Below, piece after piece: positions 1 through 64,000 of a stretch of DNA of 64,000 nucleotides. The notes under the pieces are model-generated. The model worked only from the letters and a program-made list of their open reading frames with translations. It was not told the origin of the DNA and did not search any database. Where the stretch lies: assembly GCF_947623445.1 (NCBI RefSeq), contig NC_135242.1, positions 8,556,001 to 8,620,000 on the forward strand, written 5' to 3'. Within the stretch, counting starts at the first letter, position 1, and the number at the start of each line of letters is the position of its first letter. Both the position numbers and the translations under genes were made by a program. The DNA comes from Clavelina lepadiformis. Its lineage: Eukaryota; Chordata; Ascidiacea; Aplousobranchia; Clavelinidae.

Positions 1-1
1 G

Positions 2-2557
2 GTTAATTCACATTCTGTTATAACAAAAAATGGAACCAAGTACAAGCTTGTTGGGCCAATCCAGTCATCAAAGTATGTTCCTAAATGGTTAAAAAAACAG
101 TTTCAACGTGGTTTTCCAAGCTCTTGGAAAGTGCATGTTGAGAAATATATGGATTGGCTGGAAGAACATGAAAGCGATAACGAAACAGATGTTGATACTT
201 TTCTTGGTGTGTGTTTATGTTGGACTTGGTTAAATGTGACTACAAAAAAAAGTAAATTGTAAAAGTAGGGTTGAGTGTAGTTATCATACATCTTACAGGT
301 ATATTAATTTGTCTTTTTAGGGATAACATCTGGTGAACCACAAAATTTGTTTAACTGGGCAATTTGTGTGATCCATAAATGTTTATACATTGAAGGATTT
401 TTAAAGCAAACTGATGGCACATACCAGCTTTACCGAACAAGTCCAGTATCTGAAATAATAAATAGTAATACTGTTAAAACTGCTTCAGGAAAAGAATATT
501 GCTTAATAGGCAGGATAAACCAGGATGCTTCAATCAATTCAAAATTGCCGCTATGGATGGTAAAAAATTTTGAATTTGGATTTTCAAGTAACTGGAAGGA
601 AATACTACATTCATACAACACCCAACGCCATAATCAGCAAGAAAGTTTTGATTGTCTGAACGCAGTGGATAGAATAGTTGGGATTTCTGCGGTTTCTCAT
701 GAAACTAAACCAGCAAGCAAGTCTTGCTATAAGATACCATCACTTACATGGCTTGGCTCTGATGCAGAAGATAGTATCAATCTAAACACAAGCCTGTTAA
801 GTACCAATGTGGAAGTACCAGATACAGTGTTACGAAAACCACCTTTGTCAAAATTAGCCCAGATGTGTGTTGAAAATTTAAACAGTATTGATGTTGCCAA
901 AAGTTTTCTTAACAGTGAGTTTGATGTTGTAGAAGAGTGTCTGCAAACTATTAAACCTTCAGAGAAAATCTCTGCTAGAGTGCAAAAACATTCTCATCCT
1001 CCTTCACAAGAGTTATCTGCTGCAAAAAGTCAGATTACACCTCAAAATGATAAAACTAAAAATGCCAAAAAAAGGAGATCATCCTCCAAGAAAAAAAAGA
1101 AACACGATTCTGTTGTGGCCAATACAAACTTGTTTACACCTTCACCACAAAATGGCTTTTACAGAAGCAAAAGTGGTCGTCATGTTTTTCCACCCTTACA
1201 GCATTGGACACGTCAAAGATTGGTAACTGAATGCGATGAAGACGGGACAGAAGTTGTGGTTTTGTATCCCGGACATAGATCAGTCTTGGATGCCAGCAGC
1301 TCATCTTATGCTACAGATGTAATAAAGCAGTCAGAATCAATTCAAAAGCAATATTTACAAGATCAATTGGAGCATAGTTTTCATTCAGTTGCTGAAGCCA
1401 CTCCACCAGGAAAAAATGTACAGCCTAAAGGAACAAAGAAACAAACTCCTGGTACATGTGTAAAGAACATATTGGATGATGATCCACTGAATCTGGATAT
1501 TCAAAATCTTGAGAAAGAAGGAAAGCTCCCCATTGCAAAAAGTTGCCAAGTGGTTGTCAATCGTTTAAAATTTGACACGAAATCAATCAATTCACTTACA
1601 CCAAAACCTAAAACCCCTGAAGTTAATGGTGGTAGTGCAGACCTTCATACTACCGAGAAATCTGTACCACAAAATGATATCACAAAACATAAACGCTATA
1701 ATTTACGGCAAACTGAAAGAAGTCACTCAAGTAAGAAGGAAATGACTTGCTTTTTGCCAAAAGAAATCTCCAATAAAAAGCGCAAAAAAACATCCTCTCC
1801 TAGCAAAGAATCTTGTCCACCAAGTTTTAAGAAGAGAAGAAAAAGTAAAAGCGATAAAAATAAGGCCACTTCAAAAACGTCCAAAGCAAAGAGGAATTGT
1901 GTCAGAAACAAAACAACAGCACCATTGACCAAGGAAAACAAAGAGAATACGTCATTTGTGTTTAATACCTGTCCACAAAATAAAAATGTTAGAAAGAAAC
2001 TTACTGAAGTAAATGCCAAACATGGGACAATAAAGCATAGGAAACAAATCAAGGAGGCCCTAAAAGAACTAAACAGTAATGTTAGTCAGGATTTTTTTAC
2101 TGCCGCATGTGATTCAAAAAGAAAAGAATTATCAGCATTCAGTAATGATTACTTTCAGTCCAACACAGACTGGAACGATCCAGCGCTATTTACTCCTACT
2201 GCAAAACTTCCTGTTGGGATGAACCAGTTCGCTGCGACTCCGGCTTGGCTTAAAACACCAACTTGTGCTTTTAATGTAAATTTTGAAGAATCTGTTACAC
2301 CATACTATCTTCGCACCACCCTTCCAAGTGAAATTGAAATAAAAACATCTAGCAACGATGCTGATAAGGTTGTGTTGCAAATGGTAAGAGATGCCAAACA
2401 AAAATCAAAGTTGAAAAAAGGAAAGAAAAAAATTCTTGAAGATAAAACTATTGATAGGTCTTGTAGTAGGCTGCAGTTGCCTACATCTAAAGCCAGTTTA
2501 TTGAATGCTGTTGTTGAAAATGAAATCTCAGATGAAGACGATTATTTTTCAGAATAA
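2..2557 (+). CDS. MIS18BP1: MIS18BP1/KNL2-like centromere protein, 3' part, with two SANTA domains
   Basis: Partial gene; the 5' part lies left of the window. Exons are 2-206 and 321-2557 (intron 207-320, GT-AG); the split codon G|GG keeps the frame. Exon 1 ends a SANTA-type domain (GTKYKLVGP, then F..GFPSSWK). The next exon starts a second complete one: FNWAICVIH, IEGF, TASGKEYCLIGR, FEFGFSSNWKEIL. Around 1153-1210 lies a CENPC-like motif, YRSKSGRHVFPPLQHW, matching the R-S-x-S-G-R...P...W pattern known in KNL2 proteins that bind CENP-A nucleosomes. The rest is long, basic and Lys/Ser-rich (SSKKKKK, KKRRKSKSDKNK), as expected of a disordered chromatin protein. In the family it helps the Mis18 complex load CENP-A after mitosis. 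No Myb/SANT domain is visible in this part. Stop TAA at 2555-2557; a possible AATAAA lies at 2736. The domain calls are firm; the exact orthology is an inference from domain combination. Confidence 0.84.
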
Positions 2558-2598
2558 TGCTGAATTCAAGCTGTTTTATTTTTATTGTACATGTATCA

Positions 2599-2820
2599 TT
2601 ACTTATTGCTGTTGAAACCATAACTGCCTGTAAAGTATGCCATAACAAACCACATCATAATGACTAGCAATATGTTTGTTTCCTGGACAATTAATGTACG
2701 TTGCCCACTAGGTTTTAAGTAATTCTGACCCCTTGAATAAACATTCAACAATCTACCACTATAGCGAAACTTAAATTCATTTACTATTATTTTAGGATTT
2801 AACTTACGTACAAAGTACAT
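2599..2820 (-). CDS. Small ORF with one membrane segment, possible mitochondrial protein
   Basis: A 73-codon ORF convergent with the preceding gene, starting ATG at 2818-2820. The N-terminal 35 residues are basic and free of acidic runs apart from one Glu, like a mitochondrial presequence. A hydrophobic stretch (NILLVIMMWFVMAYF) near residues 48-62 could span a membrane, followed by a short tail GSYGFNSNK. The size and architecture resemble small accessory subunits of respiratory complexes, but I do not recognise the family. No intron is needed. It could also be a chance ORF in a 3' flank. Confidence 0.35.
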   Translation of the reverse strand: MYFVRKLNPKIIVNEFKFRYSGRLLNVYSRGQNYLKPSGQRTLIVQETNILLVIMMWFVMAYFTGSYGFNSNK

Positions 2821-3512
2821 GCATGAGTAAATTATTTTACGGGCAGTGAAATTTTTTAGAAAGTTTTAGGAGGCGATCATTTAAATTTTTTATGAGCACT
2901 TGTTTGCTTAACAATTTCCTATGTGTTCTTTGTAGTGATTTTTGCGCTTTCTGATGTTTCTTTGGGTCGCTAGAAATAGAAATATCAGCAAACAATGATT
3001 GTAAACATTGTTTGCAGTTTAAGATATAGATGCCAATTTACTAAATAAGCAGTTACCTTTGCGGAAAAGCTGACAACATTGGCGTTTGATCACACACTGA
3101 TAGCAATTTTCAGCGCTTTATTTTAATCGTAAAGTTTCCCAGAATTTAACAGGTGTATTTGATTTGGCAGTTGTTTTTGAATAAAAAAATTGACAAGAAA
3201 ATTTCAACCGACGATTGTTGCTTGTGTTGTGTTGCTTATTTGGGATTATTCGATTGAACTAATGCATATCAACATACCTTACATACTTGATGAAACTCTT
3301 TGATCTAGGATTCTAGGTGAACTGAAATCAATTTGAATACGAGTGGGTATAAACAATAACACGTCCGGCGGGTTCGCACGATTATGGAGATGGAACTTGC
3401 CTATAACCATGAGTTATTCTCTCTCACCGACGATATATCGTTGCTCTCACCATCGGTAATGAACAGCAAAGCAGGCTGCGACGCCGTAAGAACGTCATAC
3501 TTGACGACGTTG
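2821..3512. other. Intergenic, no gene recognised
   Basis: AT-rich sequence without a convincing coding region. A short ORF at 3384-3593 on the plus strand runs into the adjacent MITE and is not supported as a gene. The part just left of the MITE (about 3370-3512) is less AT-rich and may belong to the same decayed LINE as the segment beyond the MITE. Confidence 0.5.
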
Positions 3513-3927
3513 GAGAGGTGGGCAGTCGGTACCGGTTCTTGGCAAAAAAATGTACCGACGGTTCCGGTATTCGGTAATGATTTAAAAACGTAGTTTGGTA
3601 CCGGTACTTTTTGTGTAAAAGATGCTGCTGCAAATGCAATTTTTCCCGCTGCTATTGCCCCGGTAAAGGTTACTCCAGGTCAAAACATATATGACTTTCT
3701 TTGCTTACAATTTTACTTTACATTTTAACATTAAAAAAGATCAACAGATGCTAAAATTGGCATTAAGCGTTAATTAACATGTATTTTGAAAACATAGTTG
3801 TTAAAATTATCAACTGAAAAGTACTGACTGAAATTTCTTGAAAAACTAATTCGGCACAGAGAATCGCTACTTTTTTCAAATGTACCGACAGTATCGGTAC
3901 AGTCGGACTCGGTACTGCCCACCTATA
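3513..3927 (-). mobile_element. MITE of the AGGTGGGCAGTACCG family, copy A
   Basis: About 415 bp with imperfect terminal inverted repeats: GAGAGGTGGGCAGTCGG on the left and the reverse complement of ACTGCCCACCTATA on the right. The interior is rich in GGTACCG/CGGTACC and carries the block ACAAAAAGTACCGGTACC on the minus strand, shared with the copies at 16756-17273 and 26713-27157, which lie in the opposite orientation. No transposase. The sister copy at 26713 has an exact 8-bp target duplication, so the family is hAT-type; here no duplication is visible. It sits directly beside a LINE fragment. Confidence 0.8.
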
Positions 3928-4220
3928 TTGGTACCTTGTTGGGTCATCGGTGTTGTAGACTGTAGGAATTAAAGTGGAAGCAGCCAGGATCGATCCTTGT
4001 GGGATACCATTTGGTTTTCCCGTTCAACTGTGTGCAATTTTGGCTTGTGAGTGACATGAAATTGAAGGAGCAATCCGAGCTATGCTTCCCACGGAATACG
4101 TGGTCAGCCAGCTTTGGGGGAGTGCTCAGTCCAGAGGCTGTGCGCGACTTATCCGACACCCAGTCCTGGTGGCCATATAACATCAGCTTCATACGAAGAT
4201 TAACAATTGCAGTTTCATTG
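3928..4220 (-). mobile_element. LINE reverse-transcriptase fragment (Jockey-like)
   Basis: On the minus strand the translated block NGIPQGSILAASTLIPTVYN (about 3965-4025) matches the conserved reverse-transcriptase motif N-G-[IL]-P-Q-G-S-[IV]-L-A followed by the Y-N...D region of Jockey-like LINEs. The upstream 150 bp reads in a different frame, with RT-like words such as LMLYGH and KLADHVFRGK, so at least one frameshift and an in-frame stop separate the pieces. A non-functional remnant of a few hundred bases; its downstream continuation appears interrupted by the MITE at 3513-3927. Confidence 0.6.
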
Positions 4221-6276
4221 TAAACAGAGATAGATATTGGTAAAGGGAAAATTTAAGGTCTCTTCTGGCAGTGGCATCATGTACCAAACTACCAATTGAT
4301 GATAACGGCCAGATCAAGATTCTGGCGCATCAAACCCATAGACAATCGAAATATATGGTGTCTATGATCACGCCACGTTTGATGGCGCAAAGACTCAAAA
4401 CTGCCGCATTCATATCACCGTTATTCTGGCAGAATCATAGTATGTAAAAGCAAAGATAGACTAGGCCTAGGCCTAGTATCTCACGAAAGAAACAAGCTTG
4501 AAAGCCCTTTTATCGCACACGTTCGCATAAACAAAGGCATACCGCTTGCTTTGACATATGTTTTCACGCATTGGAGACCGAGTCTTCAACCACTGCGTGA
4601 GTCTATAACAATTTATTTAGCTATACCTGACATTTTGTGGTAGTGTTTGAAAAAAAATTGCAGACTAGGCTAAAGCTGAATTTACTAAAAAAAATTGTCC
4701 AAAAATTAAACGCTAAAAACATTTAATGTCTTTGTTTTCAAAACCTACCAATCAAAAAACAGTCAATTAACATCAATGCAAGTGCAAATGAAACTGAGAT
4801 ATTTTGTTTTCTTAACACTGTCGAAAATTACATAGATATAGCCTACATAGCTCATTTTGAAAAAAATGAGTCCACTGCAAAAAAGTTACAATTATTTGTG
4901 ATATTTGCTAAACGACGCAGTGTACAATTAACAACAACACAAAACACCAGTGTACAACTAACTTTTACCTATCAACCACTGGAATTAGTCAAGAACTTCC
5001 ATTTTGCCCTTGCAATGTGCATCCTATAGGGTTCTACGTGTACATGCCACACTGGTCATTGTTAGAATTTTGTAGGGATAAGCTTGGTGCACATTAATAT
5101 ATTTTAAATGGGAAAAGCTAGTTAGTGTCACAAAAGCCATTTTAAAAGACAAAAAATAGTTTTAACAATGCCTAGCCAGAAACAAATAGTTTTACGTGCA
5201 CATTTCAAGTAAACTAGCTCGTCAGCGCTGACTCAGCATTTTGTATAAAAACCTCAGCGCATCAGGTTGAAGTTTTGTCCATAATTGTGAAAAAGGACAC
5301 TATACTCAACTTCAGCTCAGCAATCATCATTTCCCATTTAAGTGGTTATTGGGATTTACAAACAATCTGAATAGTCTGTCTTTTCCTAAGACTGTAAGCT
5401 AATGCGGAGTTTTGGCCTTGCGTAACAAATTACTTTACTAGTGTTCCAATGAAAATAGCCTTGGCCTTGTAATGTTCATCATTCACTTTATTGCACAAAA
5501 TCACAATACCATGACTGGTGGGTTTTTGCTGATAAGTTTATTATACTCGTTTTGGACGATTTGGAAAATTAATCTGGTGGGTTTGATTAGGCTCGTTTGC
5601 TGGAAGTTTTGAGTTCAAATTTGGCTATTGTTTTGGTTTGAATTTATTTTTCGATTAACTTGAGGTGTGAGTTTTCGTTGAAGAAGAATAGCATTAAATT
5701 TAAGAGTTCGGAAAATAAACTAAGGCATTTTAAGTTCAAATTTAGTGTTTCTTTTAATTCGCACCCAAGCTTAGTAGTTTGATCATGAAAAGATCACAAG
5801 TAAATTTCATAATTTTTAGTAAAAAACTTATATACACCACAATTGTTGTGGTTTCTGTTGGTCTATGGATTTTCCTTTTGTGCACAAAGCATCTTTGGTA
5901 CCATACACAGTTGAAACGCTTTGATGCAGATTAATTAGATTAAACAATTGTTGCAAGGAAGTAAATTGAAAGTGTTTTTTTTTGTTTTTAGAAGTATAAT
6001 GCTTTTAACATGCTGCTCATTCAAAATAATTACAGTAGTTTGGATAATATTGTCTAAATAGTAATTGTTAATTGCTAATTATTACTGGCAATTTTGTGAT
6101 AATTCTTTTTGGCTCACAATGTGGATTTTCTCCAGATATCTTGTAGAAAAGTTGTTGCTCTTGTATTGTATAAATATCGTTTATACTTATACAGTATACT
6201 TTACAACATCATAGTTATATATCTTTTTCTGGGTTTTAGCAATTTTGTCAGCTTACATTGCATCACTAACGAAAAA
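4221..6276. other. Intergenic, nothing recognised
   Basis: About 2 kb of AT-rich DNA with no supported gene. At 4460-4475 a short run of CTAGGCC repeats occurs. A good polypyrimidine tract followed by AG ends at 6239, 37 bp before the TMA7 start codon; it could be an acceptor for a 5' UTR intron or for spliced-leader trans-splicing, which tunicates use. This is an inference only. Confidence 0.5.
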
Positions 6277-7130
<854 letters not shown>

Positions 7131-9003
7131 TGCTGTGGCCTCCACAATATTTTTTATGTATTTTTTTAAAACTCAATTGGCTGTTTTTCATTTAAGTTGC
7201 TTTCAGCTGTACATCCACAATTAACTAATTACAGAATATTCAGAAATGGATTCCAAAGTATTTTGCTTGTTATGGAAAGCACGTCACTATGCTGTTTCAC
7301 CAGAGAGCATTGGTAGATATGACAGATTAATGAGCTTGTGTTATTTAAAGGAATGTTTTTAATATTGCCTTTACTTGCATGTTTCATTCGACTACAGGTG
7401 TTTTTCTTTTCGAAAATTTACTAAACATGCTTATCATTGACAATAACGAAATCTTTAACAGATGCCAGTGCTAGACAAGTTTAGTTTAAGATTTTTGTTC
7501 AAGTTGCAATAAAATTACAATCATACCCAATAACGCCTTTCCAGGATATGATATTACCATGATGATAATTGCAGTCTTTTAGAAAACCTTTTTAGTTTTT
7601 GGGCAAGCTAGCATTATCGTCTTCTCTTGTGGTTGTAGCGTACGTTTATCAACTCAGCAAGGGTTTGTTTTAACTATTTTGTTCTATGTAGAGTTGGAAA
7701 CACATAAAAGCATTAATTATTTTTATGTTGGTGTCAGTTATTGTATGATGTTAAATAAACAAATATTGTCACTACAACGCCTGGATTTGTTACCCTCCAA
7801 GGCTTTGGTAGAAGGCGCCATTCAAGAAATGGTAATTTTGGATCTAAGGATCTTAAAACTCGTGCAAGGGAAATTAGTAGTTCAATTTTTTTCTTGTTTG
7901 TAAATTGTTTGTTAACGTATTTCTTGTTTCGCCAGTCTACAACGAGGTTAGTGTGATAATGTTTGAATCAAATTGTTATTATATTCTTGAAACTGTTAGT
8001 TCATTCTTGTTGTTTTATGTGATTTCCTTCTTTTCTAACTGGCACACCACCTGGTGGGGAAACAGCATGCTTAACTGTAATTTCCATTAATTACTATCAT
8101 TTAATTACTATTCCCTTTAAGTTTGTGTCGTACCGGTGTCATTCGGATTACCCTACGAGGTCATTCGATTGTGCTAGCCGTCGTGTGTGTACGCTCTGTG
8201 TGAGCCGTTATTGAATCGCATCAACTTATTACAGTTAGTACCATACTTTTGCTACCAATAGTCAATAGCGGAAAATAAACGATATAATAGTTACTCAAAG
8301 TGAGAAGAAACCTTTTCCCTCGATTAACTTCAAATTTTAAAAATGTATATTCAATATAGATAATAATTTAACACACAAACAAACATAAGGATCATTATCA
8401 AAATATGTACACGGATAAAATCATCAAAATGCATAATGGCATCGACATAAAATTCACATGAATGTGCAGTAATGTCAATTTAAGCTTATCAAATAATGAC
8501 ACTCTCTATAAAATAAAGTGTACGTAAGTCAGAATACTTTTTAATTGCCAAATCCTGAACTGATAATAAACTTTACACAAGTCAACAAACTTACGCTTGC
8601 TAAAACCTTCTGGACTAAATGACGAAAAAATAACCACTGTTGACAAAACAAGAGCCCGATTGACAGCAGAACATTAGCCACGAGAACAGCCATGCGATGA
8701 AACACATGATGAGGCGATTGTTGATTCGAATAACGATTTACTAGATGTAAGCTAACAGCAACATTAAAATATTTGGCATTAAACTATTATAGTCTGTACA
8801 AATATTTGGCTAATTATACTACGTCAAGTATATAGGCAATTTCATAGTATGATATATTTATCCAGCTAAATGCGTATCACAGCGTTGTTAGCAAGCAACC
8901 TTATTCTAAACATTGGCTGCGAAAAGTAGCTCAAACCAATGTTTTATACAAACAAAATTACTACAGCACAATTAAATAATGTTAATACTAACATAAAGTA
9001 AAT
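7131..9003. other. TMA7 3' flank and intergenic DNA, nothing recognised
   Basis: No gene supported. Two ORFs of 60-75 codons (7679-7903 and 7905-8090) have low-complexity hydrophobic content and no recognisable domain. A segment at 8120-8240 is less AT-rich than its surroundings but does not resemble a known RNA or exon. Confidence 0.5.
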
Positions 9004-9825
9004 TTACAAAATTGATTCTTCCTTGAAAAGTTTTTGTTTCCATTCTTCCGGGTCCAGGGGCGGCCCTGATCCAGCAAACATCGGTGGAAGCACTGATTTA
9101 TCAATGATTTCGTATAACATGGTGAAGTCCTGACCGAGAAGCCGGTAACGCTTTTTTATTTTTTCTTTCATGAAGGGTTGAGCCATTGCAAACACAATAT
9201 CGAATATTTTGGGCTCGTTGGTTGCGTTCAAGCTTTTCACTCGTAATGGCAATGAATCCTGAACTATTCCTACGAATCTTCGCGAAATGGATGGATTTAT
9301 TTGCTTTACGTAATCCATGCCAAGGTAGGCCAGATCTTGTATAACGGTAACTCCGTATACTTGAGTTTCTTCGTCCTCGACCATCTTTTCCATGGTTAGA
9401 AAAATAGATGCGTATAAATCAGTTAGATTATACGTACCTCCTATCCCTGGCCGACCAACTACTATCGTAGATCCATCCTTTGCTTTTCCTTTCAAGGGTA
9501 ATACTACACCTAAATCCAAGGTATCACTAATAAGTGCAGGATTTTTCACTTTGTCGAACACCTCAGGCCAGTCTGCGGTCTTTTTGTGGTAATTGGAAAT
9601 CATAGCTAATGCTCTTTCTTGATTAAATTTGCGAGCCCGTAAAAATCTCAGCAAAAACTCATCATCATCTCGTGCCAATTTCATGTCAGGATTTTGTTCT
9701 TCGAATGCTTTTTTCAGATCGTCAATTGCTTTTAATCTATCATCGTTGTCTTCAGGTTCGTTTAGTTCTTTAATAGCTTTCTCCAAAGTTTTTGGCGATA
9801 GCTTGCATTGGTACCTTTGAGCCAT
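9004..9825 (-). CDS. CRAL-TRIO lipid-transfer protein 1 (TTPA/TTPAL/RLBP1-like)
   Basis: A 273-residue intronless ORF. The N-terminal CRAL-TRIO-N helices end in the signature DDEFLLRFLRARKFNQERAL (about residues 54-73). The lipid-binding domain follows from about residue 100 to 250, with VIQDLAYLGMDYVKQINPS, the IVQDSLPLRVKSLNATNEP block and IFDIVFAMAQPFMKEKIKKR, all positions conserved in alpha-tocopherol transfer protein and cellular retinaldehyde-binding protein. Family members are cytosolic carriers of tocopherol, retinoids or phosphoinositides; the ligand here cannot be told. It is the last of three same-strand paralogues with intergenic gaps of about 1.5 and 2.1 kb. The start ATG at 9823-9825 lines up with the paralogues' starts (MAQRYQCKLS, MTERYKCTLS, MSARYQFSLS). 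Confidence 0.95.
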   Translation of the reverse strand: MAQRYQCKLSPKTLEKAIKELNEPEDNDDRLKAIDDLKKAFEEQNPDMKLARDDDEFLLRFLRARKFNQERALAMISNYHKKTADWPEVFDKVKNPALISDTLDLGVVLPLKGKAKDGSTIVVGRPGIGGTYNLTDLYASIFLTMEKMVEDEETQVYGVTVIQDLAYLGMDYVKQINPSISRRFVGIVQDSLPLRVKSLNATNEPKIFDIVFAMAQPFMKEKIKKRYRLLGQDFTMLYEIIDKSVLPPMFAGSGPPLDPEEWKQKLFKEESIL

Positions 9826-11351
9826 AAGTACAGCAGCTGGGCGACTTAAATAACACGAAAGTAGCCGACTTTTCTAAAAACGTTAAACTGCTTCTTCTAG
9901 AAATATCAATTGAAACTTGGCTACGGTTGTCCATGTGTCTAGGAGGATCTCTGCCAAGCAATTGTGACGATTAACCATTAACCGCGCCTGTGGAAAGCAT
10001 CGCAAATTATGTAACATACCAAAGTTAATTAGTTACAGGACCAACAGTCCCACCGAATATTAATGCTTGCTCAATAAATTGATAAGTAAGCTGCATTTCC
10101 CATTACTTATAACCTTGTCTAACCAATTATAGCCTATGTCAATCACTTCATTAATTCCAACTTTATGCATCAGGTTGTACAAATCATGAGATCACCAAGC
10201 CACATTTGTTGGTGACATATCTGTGCTACCATACGTTCGCAGCAAAAAGTAATGTTCTAGTACCGGAGTACCCTTCATTTAAAAGATGTTTATAGAAGCT
10301 TCTGATTTATTGGATTTTCTAGCCACAAAACTAATGTAAGTGCTTAAAAATTGTAAAGATAAGTTACGAAAGGGGGGAGGAAAGGCCATTTAACCCTATT
10401 TATGCTTGATGTGGCTTCTCCTGCACACAGTCACAGCAAAACGTGGCGTACAGTTGCATTGTTTGCTGTAGATTTGTAGAAGCTTGAAATTTGGTGACTT
10501 TTCCTAAAAAATGTTCAGCTATCTGTCCATGTTTTTTTTATAAAGTTGGATTTTGTACTTTTTGAGATGTTCTCATATTTTCATAATTTTGCTCTCTCTC
10601 CACATTGAAGCGTATCGTTTTCGTTTACTCATGTACTAACCACTAACTCGACTAACTATTCTCTTCTGTTCTCTTCTCCCGGTCAGCTGGTTTTGCTGAT
10701 GCTGGTGAAAAATTATAGATAAAAGCCTTAGGCTATACGTAAATACCTAACGTTCGAAAAGCTAAAGGTAAAACTTAATCAGTTTGTATAGGCTATGTAA
10801 AGTTGCATCAATAAATAATAAAATAGCTAACATTGATTTTCATATAAACCAGCACATACATAAAATTGTTCCATTTTGTTGCTGAAAACTATAGATTTTG
10901 CATGCCTATCTTTTTCTATGTAGTAGGCTACATTTCTGTAACAGAATTTACTCAACCAGAAAACAGAAATGCAATTTCAGTTTTTGTATTTTTTATTTTC
11001 ATGAAATTTCCTTTTTTATTTACATCTATTTTGATAAATTCTGCAAAACAAAGGAACGCGCTGTAACCATAAACGTGAGCAGTATAGTGTGGTCGTTTGC
11101 AAGCATAGACAGATTGTTTGCTGAAGATTGAACATATAATGGATTTTTTAAAACTTGGATTTTTTTTGTATTTGCGTATATCTATTAAAATTATTTGTAT
11201 CTATTCTAAAATACAATGTTTAAAATGTGTAATTGCTTTAAAAATATAACGCGTATGTATATTTTATTGTGGTGAGTTTTTTTAGATCTTTTTTCATTTT
11301 GTTGCATTTTTATCAATGCTTCAACTCACAGTGCTGTACCTTTGCTTCAAC
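9826..11351. other. Intergenic between CRAL-TRIO genes 1 and 2
   Basis: No gene seen. TTTATT at 11263-11268 reads AATAAA on the minus strand 84 bp past the stop of gene 2 and is a plausible polyadenylation signal for it. The rest is AT-rich and unremarkable. Confidence 0.5.
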
Positions 11352-12173
11352 TCACAGTGCAGTACCTTCCTTCAATAATTTTACTTTCCAGCCTTGGACA
11401 TCAAGTTCAGCTCCCGAACCAGCAAACATAAATGGCAGTACAGATCGATCAACAGCATCGTAGAGCTTGCTGAAATCTGTCCCATGAAGCTGAAGCCTCT
11501 TTTTTGTTTTCTCTTTCAGAAATGGTTGGACAATTACAAAAAATGCGTCAAAAATTCTAGGCACATTTGTAATATTAACTTGCTTTAACCGCAACGGCAT
11601 GGCGTCCTGCAAGATTCCAAAAACACGCTTAGCAATGTCTGGGGTCATTTGCTTTACAAAATCGGCTCCAAAATAGGCCAAATCTTGAACAACAACTATT
11701 CCGTATATTTGAGTGCATTCATCTTCCAGTATTTTTTCCAAACTGGCAACCAAGGCAGCAAATGTATCGGTAATTGGTAGTTCGTTTGCCAATCCAAATC
11801 GAGCAACAACTACAGTGCATCCATTTTTTGCCTTTTCGGCCAGAGGAATGACCACACCTATATCCAATATATCTTTTAGGAGAACTGAGTTTCTGACTTT
11901 GTCGAATACTTCAGGCCACTGTTGCCTTTGTTGGTGAAAATTAGTTAGAATTGCAAGCGCTTTTTCCTGATCGAATTTCCTAGCTCTTAAAAACCTCAGA
12001 AGAAATCCGTCATCTTCATAGATGAGAGGAAGGTTTGGGTTGGCAGCATAGTAGTTTGCTTTCAGAAGATCAATAGCTGTCAAACGTTCCGAGTTGTTAG
12101 CTGGTTCATTCAGCTCCTTTACAGCCTTTGCAAGCAACTCACTTGACAAAGTACACTTGTATCGTTCGGTCAT
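11352..12173 (-). CDS. CRAL-TRIO lipid-transfer protein 2
   Basis: A 273-residue intronless ORF, the same length as gene 1 and collinear with it. Signature parts: EDDGFLLRFLRARKFDQEKA near residue 53, VVQDLAYFGADFVKQMTPD in the lipid-binding domain, ILQDAMPLRLKQVNITNVP, and FAGSGAELDVQGWKVKLLKE at the C terminus. It shares with gene 3 the words RQQWPEVFDK/RNKWPEVFDK and MPLRLKQ(V/I)NITN, so genes 2 and 3 look closer to each other than to gene 1 by eye. Role as for the family: cytosolic hydrophobic-ligand carrier, ligand unknown. ATG at 12171-12173. Confidence 0.95.
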   Translation of the reverse strand: MTERYKCTLSSELLAKAVKELNEPANNSERLTAIDLLKANYYAANPNLPLIYEDDGFLLRFLRARKFDQEKALAILTNFHQQRQQWPEVFDKVRNSVLLKDILDIGVVIPLAEKAKNGCTVVVARFGLANELPITDTFAALVASLEKILEDECTQIYGIVVVQDLAYFGADFVKQMTPDIAKRVFGILQDAMPLRLKQVNITNVPRIFDAFFVIVQPFLKEKTKKRLQLHGTDFSKLYDAVDRSVLPFMFAGSGAELDVQGWKVKLLKEGTAL

Positions 12174-14315
12174 ACTTATTTTTAATTGTGAAAGATAACC
12201 GTCGAGCTCACATTAAAACTCTTGCATACAAACTGTCGACCTTCAACAAATCTTTAAAAAAAATTTGTATTAACTTGAGATGTGTTGTGGGAAAACTAAT
12301 CATTAACAGAGGGGTCCTCCTATTAATAATTAACCTCCCATTGTAAGGCCACGATGGTGATCCAGCCTCCGCAACAACAATTTACAGAGTGCATCTTCAA
12401 AGTCACACACCATGTAGAGATCAGAGTTTATTTGCGTATGATTTAAACTTTTGATGTTGTAATTGAAGGGAGGGTGAGTGAAGCTGTGATGCTTGAAAAT
12501 CTAGACTTTCGCAAACACCTGAAGAGTTTGAAAATCCCATTTTGGTAGAGACCGCAGCAAGCCAGCCCACAGGAATGAACACGATGAATATCTCCGTACC
12601 TTGAACAGGGCATTCTTCTAACAACAATGCAGCGCATATTGAAAAAAAAAAGATTCCATCCGTATAAGTTGTAAGTGTTACATAACTTAGCAGAAGACGA
12701 TTCGGATCGTTGTATGGAAATGTGTTGGCTTTTGAGTAACCAAGCCGAGTTCTTATTCAAGGTAGGCTGATAATCACCATTAATAAAGCTAGTTTTTACA
12801 TAAAAGTTGAAGCAAGTTACTTTTTCAACTTGTTTATTGTATGTTGGGTTTAGTGGATGTGCTAACAATTATTCACCTTTAACATTTGGTTTATCATCTC
12901 TATCATCATGCACGTTTTAAGCCATTGGGCGTTTCTGCTTTTTTTCGCTCATTGCTTGTAGGTAAAGCCGAAATTAAAGATCTTTTCGGTCAACATCGGA
13001 GATAAAAATCATCTTTTTTGTCTGTAACTTAAAGAGGAAAGTTAAAAATGTCATGCGGCTGCAGGTCTGCAGCACTGGATCCGGTTGTTAACATTCTTTG
13101 AAACTTGAGTGATCGTTTGGAGTTGTGTAATGATCTTAATGAAAGTTACATTGAAAACATATTGTAACTTGATTGTTGAATAAATTGTAATTTCTGTGTA
13201 GCGCGTGACTTTAAGGTCACCCTGCTGTATATCGTAGGACTATAGCAAAGTCAAGCGAATATATAGTTTTTAGTTCTTCGGGCTATACTGGCCTTATGAT
13301 TTCAGGTTATGGTATGTCATTTAATTTTTTAAAGTTTATAAATGCGTTAGTGTAAAGCTCGCGCTTTTTCATAAAACTGCCATAATTATAACGGTGGCGG
13401 ATGTGCAAATTATTTGACGGAACAGACATGAAAGTTCAGAAATAAAATATGATGAAATAAAAACTTTTCTGTTCTGTTAACTGAGGTCCCTCATATTAAG
13501 CCTAAGACTACAACAATCAAAGCCACGTCATGATAAGGATCGTAATTACAATGCTTTGTCATTTATTTAACTTTGCTGGTCAGACTTTATGTCAAGTTAA
13601 CGTAAACAGGAAAAAATTGAGTTTTTGCTCTGCTATCATCTCTACAGATGCATGCAAACGTAGATTAATACCGAAATATCTTCAAGGTTTGTTTTCACTA
13701 TAAAAATTAATGGCTTTTTCACAGTGAAAAATTAGCTGACTATACTACCACGACTAAGCGAAATGTTTTGTTCTGGTCAACTCATAATCAATTGTCAACG
13801 GCTTACTAAGTCCTATTAAAATGATTGTTAGGCCAAGCCAAGTACCCTTTTCATTCTATCACTATCTTGATCAAACACAAAAAAATCAAAGATTTTTACT
13901 TTCGAGTAATTTGGAAAATGGTGTAGTAGCACTTACTCAAGAACTTATTAATACTTGATGATTATGTTGCTGCATGCTAACTGCTAAGTGTCTTCATTCA
14001 TTCAAACATGGAATGTCCACGTAAATATCCCATTACGTTTCCATCAACAAAAACATTGAGAGAACAAATCTTCCCACGATTTCCGCCTATGTAGTTACCA
14101 TTTTAACCATCTATGTGCATGAAAAATTTTTGGAGAATTATAACTAGGATACAGCAAAACATCAATTTTTTTGTACAATAAACATTCCAAATCCAAATGA
14201 AACAGAAATACAGGAATTCCAATTAACATTATTAACAAATATTATATCGTATGGCAATACGCAGTATCTTCACTTATAAGGTTTTCTTTCAGTATTACAA
14301 AATCAGTATTGTAAT
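12174..14315. other. Intergenic between CRAL-TRIO genes 2 and 3
   Basis: No supported gene. Around 12350-12870 overlapping ORFs occur on both strands. The plus-strand run VVIEGRVSEAVMLENLDF at about 12450-12515 looks protein-like but ends at a stop and has no recognisable partner; it may be a relic of an old gene copy. The remainder is AT-rich. Confidence 0.4.
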
Positions 14316-15134
14316 CTATAAAGCAGTGCCCTCTTCTAAGATGGTATTCTTCCAACCTTCGGTATCTAATTCTGGACCAGAACCTGCAAACATGATAGGC
14401 AATACCGATCGATCGACTACTTGGTATAAAGCATCAAAATCTGTGCCATGTAGTCGAACCCGTTTCTTTAATTTATCTTTCAAAAATGGCTGAAAAATGA
14501 CAGAAATTACATCAAAGATTTTGGGCTCGTTTGTAATGTTTATCTGCTTAAGGCGAAGTGGCATCGCGTCCTGAATTATACCAACAGCTCGTTTAGCGAT
14601 GGCTGGTGACATTTGCTGAACGAGATCAATGCTAATGTAGGCCAGGTCTTCTATAAAAATTAACCCATGAATTTGCGTTTCTTCTTCATCTGATAACTTC
14701 TCTAAGCTCGCCATGACCAGAGCAATGGTGTCTGTAATTAGCCCTGGCACCAGTCCAGGTCGTACCACGAGCACCTTACAACCGTTTTTTGCTTTTCCCG
14801 ATAATGGCACTATTACCCCTGCATCCAGAAAATTCTTCAGAAGGATTGGGTTCTTTATCTTGTCAAATACTTCAGGCCATTTATTTCTTTGTTGGTGATA
14901 ATTGGTCAACATTTTCAAAGCTCGATCTTGATCAAATTTCCTTGCTCGAAGAAATTTCAACAAAAACTTATCGTCACTTCTTAAAAGTGGAAGACCTGGG
15001 TTTGTGGCTATATAATTTTCTTTCAATAAATCAATAGCTTTTAAACGCTCGGCGTCGTCATCTGGTTCATTAAGTTCTTCTACAGCTTTTGCCAGCAATT
15101 CTTTTGAAAGGGAAAACTGATATCTTGCTGACAT
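14316..15134 (-). CDS. CRAL-TRIO lipid-transfer protein 3
   Basis: Intronless ORF. The most upstream ATG (15147-15149) would add MLKHN, but the ATG at 15132-15134 aligns with the starts of the two paralogues and gives 272 residues, so it is preferred. CRAL-TRIO-N signature SDDKFLLKFLRARKFDQDRA; lipid-binding core with FIEDLAYISIDLVQQMSPA, IIQDAMPLRLKQINITNEP and VISVIFQPFLKDKLKKR; C terminus FAGSGPELDTEGWKNTILEE. Cytosolic carrier of a hydrophobic ligand by family. First gene of the array in the direction of transcription. Confidence 0.95.
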   Translation of the reverse strand: MSARYQFSLSKELLAKAVEELNEPDDDAERLKAIDLLKENYIATNPGLPLLRSDDKFLLKFLRARKFDQDRALKMLTNYHQQRNKWPEVFDKIKNPILLKNFLDAGVIVPLSGKAKNGCKVLVVRPGLVPGLITDTIALVMASLEKLSDEEETQIHGLIFIEDLAYISIDLVQQMSPAIAKRAVGIIQDAMPLRLKQINITNEPKIFDVISVIFQPFLKDKLKKRVRLHGTDFDALYQVVDRSVLPIMFAGSGPELDTEGWKNTILEEGTAL

Positions 15135-15149
15135 GTTATGTTTCAACAA

Positions 15150-16755
15150 ACACTTCGAAGAACTAACACTTTAAAAAACTTAAAATAGATGAATCAATTA
15201 ACAGCTATATTGTTGCATTAAATGATGATTGATTGGTTATCATTGCTTCACCAAAAAATCGTAGCCTCCGTTTGAATTTTTTTTCACAGTTTCTTGTCAA
15301 ACTAACTTGACTGTTAGAGCATAGCTACCTTAATCTAACTTCAACTGAACTCAAAAGAGTTAAAGTTAACCTTTTACATATCATGATTATTTTTTGTCAT
15401 TAACCCGGTGAGGTCGAAAAATGCCTTTGCTGTTACTATTACCAATGCACAGGAAAAAAAGTGATAAAACCAAAAAGGCTTAAAGCGTGCTCAAAAATAG
15501 AAATGGAAAAAGCTTACTTGAAACAACAAGCGAGGACTTTAAATGCAATACCCAATTACCTTTTCTTCTAACCTAACCGTGTCCTGTATCTTTAACAACG
15601 GGCTGAGTTATAGACTAATACGAACAAACACTTTCTAAATTGAATTATCCAAACGTTGATCAACTATACAGTAGCGTGCTATAGCTATAGCCTAAGTTGT
15701 CTTCATAAGCTGGTGTTGCTTAGTAGTAGTGTTCATACAGTAAGCAGCCTATTCGTAACAAAGGATAAGGGCACAAGTTAATCATTAAAGTGGCAACTAA
15801 GTAAAGTTAACAAACAAAAGGTCAATGAAGTAGAATTTACCAACGTTAGTCTGTAGAATTAAATTTTCCATTCATATTTGGTTTGCTAATTTCGGTAGCC
15901 TAAATGTAGTTTTCTCACTATAATTGTAGTCGTCGTATATAAGCTGATGTTTTTCGCTCAACTAGGCTACGTGTCGGGACATATGTTCAGCAACCATTGG
16001 GTAATGCTGCTATCCAAAATCCGCACATTAGCCTATGTCTTCTGTGGAGGACACGGTAGATGGGACAGTTAGATATAACATGGTCTACAGTTTACTACTC
16101 CACACTACACCCACAGGCCGCAAAGTGTTACACTCGTCATTTGTGAAGGGTTGAGCAGAATCGACCGACAACAGTAGGCTACGACCAATGAGTCCATCAC
16201 TCCATCCTATAGCTGGGTTGGCAGTCAGCGTCGGGAATGATATTGTAAAGTCTAGTTTTAGTTTTTAGTTCTAGTATTTGCCACTCCGTGTTCCATTTAG
16301 AGTCCTTGCAACGTGTCTCACTGATGCCTAATTTTTCGGGATGTTCAACGGTCTTACAGGTGAAAAAGGTTAAGGTGGGGCAGATGGAGTGTCGAATTTA
16401 TGATAGTGTTGTTACTGTTGTGTATGGCCGGTGTGTGCACCAGCCTACGGCAACAGGCAGATGCGTACAATATTTTATACGAAAAAGGCCGCAGTTCCTA
16501 ATCGAAAGCGGTCTCTATTTTTTGCCATAACATGTTTGTTTGATCAGTAGCATGCCCTATTTGCACTACAGTTTTAATGTTTTGCTAATCTTGTTGAACG
16601 TGTGTCAAAATTCTAAAAAATATGGAGGAAAGTGCCTCATTTACCTCAGTTTAGCTACGGCCTTGATTGCCCGATTTAAGCCGTGCAAAAACTTTCCTCA
16701 GTCTGAAGGAAAGATTATTTCAGGGTGTCGAACCGGAACTGAACCTGTAAATCGG
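15150..16755. other. Intergenic upstream of the CRAL-TRIO array
   Basis: No gene supported. An ORF at 16288-16530 has no recognisable domain. At about 16685-16715 the block ACTTTCCTCAGTCTGA also occurs in the SINE of the MICOS10 intron, so a piece of that repeat may lie here. Confidence 0.45.
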
Positions 16756-17273
16756 CATAGTTGGACAGCACCGCGGTAAAATAGTACCGAATTACTGTAC
16801 CGCGGTACTTTTTCAATACCGATACCGGTACCGTCAGTAGTTTTGAAAAAAGTACCAAATTACTGTACCGAATTACTTTTTTCAAGAAATTTCAATCAGT
16901 CCCGGTACTCGGTACTTTTCACGTGATTAGTTCAAAATTTTAACAAGTATGTGTTCAAAAATACATGCTAATTAATCCTTAATACTAATTTTAGCATCTG
17001 CTGATCATTTTTAATCTAGAAATGTCAAGTAAAATTGCGAACGAATAACGTTACATATGTTTTGACCTGGAGTAACCTTTACCGGGGGCATAATAGCGGC
17101 AAATATTGCATTCGCAGCAGCATGTTTTACACGAAAAGTACCGGTACCGACTAAGTACCGAACTACGTTTTTAAAACAGTATCGAATACCGCAACCGTCA
17201 GTACATTTTTTGCCAAGTACCGATTCCGTTACCGACGGTAGCCTACTTTCAAAGTACCGACTGCCCAGCTCTC
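16756..17273 (+). mobile_element. MITE of the AGGTGGGCAGTACCG family, copy B
   Basis: About 518 bp, from CATAGTTGGACAGCACCG to CGACTGCCCAGCTCTC. The interior matches copy C at 26713 in order and orientation: GAATTACTTTTTTCAAGAAA, then the TTTCAGTC.GTCC.GGTACTCGG block, and near the right end GCAGCAT..TTTACAC.AAAAGTACC. Termini are more diverged than in copy C; the flanks TAAATCGG and TAAACTAG agree at only five of eight positions, so the target duplication is decayed or absent. Non-coding. Confidence 0.75.
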
Positions 17274-17887
17274 TAAACTAGTTTGAGCAGATGATTTTTA
17301 AAAACCGAATCGGAAGTTCCGGAACCATAACCCCATATGTTAACTTTGTCTGAATCCAAAACGAACCTGAACCATTGAAGACTAAGAGAAAAAAACGAAC
17401 CGGAGTCGAAACTTTCTCAGTTGTAACCACTCTTTCTGTACAACTATGGCGAAAATGTATGGTTGTTACGTTGTTTTATGCGATGAAGTGAATCTGACTT
17501 CTGACTCCAAAAGGCTACTGTTAAAATAGTGGTTACCTTCGCTCATATAGTCATCTGTATTAATAAGTCATAACCTTTTAAGTTCAACACTTAATTGGAA
17601 TCACAGTCGAAAACGAAAACAGTAAAAGAAAAAGGCAAACAAAAATGAAACGAGAAAATATTACGACTTTACAAAATACGGGGAGCAGCCTAAGGGCGTC
17701 AACTAGCGACAAACTAAGCTGTACTTAATGACCGATACACAATAATTTCATCCAAGAGTTATAGAAAACGTGTTTCCTTTGTCTATTTCAAAACGCAGAA
17801 AGCCTAAACTTAGAAATATCCACTCATGATAAGATAAATTATTTGAGCTAACGAAGCTAATTGAAGAAATTAAAATGTGTTCTACGT
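17274..17887. other. Intergenic, nothing recognised
   Basis: AT-rich sequence between the MITE and the minisatellite; the segment 17285-17420 has repeated ACCGAA/GAACC words, possibly a further decayed repeat. No ORF of interest. Confidence 0.4.
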
Positions 17888-18546
17888 CGATTCAACCCAC
17901 GAACGATTCAACCCCGGACGATTGAACCCACGGACGATTGAACACAGGACCATTCAACCCAGGACGATTCGACCCCTGGACGATTCAACCCCCGGACAAT
18001 TCAACCCAGGACCATTCAACCTAGGACGATTCTACCCATTTACAAAAACGTCTACGCAGTTCGTTATCAGGCACAGAAGTATGAAACACGGCACGAAAAA
18101 TAAATAAAGCCTACACGTCGATTAAAAGTCAAACCTTAGTAACAACTGTTTGTTGATGTGAATGTAGATTTCCCGCAAAAAAGTTTCAATCGGGATATGG
18201 AACATTTTGAGAGTAGTATAAGTCGCTTGTCTCCAGTCAACTTATTATTTTGAAAATAAAAGAATAACCTTTCCTGTAGCAGAGGAAAGGATTCTGTGTG
18301 CTATAATTCTGCTTATTTCGCTGTGGTTAGTTTGAAGTTTGTACCTGAAGAAAATACGGTACGATTGCAATGGTACCATAACCGTTAACCACGACGTACA
18401 GGCCAGTTCAGGATGGCCTAACTCTAGTCTAGACTGTACAAAGTAATTTGGTGATAACCTAAGCCATAAGTACGTGAAAGGTCCGTGGTTTGAATCGTCT
18501 GAGGGTTTAAAGGTCCGCGGGTTGAATCGTGCGCGGGTTCAATCAA
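17888..18546. repeat. Minisatellite in two inverted arms (foldback-like)
   Basis: Left arm 17888-18038: about ten tandem units of 15-16 bp with consensus CGATTCAACCCNNGGA. Right arm about 18479-18546: four to five units of the exact reverse complement, for example TCCGCGGGTTGAATCG. About 440 bp of unrelated sequence lies between the arms. The two arms could pair into a long imperfect hairpin, an arrangement seen in foldback-type elements. No coding sequence; the ORF through the left arm is a repeat artefact. Confidence 0.8.
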
Positions 18547-19111
18547 GCCGTGGTTTAGAGGCATTGTTTCGTTTACTTTTACGATAAGAATAGTTTACGT
18601 GCAGCCCTGGGTTGCAGAATTCGGCTCCTTTTTCCAAAAATTTCCGTTTCAGACTGAATCCAATATAAGATTCGTTACAGCCCTACCGGCACTATCAAAC
18701 ACGTATTTACTGTTTTTTAAGAGAACTGTGTTTGAAACATGACAACACACCATAGCGCTCTTCATTTGTGTATTTTTTTCTTGTTAGTTTTTCTTCATCT
18801 GCATACCCCTGTCAATGACGAATGAGTGACAGTCTTGTGTGTTGTATTCGCATTAAGTGATGTACGACTTTTGCGTCCGCTTTGACGGATGTGCTGACGA
18901 GAGCAGGCTACGTTAAAGTACTAATTTACGCCCTTATTATTTCTTTTCGTTATTCTGACGGTTTTCAATGTGTTTTTTCATGTACAAGATAAATTAATAT
19001 TTAGTTTAGCTGGTTAGTGTCTAATACTTAAGTAGCTATTTGTGTTAATTAGGCTATATTTGTATCGCCGCATTAGTACGTCGTGAAAGATTTCGAAGAC
19101 AAGACTGCAAG
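18547..19111. other. Upstream region of MICOS10, nothing recognised
   Basis: No gene. It should contain the MICOS10 promoter, but no TATA box or other element is recognisable with confidence. Confidence 0.4.
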
Positions 19112-22100
19112 ATGAGTGACGAAAATTTTTATGGAAAGAATGTCGATAAATGCTTAACCGATCTTGCCGTGAAAGTTGGTAAGATAAGCTTTACTCTATG
19201 TAAATTTAAAAGTTTTATTGTAATATGGTAAGCAAAAAAGTAACTAATAAGTATCTAAAATGGTGTGTGTTTGCAAGCGTCAAGCTATTAAAATAAGTTG
19301 CATTCTGGGTTTGTACCATTTTGCTTATATCCATTTATGTAAGAAATGAAAGTATAGTTTTAAGACTGTTAGACCCATGTTTCAGCCTATAAAATCAAAA
19401 AATACCGGGTCTAGTATACAAGTGCGCAACCACAGGATGCCTTAGTATACTACACTCCAGCTACTCAAACTGTGACATCATCTGGTTGTGTACAAGACCC
19501 AAAATACTTATTAACAATTTATGAAAATACATACTACCGTATGGTATCACAGTCTTTTTCCTCAGACTGAGGAAAGTTTTTTTAAGACTTAAACTCGACA
19601 ATGCTTTCTCATTGCTCGAGTTCATTTGCTGAGTTATAGCCGATTGGCCGAAATTGGAACTGTTTATCAGGATCAAGTGTTGAACAGAAGCAAGTGCCGT
19701 TAACGCTCGGCCAAGAGCATTACAGTGATAGTGATGAGGGTAGAACGTGAGCCACATTATTGTGAGCCCGTCAATCTAACCACTCGGCTACCGAACGGAT
19801 AAATAAGTTGTTAAGCCCCAAGCAATAGTGGAAAGTGTGGCACCAGCATGCTTGACATTCATCAATGGCACACTGAACTTTTTTATCTTCACAACAATTT
19901 ATTATAAATATACAAGGAAAAGTTGGTTGTAAACTTGTAAAAACACAAATTTATAATAAATAATAAGTTCAGGCATTAGTGCTTGCCATCGCACCAAAAA
20001 TAAGTCTCTGCACGCGTGATTTGTTGTCAAAAACTGTCGTACTTTCCCACCAGGGCCCCAAAGTCTTAAAATGGCCAGGACGTTGAATATAGTCTGATAA
20101 TGGTGCTATAATGCTAGTCTGTAACAAATAGAGATTTTAACAATTTCATGTTCAGATTAAAAAAAATGTTATTAGCATGCAAACTGTGTCTTAAACTTTT
20201 TATAACATTATTTAGGTATATACAAAACTTGTGATTTTACCATGACAATCTTTTTGTGTGCTCAACATACAGTCCAGCTGTAATGGTTTGAGGTTAGAAT
20301 AACTATATTGGAAATCACATCTAAATATAGGTGATTGAAAAGAAAATATGAGCAGGACACATAAAAATGTATCATGCAAGGCAACCAATGTTTATATAAA
20401 GTAAAAGATGCAGAGGGTGGCTTATGTCAGCAAGTATGCTGCTTGAAGAGGCTTGGTATGTCAGTTTGAAAAATCAATCAACATTAAATAACACAGATAG
20501 TTTAAATTGAGAATTATTAACAAGCATATGATTGATTTAAATAAACTCTACCAAGAAGTACACTCTCCCAGACCATAGTTGGAGGTGTGGCCAGGGTGAG
20601 GGCAAGATGTCTGGGCCTGCTGATACATTGAAGCATAACATAACTGAAAGATGATTGTGCAAAATTATGAACGGGCTAAGTTTAAAAGAACATTGACTAC
20701 TGTGTATGTACGTTATGATTATGTAATATTAAACTGTTGTGAAATTACTGTGTTACAGTAATATGTAGTAATACTAACACTGTTGTTGATTTTTCCCAAA
20801 GGACATCATACTCTTGCAGTTGTTTTATAGCCAGTTTGGACACGCAAAATATTCATATTAATTGTAGATTAGGTAATTATTCTTTAATAAACACCCTAAT
20901 CCCCAAATGAAAAGTGTTACAATTGCACTTGAAATTTGTCAATAGATTTATGATAAATAGACAAGGTATTACATAATTTGCATGCTGTCACATGAAACGT
21001 TAAGCATGCTGACAATGAATGTTAATGCATTATCGTGTTGGCAAACTGAGGTTTCCTAAGTATATAAATATATTTCCTAAGCAGTTGCACACATGTTTAA
21101 TTGATATTTGTAATATATATACAGAGGAAATTTAAGTCAAGGTTTCGAATAACTCAAATTTGTCCGGAATCTAAAAATACTGATATCTCTAATTCAAAAG
21201 TTCAGTTAAGTTCCATTGTTCAACTTGAACCACAAAAATGGTTTAGTCCAGTGGCATGAACAACCCTTGTTTCAAATTTAGTCCAAAAAGTCAGTTACTA
21301 TGTGGTGACAAAGTGACCACAGCTGTCATTTAGTCTTTATTGCGTGTAAATAGGTTTGTAATAACTTAATTGATTTAACCGGGTTAAGAAAATGTCATCT
21401 TGGTGTCCAGCCCATTTTTACTGATATATAATAAAGTATTATATAAAAATCAGTAACTCATATTGTCAATATTTCAAAATTATTTCATTGGCCTCTTCAG
21501 CTTTGTATGAACATTATTTTTACCATAATTGATTGATGTCGTATATTATTATAACTTTATAAGGTTACTAGTTACAACCAATGATTAATTGTGCAGTAAC
21601 GTGCAATTCATATTTAATTCAAAACTGAACCAAATTATTTAAAAGGCTGTGTATTGTTTAGGTGCTGGAGTTGCAGTTGGGGGAGTCTTTTCAATTTTAT
21701 TTAAACGTAAGTAACTGGATTGTCATTATTTGTGATTATTGGTTTTGCGTGCATTACATTGATAGGTGCTACGTTAAGTGACCAGCTTCCTGTTGCATTT
21801 TCCGCCCATCATCACTGCATGTTATTTGCAATAACTTACCTTACACATAAACATACACAGTTGGAGCTCGTTAACTTAAAGCTGAAGTGAACGTTTAAAT
21901 TCTTCATGTTAATTTTCATGTCATAATTATTTACATAGTTTACAATATCTTTCTAGGTCGAGTATGGCCAATAACAATGGGGGCAGGAATCGGTATTGGC
22001 ATGGCGTATACAACTTGTGAAAACAGATTCCGTCAACATTATGCACATAAAATTATTTCCAGTACTTCCCAGGTAAGTAGCTGTGAGAAATAAGATCACA

Positions 22101-22363
22101 TTCTTCATTTTTGGCCTGTAACTTCTAATAAAACCATTATATACACCCGTTTTAGGTTTAAGCAAGTAACTTACTGTAGTTGGTTTTGCTCTTAATTAAA
22201 GGCTAAAATTTAAAATACCATGTATTCCAACTAACAGCTTTACCGTCCTGATTTTGCCGAAGACAACGCTTCTGGTGTGTTGGTTGAAAGTGCAGAACCC
22301 GCTACATCACAAAGCGCCAGTGGCACAGACACTTCAAATTCACAAAATGAAACTAACAGTTAG
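19112..22363 (+). CDS. MICOS10: MICOS10 (MINOS1/Mic10), cristae junction protein
   Basis: Four coding exons: 19112-19178, 21662-21706, 21957-22072 and 22238-22363, all GT-AG with consistent phases, giving 117 residues. The core matches Mic10: DKCLTDLAVKVG, GAGVAVGGVFSILFKRRVWP, then MGAGIGIGMAYTTCENRF. The two glycine-rich hydrophobic segments (G-x-G-x-x-x-G type) form the hairpin that drives oligomerisation and bends the inner mitochondrial membrane at cristae junctions. The Ser/Thr/Asn-rich C-terminal tail after the second segment is longer than in the human protein (78 residues). Intron 1 is 2.5 kb and carries a SINE. AATAAA at 22554-22559 is a likely polyadenylation signal. Confidence 0.94.
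19530..19799 (-). mobile_element. tRNA-derived SINE in MICOS10 intron 1
   Basis: Read on the minus strand from 19799, the sequence opens with TAGCCGAGTGGTTAGA (box A-like, 19775-19790). About 33 bases further is CGTTCTACCCTC (about 19736-19748), a degenerate box B. This is the layout of an RNA polymerase III promoter in a tRNA-Ser/Leu-like head. A unique body follows, with an internal AACTTTCCTCAGTCTGAGG segment. The 3' end is not sharply defined and no target duplication was found. The 98-codon ORF across it is not a gene. Confidence 0.6.
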
Positions 22364-25300
22364 AAAAGAGCATTGAAACATTTTATCTAGCTTTTGTTAT
22401 TGCTTGACACGATTTGGTGGGCTTTGTTGGGAGCTCAGCTCAATAGCATTTAGACTACAGAGAGTGATTTCGATTTTCCGCTTACTTGCAGGGCTTGTCT
22501 ATAACTGGCGTTTTATGTTTCTGCATGTTGTTGTGACACTATTTTCTCAATGCAATAAATCTCTATTAACCCCTGGCTGAGGTTTGCGCAAAAATTCAAC
22601 GGTTTGAGCTTTTGGCCTTGTGAAATTATCAAACGGTATAAAGCGGCCTGATACACTGTCGATGCATTTTGCGCATTTTATTGTAAGTGACGTGAGAGCG
22701 AGACAGGCTGTGGATAGTCATGCGGTATTAAGGTCGTGAAAATAGCCAGCTACCAAGGTTTAGATTTAAATTTTCTAAATCCGTCACTTCTTCGTTTTAA
22801 GTCTCAGCAACGATGGACTGTCGAGTGTCGACTCAATAATGTTAGTTTTTTGACGATGTTCGGTTGCTTTAGTCACGGTGCCTCAAATTCCACCCCTGAT
22901 ATATCAGTCAATAAAGGGAACTGGAAGCACAGCCATATGGATTATGCTCTTGTAGGCTATACCACAAAAGAAGATAAAATATATACTGTATAAGTTAAGA
23001 ATAAAGAACGCAATGTAAAAAAATTAAAATCGCAACCGAAGCGATTATAGCCGCTTGCTGTTATCGTATCTGCAAATGAATTTTTAGCAAGTTGAAGTAG
23101 CTTATACTGTATTAAGACATACGTTAAAGGGGTCAGCTAAGCAATGTGCCTTTGGTTTCTTTTTTTTTCTCAGTATTGAACCTATAACATATATCTTGCT
23201 CGCATTTGGAATGACATGGTTGCAGATGAACGAATGTAAACCTACTTTTAAATGCACTCACTTCTCCGTTGCAATAAATGAGCTAGTAACTAGTTTCCAC
23301 ATACACTTGTTTTTTTCTAAATTAATCATTTCATTTGTTTATTTTATGAATGCAAAATTGCTCTATATTTCCAAATTCCTCGGCTGATTCAATCCGTTAA
23401 TCTGCCCACCTCAGGTCAGATACTTCCATTTCCGCAAGTCTAGTAGACTTTCGGTCCGGTTCTGTCTTGTGTATCCCGTTTTTCTCCAGCTGATGTTGAG
23501 TGCGCTGGTTACAACTATACAGATGCCAATTGATTTCCATCTCTGGGCGGTATTGCAGAAGCCGGTTTTCGTTGATCTCGTTGTTTATGGTGTAGTCATA
23601 GTACCAAAACCTGTCCCCCAATTCGGACGTCATAAATTCAAATTAAATTATGGTTTTGACTCAGCAGAAAAATAGCTGTAACCTGACTAGCGGCTGAACA
23701 CTTTGTATTCAATTTATTCCAATGTCTAAGATCTCGGCCTTCTTTCTAACAAGACAAGAGTTGTGAAGGTTATAAATACGGTTTGTTGAGTAAAATATAG
23801 CCTAGTTGTTTGTTAGTTTATCAGCTATAGTTTGTTAGCTTATTTATATTTATTTGTTTGACTGTTGAGTGTAAGCTTGACCGCTTATGCAGTTATTACG
23901 AAGACACCGGTTGAAAGTTGCAAGAGTCTTTGTTGTAATATTCTGGTTCATATCTAAATGCTTTGCAATGTGAAATATGCATACATGGGGTTTGCAGAGC
24001 ATTTTTTTTATTCAACTTGAATTCCCTGTGCTGTATGATAGTTATGTAGATTATTTTGTTCTTAGTAATGGAACAATTAATAGTTCCTTTCGGCTTTTTC
24101 CATTTTTACGTTTCCTTGGTTTCATAATTGCAATAACTTGTCGAATGAAGATGTCTATTATCAACGATGCATCTTTTGTAACTGGAGTTTGTTGGACTCA
24201 TTTTATTTTCAAGGCGAGAGCGTTATTAAATTCCATGTTCCATATTTATTCCATGTTCCATGTTTATTTCCCAAATTATGCTAAGTTATTGCCAAAACAG
24301 AATCATGTTAACTACTTACTCTTTTAATTATAGCACTTCAACGACGTTCTACACTAACAATACTAAGTCATCAATAGAATAGATTTAGTTGTAGACAATA
24401 AGTGACCAGTTGTTTATCAATCAAATAGACAAAATAAAACGTCCGATCAAAATATTTGATATCAGTACGCAAAATTATTTTTGACTGACGTGTCGAAAAG
24501 TTCTTTTTTTGTGTCTGACACAGATCTAGCAATATAAAATCGTTTTTAAAACCGCTGCAAAATAAATTAGACTTTCTATTAAAACCTTTTAGAAATGCTG
24601 TTCAGCTTAAAGTTTGTTTTGATTCGGACTCTTTAAAATCGTTGATATTTTAGGCTTAAGGAATCATGCGTGCGAAGTTTATGGTAAAAAATAACCTTTT
24701 ATCACCCATTAGAATAAGAAAGAGTGGGTCTTTTCTAAGAATTTGGGGGAAAAAATTGCATTAAGCTTGCCAGTGTATAAGTTTGCAATCACTCGAGTGA
24801 AACCATTTTCTCTTTCTTATTCTAGTTGTTGATAGAAAGGCTTTACCAAAAAATTGAAGTACGTAAACTTTTTTGAGTTTGGTACGTGTACACCCTTGAA
24901 TTTATAAAATCACTGATGTTGGATCAGTCGTGTCGAGCCAAGATATTGCGAAAAAGGCCTAATGTTTAATGCATTGTTGAAACATGTGGATGTGTTGTTC
25001 TTGTGGCCCACAATGTGGGCGCTAAATTGGTTTATTGGAGTTAATTTATGGCATTTCAAGTATTTAGACAGTGTATTTTTTTGCCTTACTGTAAAAAAGC
25101 CAACAGTGGACCATGTTCTGCTGGCATTAGGCTAGCCTATACCCGCTGACCTAGTTTTTCTATCTAGGCCTATATATAGTCTAGGACTTTTCAGAAAGTT
25201 TTGAAAGTGCTATAGCCTATACTGGTATGTGTCTGTGCTACCGCGTTTACAGAAGTAGGTTACATAACCCGTCGTTAAACATGGTAAGCCTATTCCTGTA

Positions 25301-26660
25301 TTCACCCATAATCCGAATCAACCAATAACAGTTTTAGCTGAATACTTTTAGCAGAAAGTACTTTTTAGTTTTAGCAGACTTGTTAAAGTTTTATCGTGAC
25401 GTCACCAAATGCAGCCTGCTTTTTTTGAGTAGCACCCTGCAATTGGTGGTCAACATCACGTGGTTGCTGATCGGTCTACCACTCTGCTATAGGCCTTGCG
25501 TCTTTCAACGCTATTGCGGCCAAAGCACTCAATTCAACTTAAATTTAAAAACAAGCTAACCAAAAATTTTTAAAAGTTTTTTTCGATTAACATAGTTTAG
25601 CATCCCTTGGGTAAATTGTGATATATCGCATGCGTAGCGTTGCCGTTAGTTATGGACTGAAGAATGCAAGCACCTTAACTGGTGGGTGGTTGGTCTTCTT
25701 GATGTTTGAAACTTAAAAAAGGAAAATTTTGACCGTTATTTTTAGGGCAAACTAGGAGCTTTTTTGTCCAATTTTCGCAAGCCGCTTCTTAGTCTATCTT
25801 CTAACTCCCCTCAACAATGCCTTAATGGGAATGCAATTATAACTTTCCCTCACAAAGCGTGTCAGTGGCTCGTGTTAGCTTCTAGACGTTGCATCGTCAT
25901 TTCGCTTTAAGAAATACTCGTCAGGAAATATGATAGACAAAATGCGTTGAATGCATAGCTGTACTGGGAGGCTCTACACCTTTGTGACATGGGCATTTAT
26001 CCGACTTGGGCTAAACTATCACGCAATTTAAGGCGAAGGAAAACAAACTAAATAGAATCGGATACTATAATCGATTTGTCACAATTTGTTTTACGATTAT
26101 CTGGTTAGTAGCAATCAGTCTTATCAATTAATACCTATATCTATTGCTGCATTCGTTGTATATACTGTTTATAATTACATCTTTTTGGTATTTTCATCTT
26201 AATGTTGATACTACATGTGTCAGAGTAATTTTCTTAACCGGTATATCTGGCCCCCTGCCCACAATTGACAGGTGATGGTGATAGATATGCAAAAGTTCAT
26301 TTGTTTTTCTCTAAAGTGAACTGGTTGGTACCAAACTATCTTGTTATTAACTATTAGCCAAAAAAAATTAGGCCTTTATAGAGCGTGTTGTTTTACTATA
26401 ACAAGGAATGTTTTAATTAATAAATGGCAACGTATGGCAACATACGTAATCTTTGTGGCTAAGCTAAAAACACAGAGAGAAGCTGCTCGAATCACAATAT
26501 TACATACAAAAGTATATGTGGACTTCTTCATTCCTTGCGTTTTATTTTCTTCAATTAAGTTTTTTTACAAAGGTCTGTGACATTACCTAATTCCCTGGTT
26601 TTGTTAAACACAATGTATCAAAGGGTATGTTGCAATACAGATATAGCCTTGCACTTGTAT
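22364..26660. other. Gene-poor stretch after MICOS10
   Basis: 4.3 kb without a supported gene. ORFs at 22736-22993, 23397-23675 and 23977-24327 show no domain and lie in AT-rich sequence. A 14-bp perfect inverted repeat, AGAATAAGAAAGAG near 24713 and its complement near 24813, brackets about 85 bp and may be a tiny MITE; no target duplication was found. Confidence 0.45.
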
Positions 26661-26671
26661 GTGTCAATGGT

Positions 26672-27235
26672 GAAAACAATGGGTGCCCAGTAGGCATCCA
26701 TTCAGCTCAAAGCATAGGTGGGCAGTACCGAATTACTGTACCGCAGTAATTTTCCAGTACAGATACCGGTACTGTCGAAATTTTAGAAAAAAAGTACCGA
26801 ATTACTTTTTTCAAGAAATTTCAGTCGGTCCTGGTACTCGGTACTTTTCATGTGATAATTTCAAAATTTTAACAAGTACATTTTCATTAGCATTAATCCT
26901 TAATACTAAATTTAGCAACTGTTGATCTTTTTTAATCTAGAAACTTCAAGTAACATTTCAAACGAGTAATGTCACATACCTTTTGACTTGGAATAACTTT
27001 TACCGAGGGCAAACATTCCACTTGTAGCAGCATCTTTTACACAAAAAGTACCTACAAAGTACTGAAATCCTTTTTTAGAATAATACCGGAACGATCGGTA
27101 CATTTTTTGCCAAGTATCGTTACCGATGGTACTTTCAAAGCCGATTACCCACCTCTGGCTCAAAGTTGGATGTCCAGTTCAAAATTGGCTTGCCTTGGCA
27201 CAGAGACACCCACTAAAACATTGTCACCCCACTGA
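26672..27235. repeat. Older repeat (GGGTGCCCAGTGGGCATCC) split by a MITE
   Basis: The parts 26672-26712 and 27158-27235 together match the continuous stretch at about 30196-30285 (both read ATGGGTGCCCAGT.GGCATCC, later CAAAATTGG/CAAAATTTGG and GACACCCACTAAAA). The 30196 copy is the uninterrupted form and shows where the MITE went in. The repeat belongs to the right part of the element at 29432-30327. Non-coding. Confidence 0.8.
26713..27157 (+). mobile_element. hAT-type MITE, AGGTGGGCAGTACCG family copy C, 8-bp TSD
   Basis: The 445-bp element starts CATAGGTGGGCAGTACCG and ends GATTACCCACCTCTG. It is flanked by exact direct repeats GCTCAAAG (26705-26712 and 27158-27165). The empty site at 30225-30235 (CAGCTCAATAGG) has the same surroundings without the insertion. 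This copy defines family ends and establishes it as 8-bp-duplicating. No coding sequence. Confidence 0.93.
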
Positions 27236-29431
27236 CTAAAACATTGTATGAGTTATCATGTAACAATCACTTTTCTGTTAAAATTATCCAGGCATTGCTA
27301 ATGAACACATTTTATTTTAACAAAAGTATTAATGGTCAGGGAACACTGTACTTAACGAAACAGGTTACTCCTGGTATTCAACAACCCTTACAGATTTGCA
27401 TGTAATCTTATACTTTTAATAATTTAACAAGGAAAGCAAGCAGTGAACTTAGCTTGGCTCAGAACAATTTAAGTCTTTTCAAAAAAAACGTAAATATTTT
27501 TAGTTCACCAACCTACACACTATAAATGGGGATATGAAAGCAAGTAAACTAGTGGCAAAATTCCCATTTCTTAAGGAATTCTTCAAAATCATTTTCAAAA
27601 CTTGTGACAAACAAAACATCCGCTAAAAATTTTTCTACATCCGCTTCTGGTTTATAACTAATGAGGCTATCAAAACGTCGTCCAAAAGATCGTCAACACT
27701 GGCAAAGCGCGATTCTTTTTCTCACGACTTTGTTTGAGTTTATATAACTTACTAATTTCTGCTGCATTTAAAAATGATCAAGTAGCTTCCTAGACTTGAA
27801 GATCTGTGGATGTTAATTATTTGTAACCATGTCAAAAAAGATAATGCTTTGCTATCTCCATTTTATTTAAAAATAAAATAGGACTCAAATATTTCATTAT
27901 AACGAAACATAACCATGAAATTGTAGGCGAGTAATGGCATAATTAAAAACTGTTAGCAATTGTGTAGTTCTTCTCTCCCAGTATTCCTACTCAACCTTGT
28001 ATTCAATATTTGGCAATATAGTACTGTTCTGCAAAAGGTCGTCTGACTTAAAAATTAGTTCGCAAAAGCTTGCTCGTGTTGACGCATTTGAGCGTCCACA
28101 AAAACCCATAAAAAATATTTAAGAACATTTCTCTCTTAATAGTTATGATAGAAATAAATGAAACGACATCAAGAAAAATATGTCATAGATAGATACATGG
28201 TCAGCGAAGCATGCGATGTAAAGTTTATGTGTTATCTGCGGCAGATTACATAAGCTAATTTTGTTTTGCATGTGAACAAAAGTTTAAAATACTGGACTAG
28301 AAGTAAATACAAAGGTTCGTTCATTCAAACGCGCCATCCATTGCTGTGTCAGTACGAAACTGAAAAGAAACATTAATGTAAATCTCTGCGTCCGGGGCAT
28401 ACTCTGACAGCATCAACATACATGATGCATTTTTCCGCCTTTTGGGTAGATTTTTGCTTATGCCGGGTAGACTAGGTGTTGTGAGCAATATTAAGTGCAT
28501 TTTCCCACGTTAGATCTGATCGTATTTCCAAGCGTTCAGATAAACATTTTAGACTCAAGTTACAACAACTGCACTCTTGTATTAAAGACATTCATAAATA
28601 ATGTTATAATGCAAATTAAAATATTGATAGAAGCGCTTATTTACGGGTTTGTATGAATCCAGGTCCTTATTAGATCATAGGTGAAATGAACATGAAATAT
28701 CGTCATCCTTCTTCCCAAAAGATATAGATATAGTTCACCTGTTTTTCTTCTGACTCGTCGCAAAGCTTTGATGCTTGCCCATACCTTTCGAATTGACGAA
28801 TCCACTTGCTTCATTTGTCTGTTGCACTGAAATCGAAGCACTCAGGTGATGAAATTTGAATAGACTGAGCGGCTGAGTCCTAGTTCTGCCACAATATAAC
28901 GTTTGGCGTGTCGTACACAACTAGCTTTATTAGTGCTCAAGGGCTTTTTGCCCTTCAAACATGTGCCTCGTTTATATATAGAGGTAAATCTCATACTCAT
29001 AGAAATCACACACACACAACCCCATAAGCAGATAACACTATCAACATTGTATTGTTTGTTATTGTCTGTATAGGATCGAAAAATAAAATGTTAACCATTA
29101 TGGCATGATAAAATTACAATTACAATTCCATCAGAAAACAGTGAGCAGTAAAAAGTACCAAAACCCAGAAGGCTTAAAACATGCCAGAAGGTTGTAACCA
29201 AATAATAAAGATAAATTAGGATTAGCATGGTCGCTAAACTCAACATACACTAAATAAGTTACAAAAAAAATTATTCTTGCAAAATGATGCTCATTAACAT
29301 ATAGGTAATAAGACACATAAAGGTGGACATTGAGGCAGTGTGGTAACTAGACTACGAATAAGCTGATAAAACAGACCTGTAAAGATATGCTTAGTCACAT
29401 GATAATCAGAAGAATGACTGTTATTGCTGTG
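27236..29431. other. Intergenic, nothing recognised
   Basis: 2.2 kb of AT-rich DNA with no supported gene. ORFs at 28641-28920 overlap in different frames and carry no domain. A short CA-repeat lies near 29009-29020. Confidence 0.45.
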
Positions 29432-30327
29432 CAGCAGCCTGCTGTTTTCATCTAGCACCCTCATGTTGTTTACTGCTCAGTAATTCACAGGCTGCTGTTG
29501 GGTGACTTAGCACCAGGCGAGATGAATGAATGAATTTATGACGAGATGAATGGCAGACTCAATGCACCAGTTGCACCCTGCTGTTTGTTGCTGCTGAAAA
29601 CTGGACAGCTTGCAGTTTGCTTATATCAAGGGTGTTAAAGATGTAAACAAAATTTACGCTATACTTGCCCACATAACCAATCTTTATATATATTCTTTTC
29701 TAAAAGCCAATGTATACTTTTCTTGAAAAAAAAACACATCTGCTGCTCAATTTTATGAAATACTAAACTGTTATTTATTACATCACCAACAGCAGCCTGT
29801 CAGTCATTGAACAGCAAGCAATAACAGGAACAGTGAAATTGAATACCTTTTACTGTTTTGAGTGGATGCGCTTGGGCATCCTGGTTCTGCAAAAATGGGT
29901 GCCCCTCAAAAAAGTTGGATGCCCTACTCTGGCAAACTAAACTTAATCTGCCAACAGACACAATCAACTATACATTTTTTTGGTCTAAAATTTTATGAAA
30001 GCTCTGCTCTTTTTCTCCCCAATGGTCTAGTCACAATTGCCATGAGTGATTTCCTGCAAATACATCTGTTAAAACAATCTCTTCATGCTGTGTGCAGATT
30101 ATAGCCCTACACAGATCTCACCTTAAACAATGGCATTATCCAGACATTAGCCACATGGGCAACCTCATTGTGCAGTGAATACTAATGATTAAAAAACAAT
30201 GGGTGCCCAGTGGGCATCCATTCAGCTCAATAGGTTGGATGCCCAATTCAAAATTTGGTTGCCTCTGCACCAAGACACCCACTAAAATCTAACAATGAGG
30301 GTGCTATTGGAAAACAGCAGGCTGCCG
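29432..30327. mobile_element. Non-autonomous DNA transposon, 896 bp, 35-bp inverted ends
   Basis: The left end CAGCAGCCTGCTGTTTTC, followed by TAGCACCCTCAT, is matched in reverse complement at the right end (GAGGGTGCTATTGGAAAACA then GCAGGCTGCCG). The inverted ends pair over about 35 bp with small indels. Inside, the GGGTGCCC...GGATGCCC words repeat three times. The 8-bp flanks (TTGCTGTG and TACCCCTC) do not match, so it is old or rearranged. No transposase remains; the 80-codon ORF at 29862-30104 is not convincing. Confidence 0.65.
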
Positions 30328-30826
30328 TACCCCTCTTGGTTATGACCCCTCCCTCATAGTCCATAGGGTAAATTAGCCAGTGTGCGAAATCTTGCCAAAA
30401 ATCTCTTAACAAAATTTTTACTTTTTAATGAATTTATAGGCAAACCTTTAAACATGCCTACTTCCAAGTGGCTACCTGCAAAATTTATCATTCCTATCAA
30501 AAAAACACACTGACCTCAAGGAAAGCTAAATTTCCCATTTAGGTGAAAATCTCATCCCTTAAATATTTCACAAACTATAGAAACTAGAGAGCTCTTTTTT
30601 CACACACTTATTCTTTGAAGAGCTTTCGCACACATATGCACTGAAATAACTTCTAACTATTTCTCTAACTGTTTTTAAAAAAATTTTCTAAATTTAAAAT
30701 GTTTATAGACTTTATGTTATGACTTATGCATAATGTTTCAAAAATCTGAATGTGCCACTCAACTTTCTTACTATTCCAGCGTAAAACTTAGGTAGTTAAT
30801 AATTCTATTAAAGTAAGGCTGCTTCT
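30328..30826. other. Upstream region of the importin alpha gene
   Basis: No gene. A polypyrimidine tract and AG (CTTTCTTACTATTCCAG, ending at 30779) lie 47 bp before the first ATG of the importin gene. This could be the acceptor of a 5' UTR intron or a trans-splicing acceptor. No TATA box identified. Confidence 0.45.
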
Positions 30827-33800
30827 ATGAAGGATATTGTATCAGCCAATGTCATGGAGAACAAAGGTGAAAGCCGTTTTAAAAGTTGGAAACACAAAGG
30901 GCGTGATGCTGAGGTAAATGTATTCAAAATAACAAAGTTTAAATTTAAATTCTTCAATTTTTTTGCCATTTGTGGAGTTGTGAATTTTTTTGTAATTTTA
31001 TACTTCTTAGCACTGCACTTGACAAAACTGCTTGTTTTCTTGACAGACAATGAGAAGACAGCGCAATGATTTGTCTGTTGAACTTCGAAAACAAAAAAGA
31101 GGCGACCATCTTTTGAAGAGAAGGAATGTTCCTGTTATCGATGATAGCCTTGATGAATCTGATTCAGAGTCAAAAATTGTAAGTGATGCTGTTTGTAGCC
31201 TACTGTTTAATGAATGTCCGAAACTATATCGATCATATAAAAAGTCATCTGTTAAAGTTCGGATTAGTAGTTACAACAAAACTTGAAATGAGGAACCAGC
31301 AAGTGAAGTAAGAAATAAAAGGCTGTTGTGAATTTTACCTACAGTATCATACTCAATGATTTTATTATCACTATTAAATGCATTTCGCCAGGCTTTCCTT
31401 AAACGTATTATAGTACTTATTATTATAATAACATGTATTACGCATGTTTATGCACAGCCTTCTTTGAAGTTAGATGAAATAGTGGCTAATGCAAAAAGCA
31501 CTGATGAGAACATTCAGTTAAATGCAGTTCAACAAGCACGAAAACTTTTGTCAAGCGACCGCAACCCTCCAATTGATGATTTAATCAAATCAGGTAAATA
31601 GATTACCATTAATGCCATTTCCAATTTACAGTACATTCCTATGGGTAGGAAAATGTCATGTTTGCATACAGCAAATTTCAAATTGGCTGCTTTTAAACAG
31701 CTTAATCTTATAGTTTCTAAATCATTGAATATGAGTATATTTTCTTATTTATCTCAAAAAAAACAAGCAACTATTGGTCATTACTAATTGAGGACTGGAG
31801 TATCAGAACTAAAAAGAGTAGAAATAACCACTATTGGTCATTCGTCTGCTTATGATCCGCGTATATTTAAATGAAATACAATATTTTCTTTTAGTGGTAC
31901 TCCTATTCTTTTTGCATACAGCCAGGTTTTTAAAGGTTATTTACTTGCAGTAATAAACTTCTATGTCAAAATTTTAGGGTGTCTCCTTTCTAATCCTCTA
32001 CAGTATATGTTACAAGGTTTAGTTTTTTTATGGCATAAAAACTTTATGGTATAAATATTACTTTCAGGAATTTTACCTATACTTGTTGATTGTTTGAAAC
32101 GTGATGATCACTCATCTCTCCAATTTGAAGCAGCCTGGGCATTAACCAACATCGCATCTGGTACATCGCAACAAACACAAGCTGTTGTTGATGCCGGTAC
32201 GTAAATATTTTTTGCACTTTGGTATCTTGTTTTTGTCCTGTTGATACTATGATATGATACAAATCTCCAGGTGCGGTTCCCTTGTTTCTAACCTTACTGA
32301 ATTCGGAACATCAGAATGTTTGTGAGCAAGCAGTTTGGGCTTTGGGAAATATAATTGGTAGGACAGTAATGCATTCCTCCTGTTGTTAAATTTTGTACAT
32401 ATACAAGATGATTATATGTTAATGTTTTTATTTGTAATCCTTAGGTGACGGACCAGCTCTTCGTGATTATGTTATTCGCCTTGGTGTAGTTCAGCCCTTA
32501 CTAATGTTTATTAATCCAGACATACCAATCAGCTTTTTAAGGTTATTTTTTAACTTCATTCGTAGTAGAATTTTAGGTATGGTTGAAGTACATGTTGAGC
32601 TAACTACTATAGGAGCTGCTTAATGAATCTATTCGTTTATTAAATAAAATTTGCCTTCGTTGGAATTTTCCCATTTAAGATATATTATAGAATCCTCATT
32701 TACAAAATCCAGACTTCGTTTTATAAATCTATATTCAATTTTATGTGCATTGTATTGTAAACAAGCAGAGGTTTATCCTGATGTGACCGATTGTTTATGA
32801 TAAAGACAAGACATGAGTTTGATTACTGCTTTGATAACATAACTAGATTTTAGTATTGGAAACACATTTCCATATCAAACATGTTGTTGTTCCTTTTTTC
32901 TCTTAAATGAATGATTGATGTATTTCTACCATCCAGGTACATTTTTATGCTGCTGGTCTGGATGCGTCCTTTAATAAAATAGTCGCTTATTAGATCCAAA
33001 ATCGGCAAACACCAAGATGGATTTAATAAGCAGTGTCACCGTTTATTTTTACATAGTTTGCAGTGTTACTTTTGTGTAGAAATGTTACATGGGTAATTGT
33101 CAATTTGTGCCGCAACAAGGATCCTCCACCCCCACTGGAAACCATTCATGCATTACTTCCTGCACTCTGTGAATTGATCCATCATCCAGATTCCAATGTA
33201 TGTTCAAGCACAAATATAGATTTATGACTCACAGTTAAACCCCTTAAAATTCCATTAAATATGTTTTGTCGATCATACAGATTTTGGTAGATACTGTTTG
33301 GGCTTTGTCTTATTTAACTGATGGTGGCAATGAACTCATTCAGTTGGTCATTGATTCTAAAGTTGTACCCTTCTTAGTTCCACTTCTTGCACACGGCGAA
33401 GTTAAAGTTCAGGCAAGTACTTCAGATATATAGGAAGGACACAAATTCTCAAGAGTGAATACATACAAAAAATAACAGAAAAATCATTGAATATAAAATT
33501 CGAATTGTTTTATGGTTTAATGTTGAATATGGTACGTTACTGTATTGTTTTAGAAATGATTACTTACCACTCGCAAATATTTCTCAAAATTTTCAATGTT
33601 AATTTTTTACAAATTAGACTGCTGCTGTTCGTGCTGTTGGGAATATTGTTACTGGAACTGATGATCAAACCCAGGAAGTTCTAAACTGTGATGTTTTAAA
33701 GTATTTTCCGGCACTTCTGTCACACCATAAAGAAAAGATCAATAAGGTTGGCAGAATGACTTGTTGTGTTTTTCCTTCACTTTAAAACAAGCTTGGTATT

Positions 33801-36800
33801 GTGCCTATTTATAGAGATTCATTCTCATGTGGGTTTACACTAAAACTGTAGATGTAGGTTTTGTTAGCTAGAAATTGCCATCGGTAAGTCCCTTGTATTG
33901 ATTGCACTTGCTTGTTATCTCTTTCAGGAAGCAGTTTGGTTTTTGTCAAATATCACAGCTGGAAATCAATTTCAAGTACAAGCCGTCATTGATGCAGGCC
34001 TGATTTCACAAATTATCATGCATTTACACAAGGTATATTGTTCTTGTGTAACTTACAAATTAGGAGATTTTTGGACAAAAAAACGCTTCAGTTCGGCATA
34101 AAACACTGTACTTTGGGCCATACAAATAAAAAAATGTTACCCTTTCTAACCTAATGGATTGTTTTGTATCTGCAAAACCTACCGTAATTCCTTTGATAGC
34201 ATTAAACATTTTTTGGTATGTTTGTGAAAAAGTACAGAATTGTTTGATGTTAATAAAAATTCTATTTGCACAAAAAATTATTCTAATAAGTATTTACTAC
34301 TTGAATTTTTAACTACGTAGCATGATTAATTTAAAATTGCATTTTTAGCCAATAACTTTGACAAAGAAGATTTAGCTGTAGATTTTGCGTTGCTTCCAAG
34401 GCTTAATTTTGGCCTAAAGTTTTTTAAAACTTTTTGGGTGTAAACTGTAAACGACTACACTCAGACCTCGTTTATCCAAACCCCAAAAAACAGAATCCTA
34501 GCTGTCTGACATGAAACTGCAAGGAGCGGATTTCTTCCCATGCATTTTACCCCTTTAATTGAAAAACTTCACTGTCTGACTCCGACACAGCAATTTAGAA
34601 ATGGTTATGCCAAATCAATAAAAAAACACACGCTAATCCGGATTACGACTTATGTTGTATGTTTATACACCAATCTTTGATACTTGTCTCACATCAATGT
34701 ATGTTTTAAGCGCCAGCATTGACCAATTTTTTAACTTTCCTTACTTGGGTTAAGGTTATTCATTTTGGACACAGTTGCAATGCAGTTTTTTGCAACTTAA
34801 TCTGTTGCCTTCCTAAAGGCATGCTATTTTAAGTAAGTTGGCTTTACTTTGATATTTTCTCGAGTTTGATTATCTGGATACAAGATACCATGCAAAACTG
34901 ACATTTGTTGATGAAATAAACTGGTCCAGATCAATGAGGTCTGACGGAATAATAAGTAAGAGCAACAGATGAAATTAAAACTATACACCATCTTTACATG
35001 TTTTTGCCTTTCACCACTACGCTGTTTTTTAGTGTTTCTATACTTTTATCACAATATTTGGACAGTTCCAAAAGCTTTTATCCTTTTAAGTCTCTTTATT
35101 GCATTAATGTTATCAGCATTTTATTCAGGCTGTCATCAAAGTTTTGTTGTCTGAGAGCTCATATTTTGATTCTGTACTGATTCTACTTCTTAAGCAAATT
35201 GTAGAAGGCAGACATGTGTAAGCTTTGACATAAAAAAGCTTTTCTGAATAACATAGCATTTGTTTGGCTACGTTTCCTAAGGTCATGTTTTTTTGTCTAA
35301 AATGTATATATTGATTTTGGGAATGATTTTATATGCGAAATATAAGCAATAGCATTGTCAAAGGTGAATCCCTTGAATGAATGTTTATAAAGTATTGCAC
35401 ACATTGTGTTGCAGAGCGACTTCCAAACTCAAAAGGAGGCTGCTTGGGCTATAAGCAACCTCACCATTTCGGGCAGCATCGAGCAAGTTAGGCATGTTGT
35501 GGAGCAAGGTGTTATCCCACCATTTTGTACTTTGCTCACAGCTAAAGACAACCAGGTATGTAGAAAAGAATGGAAAAATTTTTACTTCTTCAATAATGCA
35601 CTATAAAACATGCCACATAGATTGTAACTGGATTACTGGGGAAAAAAATACAAAGACTCATTTTTGGCAATGATGTTTTGGTAATTGATGCATACGTTGC
35701 GCAAAATGTAACAAGTTGTCTCAACATAGGTCGTACAAGTAGTTTTAGATGGCATCAACAACATTTTGAAAATGGCTGGAGATAATGATGTCGTTGCTAC
35801 AATGATTGAAGAATGTGGAGGTATGATCTCCTAAGTTTCTATTCTAAATATGCAACGGCTTTCTTTTGCAACATTGCTCATGTGGTCAGTTATACTGTAT
35901 AACTATATAACCCTGAAATAACCTTGTTTTTGATGAATATAAGTCATATCAAAATGTTACATAATTTTTCACTTAAATTATTCCACCTTATGCGTTTACG
36001 TTACTCACAATAGAATACTTTTTGCGTTTCGGTTATTGTCTCATCTTCTTTAGTTTCGTAAAGAGCGCTTTCACTGCACTTAAATAAGTATTTTCATTTG
36101 GCATCAGTTTATTTGTGTGGTATTGTTTTACATATTGTTTTATCAAAGTATTTATTAATCAGTTTTTTTTGTGCTGTGTTTTTTGTATCCACTCTTTCCA
36201 TTTGTTTGAACCTAAGGCTTCCCCTCGTTCCACTTCTTATTTCCCCTCTGGTCGATAGTGGATTAGTATTTCACAGAGTGGCATGGTAATTGCAAAGCAC
36301 ATAGGGAGTTTTTGTTTGAGTTGGGTCATTCTAGACTTGGCCGGTTGAGGGACAATAGTTGTTTTATCTTTTGACTGAGAAATAAGTACTTTTAGTGGAT
36401 CCCCAGCTAGTTTTCATTTAGTGTATGTGTTGCTGCTTTTCAGTATATGAAACGTCCGGACATTTTGTGTGAGTCCCTTAATTGCAGCCGAATTTGAGTC
36501 AACCCGGTTGTTGCGGCAACCGTTATCTCTACAATCTGGCAATAGTTGACAAACTTATTTTGTCACAAAAATAAACAAAAGTGTGAAGATGCAAGAGAAT
36601 TTTTAAGTTAATTACAATTAAAAATGTGTTGTATCAAGTTCAGTTTAGTGAAAAATAAACATTTATCTGTGCAGGTTTGGATAACGTCGAAATGCTCCAA
36701 AATCACGAAAATGAGGACATATACAAACTTGCTTATGAAATTATTGATCAATTTTTCTCTGGGGACGTAAGTAAACATATCAGAAATTTCGTTGGCAATG

Positions 36801-36926
36801 ATTGTGATACTTAAACGATTGTTTTTTCTGCAGCCGGATGGTGACTTAGCTCCTGAAGAAGGAGCCATGGGATACCAGTTTGACCCTAGCATTACACTTC
36901 CACCAGACGGCCAGTTTAAATTTTAA
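30827..36926 (+). CDS. KPNA4: Importin subunit alpha, KPNA3/KPNA4 class
   Basis: Fourteen coding exons: 30827-30913, 31047-31178, 31458-31593, 32068-32196, 32271-32357, 32445-32541, 33080-33197, 33281-33412, 33618-33746, 33928-34032, 35415-35555, 35730-35820, 36675-36766 and 36834-36926. Joined, they give 522 residues without a phase error. The N-terminal importin-beta-binding domain reads [18 protein letters not shown], then [18 protein letters not shown]. The armadillo repeats carry the W..N pairs that grip nuclear localisation signals: [57 protein letters not shown]. The sequence tracks KPNA3/4 rather than KPNA1/5/6 or KPNA2 (for example [20 protein letters not shown]). The C terminus [18 protein letters not shown] is acidic-preceded as in the export-factor binding region. 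The first ATG is used; a second in frame lies at 30854. Intron 8 has a GC donor. AATAAA at 37158-37163. Cytoplasm-to-nucleus cargo adaptor with importin beta. Confidence 0.97.
34458..34948. mobile_element. Tc1/mariner-pogo-like MITE in importin alpha intron 10
   Basis: The left end CACTCAGACCTCGTTTATCC follows a TA. The right end GATCAATGAGGTCTGACGG is its imperfect complement. The interior has ATCCGGATTACGA and related words typical of Tigger/pogo-derived short elements. About 490 bp, non-coding. The right boundary and TA are not clean, so limits are approximate. Confidence 0.45.
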
Positions 36927-39162
36927 ATTTACTTGGTAAAAACTGTGGATCCCTGCTGAGAGCGACCTTGCAGGGCATACCTGCCTACAATTGTGTGCCT
37001 GTTTCTATCAACCTTTGCAGATGACTGTGTGACTGCGTGCAACTGCTACACAGTGAGAGGATGTGTGTGTGTTTGATGATGATGCTTGTCTGAAGAAACT
37101 GCTCATATCGTTTTGGATGTATCTGGAAACCTGAAAGTGTACCTGAACGTCAAAAACAATAAACATTAAACCCCCGGCAACGTTGTTCTAAAATTGTTTC
37201 ATGTCGAATATTCTGTAGTAGTATCCTTGTTGATATCTATTTCAATTTGCTTTGTTTGGCACTAATAACATTTAAAATAAACAAGAAAGTTTAATATAAC
37301 TCGCAAATTGGTGCATTGATGGTATGGCATGTACAGCACAAAATTACAACCCCCATCAGAAAATGGTATGCATGAATGACCATGTTTTTATGTATGATCA
37401 TGGTATTGGTGTTTAATGCATTCACAAACTATTGGCGTTTTATTTGCTTGCGCGCCATCTTGTATATAAAGGTATATAGTTCTTGACTAATGTATTGTAC
37501 TCTTTCTCTGGCTTTTCTGTTCCTGTACAGGCCTTTCTAAAACTACAGGGGCATTGCACGACACAGTGACGATTATTTCTTTACTATTACTACGTTTTTT
37601 ATCTGTATTGAGTGGTAAACTGTTTGCCATGATTCATAAGTAATTTATTACGCATGCAGCATTGGAAAGCGTGCCCATCAATAAAGCAGCTGTATTAGAA
37701 ATTACACTTTGGTGTTCAAAACCTCATCGCAAATAATAAAATGGAATTTCCTTCTTGAATCAGTTTTGCCTTTTGCTGCAAGATGTATGAACCATTGGAT
37801 TTAATACAGATCACAATGGAAAAACTGTTGTTGAAAATATATTGTTGCTAGAAGACAGCGACCTTTTGATTAAATAAGTTAAATATAAAGCACGCTTGAT
37901 TGCAGTGCGACATTTCAAGTGATTATCAATTTCAGTTTTCAATTACTTTCGTAACCAACGTGAACTTATAGAGCTTCGCGTGCAAGTAAACGCGGTATGA
38001 AAACATTCCGTTGTACTGTTGTTATAACAGGACTCGATCAAAGTTTTTTTATTTTGTTGATGTCATCGTGCACCCCATAACAATTTTGAAATTGTATTAT
38101 GAATTTTTCCACAAATACTGTGGGCAGCGAAAATATTGTGTTAACCTGGAGACTGATCAAACGAGAAAACGCGACAAAGCCCTGAGGGCTTAAAAAACGT
38201 GCAAGAAGTAAGTTACAGTGGTTCCACAACAATGGAAGGTCAGTACGGCCGCTAAACCCAAACACCAACAATATTGCCAATGTAAAAACTTGAATTAATA
38301 TGCACACAAGGAAACGTTAAGGTCATGTTGCATTATGTGCATAAGGATGGTTAAAATAAAATCCCACCAAAAGAGACACCATCCCTGGGACTGGGGTCCC
38401 GTTTCTGTGGCGATGAGGACGTTCTCAGATGCACGTATACATACCATACAAATACGTAAGAGAAACAAAATATAACATGCCTCTACGTTCCCGTGAACGG
38501 CTTGAATGCAAGGATAAATGTAGATACGGTGTCCGTAGCATATATTCAGTACGTTTAAGATCAAAACTGGTGTGAAGTACTATATATGTTACAATAATAT
38601 AACACTTTAATGTAGATTACGTAAAGCTTGTTAGTACAATGCTATAGTTGATTATACCAACAGAAAGTAATGCTTATTTGGAAGATGATGATAAAATGAT
38701 AAACTGAAGAAATTTAACGTATGGAACCGGATGATGATGTGGACGTTGGTTGCTGTAGAAGTACCGGTAACAGGTATGTCACCTTTTGTGCATGTTTGGT
38801 AGTTGCCCGTTTTTTTGATGGACTTCCCCGCTATATTTTTTCCGCTTGCATCTGACAAAATAAAACAAAATCCAAAGTTTCAAACAATTAATGATAAACG
38901 TTGAAAAATGGATAATATGTTATTTAACAAAATAGTGCTTCGGAACACTTGTCACATACGTAGGCTATTACTCAAGAATTATGTTTTATGTATGTCTCTA
39001 AATAATGTGCAAATTTGTTCTGATTGTTATTTCTTTTAATAATTCTGGAAGTGAATACCAAAATTTAACCCCAGAAATTTTTATCAATTGTTAAGTAGCG
39101 CTTAGACTGCAATAAGGCAAGAAAAGATTGCTTTTACTTCTAGTTTAGTGTAGTGTAGTGTA
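36927..39162. other. Importin alpha 3' UTR and intergenic DNA
   Basis: The 3' UTR runs to about 37190 (AATAAA at 37158). Beyond it no gene is supported. The block at about 38180-38270 (GAGGGCTTAAAAAACGTGC ... GGCCGCTAAACCC) weakly resembles 29165-29260 and may be a dispersed repeat. ORFs at 38011-38564 lie on both strands and carry no domain. Confidence 0.45.
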
Positions 39163-40517
39163 GGGGAAGGTGGTCTAAAGCGGACCAACGGGGTAAAGTG
39201 GCACACCCCTCTTATTTTCTTAATAAAGTTTTTTAACCGCGCGGATACCACTAAGTTTAGTGAAGCATGACATAACGTGGTTGCAGACGCCATTATTCGA
39301 GGTTACGTGGAAAAGAAGGCAAGAAAAGGCACGGAATTCTTTTTTTGTACTCTCTGATCTATTGAAAGGTATGTCTTGTAACTTAGATTTTATTTTACAT
39401 GCATAAGGTAGAAGTTTGGTTGAATAGTAGAAAGGAGTTTTACTGTATCACGTACGCATTACATAGGTTCATTCCGCTTACTGACTAGCCAAAATTTTGC
39501 CAACAGTCAAAATAATAGTAACCAAGGGGTGGGGTAAAGTGGACCAGTGGTTGCTCCATCGGATGTTACTGATATTCCTATTGATCCTGTTCCAACCAAC
39601 ACCGAATCTTACTCCGTTAATGTTAGTTCAACTAGCATTGACTTGTGTGATGGCAGAAATATTGGCTTAGATGCGGCTGGTCTTCCCGAGATGCCTGAAT
39701 CGTTACCTGCACAGCCAATAGATGTAGCCCAACCGTCCTCTCCTGAAGATGCAAATTCCAGTTTCACAATTATAAGTCCTGTTGAAGTGCTTCCTATGCC
39801 GAAAGCAGCTCACACTCGCCAAAAGAGGAAGTCTAAGAGAGGTGCAACTGCTATTTTAACCAGTTCACCATACAAGAAGCAGTTGGCTGCAACGAATCGT
39901 AGCCAATCCGCGGTATCTGGCAACAGCAGTAAAACAAGTTCATCGAAAAAGCGTTCTATGAAGAAAGCTAAGGTTTCCAGGTCATCAATGCAGCAGAAGG
40001 ACACAGTCGATTTAAGTGATAACAACGTAGATGCAGAATGCTTTTACTGCAACGAATTGTATTCCAAATCATCCGAGAATGATGGGTGGATCCAGTGCTC
40101 CAAATGTATGCGATGGGCGCATGAAGCCTGCTCTGGGTGTAATGAAGAGGATGACAACTTTATTTGTGAATTATGTTTTTAAAAATTGATGGTGAACTGC
40201 GATTACTTTCATAACTACTTCGCTTATGATGACAATTTTTAAATAAATTGATTGTGATGTGGAACAAATTGCCTTGTTTACTCAAAACTTACGGTGGTCC
40301 ACTTTACCCCACACATGTGGGGTAAAGTGGACTATTGGAGGTGCTTTTAAATCAAAAAAATTTTATGTAAGAAAGCAAGCAATCAATAAAAGGGCACTTC
40401 AAAAATTATCGAAATACCTTAGAGTTAACTCTCAAAACAAACAAGTCAAATGTTTTGGTGAAATCAGTGAATTGTAACGATTAAGCCTTAGGTGGTCCGC
40501 TTTACCCCACCCTCCCC
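39163..40517 (+). mobile_element. Pogo-like DNA transposon, internally shortened
   Basis: Inverted ends GGGGAAGGTGGTCTAAAGCG and the complement of CGCTTTACCCCACCCTCCCC are flanked by TA on both sides (39161-39162, 40518-40519), as for the Tc1/mariner-pogo group. The word GGGGTAAAGTGG(A/C) recurs near 39190, 39533, 40297 (inverted) and 40319, besides the termini, and probably represents subterminal transposase-binding repeats. The interior codes only for the C-terminal part of a transposase-type protein (39547-40182). The helix-turn-helix and DDE domains are missing, so the element cannot move on its own. Confidence 0.82.
39547..40182 (+). CDS. Pogo-type transposase C-terminal region with PHD finger
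   Basis: The 211-codon frame opens without an ATG (39547 is GTG), so it is a tail whose upstream part is lost or spliced from elsewhere. It contains the block typical of the pogo/jerky-like transposase C terminus: FTIISPVEVLPMPKAA, then KRKSKRGATAILTSSPYKKQ. A basic Ser/Lys region follows. The protein ends in a PHD-type zinc finger with all eight ligands: C-F-Y-C, CSKC, WAHEACSGC and CELC. Many pogo-family transposases end in such a finger. It is fully open over more than 600 bp, which suggests a young deletion derivative or continued selection. No DDE domain. Confidence 0.7.
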   Translation: MVAPSDVTDIPIDPVPTNTESYSVNVSSTSIDLCDGRNIGLDAAGLPEMPESLPAQPIDVAQPSSPEDANSSFTIISPVEVLPMPKAAHTRQKRKSKRGATAILTSSPYKKQLAATNRSQSAVSGNSSKTSSSKKRSMKKAKVSRSSMQQKDTVDLSDNNVDAECFYCNELYSKSSENDGWIQCSKCMRWAHEACSGCNEEDDNFICELCF

Positions 40518-40519
40518 TA

Positions 40520-42258
40520 GTAGTAGTGTATTTACATGTAGTTTAAAAACGAATTAAATCAAACACATCCGGCAAAAGTTTATTTAGGTATTTATGCATG
40601 AATACGTTCGTTTCAAAGAAGATTAGCTCATTAACTTCCCAAATAACAAGCTCATTAATTGGCTCAGTGTTGTAACGACTGGATTCATTGATTTGACTCA
40701 AGTCACATTTTTTATGACTTTGTGGCGTATGTGATTGGTTTAACAAAGAAACCAATATGTGCTTCGAAGTATCTAACAAGCGAACTATCTGAAACCAATT
40801 AATCAATTGAAAAATGCAAAGGCGTATTCTTTTTAGTGAACACTTTGGCACTTCGAACCCTTGGCCACTAAATAATTATAATCAAGCAATAAAATAAAAC
40901 AACTTGCATGTATTATAATTATACAACGCGTATAACATTGACACAAATGGATAAGCAAAAATGTTTATCTGGTAAGCGGTAAGTCAGGAACACTAAGACA
41001 GCAGCAGTTGAACATCGAATCACGGTTGAAGAGTTCTCTCCTTACCCACAGCTAAATTCGACTGTTTGAGCGCTCTGCTTCTGTCTGCAGCGCAACGTCA
41101 CATTCTTATGATTTCAAAATTGGTTGCAGTGTGGTGTTTTGATCGTGGCCCAACGCCAACCGCGACAACTTGACCACTGTGACTCGAGTTAGGTGACGAC
41201 AGCGAAAATATAACTTTTGTCAATGATGGAAACAAGTCTTAGTGGTGGTGACACAAGTTACGTCAAGTCGTTAACAGTGCACGGCCCAGTCGAGTCAGTA
41301 ACGTTTATCAAATCCAAGTCTTGACACGTACCAAGTCAATATTAACGATTTATTTTTTGTTTTAGAAATAAACAACTTTTTGAATACTCGAAACGTAAAT
41401 ATCAGCATAAAATCTGACTTTATCCATTGTTGACGCTTTTGCACATTCAATAGAATGTATTGCATAGTGATTTTTGAATAAACAGATACCAAAACCGATT
41501 CTGTAACGATTTGAAATAATTTGTGTTGTGACTCGAATCAAGTCATTCGAAATTTCCTCATTAACACGAGTCAAGTCTTTCCATCCCTGTTTTAGGTAAT
41601 AAAAACGACTGTTTTCTAATGAATCACACTTTTCTGAAAGAAAATATCAACCAGACTAAATTTGAAACAGCTGTGACGTTATGGTAATCAATTTAACACG
41701 AGTAGCGTGACATCAGAATTTCTTTTAAGTTAAGAGCATTAACCTGACTTGACTCTATCCACAGATCAAATTGACTGGGGTATTAAGTTCACTGACTCGA
41801 GTCGGAAAAAATGAGTTGATTACAACCCTGGTTTATAGTTATACGATCCACGGATTCCTACTCTACGAGACAGTGTCCTGCAGGAAAGTAGTTATACAAC
41901 ATCTTATTTTCGAAGACGACTTTCGTATCAGCTACGTGTGGCAGTAGCACTAATAGTATATTTAAATCGCAAATGACGCGACTAATAACAAAGTAATGTA
42001 CGATAATAATCCCGAAGGCTCAAAGCAAAGCACAATGAAAGGTTATATACAACATGGAATCTTATAACATAATTACAAAATATATATATATACATGATGC
42101 ATATTCTATTGTTAGGAATTTCATTTCACATTCCAAATCAAATATTTGTAGTAGTCATAATACAATAAGATATCCATACACGGTACAGAATAAAATCAGG
42201 CCCGCATTCTTCTTCAGTAAAAAGTGCGTAAGTGTCAGTGCTTTTTTATTGTGACAGA
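40520..42258. repeat. Repeat-rich stretch with GACTCGAGTCA words
   Basis: From 40665 (CAGTGTTGTAACGACTGG) to 41830 (GAGTTGATTACAACCCTG) the ends are inverted over about 12 bp, and the interior is full of ACTCGAGTCA/ACTCAAGTCA words. A second end-like sequence AAGTCTTTCCATCCCTG at 41570-41590 suggests two elements, one within or beside the other. Flanking 8-mers do not match. A related stretch lies at 56920-57020. No gene; 42060-42090 is a short TA microsatellite. Confidence 0.5.
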
Positions 42259-45200
42259 TCATATTAACTCGACGTAGTTAGCAGGAAAGAGTCCATAACT
42301 CCCATCAGATGTCTGCCCTTTCCACCATCCAGGATCTATTTGTTCTATGTTGTAGATAATATCTCCCGGATCAAAAGATATCTCCCCTTCGTCCTCTGCA
42401 AAAGAGTTTGCATGCGCTCATGCTCACACTAAGCATCATGAAAAAGCATAATACAACCTACTGAAACCTAATTGATTAATCCACGTTATCATTGTAGTAG
42501 TGGCTGCTTTAAATAAGTAAAATTTATTGAGCAAATTTTTTATTAATTGTACCTGCTTGGTAGTCATACAAAGCTCTGGCATTCAAACCCTGCTGAGATT
42601 GGTCTTCATTTGCTGTGTCATAAACGCCTGTTACGCAAAATGTATGAAAAAAAAAAAATTTCAAAAAAACAAACAAAAGAAATAAAAATGCAACAACAAA
42701 ACCAAAATGCCTAGCTAGGGTGCAGGTTCAATTATATAGATTCAAGAGAAACAATTTTCAACATGACGTCTTGCATAAATTGTTAAAATAATATCTTACT
42801 TTCTTGATTAAAGCCAGCCTCCTCATACACTGCTGCGGCATTTGGTTCTTCTGATTGATATGCACCTTCCTGGTATGTTGGTTCTGGTTGGTATTCTGGT
42901 TGATATGCTTCCTCTGGCTGGTATACCTGCTCTGGTTGGTGGTATTCAGGTTCAGGCTGATAGTCTTGCTGTGCACTGTAGTTTGGTTCTGGTGGTGCTT
43001 GGTATTCTTGTTGTGGCGGTGGTGCTTGGTATTCTTGTTGTGGTGGTGGTGCTTGGTATTCTTGTTGTGGTGGTGCTTGGTATTCTTGTTGTGGTTCGGG
43101 CTGCTCAGGTGGAGTTTGGTATTCTGGTTGTGGTGGTTCAGGCTCTTGCTCAGGTGGAGGTTGGACATGTCGCACAGGTTTAGATGCGACAGGAGGAAAT
43201 GATTCCTGCTTCTCACTTACACTGGATGTTCTTGAACTACTGGAGCTGTACTTACTAAAGATGAAGTGAAAGACGTTATAAATTTGTCAGTCCATTAAAA
43301 GACAGTGGAACCATGATGACGCAGCCACCTTTGGGACTGACAAAAAGTGGACCTATTATTGAGGTGGGTTCCATGCCAAAAATTTTTTTCAAAAGCAAAG
43401 TTTGTAAATAGTTTGCCGATGCAATTTTTTACTATTAAGATCATCCCTATTTTCTAAGTTAGCAGATTATCCCTGGTACCAGGGACAACATTAAACACCT
43501 TATTTCTGGCTCAAATTTTCATGTCTGAGCTTCTATTTTTTTGCCAGCACGCAGAAATAACCAAATGATTAGTGGTGTTAGAGAGTTGATTAACACGGTA
43601 ATCCAAGATTTGGGACTGAAAAACAAGTGTTCATGATTCGCAAACCAAGGTAGTCTCTTTACTAAGATGATAGCTGCATGTAAAAAAGTCGAATAATTTG
43701 GCACTGAGAAACTGTTCGCATAGCTGAGGTTCCACTGTGATTAAAAATAATTAATCAGTGCAAAGCATGTGACGTGATGTTAAATTAGTAGTAAGCCTAA
43801 TAAGTATATTTAGCAAAGTAGTTTGCATGGTTGCTAACCGAACTGGTGGAGGTGCATTCGCTTCTTTCTCCCTCTGTTCCCACATTGCTCTTGGATTGTT
43901 TGATCGCTTTGTTATCATTTGCTCTGCTTCCTAACCAAGAAATAAAACATTTCTGTCAAGGTTAAACACAAAGTTTCCAAATCCCATCAGATTACAATAA
44001 CCATATTCTGACAGGCAAAACAGCATCAATGAGTATGAATGTGATTTTGAATGGTTTCTTGAGCTTAGACATCATTAACCGAGGTTGGATATGCTAATAG
44101 ATATTTTTAATTTATTGGACAATTAAAAATGTGAAGTTTATTGTCTAACGTGTGTTCGTAACTGTCATGTTACCAATTAAAAAGGATGAATTATTCAGTC
44201 TATTGCAGTGGTTCTCAACTTGTGGTACGCGTACCACTAGCGGTACGCGTACCACTAGCGGTACGCGAGAGCGTTTTAAGTGGTACCGCGTACCGCTGAA
44301 CATGATTTTCGATGTGCTGTGAGTAATGTGTTGCCCCGGATAGACAAGCTTGTGCAGAAGAAACAGTTGCATCTATCAAATTAAATTGTGTTCTCTTGCC
44401 ATTCATTGGTGTTATGGTATAGTAAAAACGGTAATAACTAATAAATACCGGTACATTTGAGTAAAATAAGTCATTCAGGAGCCAGGTGGTACGCAGTGTA
44501 GTAAAAAAAACGAATGAGTGGTACGCGATTGCAAAAAGTTTGAGAAACACTGGTCTATTGTGTCACAATAATCGGTTGGCACTTCGATTAATGTGATTTG
44601 TCCACAATTATGACGTTGTTTTTATGAAAAGCAAATACTGTAGTGGTGGTCGCATAAGCGTTTAGAAGTTGATCAACCAGTAACAGAAAAGTCTACAGTA
44701 AACAGGTGGTTCAAAATTGCTGGAAGACAGTGACAAAGATAGCTATGCTATGATGTACAAATCTTGAATAATATTTTTTCTGCAACTCTACAACTTCATT
44801 GCAAGGGCAGCCTGGAAAGGAGTAGATATGTAACCAGGTCATGGGCATATGTCTCTATTTGCTGCAATTACAATGTGCAGATTTTTGCTGATTAAACATT
44901 TAGATTACATTTACCCTAACAAATTTCTTATGAGGATTTCATATTGACAACTACTTTTCCACACCTCAACATATAGCACTAACTAAGGCAAAGGAAAGGG
45001 CCCCTAGAACGTAAACATACAAAATTAAGCTCAGATACATCTCTTATTTTTAATGTACTTTTGTGAACTAGATTAGGCCAATCCGCACAACATACAAAGA
45101 TTGGGTTGGGAAATGAAATTCAAAACATAACAAGAAATATACCAAGACAAAAATAAAACAACCTGTGCATGTTCAATTGACTGTGTTCTTCTTGCTCTTC

Positions 45201-48200
45201 TTATATCTTGCAAAGCTGCTTCTTGTTCCCTTTCCTGAGCCTCCTGGAATAACAAAGAAGTGTTGGTATATAGACTGCTAAAGCATGACCCTTCATCACA
45301 GAATGGATTAGAAATGAATTCAAAACAAGTCTTCTTCCTCACCCATCGTTTTTTCTCTTCCATCCTGCGAGATGCATTGTCATCAGCAAGCTTTTGAGCT
45401 TTCATTTTCTCAGAAATCTCTCTCTCCCTCGCAGCAACGATGTTCTTACGATTCTCCTCTGATCTGCGATAAAACAATACGTTTACTTCAAGTTGACAAG
45501 TTTTATTTAAAACTATAACTCAAAACAAAAATACTTTGTTTCACGTTCTTTCACTTCAACTGCTTCTTGTCGCCTTTTCTGTGCTTCTTTCTTTTTTTCT
45601 TCTGACCTTCTCGCATCTTCTTCTTGCTACGAAGAAGAGGATAATTTAGTCTTATTTAGTTAAGGGAGATGACTTGCAATTACTTCCATGAGATAATCTT
45701 ATTATGAAAGAAACATTCAGCTGATAAACTGTAAAAAAGCAAGTTATACACATTTAAGTTGTGATTTTACAAATAACATTTAAGAGCCAACTGTCTGGAA
45801 TGCTTAGATAAATAATGAACAAGCTTAGGTGGCAGAGTGCAATTAAACTGATTACTTGTCATATTTTGTTTTTCAAAACAATGCAAAACTTATACATTTT
45901 TTATTCTTGCATAACTCTCGAATGTTTCGAAATATGCATGAAATCATATTTATGCAGCAAACATTCACCAAAGAAAGAAAAAAGAATGGACACCATGCTA
46001 AAATCAATAAACAATCTATATATTATATATCCTTGTAAAAATGAAATTCTGGGTACCTGTACTTTCAACCAAAACTTTTCATTTCGAGAAGACTTAATTT
46101 CTTGTTCAGCATTGGTTCGTTTATAAACTGAACCCTGCAGCATGCAAGTTAACAAAAATAAAAGTAATGAATGTTTAGCAATTCACAACTTTACGAAATT
46201 AAATTTCTAGGAATCAATTTGTAAATACAATTTCATTTTTCAGATTTTAAAATTCAAGACATCTCGTTTGTAAATTACAAACAATAATAACGTGAAATCT
46301 TAGTGATTTTTTTCTAAAACTTCAATCAAGTAGTAATAGCCTAATTACGAAACAATTTGATTTTCAAAACTTAGATTTGAGGAAAAAGTTTTCATGTGTC
46401 AGTAAGAATAAAACCAATTAATAAACATAAAATAAACTTAAAAGTATGTATTTATACTTTAGTAAAAAAATACCAAAAAACAAAAAAAATTAAAAACGAA
46501 ATTGGATAGGCTGGGAAATAAGGTACTTGCCAAAAAATCATAATATTAATTGCAAGTATGAGTTCCCATACTGGACTTCCAACAACCAAAACTGATTTAT
46601 TTAAGCCGATTAATCCTGAAATGATTGGCAAAATCTTTAATAGAGGAAATCTTTATAAAATCTATAATTTAATTTATCAAAAAAACAAAAATGATAAATT
46701 AAGAAGCATGCAATAGCTACCCAAATAATACACCACAATAAACTTCACCCTAAAAATAGAATAATTTGTGTAATTTTTTTTTAGATACTGACTGAACTAC
46801 ATCAAGGTTTAGTTGAAGAACTTTCTTTTATAGATTAATTAATTATTATCCAAGTAGAGTATGTTCAGAACACCCAGGTATGACTTCCAAAGTATAAATA
46901 TACAAGACTGTTTACAGCAGGGGCGGGCAACATACGGCCCGCGACGGGATTTTGAGGGGCCCGCAGATAGTTTCCGGTCTTGCATGATAATGTGGCCTGC
47001 GGCCAAATTCTGCCGCAATCCCTGTATTGCGTCACTGAATAAGTCCAAGTTTGCCAACTTGAGAAAGATGGCCATGAATCTACTTGTTCTGTTCGGGTCT
47101 ACATACATTTGTGAGCAAACATTTTCGACCATGAACATTAATAAGACAAAGCTGCGTTCCAATCTATTCAGGAATCCGGCCCGCCAAGTACTTCATTTTC
47201 TCATATCAGGCCCGCCGACCGAAGAAGTTGCCCGCCCCTGGTTTAAAGTAACTATCACTGACTTGTAGTCACTAGATATTGTATGTACAGCAACGGTTCC
47301 TAAGACATTTGCATTTATTCATTCTTTTTAATTCTCACCATTATTACTCCAGGTTCATGACCACTACTAAGTTCAGACACAAACGTTTTTTGTATGAAAG
47401 TTCAAGCGCACACTGTGATAATCTATCTGGGTTTGTAGTGCTGAGCTGGCTAAGTAAGAATTGCAAGGTCTATAAAATCTTTTATACTGAAACTTTTAAA
47501 CTTTGAAGTCATTTAAGAAATTTATAAGCGGATAACAAACTGCACGACTAGCCTGTCAAGCTGAACACATTTTATGCTATTCTGCCAGCTAGTGTTGCAA
47601 GAAGGTTAAAATATGTGATGCAATCACTATCAAGATTTTTTTCAATATCTCAAAACTAGGAGCCGAAAAACATTTATCTTTTATGTAGGGTGCCGTAAGT
47701 CTAAAAAGGGTTAGGAAGCGCTGTACTAAAGGCTACAGTACTACATTCATGAGTTACAAACATATTATGCAGTAAAGAATGCATAAAGCACAACAGAACT
47801 ATTCTCAAAATACTAAGCAACTATAACATAATGATTAAATGTTAATGATCTGTATTGTCAAGCTGAAGATACAATACATGAACAACTTTAGTACCACAGT
47901 TTTTAATAATGTTATGTGAGATTTTTCAAAAAATATATTAATATTAATTATAATTATCTATACCAGTGATTCCCAACCGCAGCTCCAAGCTAGCCTTCTT
48001 GCGGCTCTCATTGACCCCTGAAAATCCCACAAAAAAATATAAAAAATCTATTTATAATAATTAGGGCGATTATTTTTTGACTTGTCAGTTGGAGTTGTAG
48101 TCAAGTTGGACATTAAATTGATTTGTGTTATTTTTCTTGTTAGTGTTGCTATTCGTTGGTACATGCTTTGGAAGAGATGGCTGCAATTGGTAGCCGAATA

Positions 48201-50266
48201 TGCTTGAGCCGACCTCATACGAAAGAAGAAGAAGGTACATGCTTTCATGCTTTAAAATTTTCATTTTAATTACTTGAGTGTTTTCATGCGGCTCCATACG
48301 TACTCTGAAGTTTGAAATTCGGCCCCAACACCAAAAAAGGTTGGGAACCACTGATCTATACTATACACCACAACACTGACAAAACTTAAACCTAATCCAT
48401 ACCTCCTTGCTTGTTGACTAAATGCAAACTGCAAATTTTAAACTTATGTAGGCCCTTAACATGGACATTAATAATTGACATATTTTTGTGCTATTTAACA
48501 CAGTATATTGTTTCTTTAAGAAATATACCACAGGAGTTGAAGCAGAGTGATCCTCCTTTGGAGCAACAAAAGAGAAATTGGAAGTGCTTTTTCTAACTTG
48601 TCGCATTATTTCTTCCGGTGTAATGTCATCATCATTGCGAGCATAAAGGGTCATGTGGCTTCCCTAGGGTAGAGTAGATGTAAAGGTAGAAGAAAGCGTA
48701 TGTGGTTGAAAACAAATATTGACAAACACTTGGAAAAAGCTTTTTGTATTATCTACAATTAGAAATATGTATCGCGCATTTATACTTTCACTTTAAACAA
48801 AACGAGACAGCAACTGAGAGTAGAAGAGTTAGTTTTAGAGTTGCTACTGAGATTTAATACTCTTAAATCTTCCTTGCACACAAGTACAATTTGTTGCTAC
48901 TAACATATATAAAACATAATAAAAATGTTTATATGATATAAGCTGTCGCCAAATCTAAAATCAAATATGCCTTATTGTTATACATATATACAGTTGATAA
49001 TAAAATGCAACAAACTTAACAAGAAATTAAAACTGGAAAAACAAAGACATATTCAACTGAATAGCTGAAGTAAAATACCTTAAAAAATCTGTTTACATCT
49101 TTCACATGGTTGGCACATGCACCTTTTCTGGTTGCTGGAACTCCATCACCTTGCTGATTGAAATACAAGAGCATGAAAAACTGAGATGTTATACATAAGA
49201 ACTAAGGTTTTCAAAAAGTCAATGCTTCGTAATTATAATAAGGCATGTTCCATTAAATGTGTCATAAACTATCCAATCTGATGTTGATTTATAGAAAATG
49301 TTCAGATCTACAGGGATCAGAGGTTGAAAAAAAAAACATATCATAGACCTACTTACAATAACAGAATGTTCTAATAAATATAACATACATAAATACACTT
49401 AAAGACAAAACAAGAAATAGTTTAATGAAGCAAATCACATCACAGTTTTTTCCAGTCAAGATTGCTTGCATATACCAATCGCAAAAAATTACACTTTCAG
49501 TGAGTTTTACTAAACAATAAGACCTCAACTTACCCAAACAATTAAAATATATTTTTTCATGTTTGTGTTAGGGTCATCAATGCGCACAAATGCATACATG
49601 ATCTTCCCATTGTTAAACTCCCCTTCCAACTCTTCCAGGCCTTCATCTAACACATAAAATAGACTGTCAGCCACATAAACTATTACAATAAAAACTTGTC
49701 CTGTTAAATATTTGTGTTAAGTTTATATACCAGACATGAAACTTAACAAACAAGAAGCAATGCAGATAGTTTGCATATATACATTGTTAACATTTAAAAC
49801 AATGTATCCTAAATTTAACTTCGATAAAGTTAACCAAACTTCTCGGCAAACCTATTTTTGATTTTGACTATTCAAAATTGGCGAGTAATGGCGCATAATT
49901 GTAATCACGACTACTTGCCTCCAGTAGCCTGTACTTTAATGTCATTATTGTTTCCTTCATATGTAAATAGAGCCCTGCAACAAACCATATGTGGAGCTGT
50001 CGATAAATATGAATAACCAAATGCTAACCATAAGCTTGATGTTTTAAGAAGCACCATAAAAAAATATTGCCCTTACAACCTATGGCTAACCAAACACTAC
50101 CATATATAATACATTATTGCTAACTTTTCTTAGGTATGACAACTGACATCTAAAGCATATCACTAAGCTTAAAACATACTCACCAGTCTGTGTCACTTTT
50201 GTCATTAAGGACATCATTATAGGCATCCACTAATTTTTCCTTGTGTTTAAAAAAGTTTACACTCAT
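42259..50266 (-). CDS. DBNL: Drebrin-like protein (DBNL/ABP1), ADF-H plus SH3
   Basis: Thirteen coding exons in transcript order: 50266-50184, 49974-49919, 49646-49534, 49153-49079, 48663-48529, 46134-46057, 45626-45535, 45463-45343, 45243-45163, 43930-43839, 43254-42800, 42627-42553 and 42395-42259. Together 530 residues, no phase error. Residues 1-135 form an ADF-H actin-binding domain ([31 protein letters not shown]). The linker [20 protein letters not shown] and a charged coiled coil ([17 protein letters not shown]) match DBNL. Next comes [13 protein letters not shown], then a Pro/Gln/Tyr-rich repeat. The C-terminal SH3 reads [36 protein letters not shown]. The family links F-actin to dynamin and endocytosis at the cell cortex. 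Intron 2 (49647-49918) has a GC donor. The introns hold at least four MITEs. Confidence 0.96.
42882..43170 (-). repeat. Coding tandem repeat QQEYQAPP in DBNL
   Basis: Within the largest DBNL exon, 24-27-bp units encode QQEYQAPP(P) four times in a row (43010-43110). They are flanked by looser [16 protein letters not shown] units. The minus strand is strongly C/A biased here, the plus strand G/T biased, which creates long shadow ORFs in other frames. Confidence 0.85.
43303..43737. mobile_element. Tigger-like MITE in a DBNL intron
   Basis: The ends CAGTGGAACC and GGTTCCACTG are inverted. The left subterminal region has ACCTTTGGGACTGACAAAAA, and the interior mirrors part of it near 43610 (GGGACTGAAAAACAAG). 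About 435 bp, non-coding. The flanks ATTAAAAG and GATTAAAA are similar but offset, so the target duplication is uncertain. It lies between exons 10 and 11. Confidence 0.6.
44206..44552. mobile_element. hAT-type MITE in a DBNL intron, 8-bp TSD
   Basis: The 347-bp element starts CAGTGGTTCTCAACTTGTGG and ends AAAAGTTTGAGAAACACTG. Exact direct repeats GTCTATTG flank it (44198-44205, 44553-44560). CAGTGGTTCTCAA is a hallmark terminus of a hAT subgroup that includes Charlie/SPIN-like elements. Near the left end a GGTACGCGTACCACTAGC unit is tandemly repeated about 2.5 times. Confidence 0.93.
46918..47240 (+). mobile_element. Shortened hAT element keeping the transposase C terminus
   Basis: The 323-bp element starts CAGGGGCGGGCAACATACGG and ends AGTTGCCCGCCCCTG. 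Flanks GTTTACAG and GTTTAAAG (46910-46917, 47241-47248) are an 8-bp duplication with one mismatch. The interior still codes for [20 protein letters not shown] followed by [18 protein letters not shown]. This is the hAT C-terminal dimerisation motif (F.STY.CE..FS.M...K...R). It is an internal-deletion derivative of an autonomous hAT element. It sits in the large intron between DBNL exons 5 and 6. Confidence 0.9.
47964..48353. mobile_element. hAT-type MITE in a DBNL intron, 8-bp TSD
   Basis: The 390-bp element starts CAGTGATTCCCAACCGC and ends AAAGGTTGGGAACCACTG. Exact direct repeats ATCTATAC flank it (47956-47963, 48354-48361). The left arm contains TTGCGGCTCTCATTGACCCC and the right arm GCGGCTCCATACG. 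No coding sequence is left. It is a different family from the MITE at 44206, although both ends begin CAGTG. Confidence 0.94.
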
Positions 50267-50944
50267 CTTATTCCAAAAGCAAGAATCGTGAAATTAACAA
50301 CAGAATTATTCCTACACAAAAAATATGCAAAATGTGAAAACTGACAATCTTGAACAACAATACTGTAAATAACAGTTTCATAAATACAAGGAACATATGC
50401 ATTTGTCGCCAAATTTTTTATTTAATTCATATACACAATTTGTAACATTATAAATAAAATGATGTGATGGAATACTAAAATCTACAGTATTATCCTCAAC
50501 AATACCTGCAAACATACAAATTCAAAAGAAATAATGATCCACAGAAAATTTGGAAGATGTGCTGACACATACCATACAATTTGGTAAAGTAGTTTTCATG
50601 CTGTATATATTAATCTATTGAGAACCATTTCCAAAAAAGTTGTACTTTTGCACATAAGGTACAAATCAGACCGCTTATATATTAGCAAGATATGCAAATA
50701 ATTTTACAAAGAATCCTTGAGGTACCTCTACCAATGCATATCAAAATATTTTAATTCTCAAGCACAATTCATTTCTAGTTGCTGACAACATTTGCACGAT
50801 ATTACATGCATCACTATCTAAAACGACAGTTAAAATAACTGTATGCATCACTAAAATGGCAGTGTAACTACCAATTTCTCTGAAATTTCCATCAACTTTG
50901 CATAAAAAGATTCCAATGCAGTGTGAACATGATGCTGGCCAATA
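50267..50944. other. Spacer between the C1orf52-like gene and DBNL
   Basis: 678 bp, AT-rich. It should hold the DBNL promoter and the 3' UTR of the upstream gene. The length is too great for a typical tunicate operon with near-zero spacing. No further ORF. Confidence 0.5.
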
Positions 50945-51655
50945 TCAACCATCAAAATTCTGTCTTAAAATACGTTTTTCTTCTTCAACAAACATTTTTT
51001 CTCTATTTGCTTGACCAGAATCTCGTTTGCGCTTTTCTTTATCCCTAAACGTTACTGCTTTAATAGCTGTTTTCTGATGCTTAACTTGAAATGCTACTTT
51101 TTGTCCATCAAGGTCTGTATGACAAAATCCAGCAAGATCTTCATCGTCATCTTCTGGGCGTGGTCTTTTGCCAATAGTGTGTTGTACATCAGCGTCTTTG
51201 TACATTCTGGACCAGCTAATAGCATGATCAGTATATTGTGTCTTGTCCTTAACCACAGGTTTAGAGCTTGGTGGAGCGGATGTAATTGATTGTGGAACTT
51301 GTTTGACAATAGTAAGGTCTGGTTTTCGATCTCTAACATTTGATTTGGTTTCCACAGCAGGTAGAGCTGACTCCCATGGCTTAAATTCTTTTGGGGGAAC
51401 ATATGGTGCTTCCTTAACATTTTTATCCCAATCTATATCTGCTCGAATATGTCTTGTGACAAATTCTGGTGTCTTGGCTTTAGACAATGCCATCAAAGGT
51501 GGTGGCAAAGCTGATTCTTTCATCATAAAATCTTGTATTTCCACTTCTTTTGCCACATTTGCTCCCAATGATGAATTTGAATTGTCACTGTCTGAACCAT
51601 CATCATCATTATCACTACTACAAGCAGCAAAAAAGGAAAGTGGATCAGCAGACAT
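50945..51655 (-). CDS. C1orf52 (UPF0690)-like protein
   Basis: A single-exon ORF of 236 residues, ATG at 51653-51655. The N terminus DPLSFFAACSSDNDDD, the core IDWDKNVKEAPYVPPKEFK and the downstream AISWSRMYKDA match, in order, the conserved parts of human C1orf52 (a DPLS(Y/F)FA start, then IDWE..V..AP..PPKEFK, then AIKWS.IY.D). A basic C-terminal region (KEKRKRDSGQANREK) suggests a nuclear protein, as reported for the family. Its biochemical role is unknown. It is on the same strand as DBNL and 680 bp upstream of it. Longer than the human protein by roughly 50 residues, mainly after the core. Confidence 0.78.
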   Translation of the reverse strand: MSADPLSFFAACSSDNDDDGSDSDNSNSSLGANVAKEVEIQDFMMKESALPPPLMALSKAKTPEFVTRHIRADIDWDKNVKEAPYVPPKEFKPWESALPAVETKSNVRDRKPDLTIVKQVPQSITSAPPSSKPVVKDKTQYTDHAISWSRMYKDADVQHTIGKRPRPEDDDEDLAGFCHTDLDGQKVAFQVKHQKTAIKAVTFRDKEKRKRDSGQANREKMFVEEEKRILRQNFDG

Positions 51656-54600
51656 GATCAGAAATGAGACAGAAAGAATTACAGAATCCTATTTATCATC
51701 TTAAATGCATAAAGATTATCCTGGATGTAATTTCATCAATAAATCCAAACAGGGTAATATATACATTGCATACAATCTATTTAAATTTCTTAGTGACTGG
51801 TCAAAGTCAAACCTATGACTTTGCTATTTTGTTGTGAGAAATATCTCTCGCAACAAGATGAAAGAATAGCCGTTATCCGGGTAATTGATTTTAATCCCCG
51901 TGCACTTAGAAATCTGTAGATCTTCCCTGTGCATAGCCTACTGGCATATAGGTAATAAGGTATGTATAAACGTAACCAACAAATTAAAAGACCTTGCTAC
52001 CGCCTTACTGCTATGCATGGATACTGCATGCATATTGTACATCAGTATTCATCATTTATTTTTCGCCATTTCCTGTAGGAAACAAAAAACCTGGCCTGAT
52101 TTTACTTTTTATAGCATAATAACCAAATAACAGAAAGCAATAATTATAGCATATGCTCCCAGGCCACAGCCCAAAAACAATTTTTAGAAAGTTATTTTTT
52201 CGTGCAATATTCAAATTTCGACCTTTTTCTCTATAGAATCTTATGCTAATCAATGTATTGTTAGCAGGCTGTATGACTAGGCCTATGTGAGGCTGGATTG
52301 TATAGTCTCTGAGCAATAGTTTTGCCCCATTGGCTCAACACGGTCACGGCTACTTGTCTCCAAGTCAAATTTTTAGTAACGTTATACGGTGTTACTTACA
52401 TAGCATTGTTAAGAATTCTGAGCTATGTAGACCTATACCTGCACATGCCTCTATCAAAATCCTTCTGCTACATAGGCTAGCCTAGCTTGCTACGCAAAAA
52501 AGGGATAAACGGAAGTTGCAGTCGGCCTATGAAAGCCACGGTTTTGAGAGCACCACCATTCTGGCAAAATCATAGCGCTCGTAAGTCAAGACGTGTCTCC
52601 AATAAACAAATTAAAAAGACCTGTCTTAACAGAGAAAATAAATTCTATTGTTTTGTTGAAAGTTTGGCAGAGATGTCGACGTTTTAACTTTTAATATGAT
52701 ATTCAATTTTATCAAGTTTGCCACTGACCAGGTTAGATTCTTCCTTTCCGGCCGTAAAGTCACGTAGCTCTGAGACTACAATCGCTATTGCTCTATGAAC
52801 TCTGTCGTGTGTTTTATGTGCGTTTGCCGTTAGCCCCTATTTACACAATAATTGCAGCTTTACCATTTGCTGTGAGACAGTTTCAGCTCTGGTATTTCGA
52901 CTGATATACCAAATTACAAATTGTGCATATTGTTAAGAAAGTTGTATTGTCTTTAGCTAGTCATGTCATTCAAACATTTAATTCCTAAAACGTAAATTGT
53001 TTGCTGGATTTCAAACAATACATTTATGTGGTTTTGGGAAGTGCTTGTAGTAGGCCTACACTTAGAGTGTTACGAATTTAGACGTGTTCTTGTTGGCAAT
53101 ATCTCTGTCACGTAAAAGTGTTGTCAGATTGTTAGTGGTTACAAAGGAAATAATATGTAACAAATCGACATGTCATATGTAACGGCCGGCCTACTTTGAC
53201 TGGCTACAGCATAAAGCTATGAAAAAGTTATTCTTAATTCTCTTTTAAAATATCTCGTCTTCTGAAAGTCTCTTCTGGAAAAGTGTGATAACGGTACATG
53301 ATAACTTCTTCTGATGTAATTACGACTACATTCTGCAATATAAGAATTGGGACTTTATGAATGTTGTACTGACTTAAAGAAACAATAAGAAACAATATTG
53401 TGACGGTTACGTCATGAGTCACGAATTGTTTTCGAAATGCTGAAATTTTATTTTGGGATTTTGCAATTCAGTTGATGACCGGACTTGAATTCTTCTTAAT
53501 GACGTCAGATAAATTACCTCGCTTTAACTGGTGTGCCATATAAATACTGTTGTAATGTTTGCGATCCTGCCTTTTACTTTTCTCACTCACTTGTTAAGAC
53601 TGCGCAATATAACAATCAGTAAGCTTTGCCCAAAGGCGAAAGCGTTTGTGTCTGATAATAAATAAAATGGGAACTTTATAATTTAGTAATTTGTATAGAC
53701 AGAATTAAGCAACTAACAGCATAGTCACCCCTGTTTGAGGAATAAGAACTCATATCATCGAAGCAGAAGGAAACAAATTATCATCTTCAATCGTCCTCGC
53801 TCATATTGTAACAATAGCCGCCAGGGTACGCGGTCATTATGACAGATGTGTTTGATGTGTAATACTTCACACAAGTAATACACTAAATACAGCAACAAAA
53901 CTCTAATTTGTCATAGTATAAGCAACGGAATCAAAAATTTAATACACAAAAGGAGTTTTAAAATAATAATTAAAGCCTTTGGCTTTATGTTTCCAAAACA
54001 TTAATGTGGATCCCGCGATTGCTACCTAGCAATGCTACGGCATCTTACATAGATTATATGCGAATAGTGCGATGCTGTATAGCTTGTGATGATATTATAA
54101 AATTGCTTGCAAATCGAATGCCGCATAGAATACTTGTTTACGGAAATCGGCAAAGCAAAGCATTGTGTTACGTAATCGATTACTCTCTGCTTATCGTAGT
54201 AAGTCGTGATAAAAATGTCGTGCATGCCTATATTGCGTGTGTTATTATTCATAGTTGTTCAATGCGTTACAGTCTACCAAGTCAACCCTAGAAATTGGTC
54301 GACTTCATTATGTAGCTGTCCCAATGTTTTATCTCGATGTATTCGTTCAAAGAAGCTTCAATATAATCAGAATATAAAGTTGTCAAGGTGAACAACTAAT
54401 TCTAAGATTAAGAAAAGCGAAACAACGACCTTGAGACTCATTAACCATCGAGGAAAATAAACATTTCAACCGACAAACGTTGTAGTGATTTGGTCGCCCT
54501 TACAGGATAAGGTACGACATACAACCATTTCATTACAAGCTTTTAAGTAAGCTAGGCCTATGTAGCTTCTGTACTTCTATTTTCATCGTCAACTGTGGGA

Positions 54601-57568
54601 GCTAAAATATAGTGCAAACAAATGTTTGCAAGAAATTGCAATTGAGATAAGTTCTCAAATGGTTATTGGACGGGAACAAAACGGCAAAGTCCAGAGGATT
54701 TAGAATGAGAAAAATGTGAAGTAGACCTACCGCCTAAAGCCCTAGACCTGCAGTTAAGTAAACGTTCGCTTATTAAATGATGCCAAGGTTTCCCACAATG
54801 GTATGGTAGGTAGGCCAATCACTATCATTATCTTCGGAGTGAATAAAGTCTTAATTTGCACGACTTAAATTCGGCGATGATTTCTCACTCCTCGAGTCCC
54901 GTTAACGGAGATTGTTTTCGTGCAAATCCGATTGACTTCCATTTTTTAAGGCGTAGGCCTATTTGCTTTTTCATTTGTTTATAACTTATTGCCCAAATTT
55001 AGAATGGTTCATTTGAACCAATAAACAGCAGCAAAAAGAATAAGTTAGAGGTTCATACCAGATACAACCATAACAACACTAGTGCAGCTGGGAATCGAAT
55101 ACATATGTGATATACAGTAAGTATTGCTAAATTTATGAATTTGCGAATATTGTCTGTGATTACTTACGACATCACACGAGCCTTGATCTACGACATTACT
55201 AAGGCAAATTTTACGATTTTCTTTTGCTTTTAATTATCTAACCAAAAATTATTTTTCAAAACCACAAACCATTCCATCAATTTAATCACCATATTCAGTA
55301 AGTAGTGTTTTTTCATATAAGTCTTGTTTTTTGACTTGCCCCTCACTTTTCCAATCAAAAAGCTTGGACATAGCCATCGGATTCAGGAAAAACCTACAGG
55401 TTACAATTTACAAACTTAAGATCGAAACAAAAAACAAAACTTGAAAAATCATGAAAGGTTAACCGCTAAACTATACAGTAAAAATATCAAACTCTAAACG
55501 CCGATTTGCACTGAGCGCGAGCGAAACAAGCGACGCGAAACTTCTTGAGTTGGGCCTACTTATTCACAGTTTTGTGCTTTACCTCTCAAATCACTCACTT
55601 CCTGTTAAAAAAAGTCATATTTTCTATTACTGTACATTCACTAAAATTAATGTGAGCTTTTTGTGAAGAGTCTTTCATCCACCAATTATTACACGAAAGT
55701 AAAAATGGTTATACTCGAATGACTTTGAACCCCACTGTCAACATTATTTATAAGTCTGTCTGGGAAGATTGGTGGGTGAGTACCTTGGTAGAAATATAGT
55801 TTTATTAAAAAGTTTTAATCAAATCACGTCAAATTATTATCTAATCAATTTTCCAACAAAAATCAAACAGACCAATTTTGTCATATCAAAAACGATGTCG
55901 TTGAGCAAATTATTTCGTTGATATGCATAGTTAATAATTATTAACTAATTAGATCATTAACTAATAATTAATTATAATTGTAAATAATAATTAGCCAGAT
56001 AAATGTATTTGTCTCTTTATTCGAAAAGGTTATTCCAAAAATGTTCGAAATTCCTGGTCTTTCGCCCAGTAAACCAAAACGTGCAAAACAAAGCCCTAAA
56101 TAGAAAAACATTTTTGCAATCGACATTTCAAAAGACATTACCATAGGCCTATATATAACAACAACTTATAAAAATATAATACAATTTTTGTCACAGATTA
56201 CTGTATATGCAGCTAAAATTTATTTTTAATCAGATAGAAGAGTTTTTAAGGTTTGACTTTGACAACCACTAAGAAATTTTAGAAACAGACAGTTAATTTT
56301 CTGCTTTACTTGCAGAATTAGTTTGAAAAATTTTGGGAGACCCTTGGGGAAGTAAGTAACCGTTTCTGTCTCCAAAAGCACCTTTAAAAATACTGTTCGG
56401 ATGGTGTTTGTTATAGTGTAAAGGCGGTTGATGTTTCAATCAGGGGAAAAGATTTATGTAGACTTATGATAGGGATAGAGAATTGATAGCCCTATAGCCT
56501 ACCACTGGGCTAAAGATAAGTTGACAATTACAAGTGGTCAGATATAGCTTTGTCATGGCAATGGTTAATGTTTGAAATATTGCGATAGATCTCAAATAAA
56601 TCTGAATAATTTATAAATTGCAAAACCTTTGTGTTCAACTCACCAATATAGTGATATGCTCACCTGCTTAGAAAAGAAGTGTAGATATATGCCATGAAGC
56701 ATAATATTGTCAACTCGTTGCTTACCAAATATATTCCGTACAAGATAAAAGTAGGAACTGCAAATAACAATACAATAGCTATATAGGCTATAATAAGTTA
56801 AACAAAAATTATTTATAAGATTGGGCTGTTGCTATTTTTATTCATAGCATTCCGCTCCCTACTTGCTTTATTTAAAATTTAACGAAAAATAAAAGTACAG
56901 ACTCAATGGTTAGGCTTAAGTACAGAATCGTAATGACTCGAATCACTGACCCGATTCGAGTTAATTTTTTCAAAGATTTGACTCGACAAATGGCTTAACC
57001 TGACTCGAGTCAATATCAGTTATTTATGATTACGATCCGGCATCAAAGCAAAAAAATCTCGATCTTTTCTTTGGTGCAAATGTCACAAAATTAGTTACAA
57101 AGCCAACAGACGTTTTAGTATAGCATTGTACTTCGATGTGTTTTTAGACGCTTATTTAGATGTATTCCACAACGTGTTTTTAGATGTAGGCCTATTCCAC
57201 TCATATTGTTGCGGCCATTCTTGTGCACAATGTGTGAATATCTGTTTTTGTTAATATTTTACCGATATCGGCGATATGCCACTTGTGATTCTACGCTGCT
57301 CACGATTTCTAATCTCGTCCATAACTGTTTCCTCAGTAAAGCACCTTCTAGGCTTCATCTTTGGGGTTTTTTCAGCATTCCAGTATTGTCATATGACTTC
57401 GATCGTTTCGACTAGCGGCATGTCGGTCAGATTTCCATTCAGCTATATTTATGTGGCATAGACGTGATCAAATCTCTATCGCGAATTAACCTTACTCGGA
57501 AAAGAAAGCTCTTTCTCTTCTTCGAGCCAAGCGTTGTGAATATGCCCGTCGTCCTAATGAAATTTATG
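51656..57568. other. Large gene-poor stretch
   Basis: About 5.9 kb with no supported gene. ORFs at 51885-52316, 53234-53422, 54004-54391 and 57206-57682 are short, overlap on opposite strands and show no domain. At 52540-52580 the words GGTTTTGAGAGCACCACCATTCTGGC resemble 4395-4440, possibly a shared dispersed repeat. At 56920-57020 ACTCGAGTCA words recall the repeat at 40665-41830. Confidence 0.45.
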
Positions 57569-57986
57569 AGTGGTGGTCAAAGTAACCATATAAGTTACTT
57601 TAGTAAATGTATTGTTATTCCCGAAAATATCTACTCCACTGCAAGTAGAAGTATTTCTTTTCAGAACTACTCAAATAAGTAGTAGTTATCAATCTAGAGT
57701 ATGAGTTTGGAAAAGCACACATTACCACGAGCTTGATAAAAGCAATACAACTGTAGGTAAATGCATACTTTTATAAAGCTAAATAGTTTCAGACATACTT
57801 TTGTCTTCCGTCAGAGCATTGTTACGTGAAATCAAGTTGTAGACTGTAGATAAACGCTTAGTGCAGATGTGATGTTACTTTGGACTAAAATTTACTAAGT
57901 CACAGTAGAAGTACCCACGAACAAACCTACTTCACTAAGTAGAAATCTACGTAAGTAAAACTATTTCGGTACTGCCCACCGCTGCA
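57569..57986. mobile_element. Probable MITE with GGTGGGCAGTA-type ends
   Basis: The right end TTTCGGTACTGCCCACCGCTG matches the terminus of the AGGTGGGCAGTACCG family. The left end GAGTGGTGGTCAAAGTAACC is its imperfect complement. The interior alternates AGTAGAAGTA and ACTACTCAAATAAGTAG words, different from copies A-C, so this is a related family or a decayed relative. No target duplication found. Confidence 0.45.
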
Positions 57987-58440
57987 ATCAATATACAGGG
58001 CTCATACAGTAAAAATAATACATCTGAAATCTCTACTGCTGCCAATTCTTCTGAGTATCTTGGCCTGTAATACAGGTAATCTTGCTTCGTTTACTATTAT
58101 TCCGCTATTCAAACTAGTTTTTAAAGTGAAAATTGGAACTTTCGTATACTGCAACTTATGAGGGAAATTATAGTATGAATGAATCCAACGACTTTTAATA
58201 CTAACATCTGCAACGAAACGGTTTGGAACAAATTACAACGAAACGAACATTGAACAAAGCTAGCGCTGAAATAAAAGTTTGAGCTTAATTGGCGTGCAAA
58301 ATAATATGCAGTAACGTAAAAATTAAAAACGGACCGCGAAAAAGCGCACGCAAGTGGAAAGCAAAATCAGCAAAAGGAACAGAAAACTCTAACGACGATA
58401 AAAAAGATAATGTTGAAAGAATCGTTCGTCTAAAACCGAG
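57987..58440. other. Intergenic, nothing recognised
   Basis: AT-rich sequence with no recognised gene between the probable MITE and the candidate exon on the minus strand. Confidence 0.4.
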
Positions 58441-58444
58441 GTTT

Positions 58445-58632
58445 TCACTGTGATCCGCTTGCGCTGAAGGCACTGGTTGTTTCAGAAGCCTCAGAAACGA
58501 CCGAGGCGTTTCGAACGACTCCAGGTTGCAGAAATTCTTGCAAGCTGGGCAATGTTGAATCGTTGTAGCCAGCAAGAATTGGCTTCGAAACCTCAGACGG
58601 AAGCTTCAGTTCTGGCATTCTACAGAAATAAG
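58445..58632 (-). CDS. Candidate terminal exon of an unknown gene
   Basis: On the minus strand a polypyrimidine-AG (TTACTTATTTCTGTAG) is followed by an open frame. It reads MPELKLPSEVSKPILAGYN, then LPSLQEFLQPGVVRN, then a Ser/Thr/Ala-rich end and TGA. Its composition is clearly less AT-rich than the flanks, which is unusual here for non-coding DNA. No upstream exon or family was recognised, and GC-rich repeat sequence begins immediately upstream at 58660. It could be part of a repeat or an old retrocopy. Confidence 0.25.
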
Positions 58633-59268
58633 TAACTAGCTTCAATAATCGCAGAGTTGGAGCTCGGGCCGGGCTTTTCGGGTCGGGTTCGGGCTTGAGT
58701 TAAAAATATTTGGGCCAGATATCATACTCACACTCTGTCACATTAGCGTCGTAGTTTTACTTTCTGTACAGAAATGTGCATGCGCGCAGACTTCTAATAA
58801 CCTCCTGCAGGTAGCAATGCGCAACTTGGAAAAGGATGGCAGTCAAGAGTTGACATTAAAAGATAACTTTTATTCGTTTCGTAGCCTAAATTTAACTTTT
58901 GGAGCCGAATTCAGCTTGCAAATAAATTTTCGGATTCGGGCGGAGTTCGGGCTTGTATTTTCGTTTTCCAGCTACAAACATAAGGCTTGTTTACAACTCC
59001 GAATAAATGACAGTCACGCGGATTCGATGAGTCTTTTACGTGTGGCTTTTACGAAATTTTCTGCTCTGCAAAATCTTGATATCTAGTTAGCTGGGCTCTC
59101 ACCATAAACAATACAATACTACATGCGTGGAAACGTAAGCGACCACCGTGTTCGTGATATATATACGACTATATTGGACAAATTTACTCTTGTGTTTCTG
59201 ACGCGATCGCAAAAATTATGGGTATAAACAAATGAACATGTCTATCTAAACATAACCAACGTAACCAT
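58633..59268. other. Repeat-like intergenic stretch
   Basis: At 58660-58700 the sequence CGGGCCGGGCTTTTCGGG is followed by GGTTCGGGC. A related GGATTCGGGCGGAGTTCGGG occurs at 58932-58952, in the same orientation. Possibly a decayed DNA transposon. The ORF at 58817-59086 is not convincing. Confidence 0.4.
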
Positions 59269-59589
59269 TAGGATGTTTCATTTTTTCACCATTTTGGAAT
59301 TTAAAAAAGCTTGGGGTCTCCCTAGGCCGTATTTTGGGCACAATGAAAGAATCTGAATTTTTTTTTATTTATGACGTCATTTTGAGGTTGCACCCCCTTG
59401 TTGAAGTTTCGGTGGGGGTGCATTTTTGTGATTTGGCGATATCTTGGTAACCTATTGAGCTAGAGCTATGATCAAGGTCTCAAAAGATGCAGAACAGCTG
59501 GTTTCCCATAACCACTCAATACATTTTAACTGTATTTTTGCTCTAGAAAAAAAGTTATTTGAGAAAAACCGAAATTTTGACATATTTTG
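59269..59589 (+). repeat. Left terminal inverted repeat of the 59269-62048 element
   Basis: Starts TAGGATGTTTCATTTTTTCA and pairs with 61728-62048. It contains ATTTATGACGTCATTTTGAG (a TGACGTCA palindrome, the CRE-type octamer) and GCACCCCC/GGGGGTGC inverted words bracketing TTGTTGAAGTTTC, so each arm can itself fold. Confidence 0.93.
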
Positions 59590-59958
59590 TATGCAAATCA
59601 CAATGTAGTTCCCAACCGAACCTTTATTTTGCTTGGTGGTGATTGTAAACTTTTAGATTGGCCTTCGCCATGAAAAGTAAGCAAAATATTTTATATGTAA
59701 GCTATACAAACATATATCTAAGATAAACTTAAAATTACAGCAGTTTGTGTAAATAACTGCTACATCGGTAGTTCTGGAAAGATCGAGTAAACGATCATGT
59801 TAAACTGCGACTTTGATTTCTACTTTAGCGTTACTCTACCGTGTAAGAACAGTTCCATAAGCCAAATAACAAATTGTATTTTTTATTCAAATTTATTTTT
59901 ATTCTTTAAACTAACAACAAACAACAGTTCATGTTAACCCAAAAATTTGCTGTCTTCA

Positions 59959-61560
59959 CTAATTCTTATCCATATTGCACAGGTATGCTTGCAAACGAAA
60001 ATCAGTACGCCTCAAAGTAGATTTCTTTTCACGAATTTTCTCCTGCAGAATATTTTTCAACCATCCAATTTTCCTTTCATTGCACCTATTATTGTTTTCA
60101 ATGGCTTTCCAAAATTCTGGATCAACATCATCTGAAGCAATGCAAGGAGCTTGTTTGCTGTTCAATGTGAAAAATTGTTTTAAGCCAGCATTACGATTCA
60201 TAAGCAAGTTGTTTACATCGATGGATAGCGGCATGGAAGAGGATACTTTAACAGCCTCGATTGGGTAAGGTGGCACCTCAGAATAAACACTTAAAGCCAC
60301 ATTTTGGGGGTCAAGCCATTGTCCCGCATGATCCAAGTAATACTTCGTTACCATATCAGCAACATCAGGCTGGATTTCTCTATAAGCAAGAAGAAGGTTG
60401 CGTTGGAAAAGAGTAAGAAAAGGACCATCACAAGCTTTTGGATGCAAATGTATCATTACAAAAGAGGGTACATAGACTGAAACAATGTATGAAACAATTT
60501 TTTCTAATTTTCTTTTTTGATTTGTGGACATTTGTTGACTTCCAATGTTGAAAAGCAGAAGACGAAGGTAGCCGCTGGCAGTTGTTATCCATCGTGAGCG
60601 ACTTATGCTCTCCTGTTTGTATGTTAAAAGGTTTTTTAGATTTTCCGGAACATTCATCAGCAAATGAGAAGCTAACACTAACAAGCACAATTCGTCACTG
60701 CGGAAACTGTTGTCTACCATTTTTTCCTTTTTTTTGTCAGAAAACCATTGCGTTTTTTCTTTTATGTGCAGTGCTGCAATCTTTGTAATCGGAATAGTTA
60801 CAGTGTCACATGGAATTAAATCGTTTAGAACGGGCTTCTGTATTGTTTTTATAATATTCAGTAATGCACCATCTTCAAGTGCTCTGGGACCTTTTTTTCC
60901 ACCTTCTATGAAACGAATAACATGGGACAGATATATTTCATTGACATGAAATAAACATTCCAAGGTATGAATCCCATGACCAATGGTCAAACTAAAATAA
61001 TCTGCTAAGCGTTTATTTACTCCTGACTTCCTGCCTGTGTTAACAGCTGTAGTGTCCGCCATGACTGAGTACACCTTCTTTAGAGTATCACCGCATACCT
61101 CATCAATAATTGTGGAGGAAAGTATTTCCCCTGTAACTGATGTTCATTTGGGAAAGGTTTTGACACCAACAATTCTCTCACATTTTTTATTCTGGTCATC
61201 CAACAACTGACCAACAAAAACATACCGGTCAAGTGAGTTAATCACCCTACCATCATAACACAGTTGCATTGCACTACACGACTTTATCTCTAATTGGCAT
61301 CTTTCTAATGCTTTCATTCGTACTTTCTCTCGTCTGCGAAAAACAGTTGTTGGAGATGCTGCGATTTTTTCACCTGCCAAAGATCTCAGTTGGTCTGAGT
61401 GCTGGCGTATGGAAGTCATACGACGGTCAGCTAGCATGCACATCTCCTGATTTACTGAAAACGTATGAATTTTTTTATAGAATTTTCCACCAATTACTTT
61501 CTTGATTTCAAAATCTGGGTCTGATTTATGATCTCCTGAATCTGATTCCGAATCTGACAT
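59959..61560 (-). pseudogene. Divergent hAT-like transposase with one in-frame stop
   Basis: The frame runs from about 61758 to the TAG at 59959-59961. It is interrupted once by TGA at 61144-61146, with no frame change on either side. The likely start is the ATG at 61558-61560 (MSDSESDSGDHKSDP), giving about 533 codons. RNase H-like features in order: LCYDGRVINSLDRYVFVGQ (first acidic residue), VMADTTAVNTGRKSGVNKRL (second), then HTLECLFHVNEIYL. The last contains the C-x-x-H spacing seen at the same place in hAT transposases. The C-terminal 200 residues (PEFWKAIENNNRCNERKIGW) match nothing I know. I recall similar uncharacterised DTTA-NTG proteins in cnidarian and aphid genomes. No BED finger seen. 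A recent stop or, less likely, an unrecognised tiny intron explains the TGA. Confidence 0.75.
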
Positions 61561-61727
61561 GACGTTGAAATTTTGGATTCCAGACTTTTTTCTTATTTTA
61601 TCCGCAATAACATACTTTGAAGATAAGCTAGAAGATGAACAATTTTCAGTAGACTGCTCAGGGTAATATTTTCGCTTATGACGGTAACTTTTACTCAAAC
61701 AGTTGATCTGACATGTTGACTTGTAGG

Positions 61728-62048
61728 CAAAATATGTCAAAATTTTGGTTTTTCTCAAATAACTTTTTTTCTAGAGCGAAAATGCAATTAAAATGTATTG
61801 AGTGGTTATAGGAAACCAGCCATTCTGCATCTTTTGACACCTTGATTATGGCTCTAGCTCAATCGGTTACCAAGATATCGCCAAATTAGAAAAATGCACC
61901 CCCACTGAAACTTCAACAAGGGGGTGCAACCTCAAAATGACGTCATAAATAAAAAAAAATTCAGATTCTTTCATTGTGCCCAAAATACGGCCTAGGGAGA
62001 CCCCAAGCTTTTTTAAATTCCAAAATGGTGAAAAAATGAAACATCCTA
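61728..62048 (-). repeat. Right terminal inverted repeat of the 59269-62048 element
   Basis: Reverse complement of the left arm, ending TGAAACATCCTA. The transposase frame opens within its inner edge but the first ATG lies inside the unique region, so this arm probably contains the promoter and 5' leader of the transposase gene. Confidence 0.93.
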
Positions 62049-62248
62049 GTAACCATATTGATTGGCGCCCCAAATATAGATCTCAGCTGTCAAATGCAAC
62101 GTTGCTGAGCAATCAATAGGTTAAAAAACGGTATAACATCGTAGCTTTGACTAGAGACAAAAGCAGCAAATGCTGGATAGCGGAAACAGATGAAGCGGAA
62201 ACCGTTCCGCAATACATCTTAATCGATACGCTACTAGGTAGAAATACA

Positions 62249-63685
62249 TTACCGAATTTTATCTCCACTCGGCTTGCTGACATTGGTTAAATCCAAAATC
62301 CGCCTTGCATCATCTAGGAAAAAATCAACATTAGACCATAGTGAGCACCTAACGTATTTTTCACAGATCGTTTGATGCATGTCAGCCAACCTGCCATATC
62401 TATAGCAGCTGTTTTATTTAGTTTCTGCTGGGCATTGCCGGTCATCGCAGGAATCACATTTGCAACGGGTGGCTGCGACGTACTTGCATTGACAGCCATC
62501 ATCCTATTTATGAAAATAGATGAAAAAACTATCGCTATAGCCATAAAAAGCTACACCTGAGTATTATCCGTCAGTATCGCTACAGTAATTCGCATCGCCA
62601 TCAGAGTAAGAAACGTATATCGAAGAAACACAGTTCACACATATCAGCGCACACAAAATGCATGGATATAAGGACATGCACTATCTACAATTCTACATAA
62701 TGAAATAATTTAAAGATAGGGTGTACCTGCCAGCCAAGGCTAGATTCTGTGAAGCGGTCCTAGACTTGCTCGGTGCATCTGATGATGGCAAGCTGGGTTC
62801 CGGTAATTGCATTGTTTGAGAGCTTTGTGGTGGAACCATGGAGTTTTGTTGCTGAGGTATGATAGCTTGGCCGCCTATCAACTGCAAATGCATTGAGTTC
62901 ACACAACCGCAGAAAGAGTTTTTAAAAACGTAACTGCAACCGAAGAAAATTCTATGCCTTCCACAAACTGTAGCTTACGTAACGTGAAAAATAAACAGAC
63001 TACCTGGGGCTGTGCTGGAACAGCGCTTCCCACAAGCAAAGGCTGACCTTGCTGATTAACGATCATGTGACCCGGCACACCAAGCTGTCGCTGAGATATT
63101 CCTGAAGAAACCACGTGAGCAGGAACGCGTACGGAGCCTACAAATTACAAATTTAGTTTCAACAAACGACCAACAATGACCACAACCTATCATAACATCT
63201 CCCAACCTTGCGGCAACGGTTGATTGACATACATCGCGTGCGGATGTCCAGCTCCCTGTGCGTGTTGAATCGGCAGCGCTACCACACCCTGTATCGGATT
63301 TCCGGATATAGTCGAACTTCCATCACTAGGGGGCTGTAAGCAATTTATGTAGTGGCAGGAATGGCCACCGCGAGAATTTTCGGTAATCGCCCAAAGCACC
63401 CTGGAACCGTTATTGATGTGACGTCGTTTAGGACGAGGTTGGTAAGTCCAATCTAAAATTCAGAGACTGTATAATCAGCGATAGGGTGAAGAACAAAGGC
63501 ATAGAAATCTTCTTAAGATTTATAAGAGTTAAAGAGGCAACTTATAACTTGACGATTACCAGGATATTCTCTTTTGTGCTCAGCTTTTATCTTCGCTGCC
63601 TGATCAAAATAGGGTTGCTTTTCAGACGGCTTTAGCTGCTGCCACCTCTCGCCTAAGCGAACGCTTATCTCGGCATTGGTTAACG
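62249..63685 (-). CDS. SOX30: SOX30/SoxH-like HMG-box factor, 3' part
   Basis: Six exons in transcript order: 63685-63560, 63452-63207, 63137-63004, 62881-62727, 62503-62391 and 62313-62249, all GT-AG, phases consistent, stop TAA at 62249-62251. The 5' part, including the first half of the HMG box, is beyond the right edge. The visible box reads LTNAEISVRLGERWQQLKPS, then EKQPYFDQAAKIKAEHKREY and PDWTYQPRPKRRH. It matches SOX30 (NNAEISVQLG, KKPYYDEAQKIKEKH, W.YQPRP) better than other SOX groups, which end DYKYRPRRK. The rest is Gln/Pro/Val-rich, disordered activation-type sequence (QPLPQG, IIPQQQNSMVPPQ), ending in DDARRILDLTNVSKPSG. SOX30 in vertebrates acts in spermatogenesis. At least 278 codons are visible. 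Confidence 0.86.
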
Positions 63686-64000
63686 CTGAAGTACAGAAGC
63701 AATTGCAAATATATCTAATTAACTATACATAAACTGTCATATCAAACAAAAAAAATTTTGTTTCCTTATTTTCTTACAATCCTAAAAGCTGCCACTCAAA
63801 TGTTAACTGCACAGGGCCAATTCAGTAAAATGTTATCTTTTGTTATTTGTTCAGTGGTAAACAAAACAACAAAACGAAATTGATGTACCCAAGGAAACTA
63901 GCGACTAGCAATAATAAAACTTTCATTGTGAAATATAATTCTAGTAACAATCTCGCATTGGCATAGTCGCCTGTTAGAAAGATAGTGTTGCAAAGTCAAG
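63686..64000. other. Intron of the SOX30-like gene
   Basis: AT-rich non-coding sequence upstream of the acceptor at 63686-63687 (minus strand). No donor of the previous exon is recognised inside the window, so that exon lies beyond position 64000. Confidence 0.6.

Follow-up and report, generated by a model that had tools for sequence, protein, structure and literature searches.

The 64,000-nucleotide stretch of DNA from Clavelina lepadiformis that was analyzed here (the window) carries a transposon whose target site resembles that of hAT elements and whose inverted ends are several hundred nucleotides long. This raises the question of whether the element belongs to the hAT superfamily, to another known superfamily or to one that is as yet undescribed. 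The original prediction had regarded it as a near-intact transposon of a poorly known, hAT-related group.

Structure of the window copy

The features to which the following sections refer are, in the order of their positions:

59261..59268, no strand: left target site duplication, GTAACCAT
59269..62048: transposon (window copy), 2,780 bp, with an exact 8-bp target duplication on both sides
59269..59606, plus strand: left terminal inverted repeat, 338 nt, starting with TAGGATGTTTC
59962..61770, minus strand: remaining transposase frame, 603 codons including one in-frame stop; stop codon at 59959-59961
60076..60078, minus strand: putative third catalytic residue, the Glu in NNRCNER, placed without statistical support
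60589..60594, minus strand: RW of SRWITTA, set against the RW of hAT without statistical support
60946..60957, minus strand: C-x-x-H (CLFH), 33 residues past the second Asp
61054..61056, minus strand: putative second catalytic Asp (DTTAVNTG), 66 residues past the first
61144..61146, minus strand: in-frame stop breaking the frame of the window copy
61252..61254, minus strand: putative first catalytic Asp (DGRV), position 326 of the full-length protein
61686..61695, no strand: deletion junction with short A/T-rich microhomology, at which about 740 bp of L010, L013, L015, L018, L021 and L023 are absent
61711..62048, minus strand: right terminal inverted repeat, 338 nt, with 94% complementarity to its left counterpart
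62049..62056, no strand: right target site duplication, GTAACCAT

The predicted exact 8-bp target duplication was found at 59261-59268 and 62049-62056. The outer ends of the element read TAGGATGTTTC...GAAACATCCTA, beginning with TAGG as in Ac. The inverted ends are likewise present, being with 338 nt slightly longer than the 321 bp that had been claimed. The blocks DGRV, DTTAVNTG and ECLFHVNE, which had been assigned to a single gene, do lie in one minus-strand frame, but the in-frame stop splits this frame into two open reading frames (61758-61144 and 61074-59959). The description as near-intact has to be given up, since the window copy lacks about 740 bp that are present in at least six other copies, including the first approximately 180 codons, and in addition contains the stop.

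Inside each long end there is a palindrome, ATGACGTCAT (59371-59380 and 61937-61946), which we take to be cAMP-response-element-like and which could have a promoter or enhancer function in those copies that retain it. The left long end also contains a 9-bp hairpin, TGCACCCCC / GGGGGTGCA (59389-59422), with identical letters in the right end.

Elsewhere in the window, an open reading frame at 347-2557 exhibits a SANTA domain (PF09133, E 1.8e-12) and is presumably an exon of a Mis18-binding/KNL2-like centromere protein. Three look-alike minus-strand reading frames of 273-277 aa are arranged in tandem at 9004-9825, 11352-12173 and 14316-15149; the first, the only one of the trio that was scanned, matched CRAL-TRIO domains (E 6e-17).

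Copies in the host genome and choice of target sites

At least 161 pieces of the host genome (209 Mb) match the element, and a search for the 28-mer at its terminus, allowing up to 3 mismatches, located 110 termini (57 + 53), compared to none (0 + 0) for the backward control, which rules out that the element is a chance inverted repeat. Target duplications were read in 40 copies, which were fetched among the strongest genome matches and do not represent a random sample. Exact 8-bp duplications were present in 25 of them, comprising 22 distinct sequences, while four copies matched at seven of eight positions, five at two to five of eight, and six lacked one or both recognizable ends. The 8-bp duplication is thus not confined to the window copy.

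The exact duplications exhibit a pronounced target bias, with T at position 2 in 23 of 25, A at position 7 in 24 and both together (nTnnnnAn) in 22, whereas the flanking sequence of eight copies, used as background, fits this pattern at 9.5% (p = 5e-20). From the position counts of these 25 duplications the consensus RTRTAYAY is derived, which is its own reverse complement. For the hAT element Hermes, the same nTnnnnAn pattern (PMC10368747, excerpt) and a strong bias for T2 and A7 (PMC8721813, excerpt) have been described.

Full-length form and deletion derivatives

An additional stretch of about 740 bp is present in six copies or more (L010, L013, L015, L018, L021 and L023), where it separates codons 1-27 of the window frame from the codons that follow, so that the 2.78-kb form is ruled out as the full element. 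Only in L010, an element of 3,544 bp, are all 756 codons open, forming an uninterrupted gene with an ATG; here the extra stretch supplies the ATG and approximately 180 codons that continue into the frame of the window copy, of which codons 27-603 correspond to residues 180-756 of the full-length protein. Each of the remaining five copies has stops, frameshifts or losses that interrupt the frame at some point. The stretch is missing from the window copy and from eight sister copies of 2,770-2,780 bp (L002-L009), and the A/T-rich microhomology at the joint is of the kind that incomplete repair might leave behind. Between one of these sisters, L002, and the window copy only three of 2,780 bases are different, and L002 has the 603-codon frame open, lacking the in-frame stop. 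As these two near-identical copies reside at different target sites with different duplications, the movement was recent.

A second group of derivatives consists of miniatures of about 0.67 kb. From 16 loci (L024-L039), L029 and L036 were left out as one recognizable end was missing; the remaining 14 elements (635-674 bp) show a mean pairwise identity of 97.8% and contain little beyond two joined ends, the four that were checked being palindromic end to end at 94-96%. That such near-identical miniatures are built from two joined ends suggests that the ends alone are enough for the element to be moved. Taken together, the target data and the repeated derivative families demonstrate that the family is mobile.

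A plausible course of events would start from an autonomous form of about 3.5 kb, whose one gene encodes a transposase of 756 aa in an uninterrupted frame. The transposase made from it would bind both ends of about 0.33 kb, excise the element and integrate it elsewhere by a staggered cut at 8-bp sites of the type RTRTAYAY (nTnnnnAn). Derivatives retaining both ends, i.e., the form of about 2.78 kb without the N-terminal domain and the joined ends of about 0.67 kb, would be moved by this protein in trans.

The encoded protein

The full-length protein would consist of an N-terminal Cys-rich, possibly DNA-binding domain followed by a putative catalytic core of the D-D-CxxH...E type, presumably with an RNase H fold. 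The residues in question are D326, D392, C425-x-x-H, R546-W and E718, and the N-terminal part contains the Cys-rich CKCKC...CSC as well as DQRTTRKM. Searches of the own genome with the protein retrieved members of the family itself together with a small number of old remnants, the most diverged among the matches listed being 39% identical. Neither the remaining frame nor the 756-aa protein had a Pfam match above the cut-off (one asparaginase fragment appeared at E 0.21), the best match among PDB sequences was no better than E 0.7, and a profile-profile comparison of the protein gave nothing above chance. For the RNase H fold with an all-alpha insertion that would be expected of a hAT transposase, AlphaFold yielded no usable model, with a mean pLDDT of 29.3 for the full-length protein and of 38.8 for the first 211 residues.

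Scans of viral and prokaryotic sequences, all of which reach close relatives only, revealed no relative either. Three IMG/VR scans returned 3, 5 and 0 stretches with no relative among them, and an IMG/VR pattern scan returned 21 matches, none of them a relative by tblastn (best E 0.2). The phages gave one chance-level match (E 0.8), the plasmids no match, and the bacterial and archaeal genomes 19 stretches without a relative.

Affiliation of the element

The block spanning D-D-CxxH was compared with models built from hAT, Mutator-like (MULE) and P-type proteins of the same genome. The hAT model comprises 8 of 14 fetched loci, leaving out L092 (long insert), L125 (by choice, as unusual), L126 (no block) and L093, L121 and L127, apparent near copies of L092, L096 and L094; the MULE model comprises 7 of 13 loci, without L103 (a poor fragment) and L104, L106, L107, L113 and L115 (apparent near copies); the P model comprises 4 of 9, without L099-L102 and L119, apparent near copies of L098. 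Scores were set against 20,000 shuffles and against 967 windows in other open frames of at least 120 codons, taken from 21 viral-contig loci and the window analyzed here, not all of which are necessarily real genes. As the limits of the blocks were set visually with the motifs as a guide, this was not a blind test.

Against the hAT model the block reached 9.2 bits, a score attained by 5 of the 20,000 shuffles and by none of the 967 windows, on a scale where left-out true hATs score 31-149 bits and cross scores between P and hAT go up to 8.5. The RW region showed nothing detectable against the hAT models. The C-terminal dimerization region (PF05699) was without a Pfam match, and the C-terminal block scored 1.0 bit, which 3,001 of 20,000 shuffles reach. 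A BED zinc finger was not matched by Pfam in the 756-aa protein, which has the Cys-rich CKCKC...CSC in its place. By plain BLASTP against six hATs of this genome the best E was 3.1; the Repbase rule for superfamilies is PSI-BLAST convergence at E<0.005 (PMC4455052, excerpt). The predicted relationship to hAT is supported in part, by the 8-bp duplication, the T2/A7 target and the weakly hAT-like D-D-CxxH block, but neither a hATC region nor a BED finger was detected, and the ends are long. As short terminal inverted repeats and hATC define hAT elements and a BED finger is usual in them, we do not file the element as a member of the hAT superfamily.

Nevertheless, the element behaves like a hAT element and is probably akin to hAT. 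We lean towards reading the window copy as an internally deleted, non-autonomous member of a cut-and-paste family that, judging from how it selects its targets and from the first half of its catalytic core, sits on a deep hAT branch or just outside of it. The more far-reaching idea of an undescribed animal cut-and-paste superfamily that is sister to hAT is conceivable, yet we hold it to be rather doubtful. Such a superfamily would have in common with hAT the staggered cut at nTnnnnAn and the first catalytic half, would have a Cys-rich N-terminal domain and a C-terminus of its own where hAT has the BED finger and the dimer interface of hATC, would work with symmetric ends of about 0.33 kb, and would be young enough in this host to have copies only 0.1% apart. 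If relatives confirm the placement, the target choice and the catalytic half of hAT would be separable from the BED finger, from dimerization via hATC and from short ends, and L010 would provide a complete copy, from a family that moved recently, to test this separability. As an entry in an inventory of families the element is ordinary.

That the family has already been named, for example as a Repbase hAT subgroup or under the poorly described superfamily Novosib, seems unlikely to us, as no description of such an element was found in the literature searched (titles and abstract openings, with Repbase outside the scope). There are, however, animal proteins without annotation whose CKC...DQR..RKM and D(G/T)TAVNTG blocks are similar, so that relatives are probably already present in sequence databases and a name may exist.

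It is improbable that the element is a divergent MULE. Long ends, duplications of 8-10 bp and a CH motif are known from MULEs (PMC5225508, excerpt), and the element, with terminal inverted repeats of more than 100 bp, an 8-bp duplication and a D-D-CxxH core, would fit this description. However, the block scored only 0.9 bits against the MULE model, a value that 620 of the 20,000 shuffles and 24 of the 967 windows also attain, the MULE domain PF10551 was not matched in Pfam, and the 25 exact duplications among the 40 copies are 8 bp long with a strong T2/A7 bias, whereas Muta1 is described as having no apparent preference (PMC5225508, excerpt). That the element belongs to the P superfamily, with foldback-like ends, is highly improbable. 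Galileo does provide a precedent for such ends, with a duplication of 7, rarely 8 bp and a palindromic target (PMC4168063, excerpt), and the genome contains many P-type genes (82 matches to PF21787 among 112 candidates). However, the P model gave -1.1 bits, which 6,899 of the 20,000 shuffles and 120 of the 967 windows attain, Pfam showed neither a THAP nor a TNP-like domain, and the element has C-x-x-H where the four P proteins of the model have D-x-x-H.

The genome is also rich in hAT sequences (all 150 that were scored out of 666 candidates match PF05699) and in MULEs (141 matches among the 150 scored out of 192 candidates). As some of its many hAT, MULE and P-type sequences have long open frames, several families may be recently active.

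Comparison with known systems

With Galileo, the element has in common long foldback-like ends and a palindromic target, the duplication being 7-8 bp in Galileo (PMC4168063, excerpt) and 8 bp here, but it lacks the THAP and P-type domains of the P superfamily and its block is at chance in the corresponding model. With MULEs such as Muta1 it shares ends of more than 100 bp, a duplication within the range of 8-9 bp and C-x-x-H (PMC5225508, excerpt); unlike them, it lacks the MULE domain, has a target preference at its 8-bp duplications and scores near chance in the block model.

From hATs the element differs in its very long ends and in the greater part of its enzyme. Whole-protein similarity is undetectable, the BED finger, a detectable RW region and the hATC dimerization region are missing, and the distance from CxxH to RW is 120 residues compared to 57-64 in six hATs. 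A canonical contrast lies in the window itself, where 46861-47268 is an ordinary hAT transposase fragment (PF05699, E 6e-4, 19.9 bits, just under the Pfam cut-off of 21.4). The ends of 338 nt differ from the short terminal inverted repeats of hAT elements, 10-25 bp (PMC3942097, excerpt). Nonetheless, some hAT elements require far more than their terminal inverted repeats, Tol2 for instance the terminal 200 and 150 bp (PMC10368747, excerpt), and together with the foldback-like ends of Galileo this makes long ends compatible with a kinship to hAT. The element resembles Ac-type hATs (Hermes, hobo, Ac) in its 8-bp duplication at an nTnnnnAn target and in the order D-D-CxxH, where the second Asp and the Cys are 33 residues apart. 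Of the five hATs measured from the same genome, four have 28-33 residues here, while the other one contains an insert and has 61.
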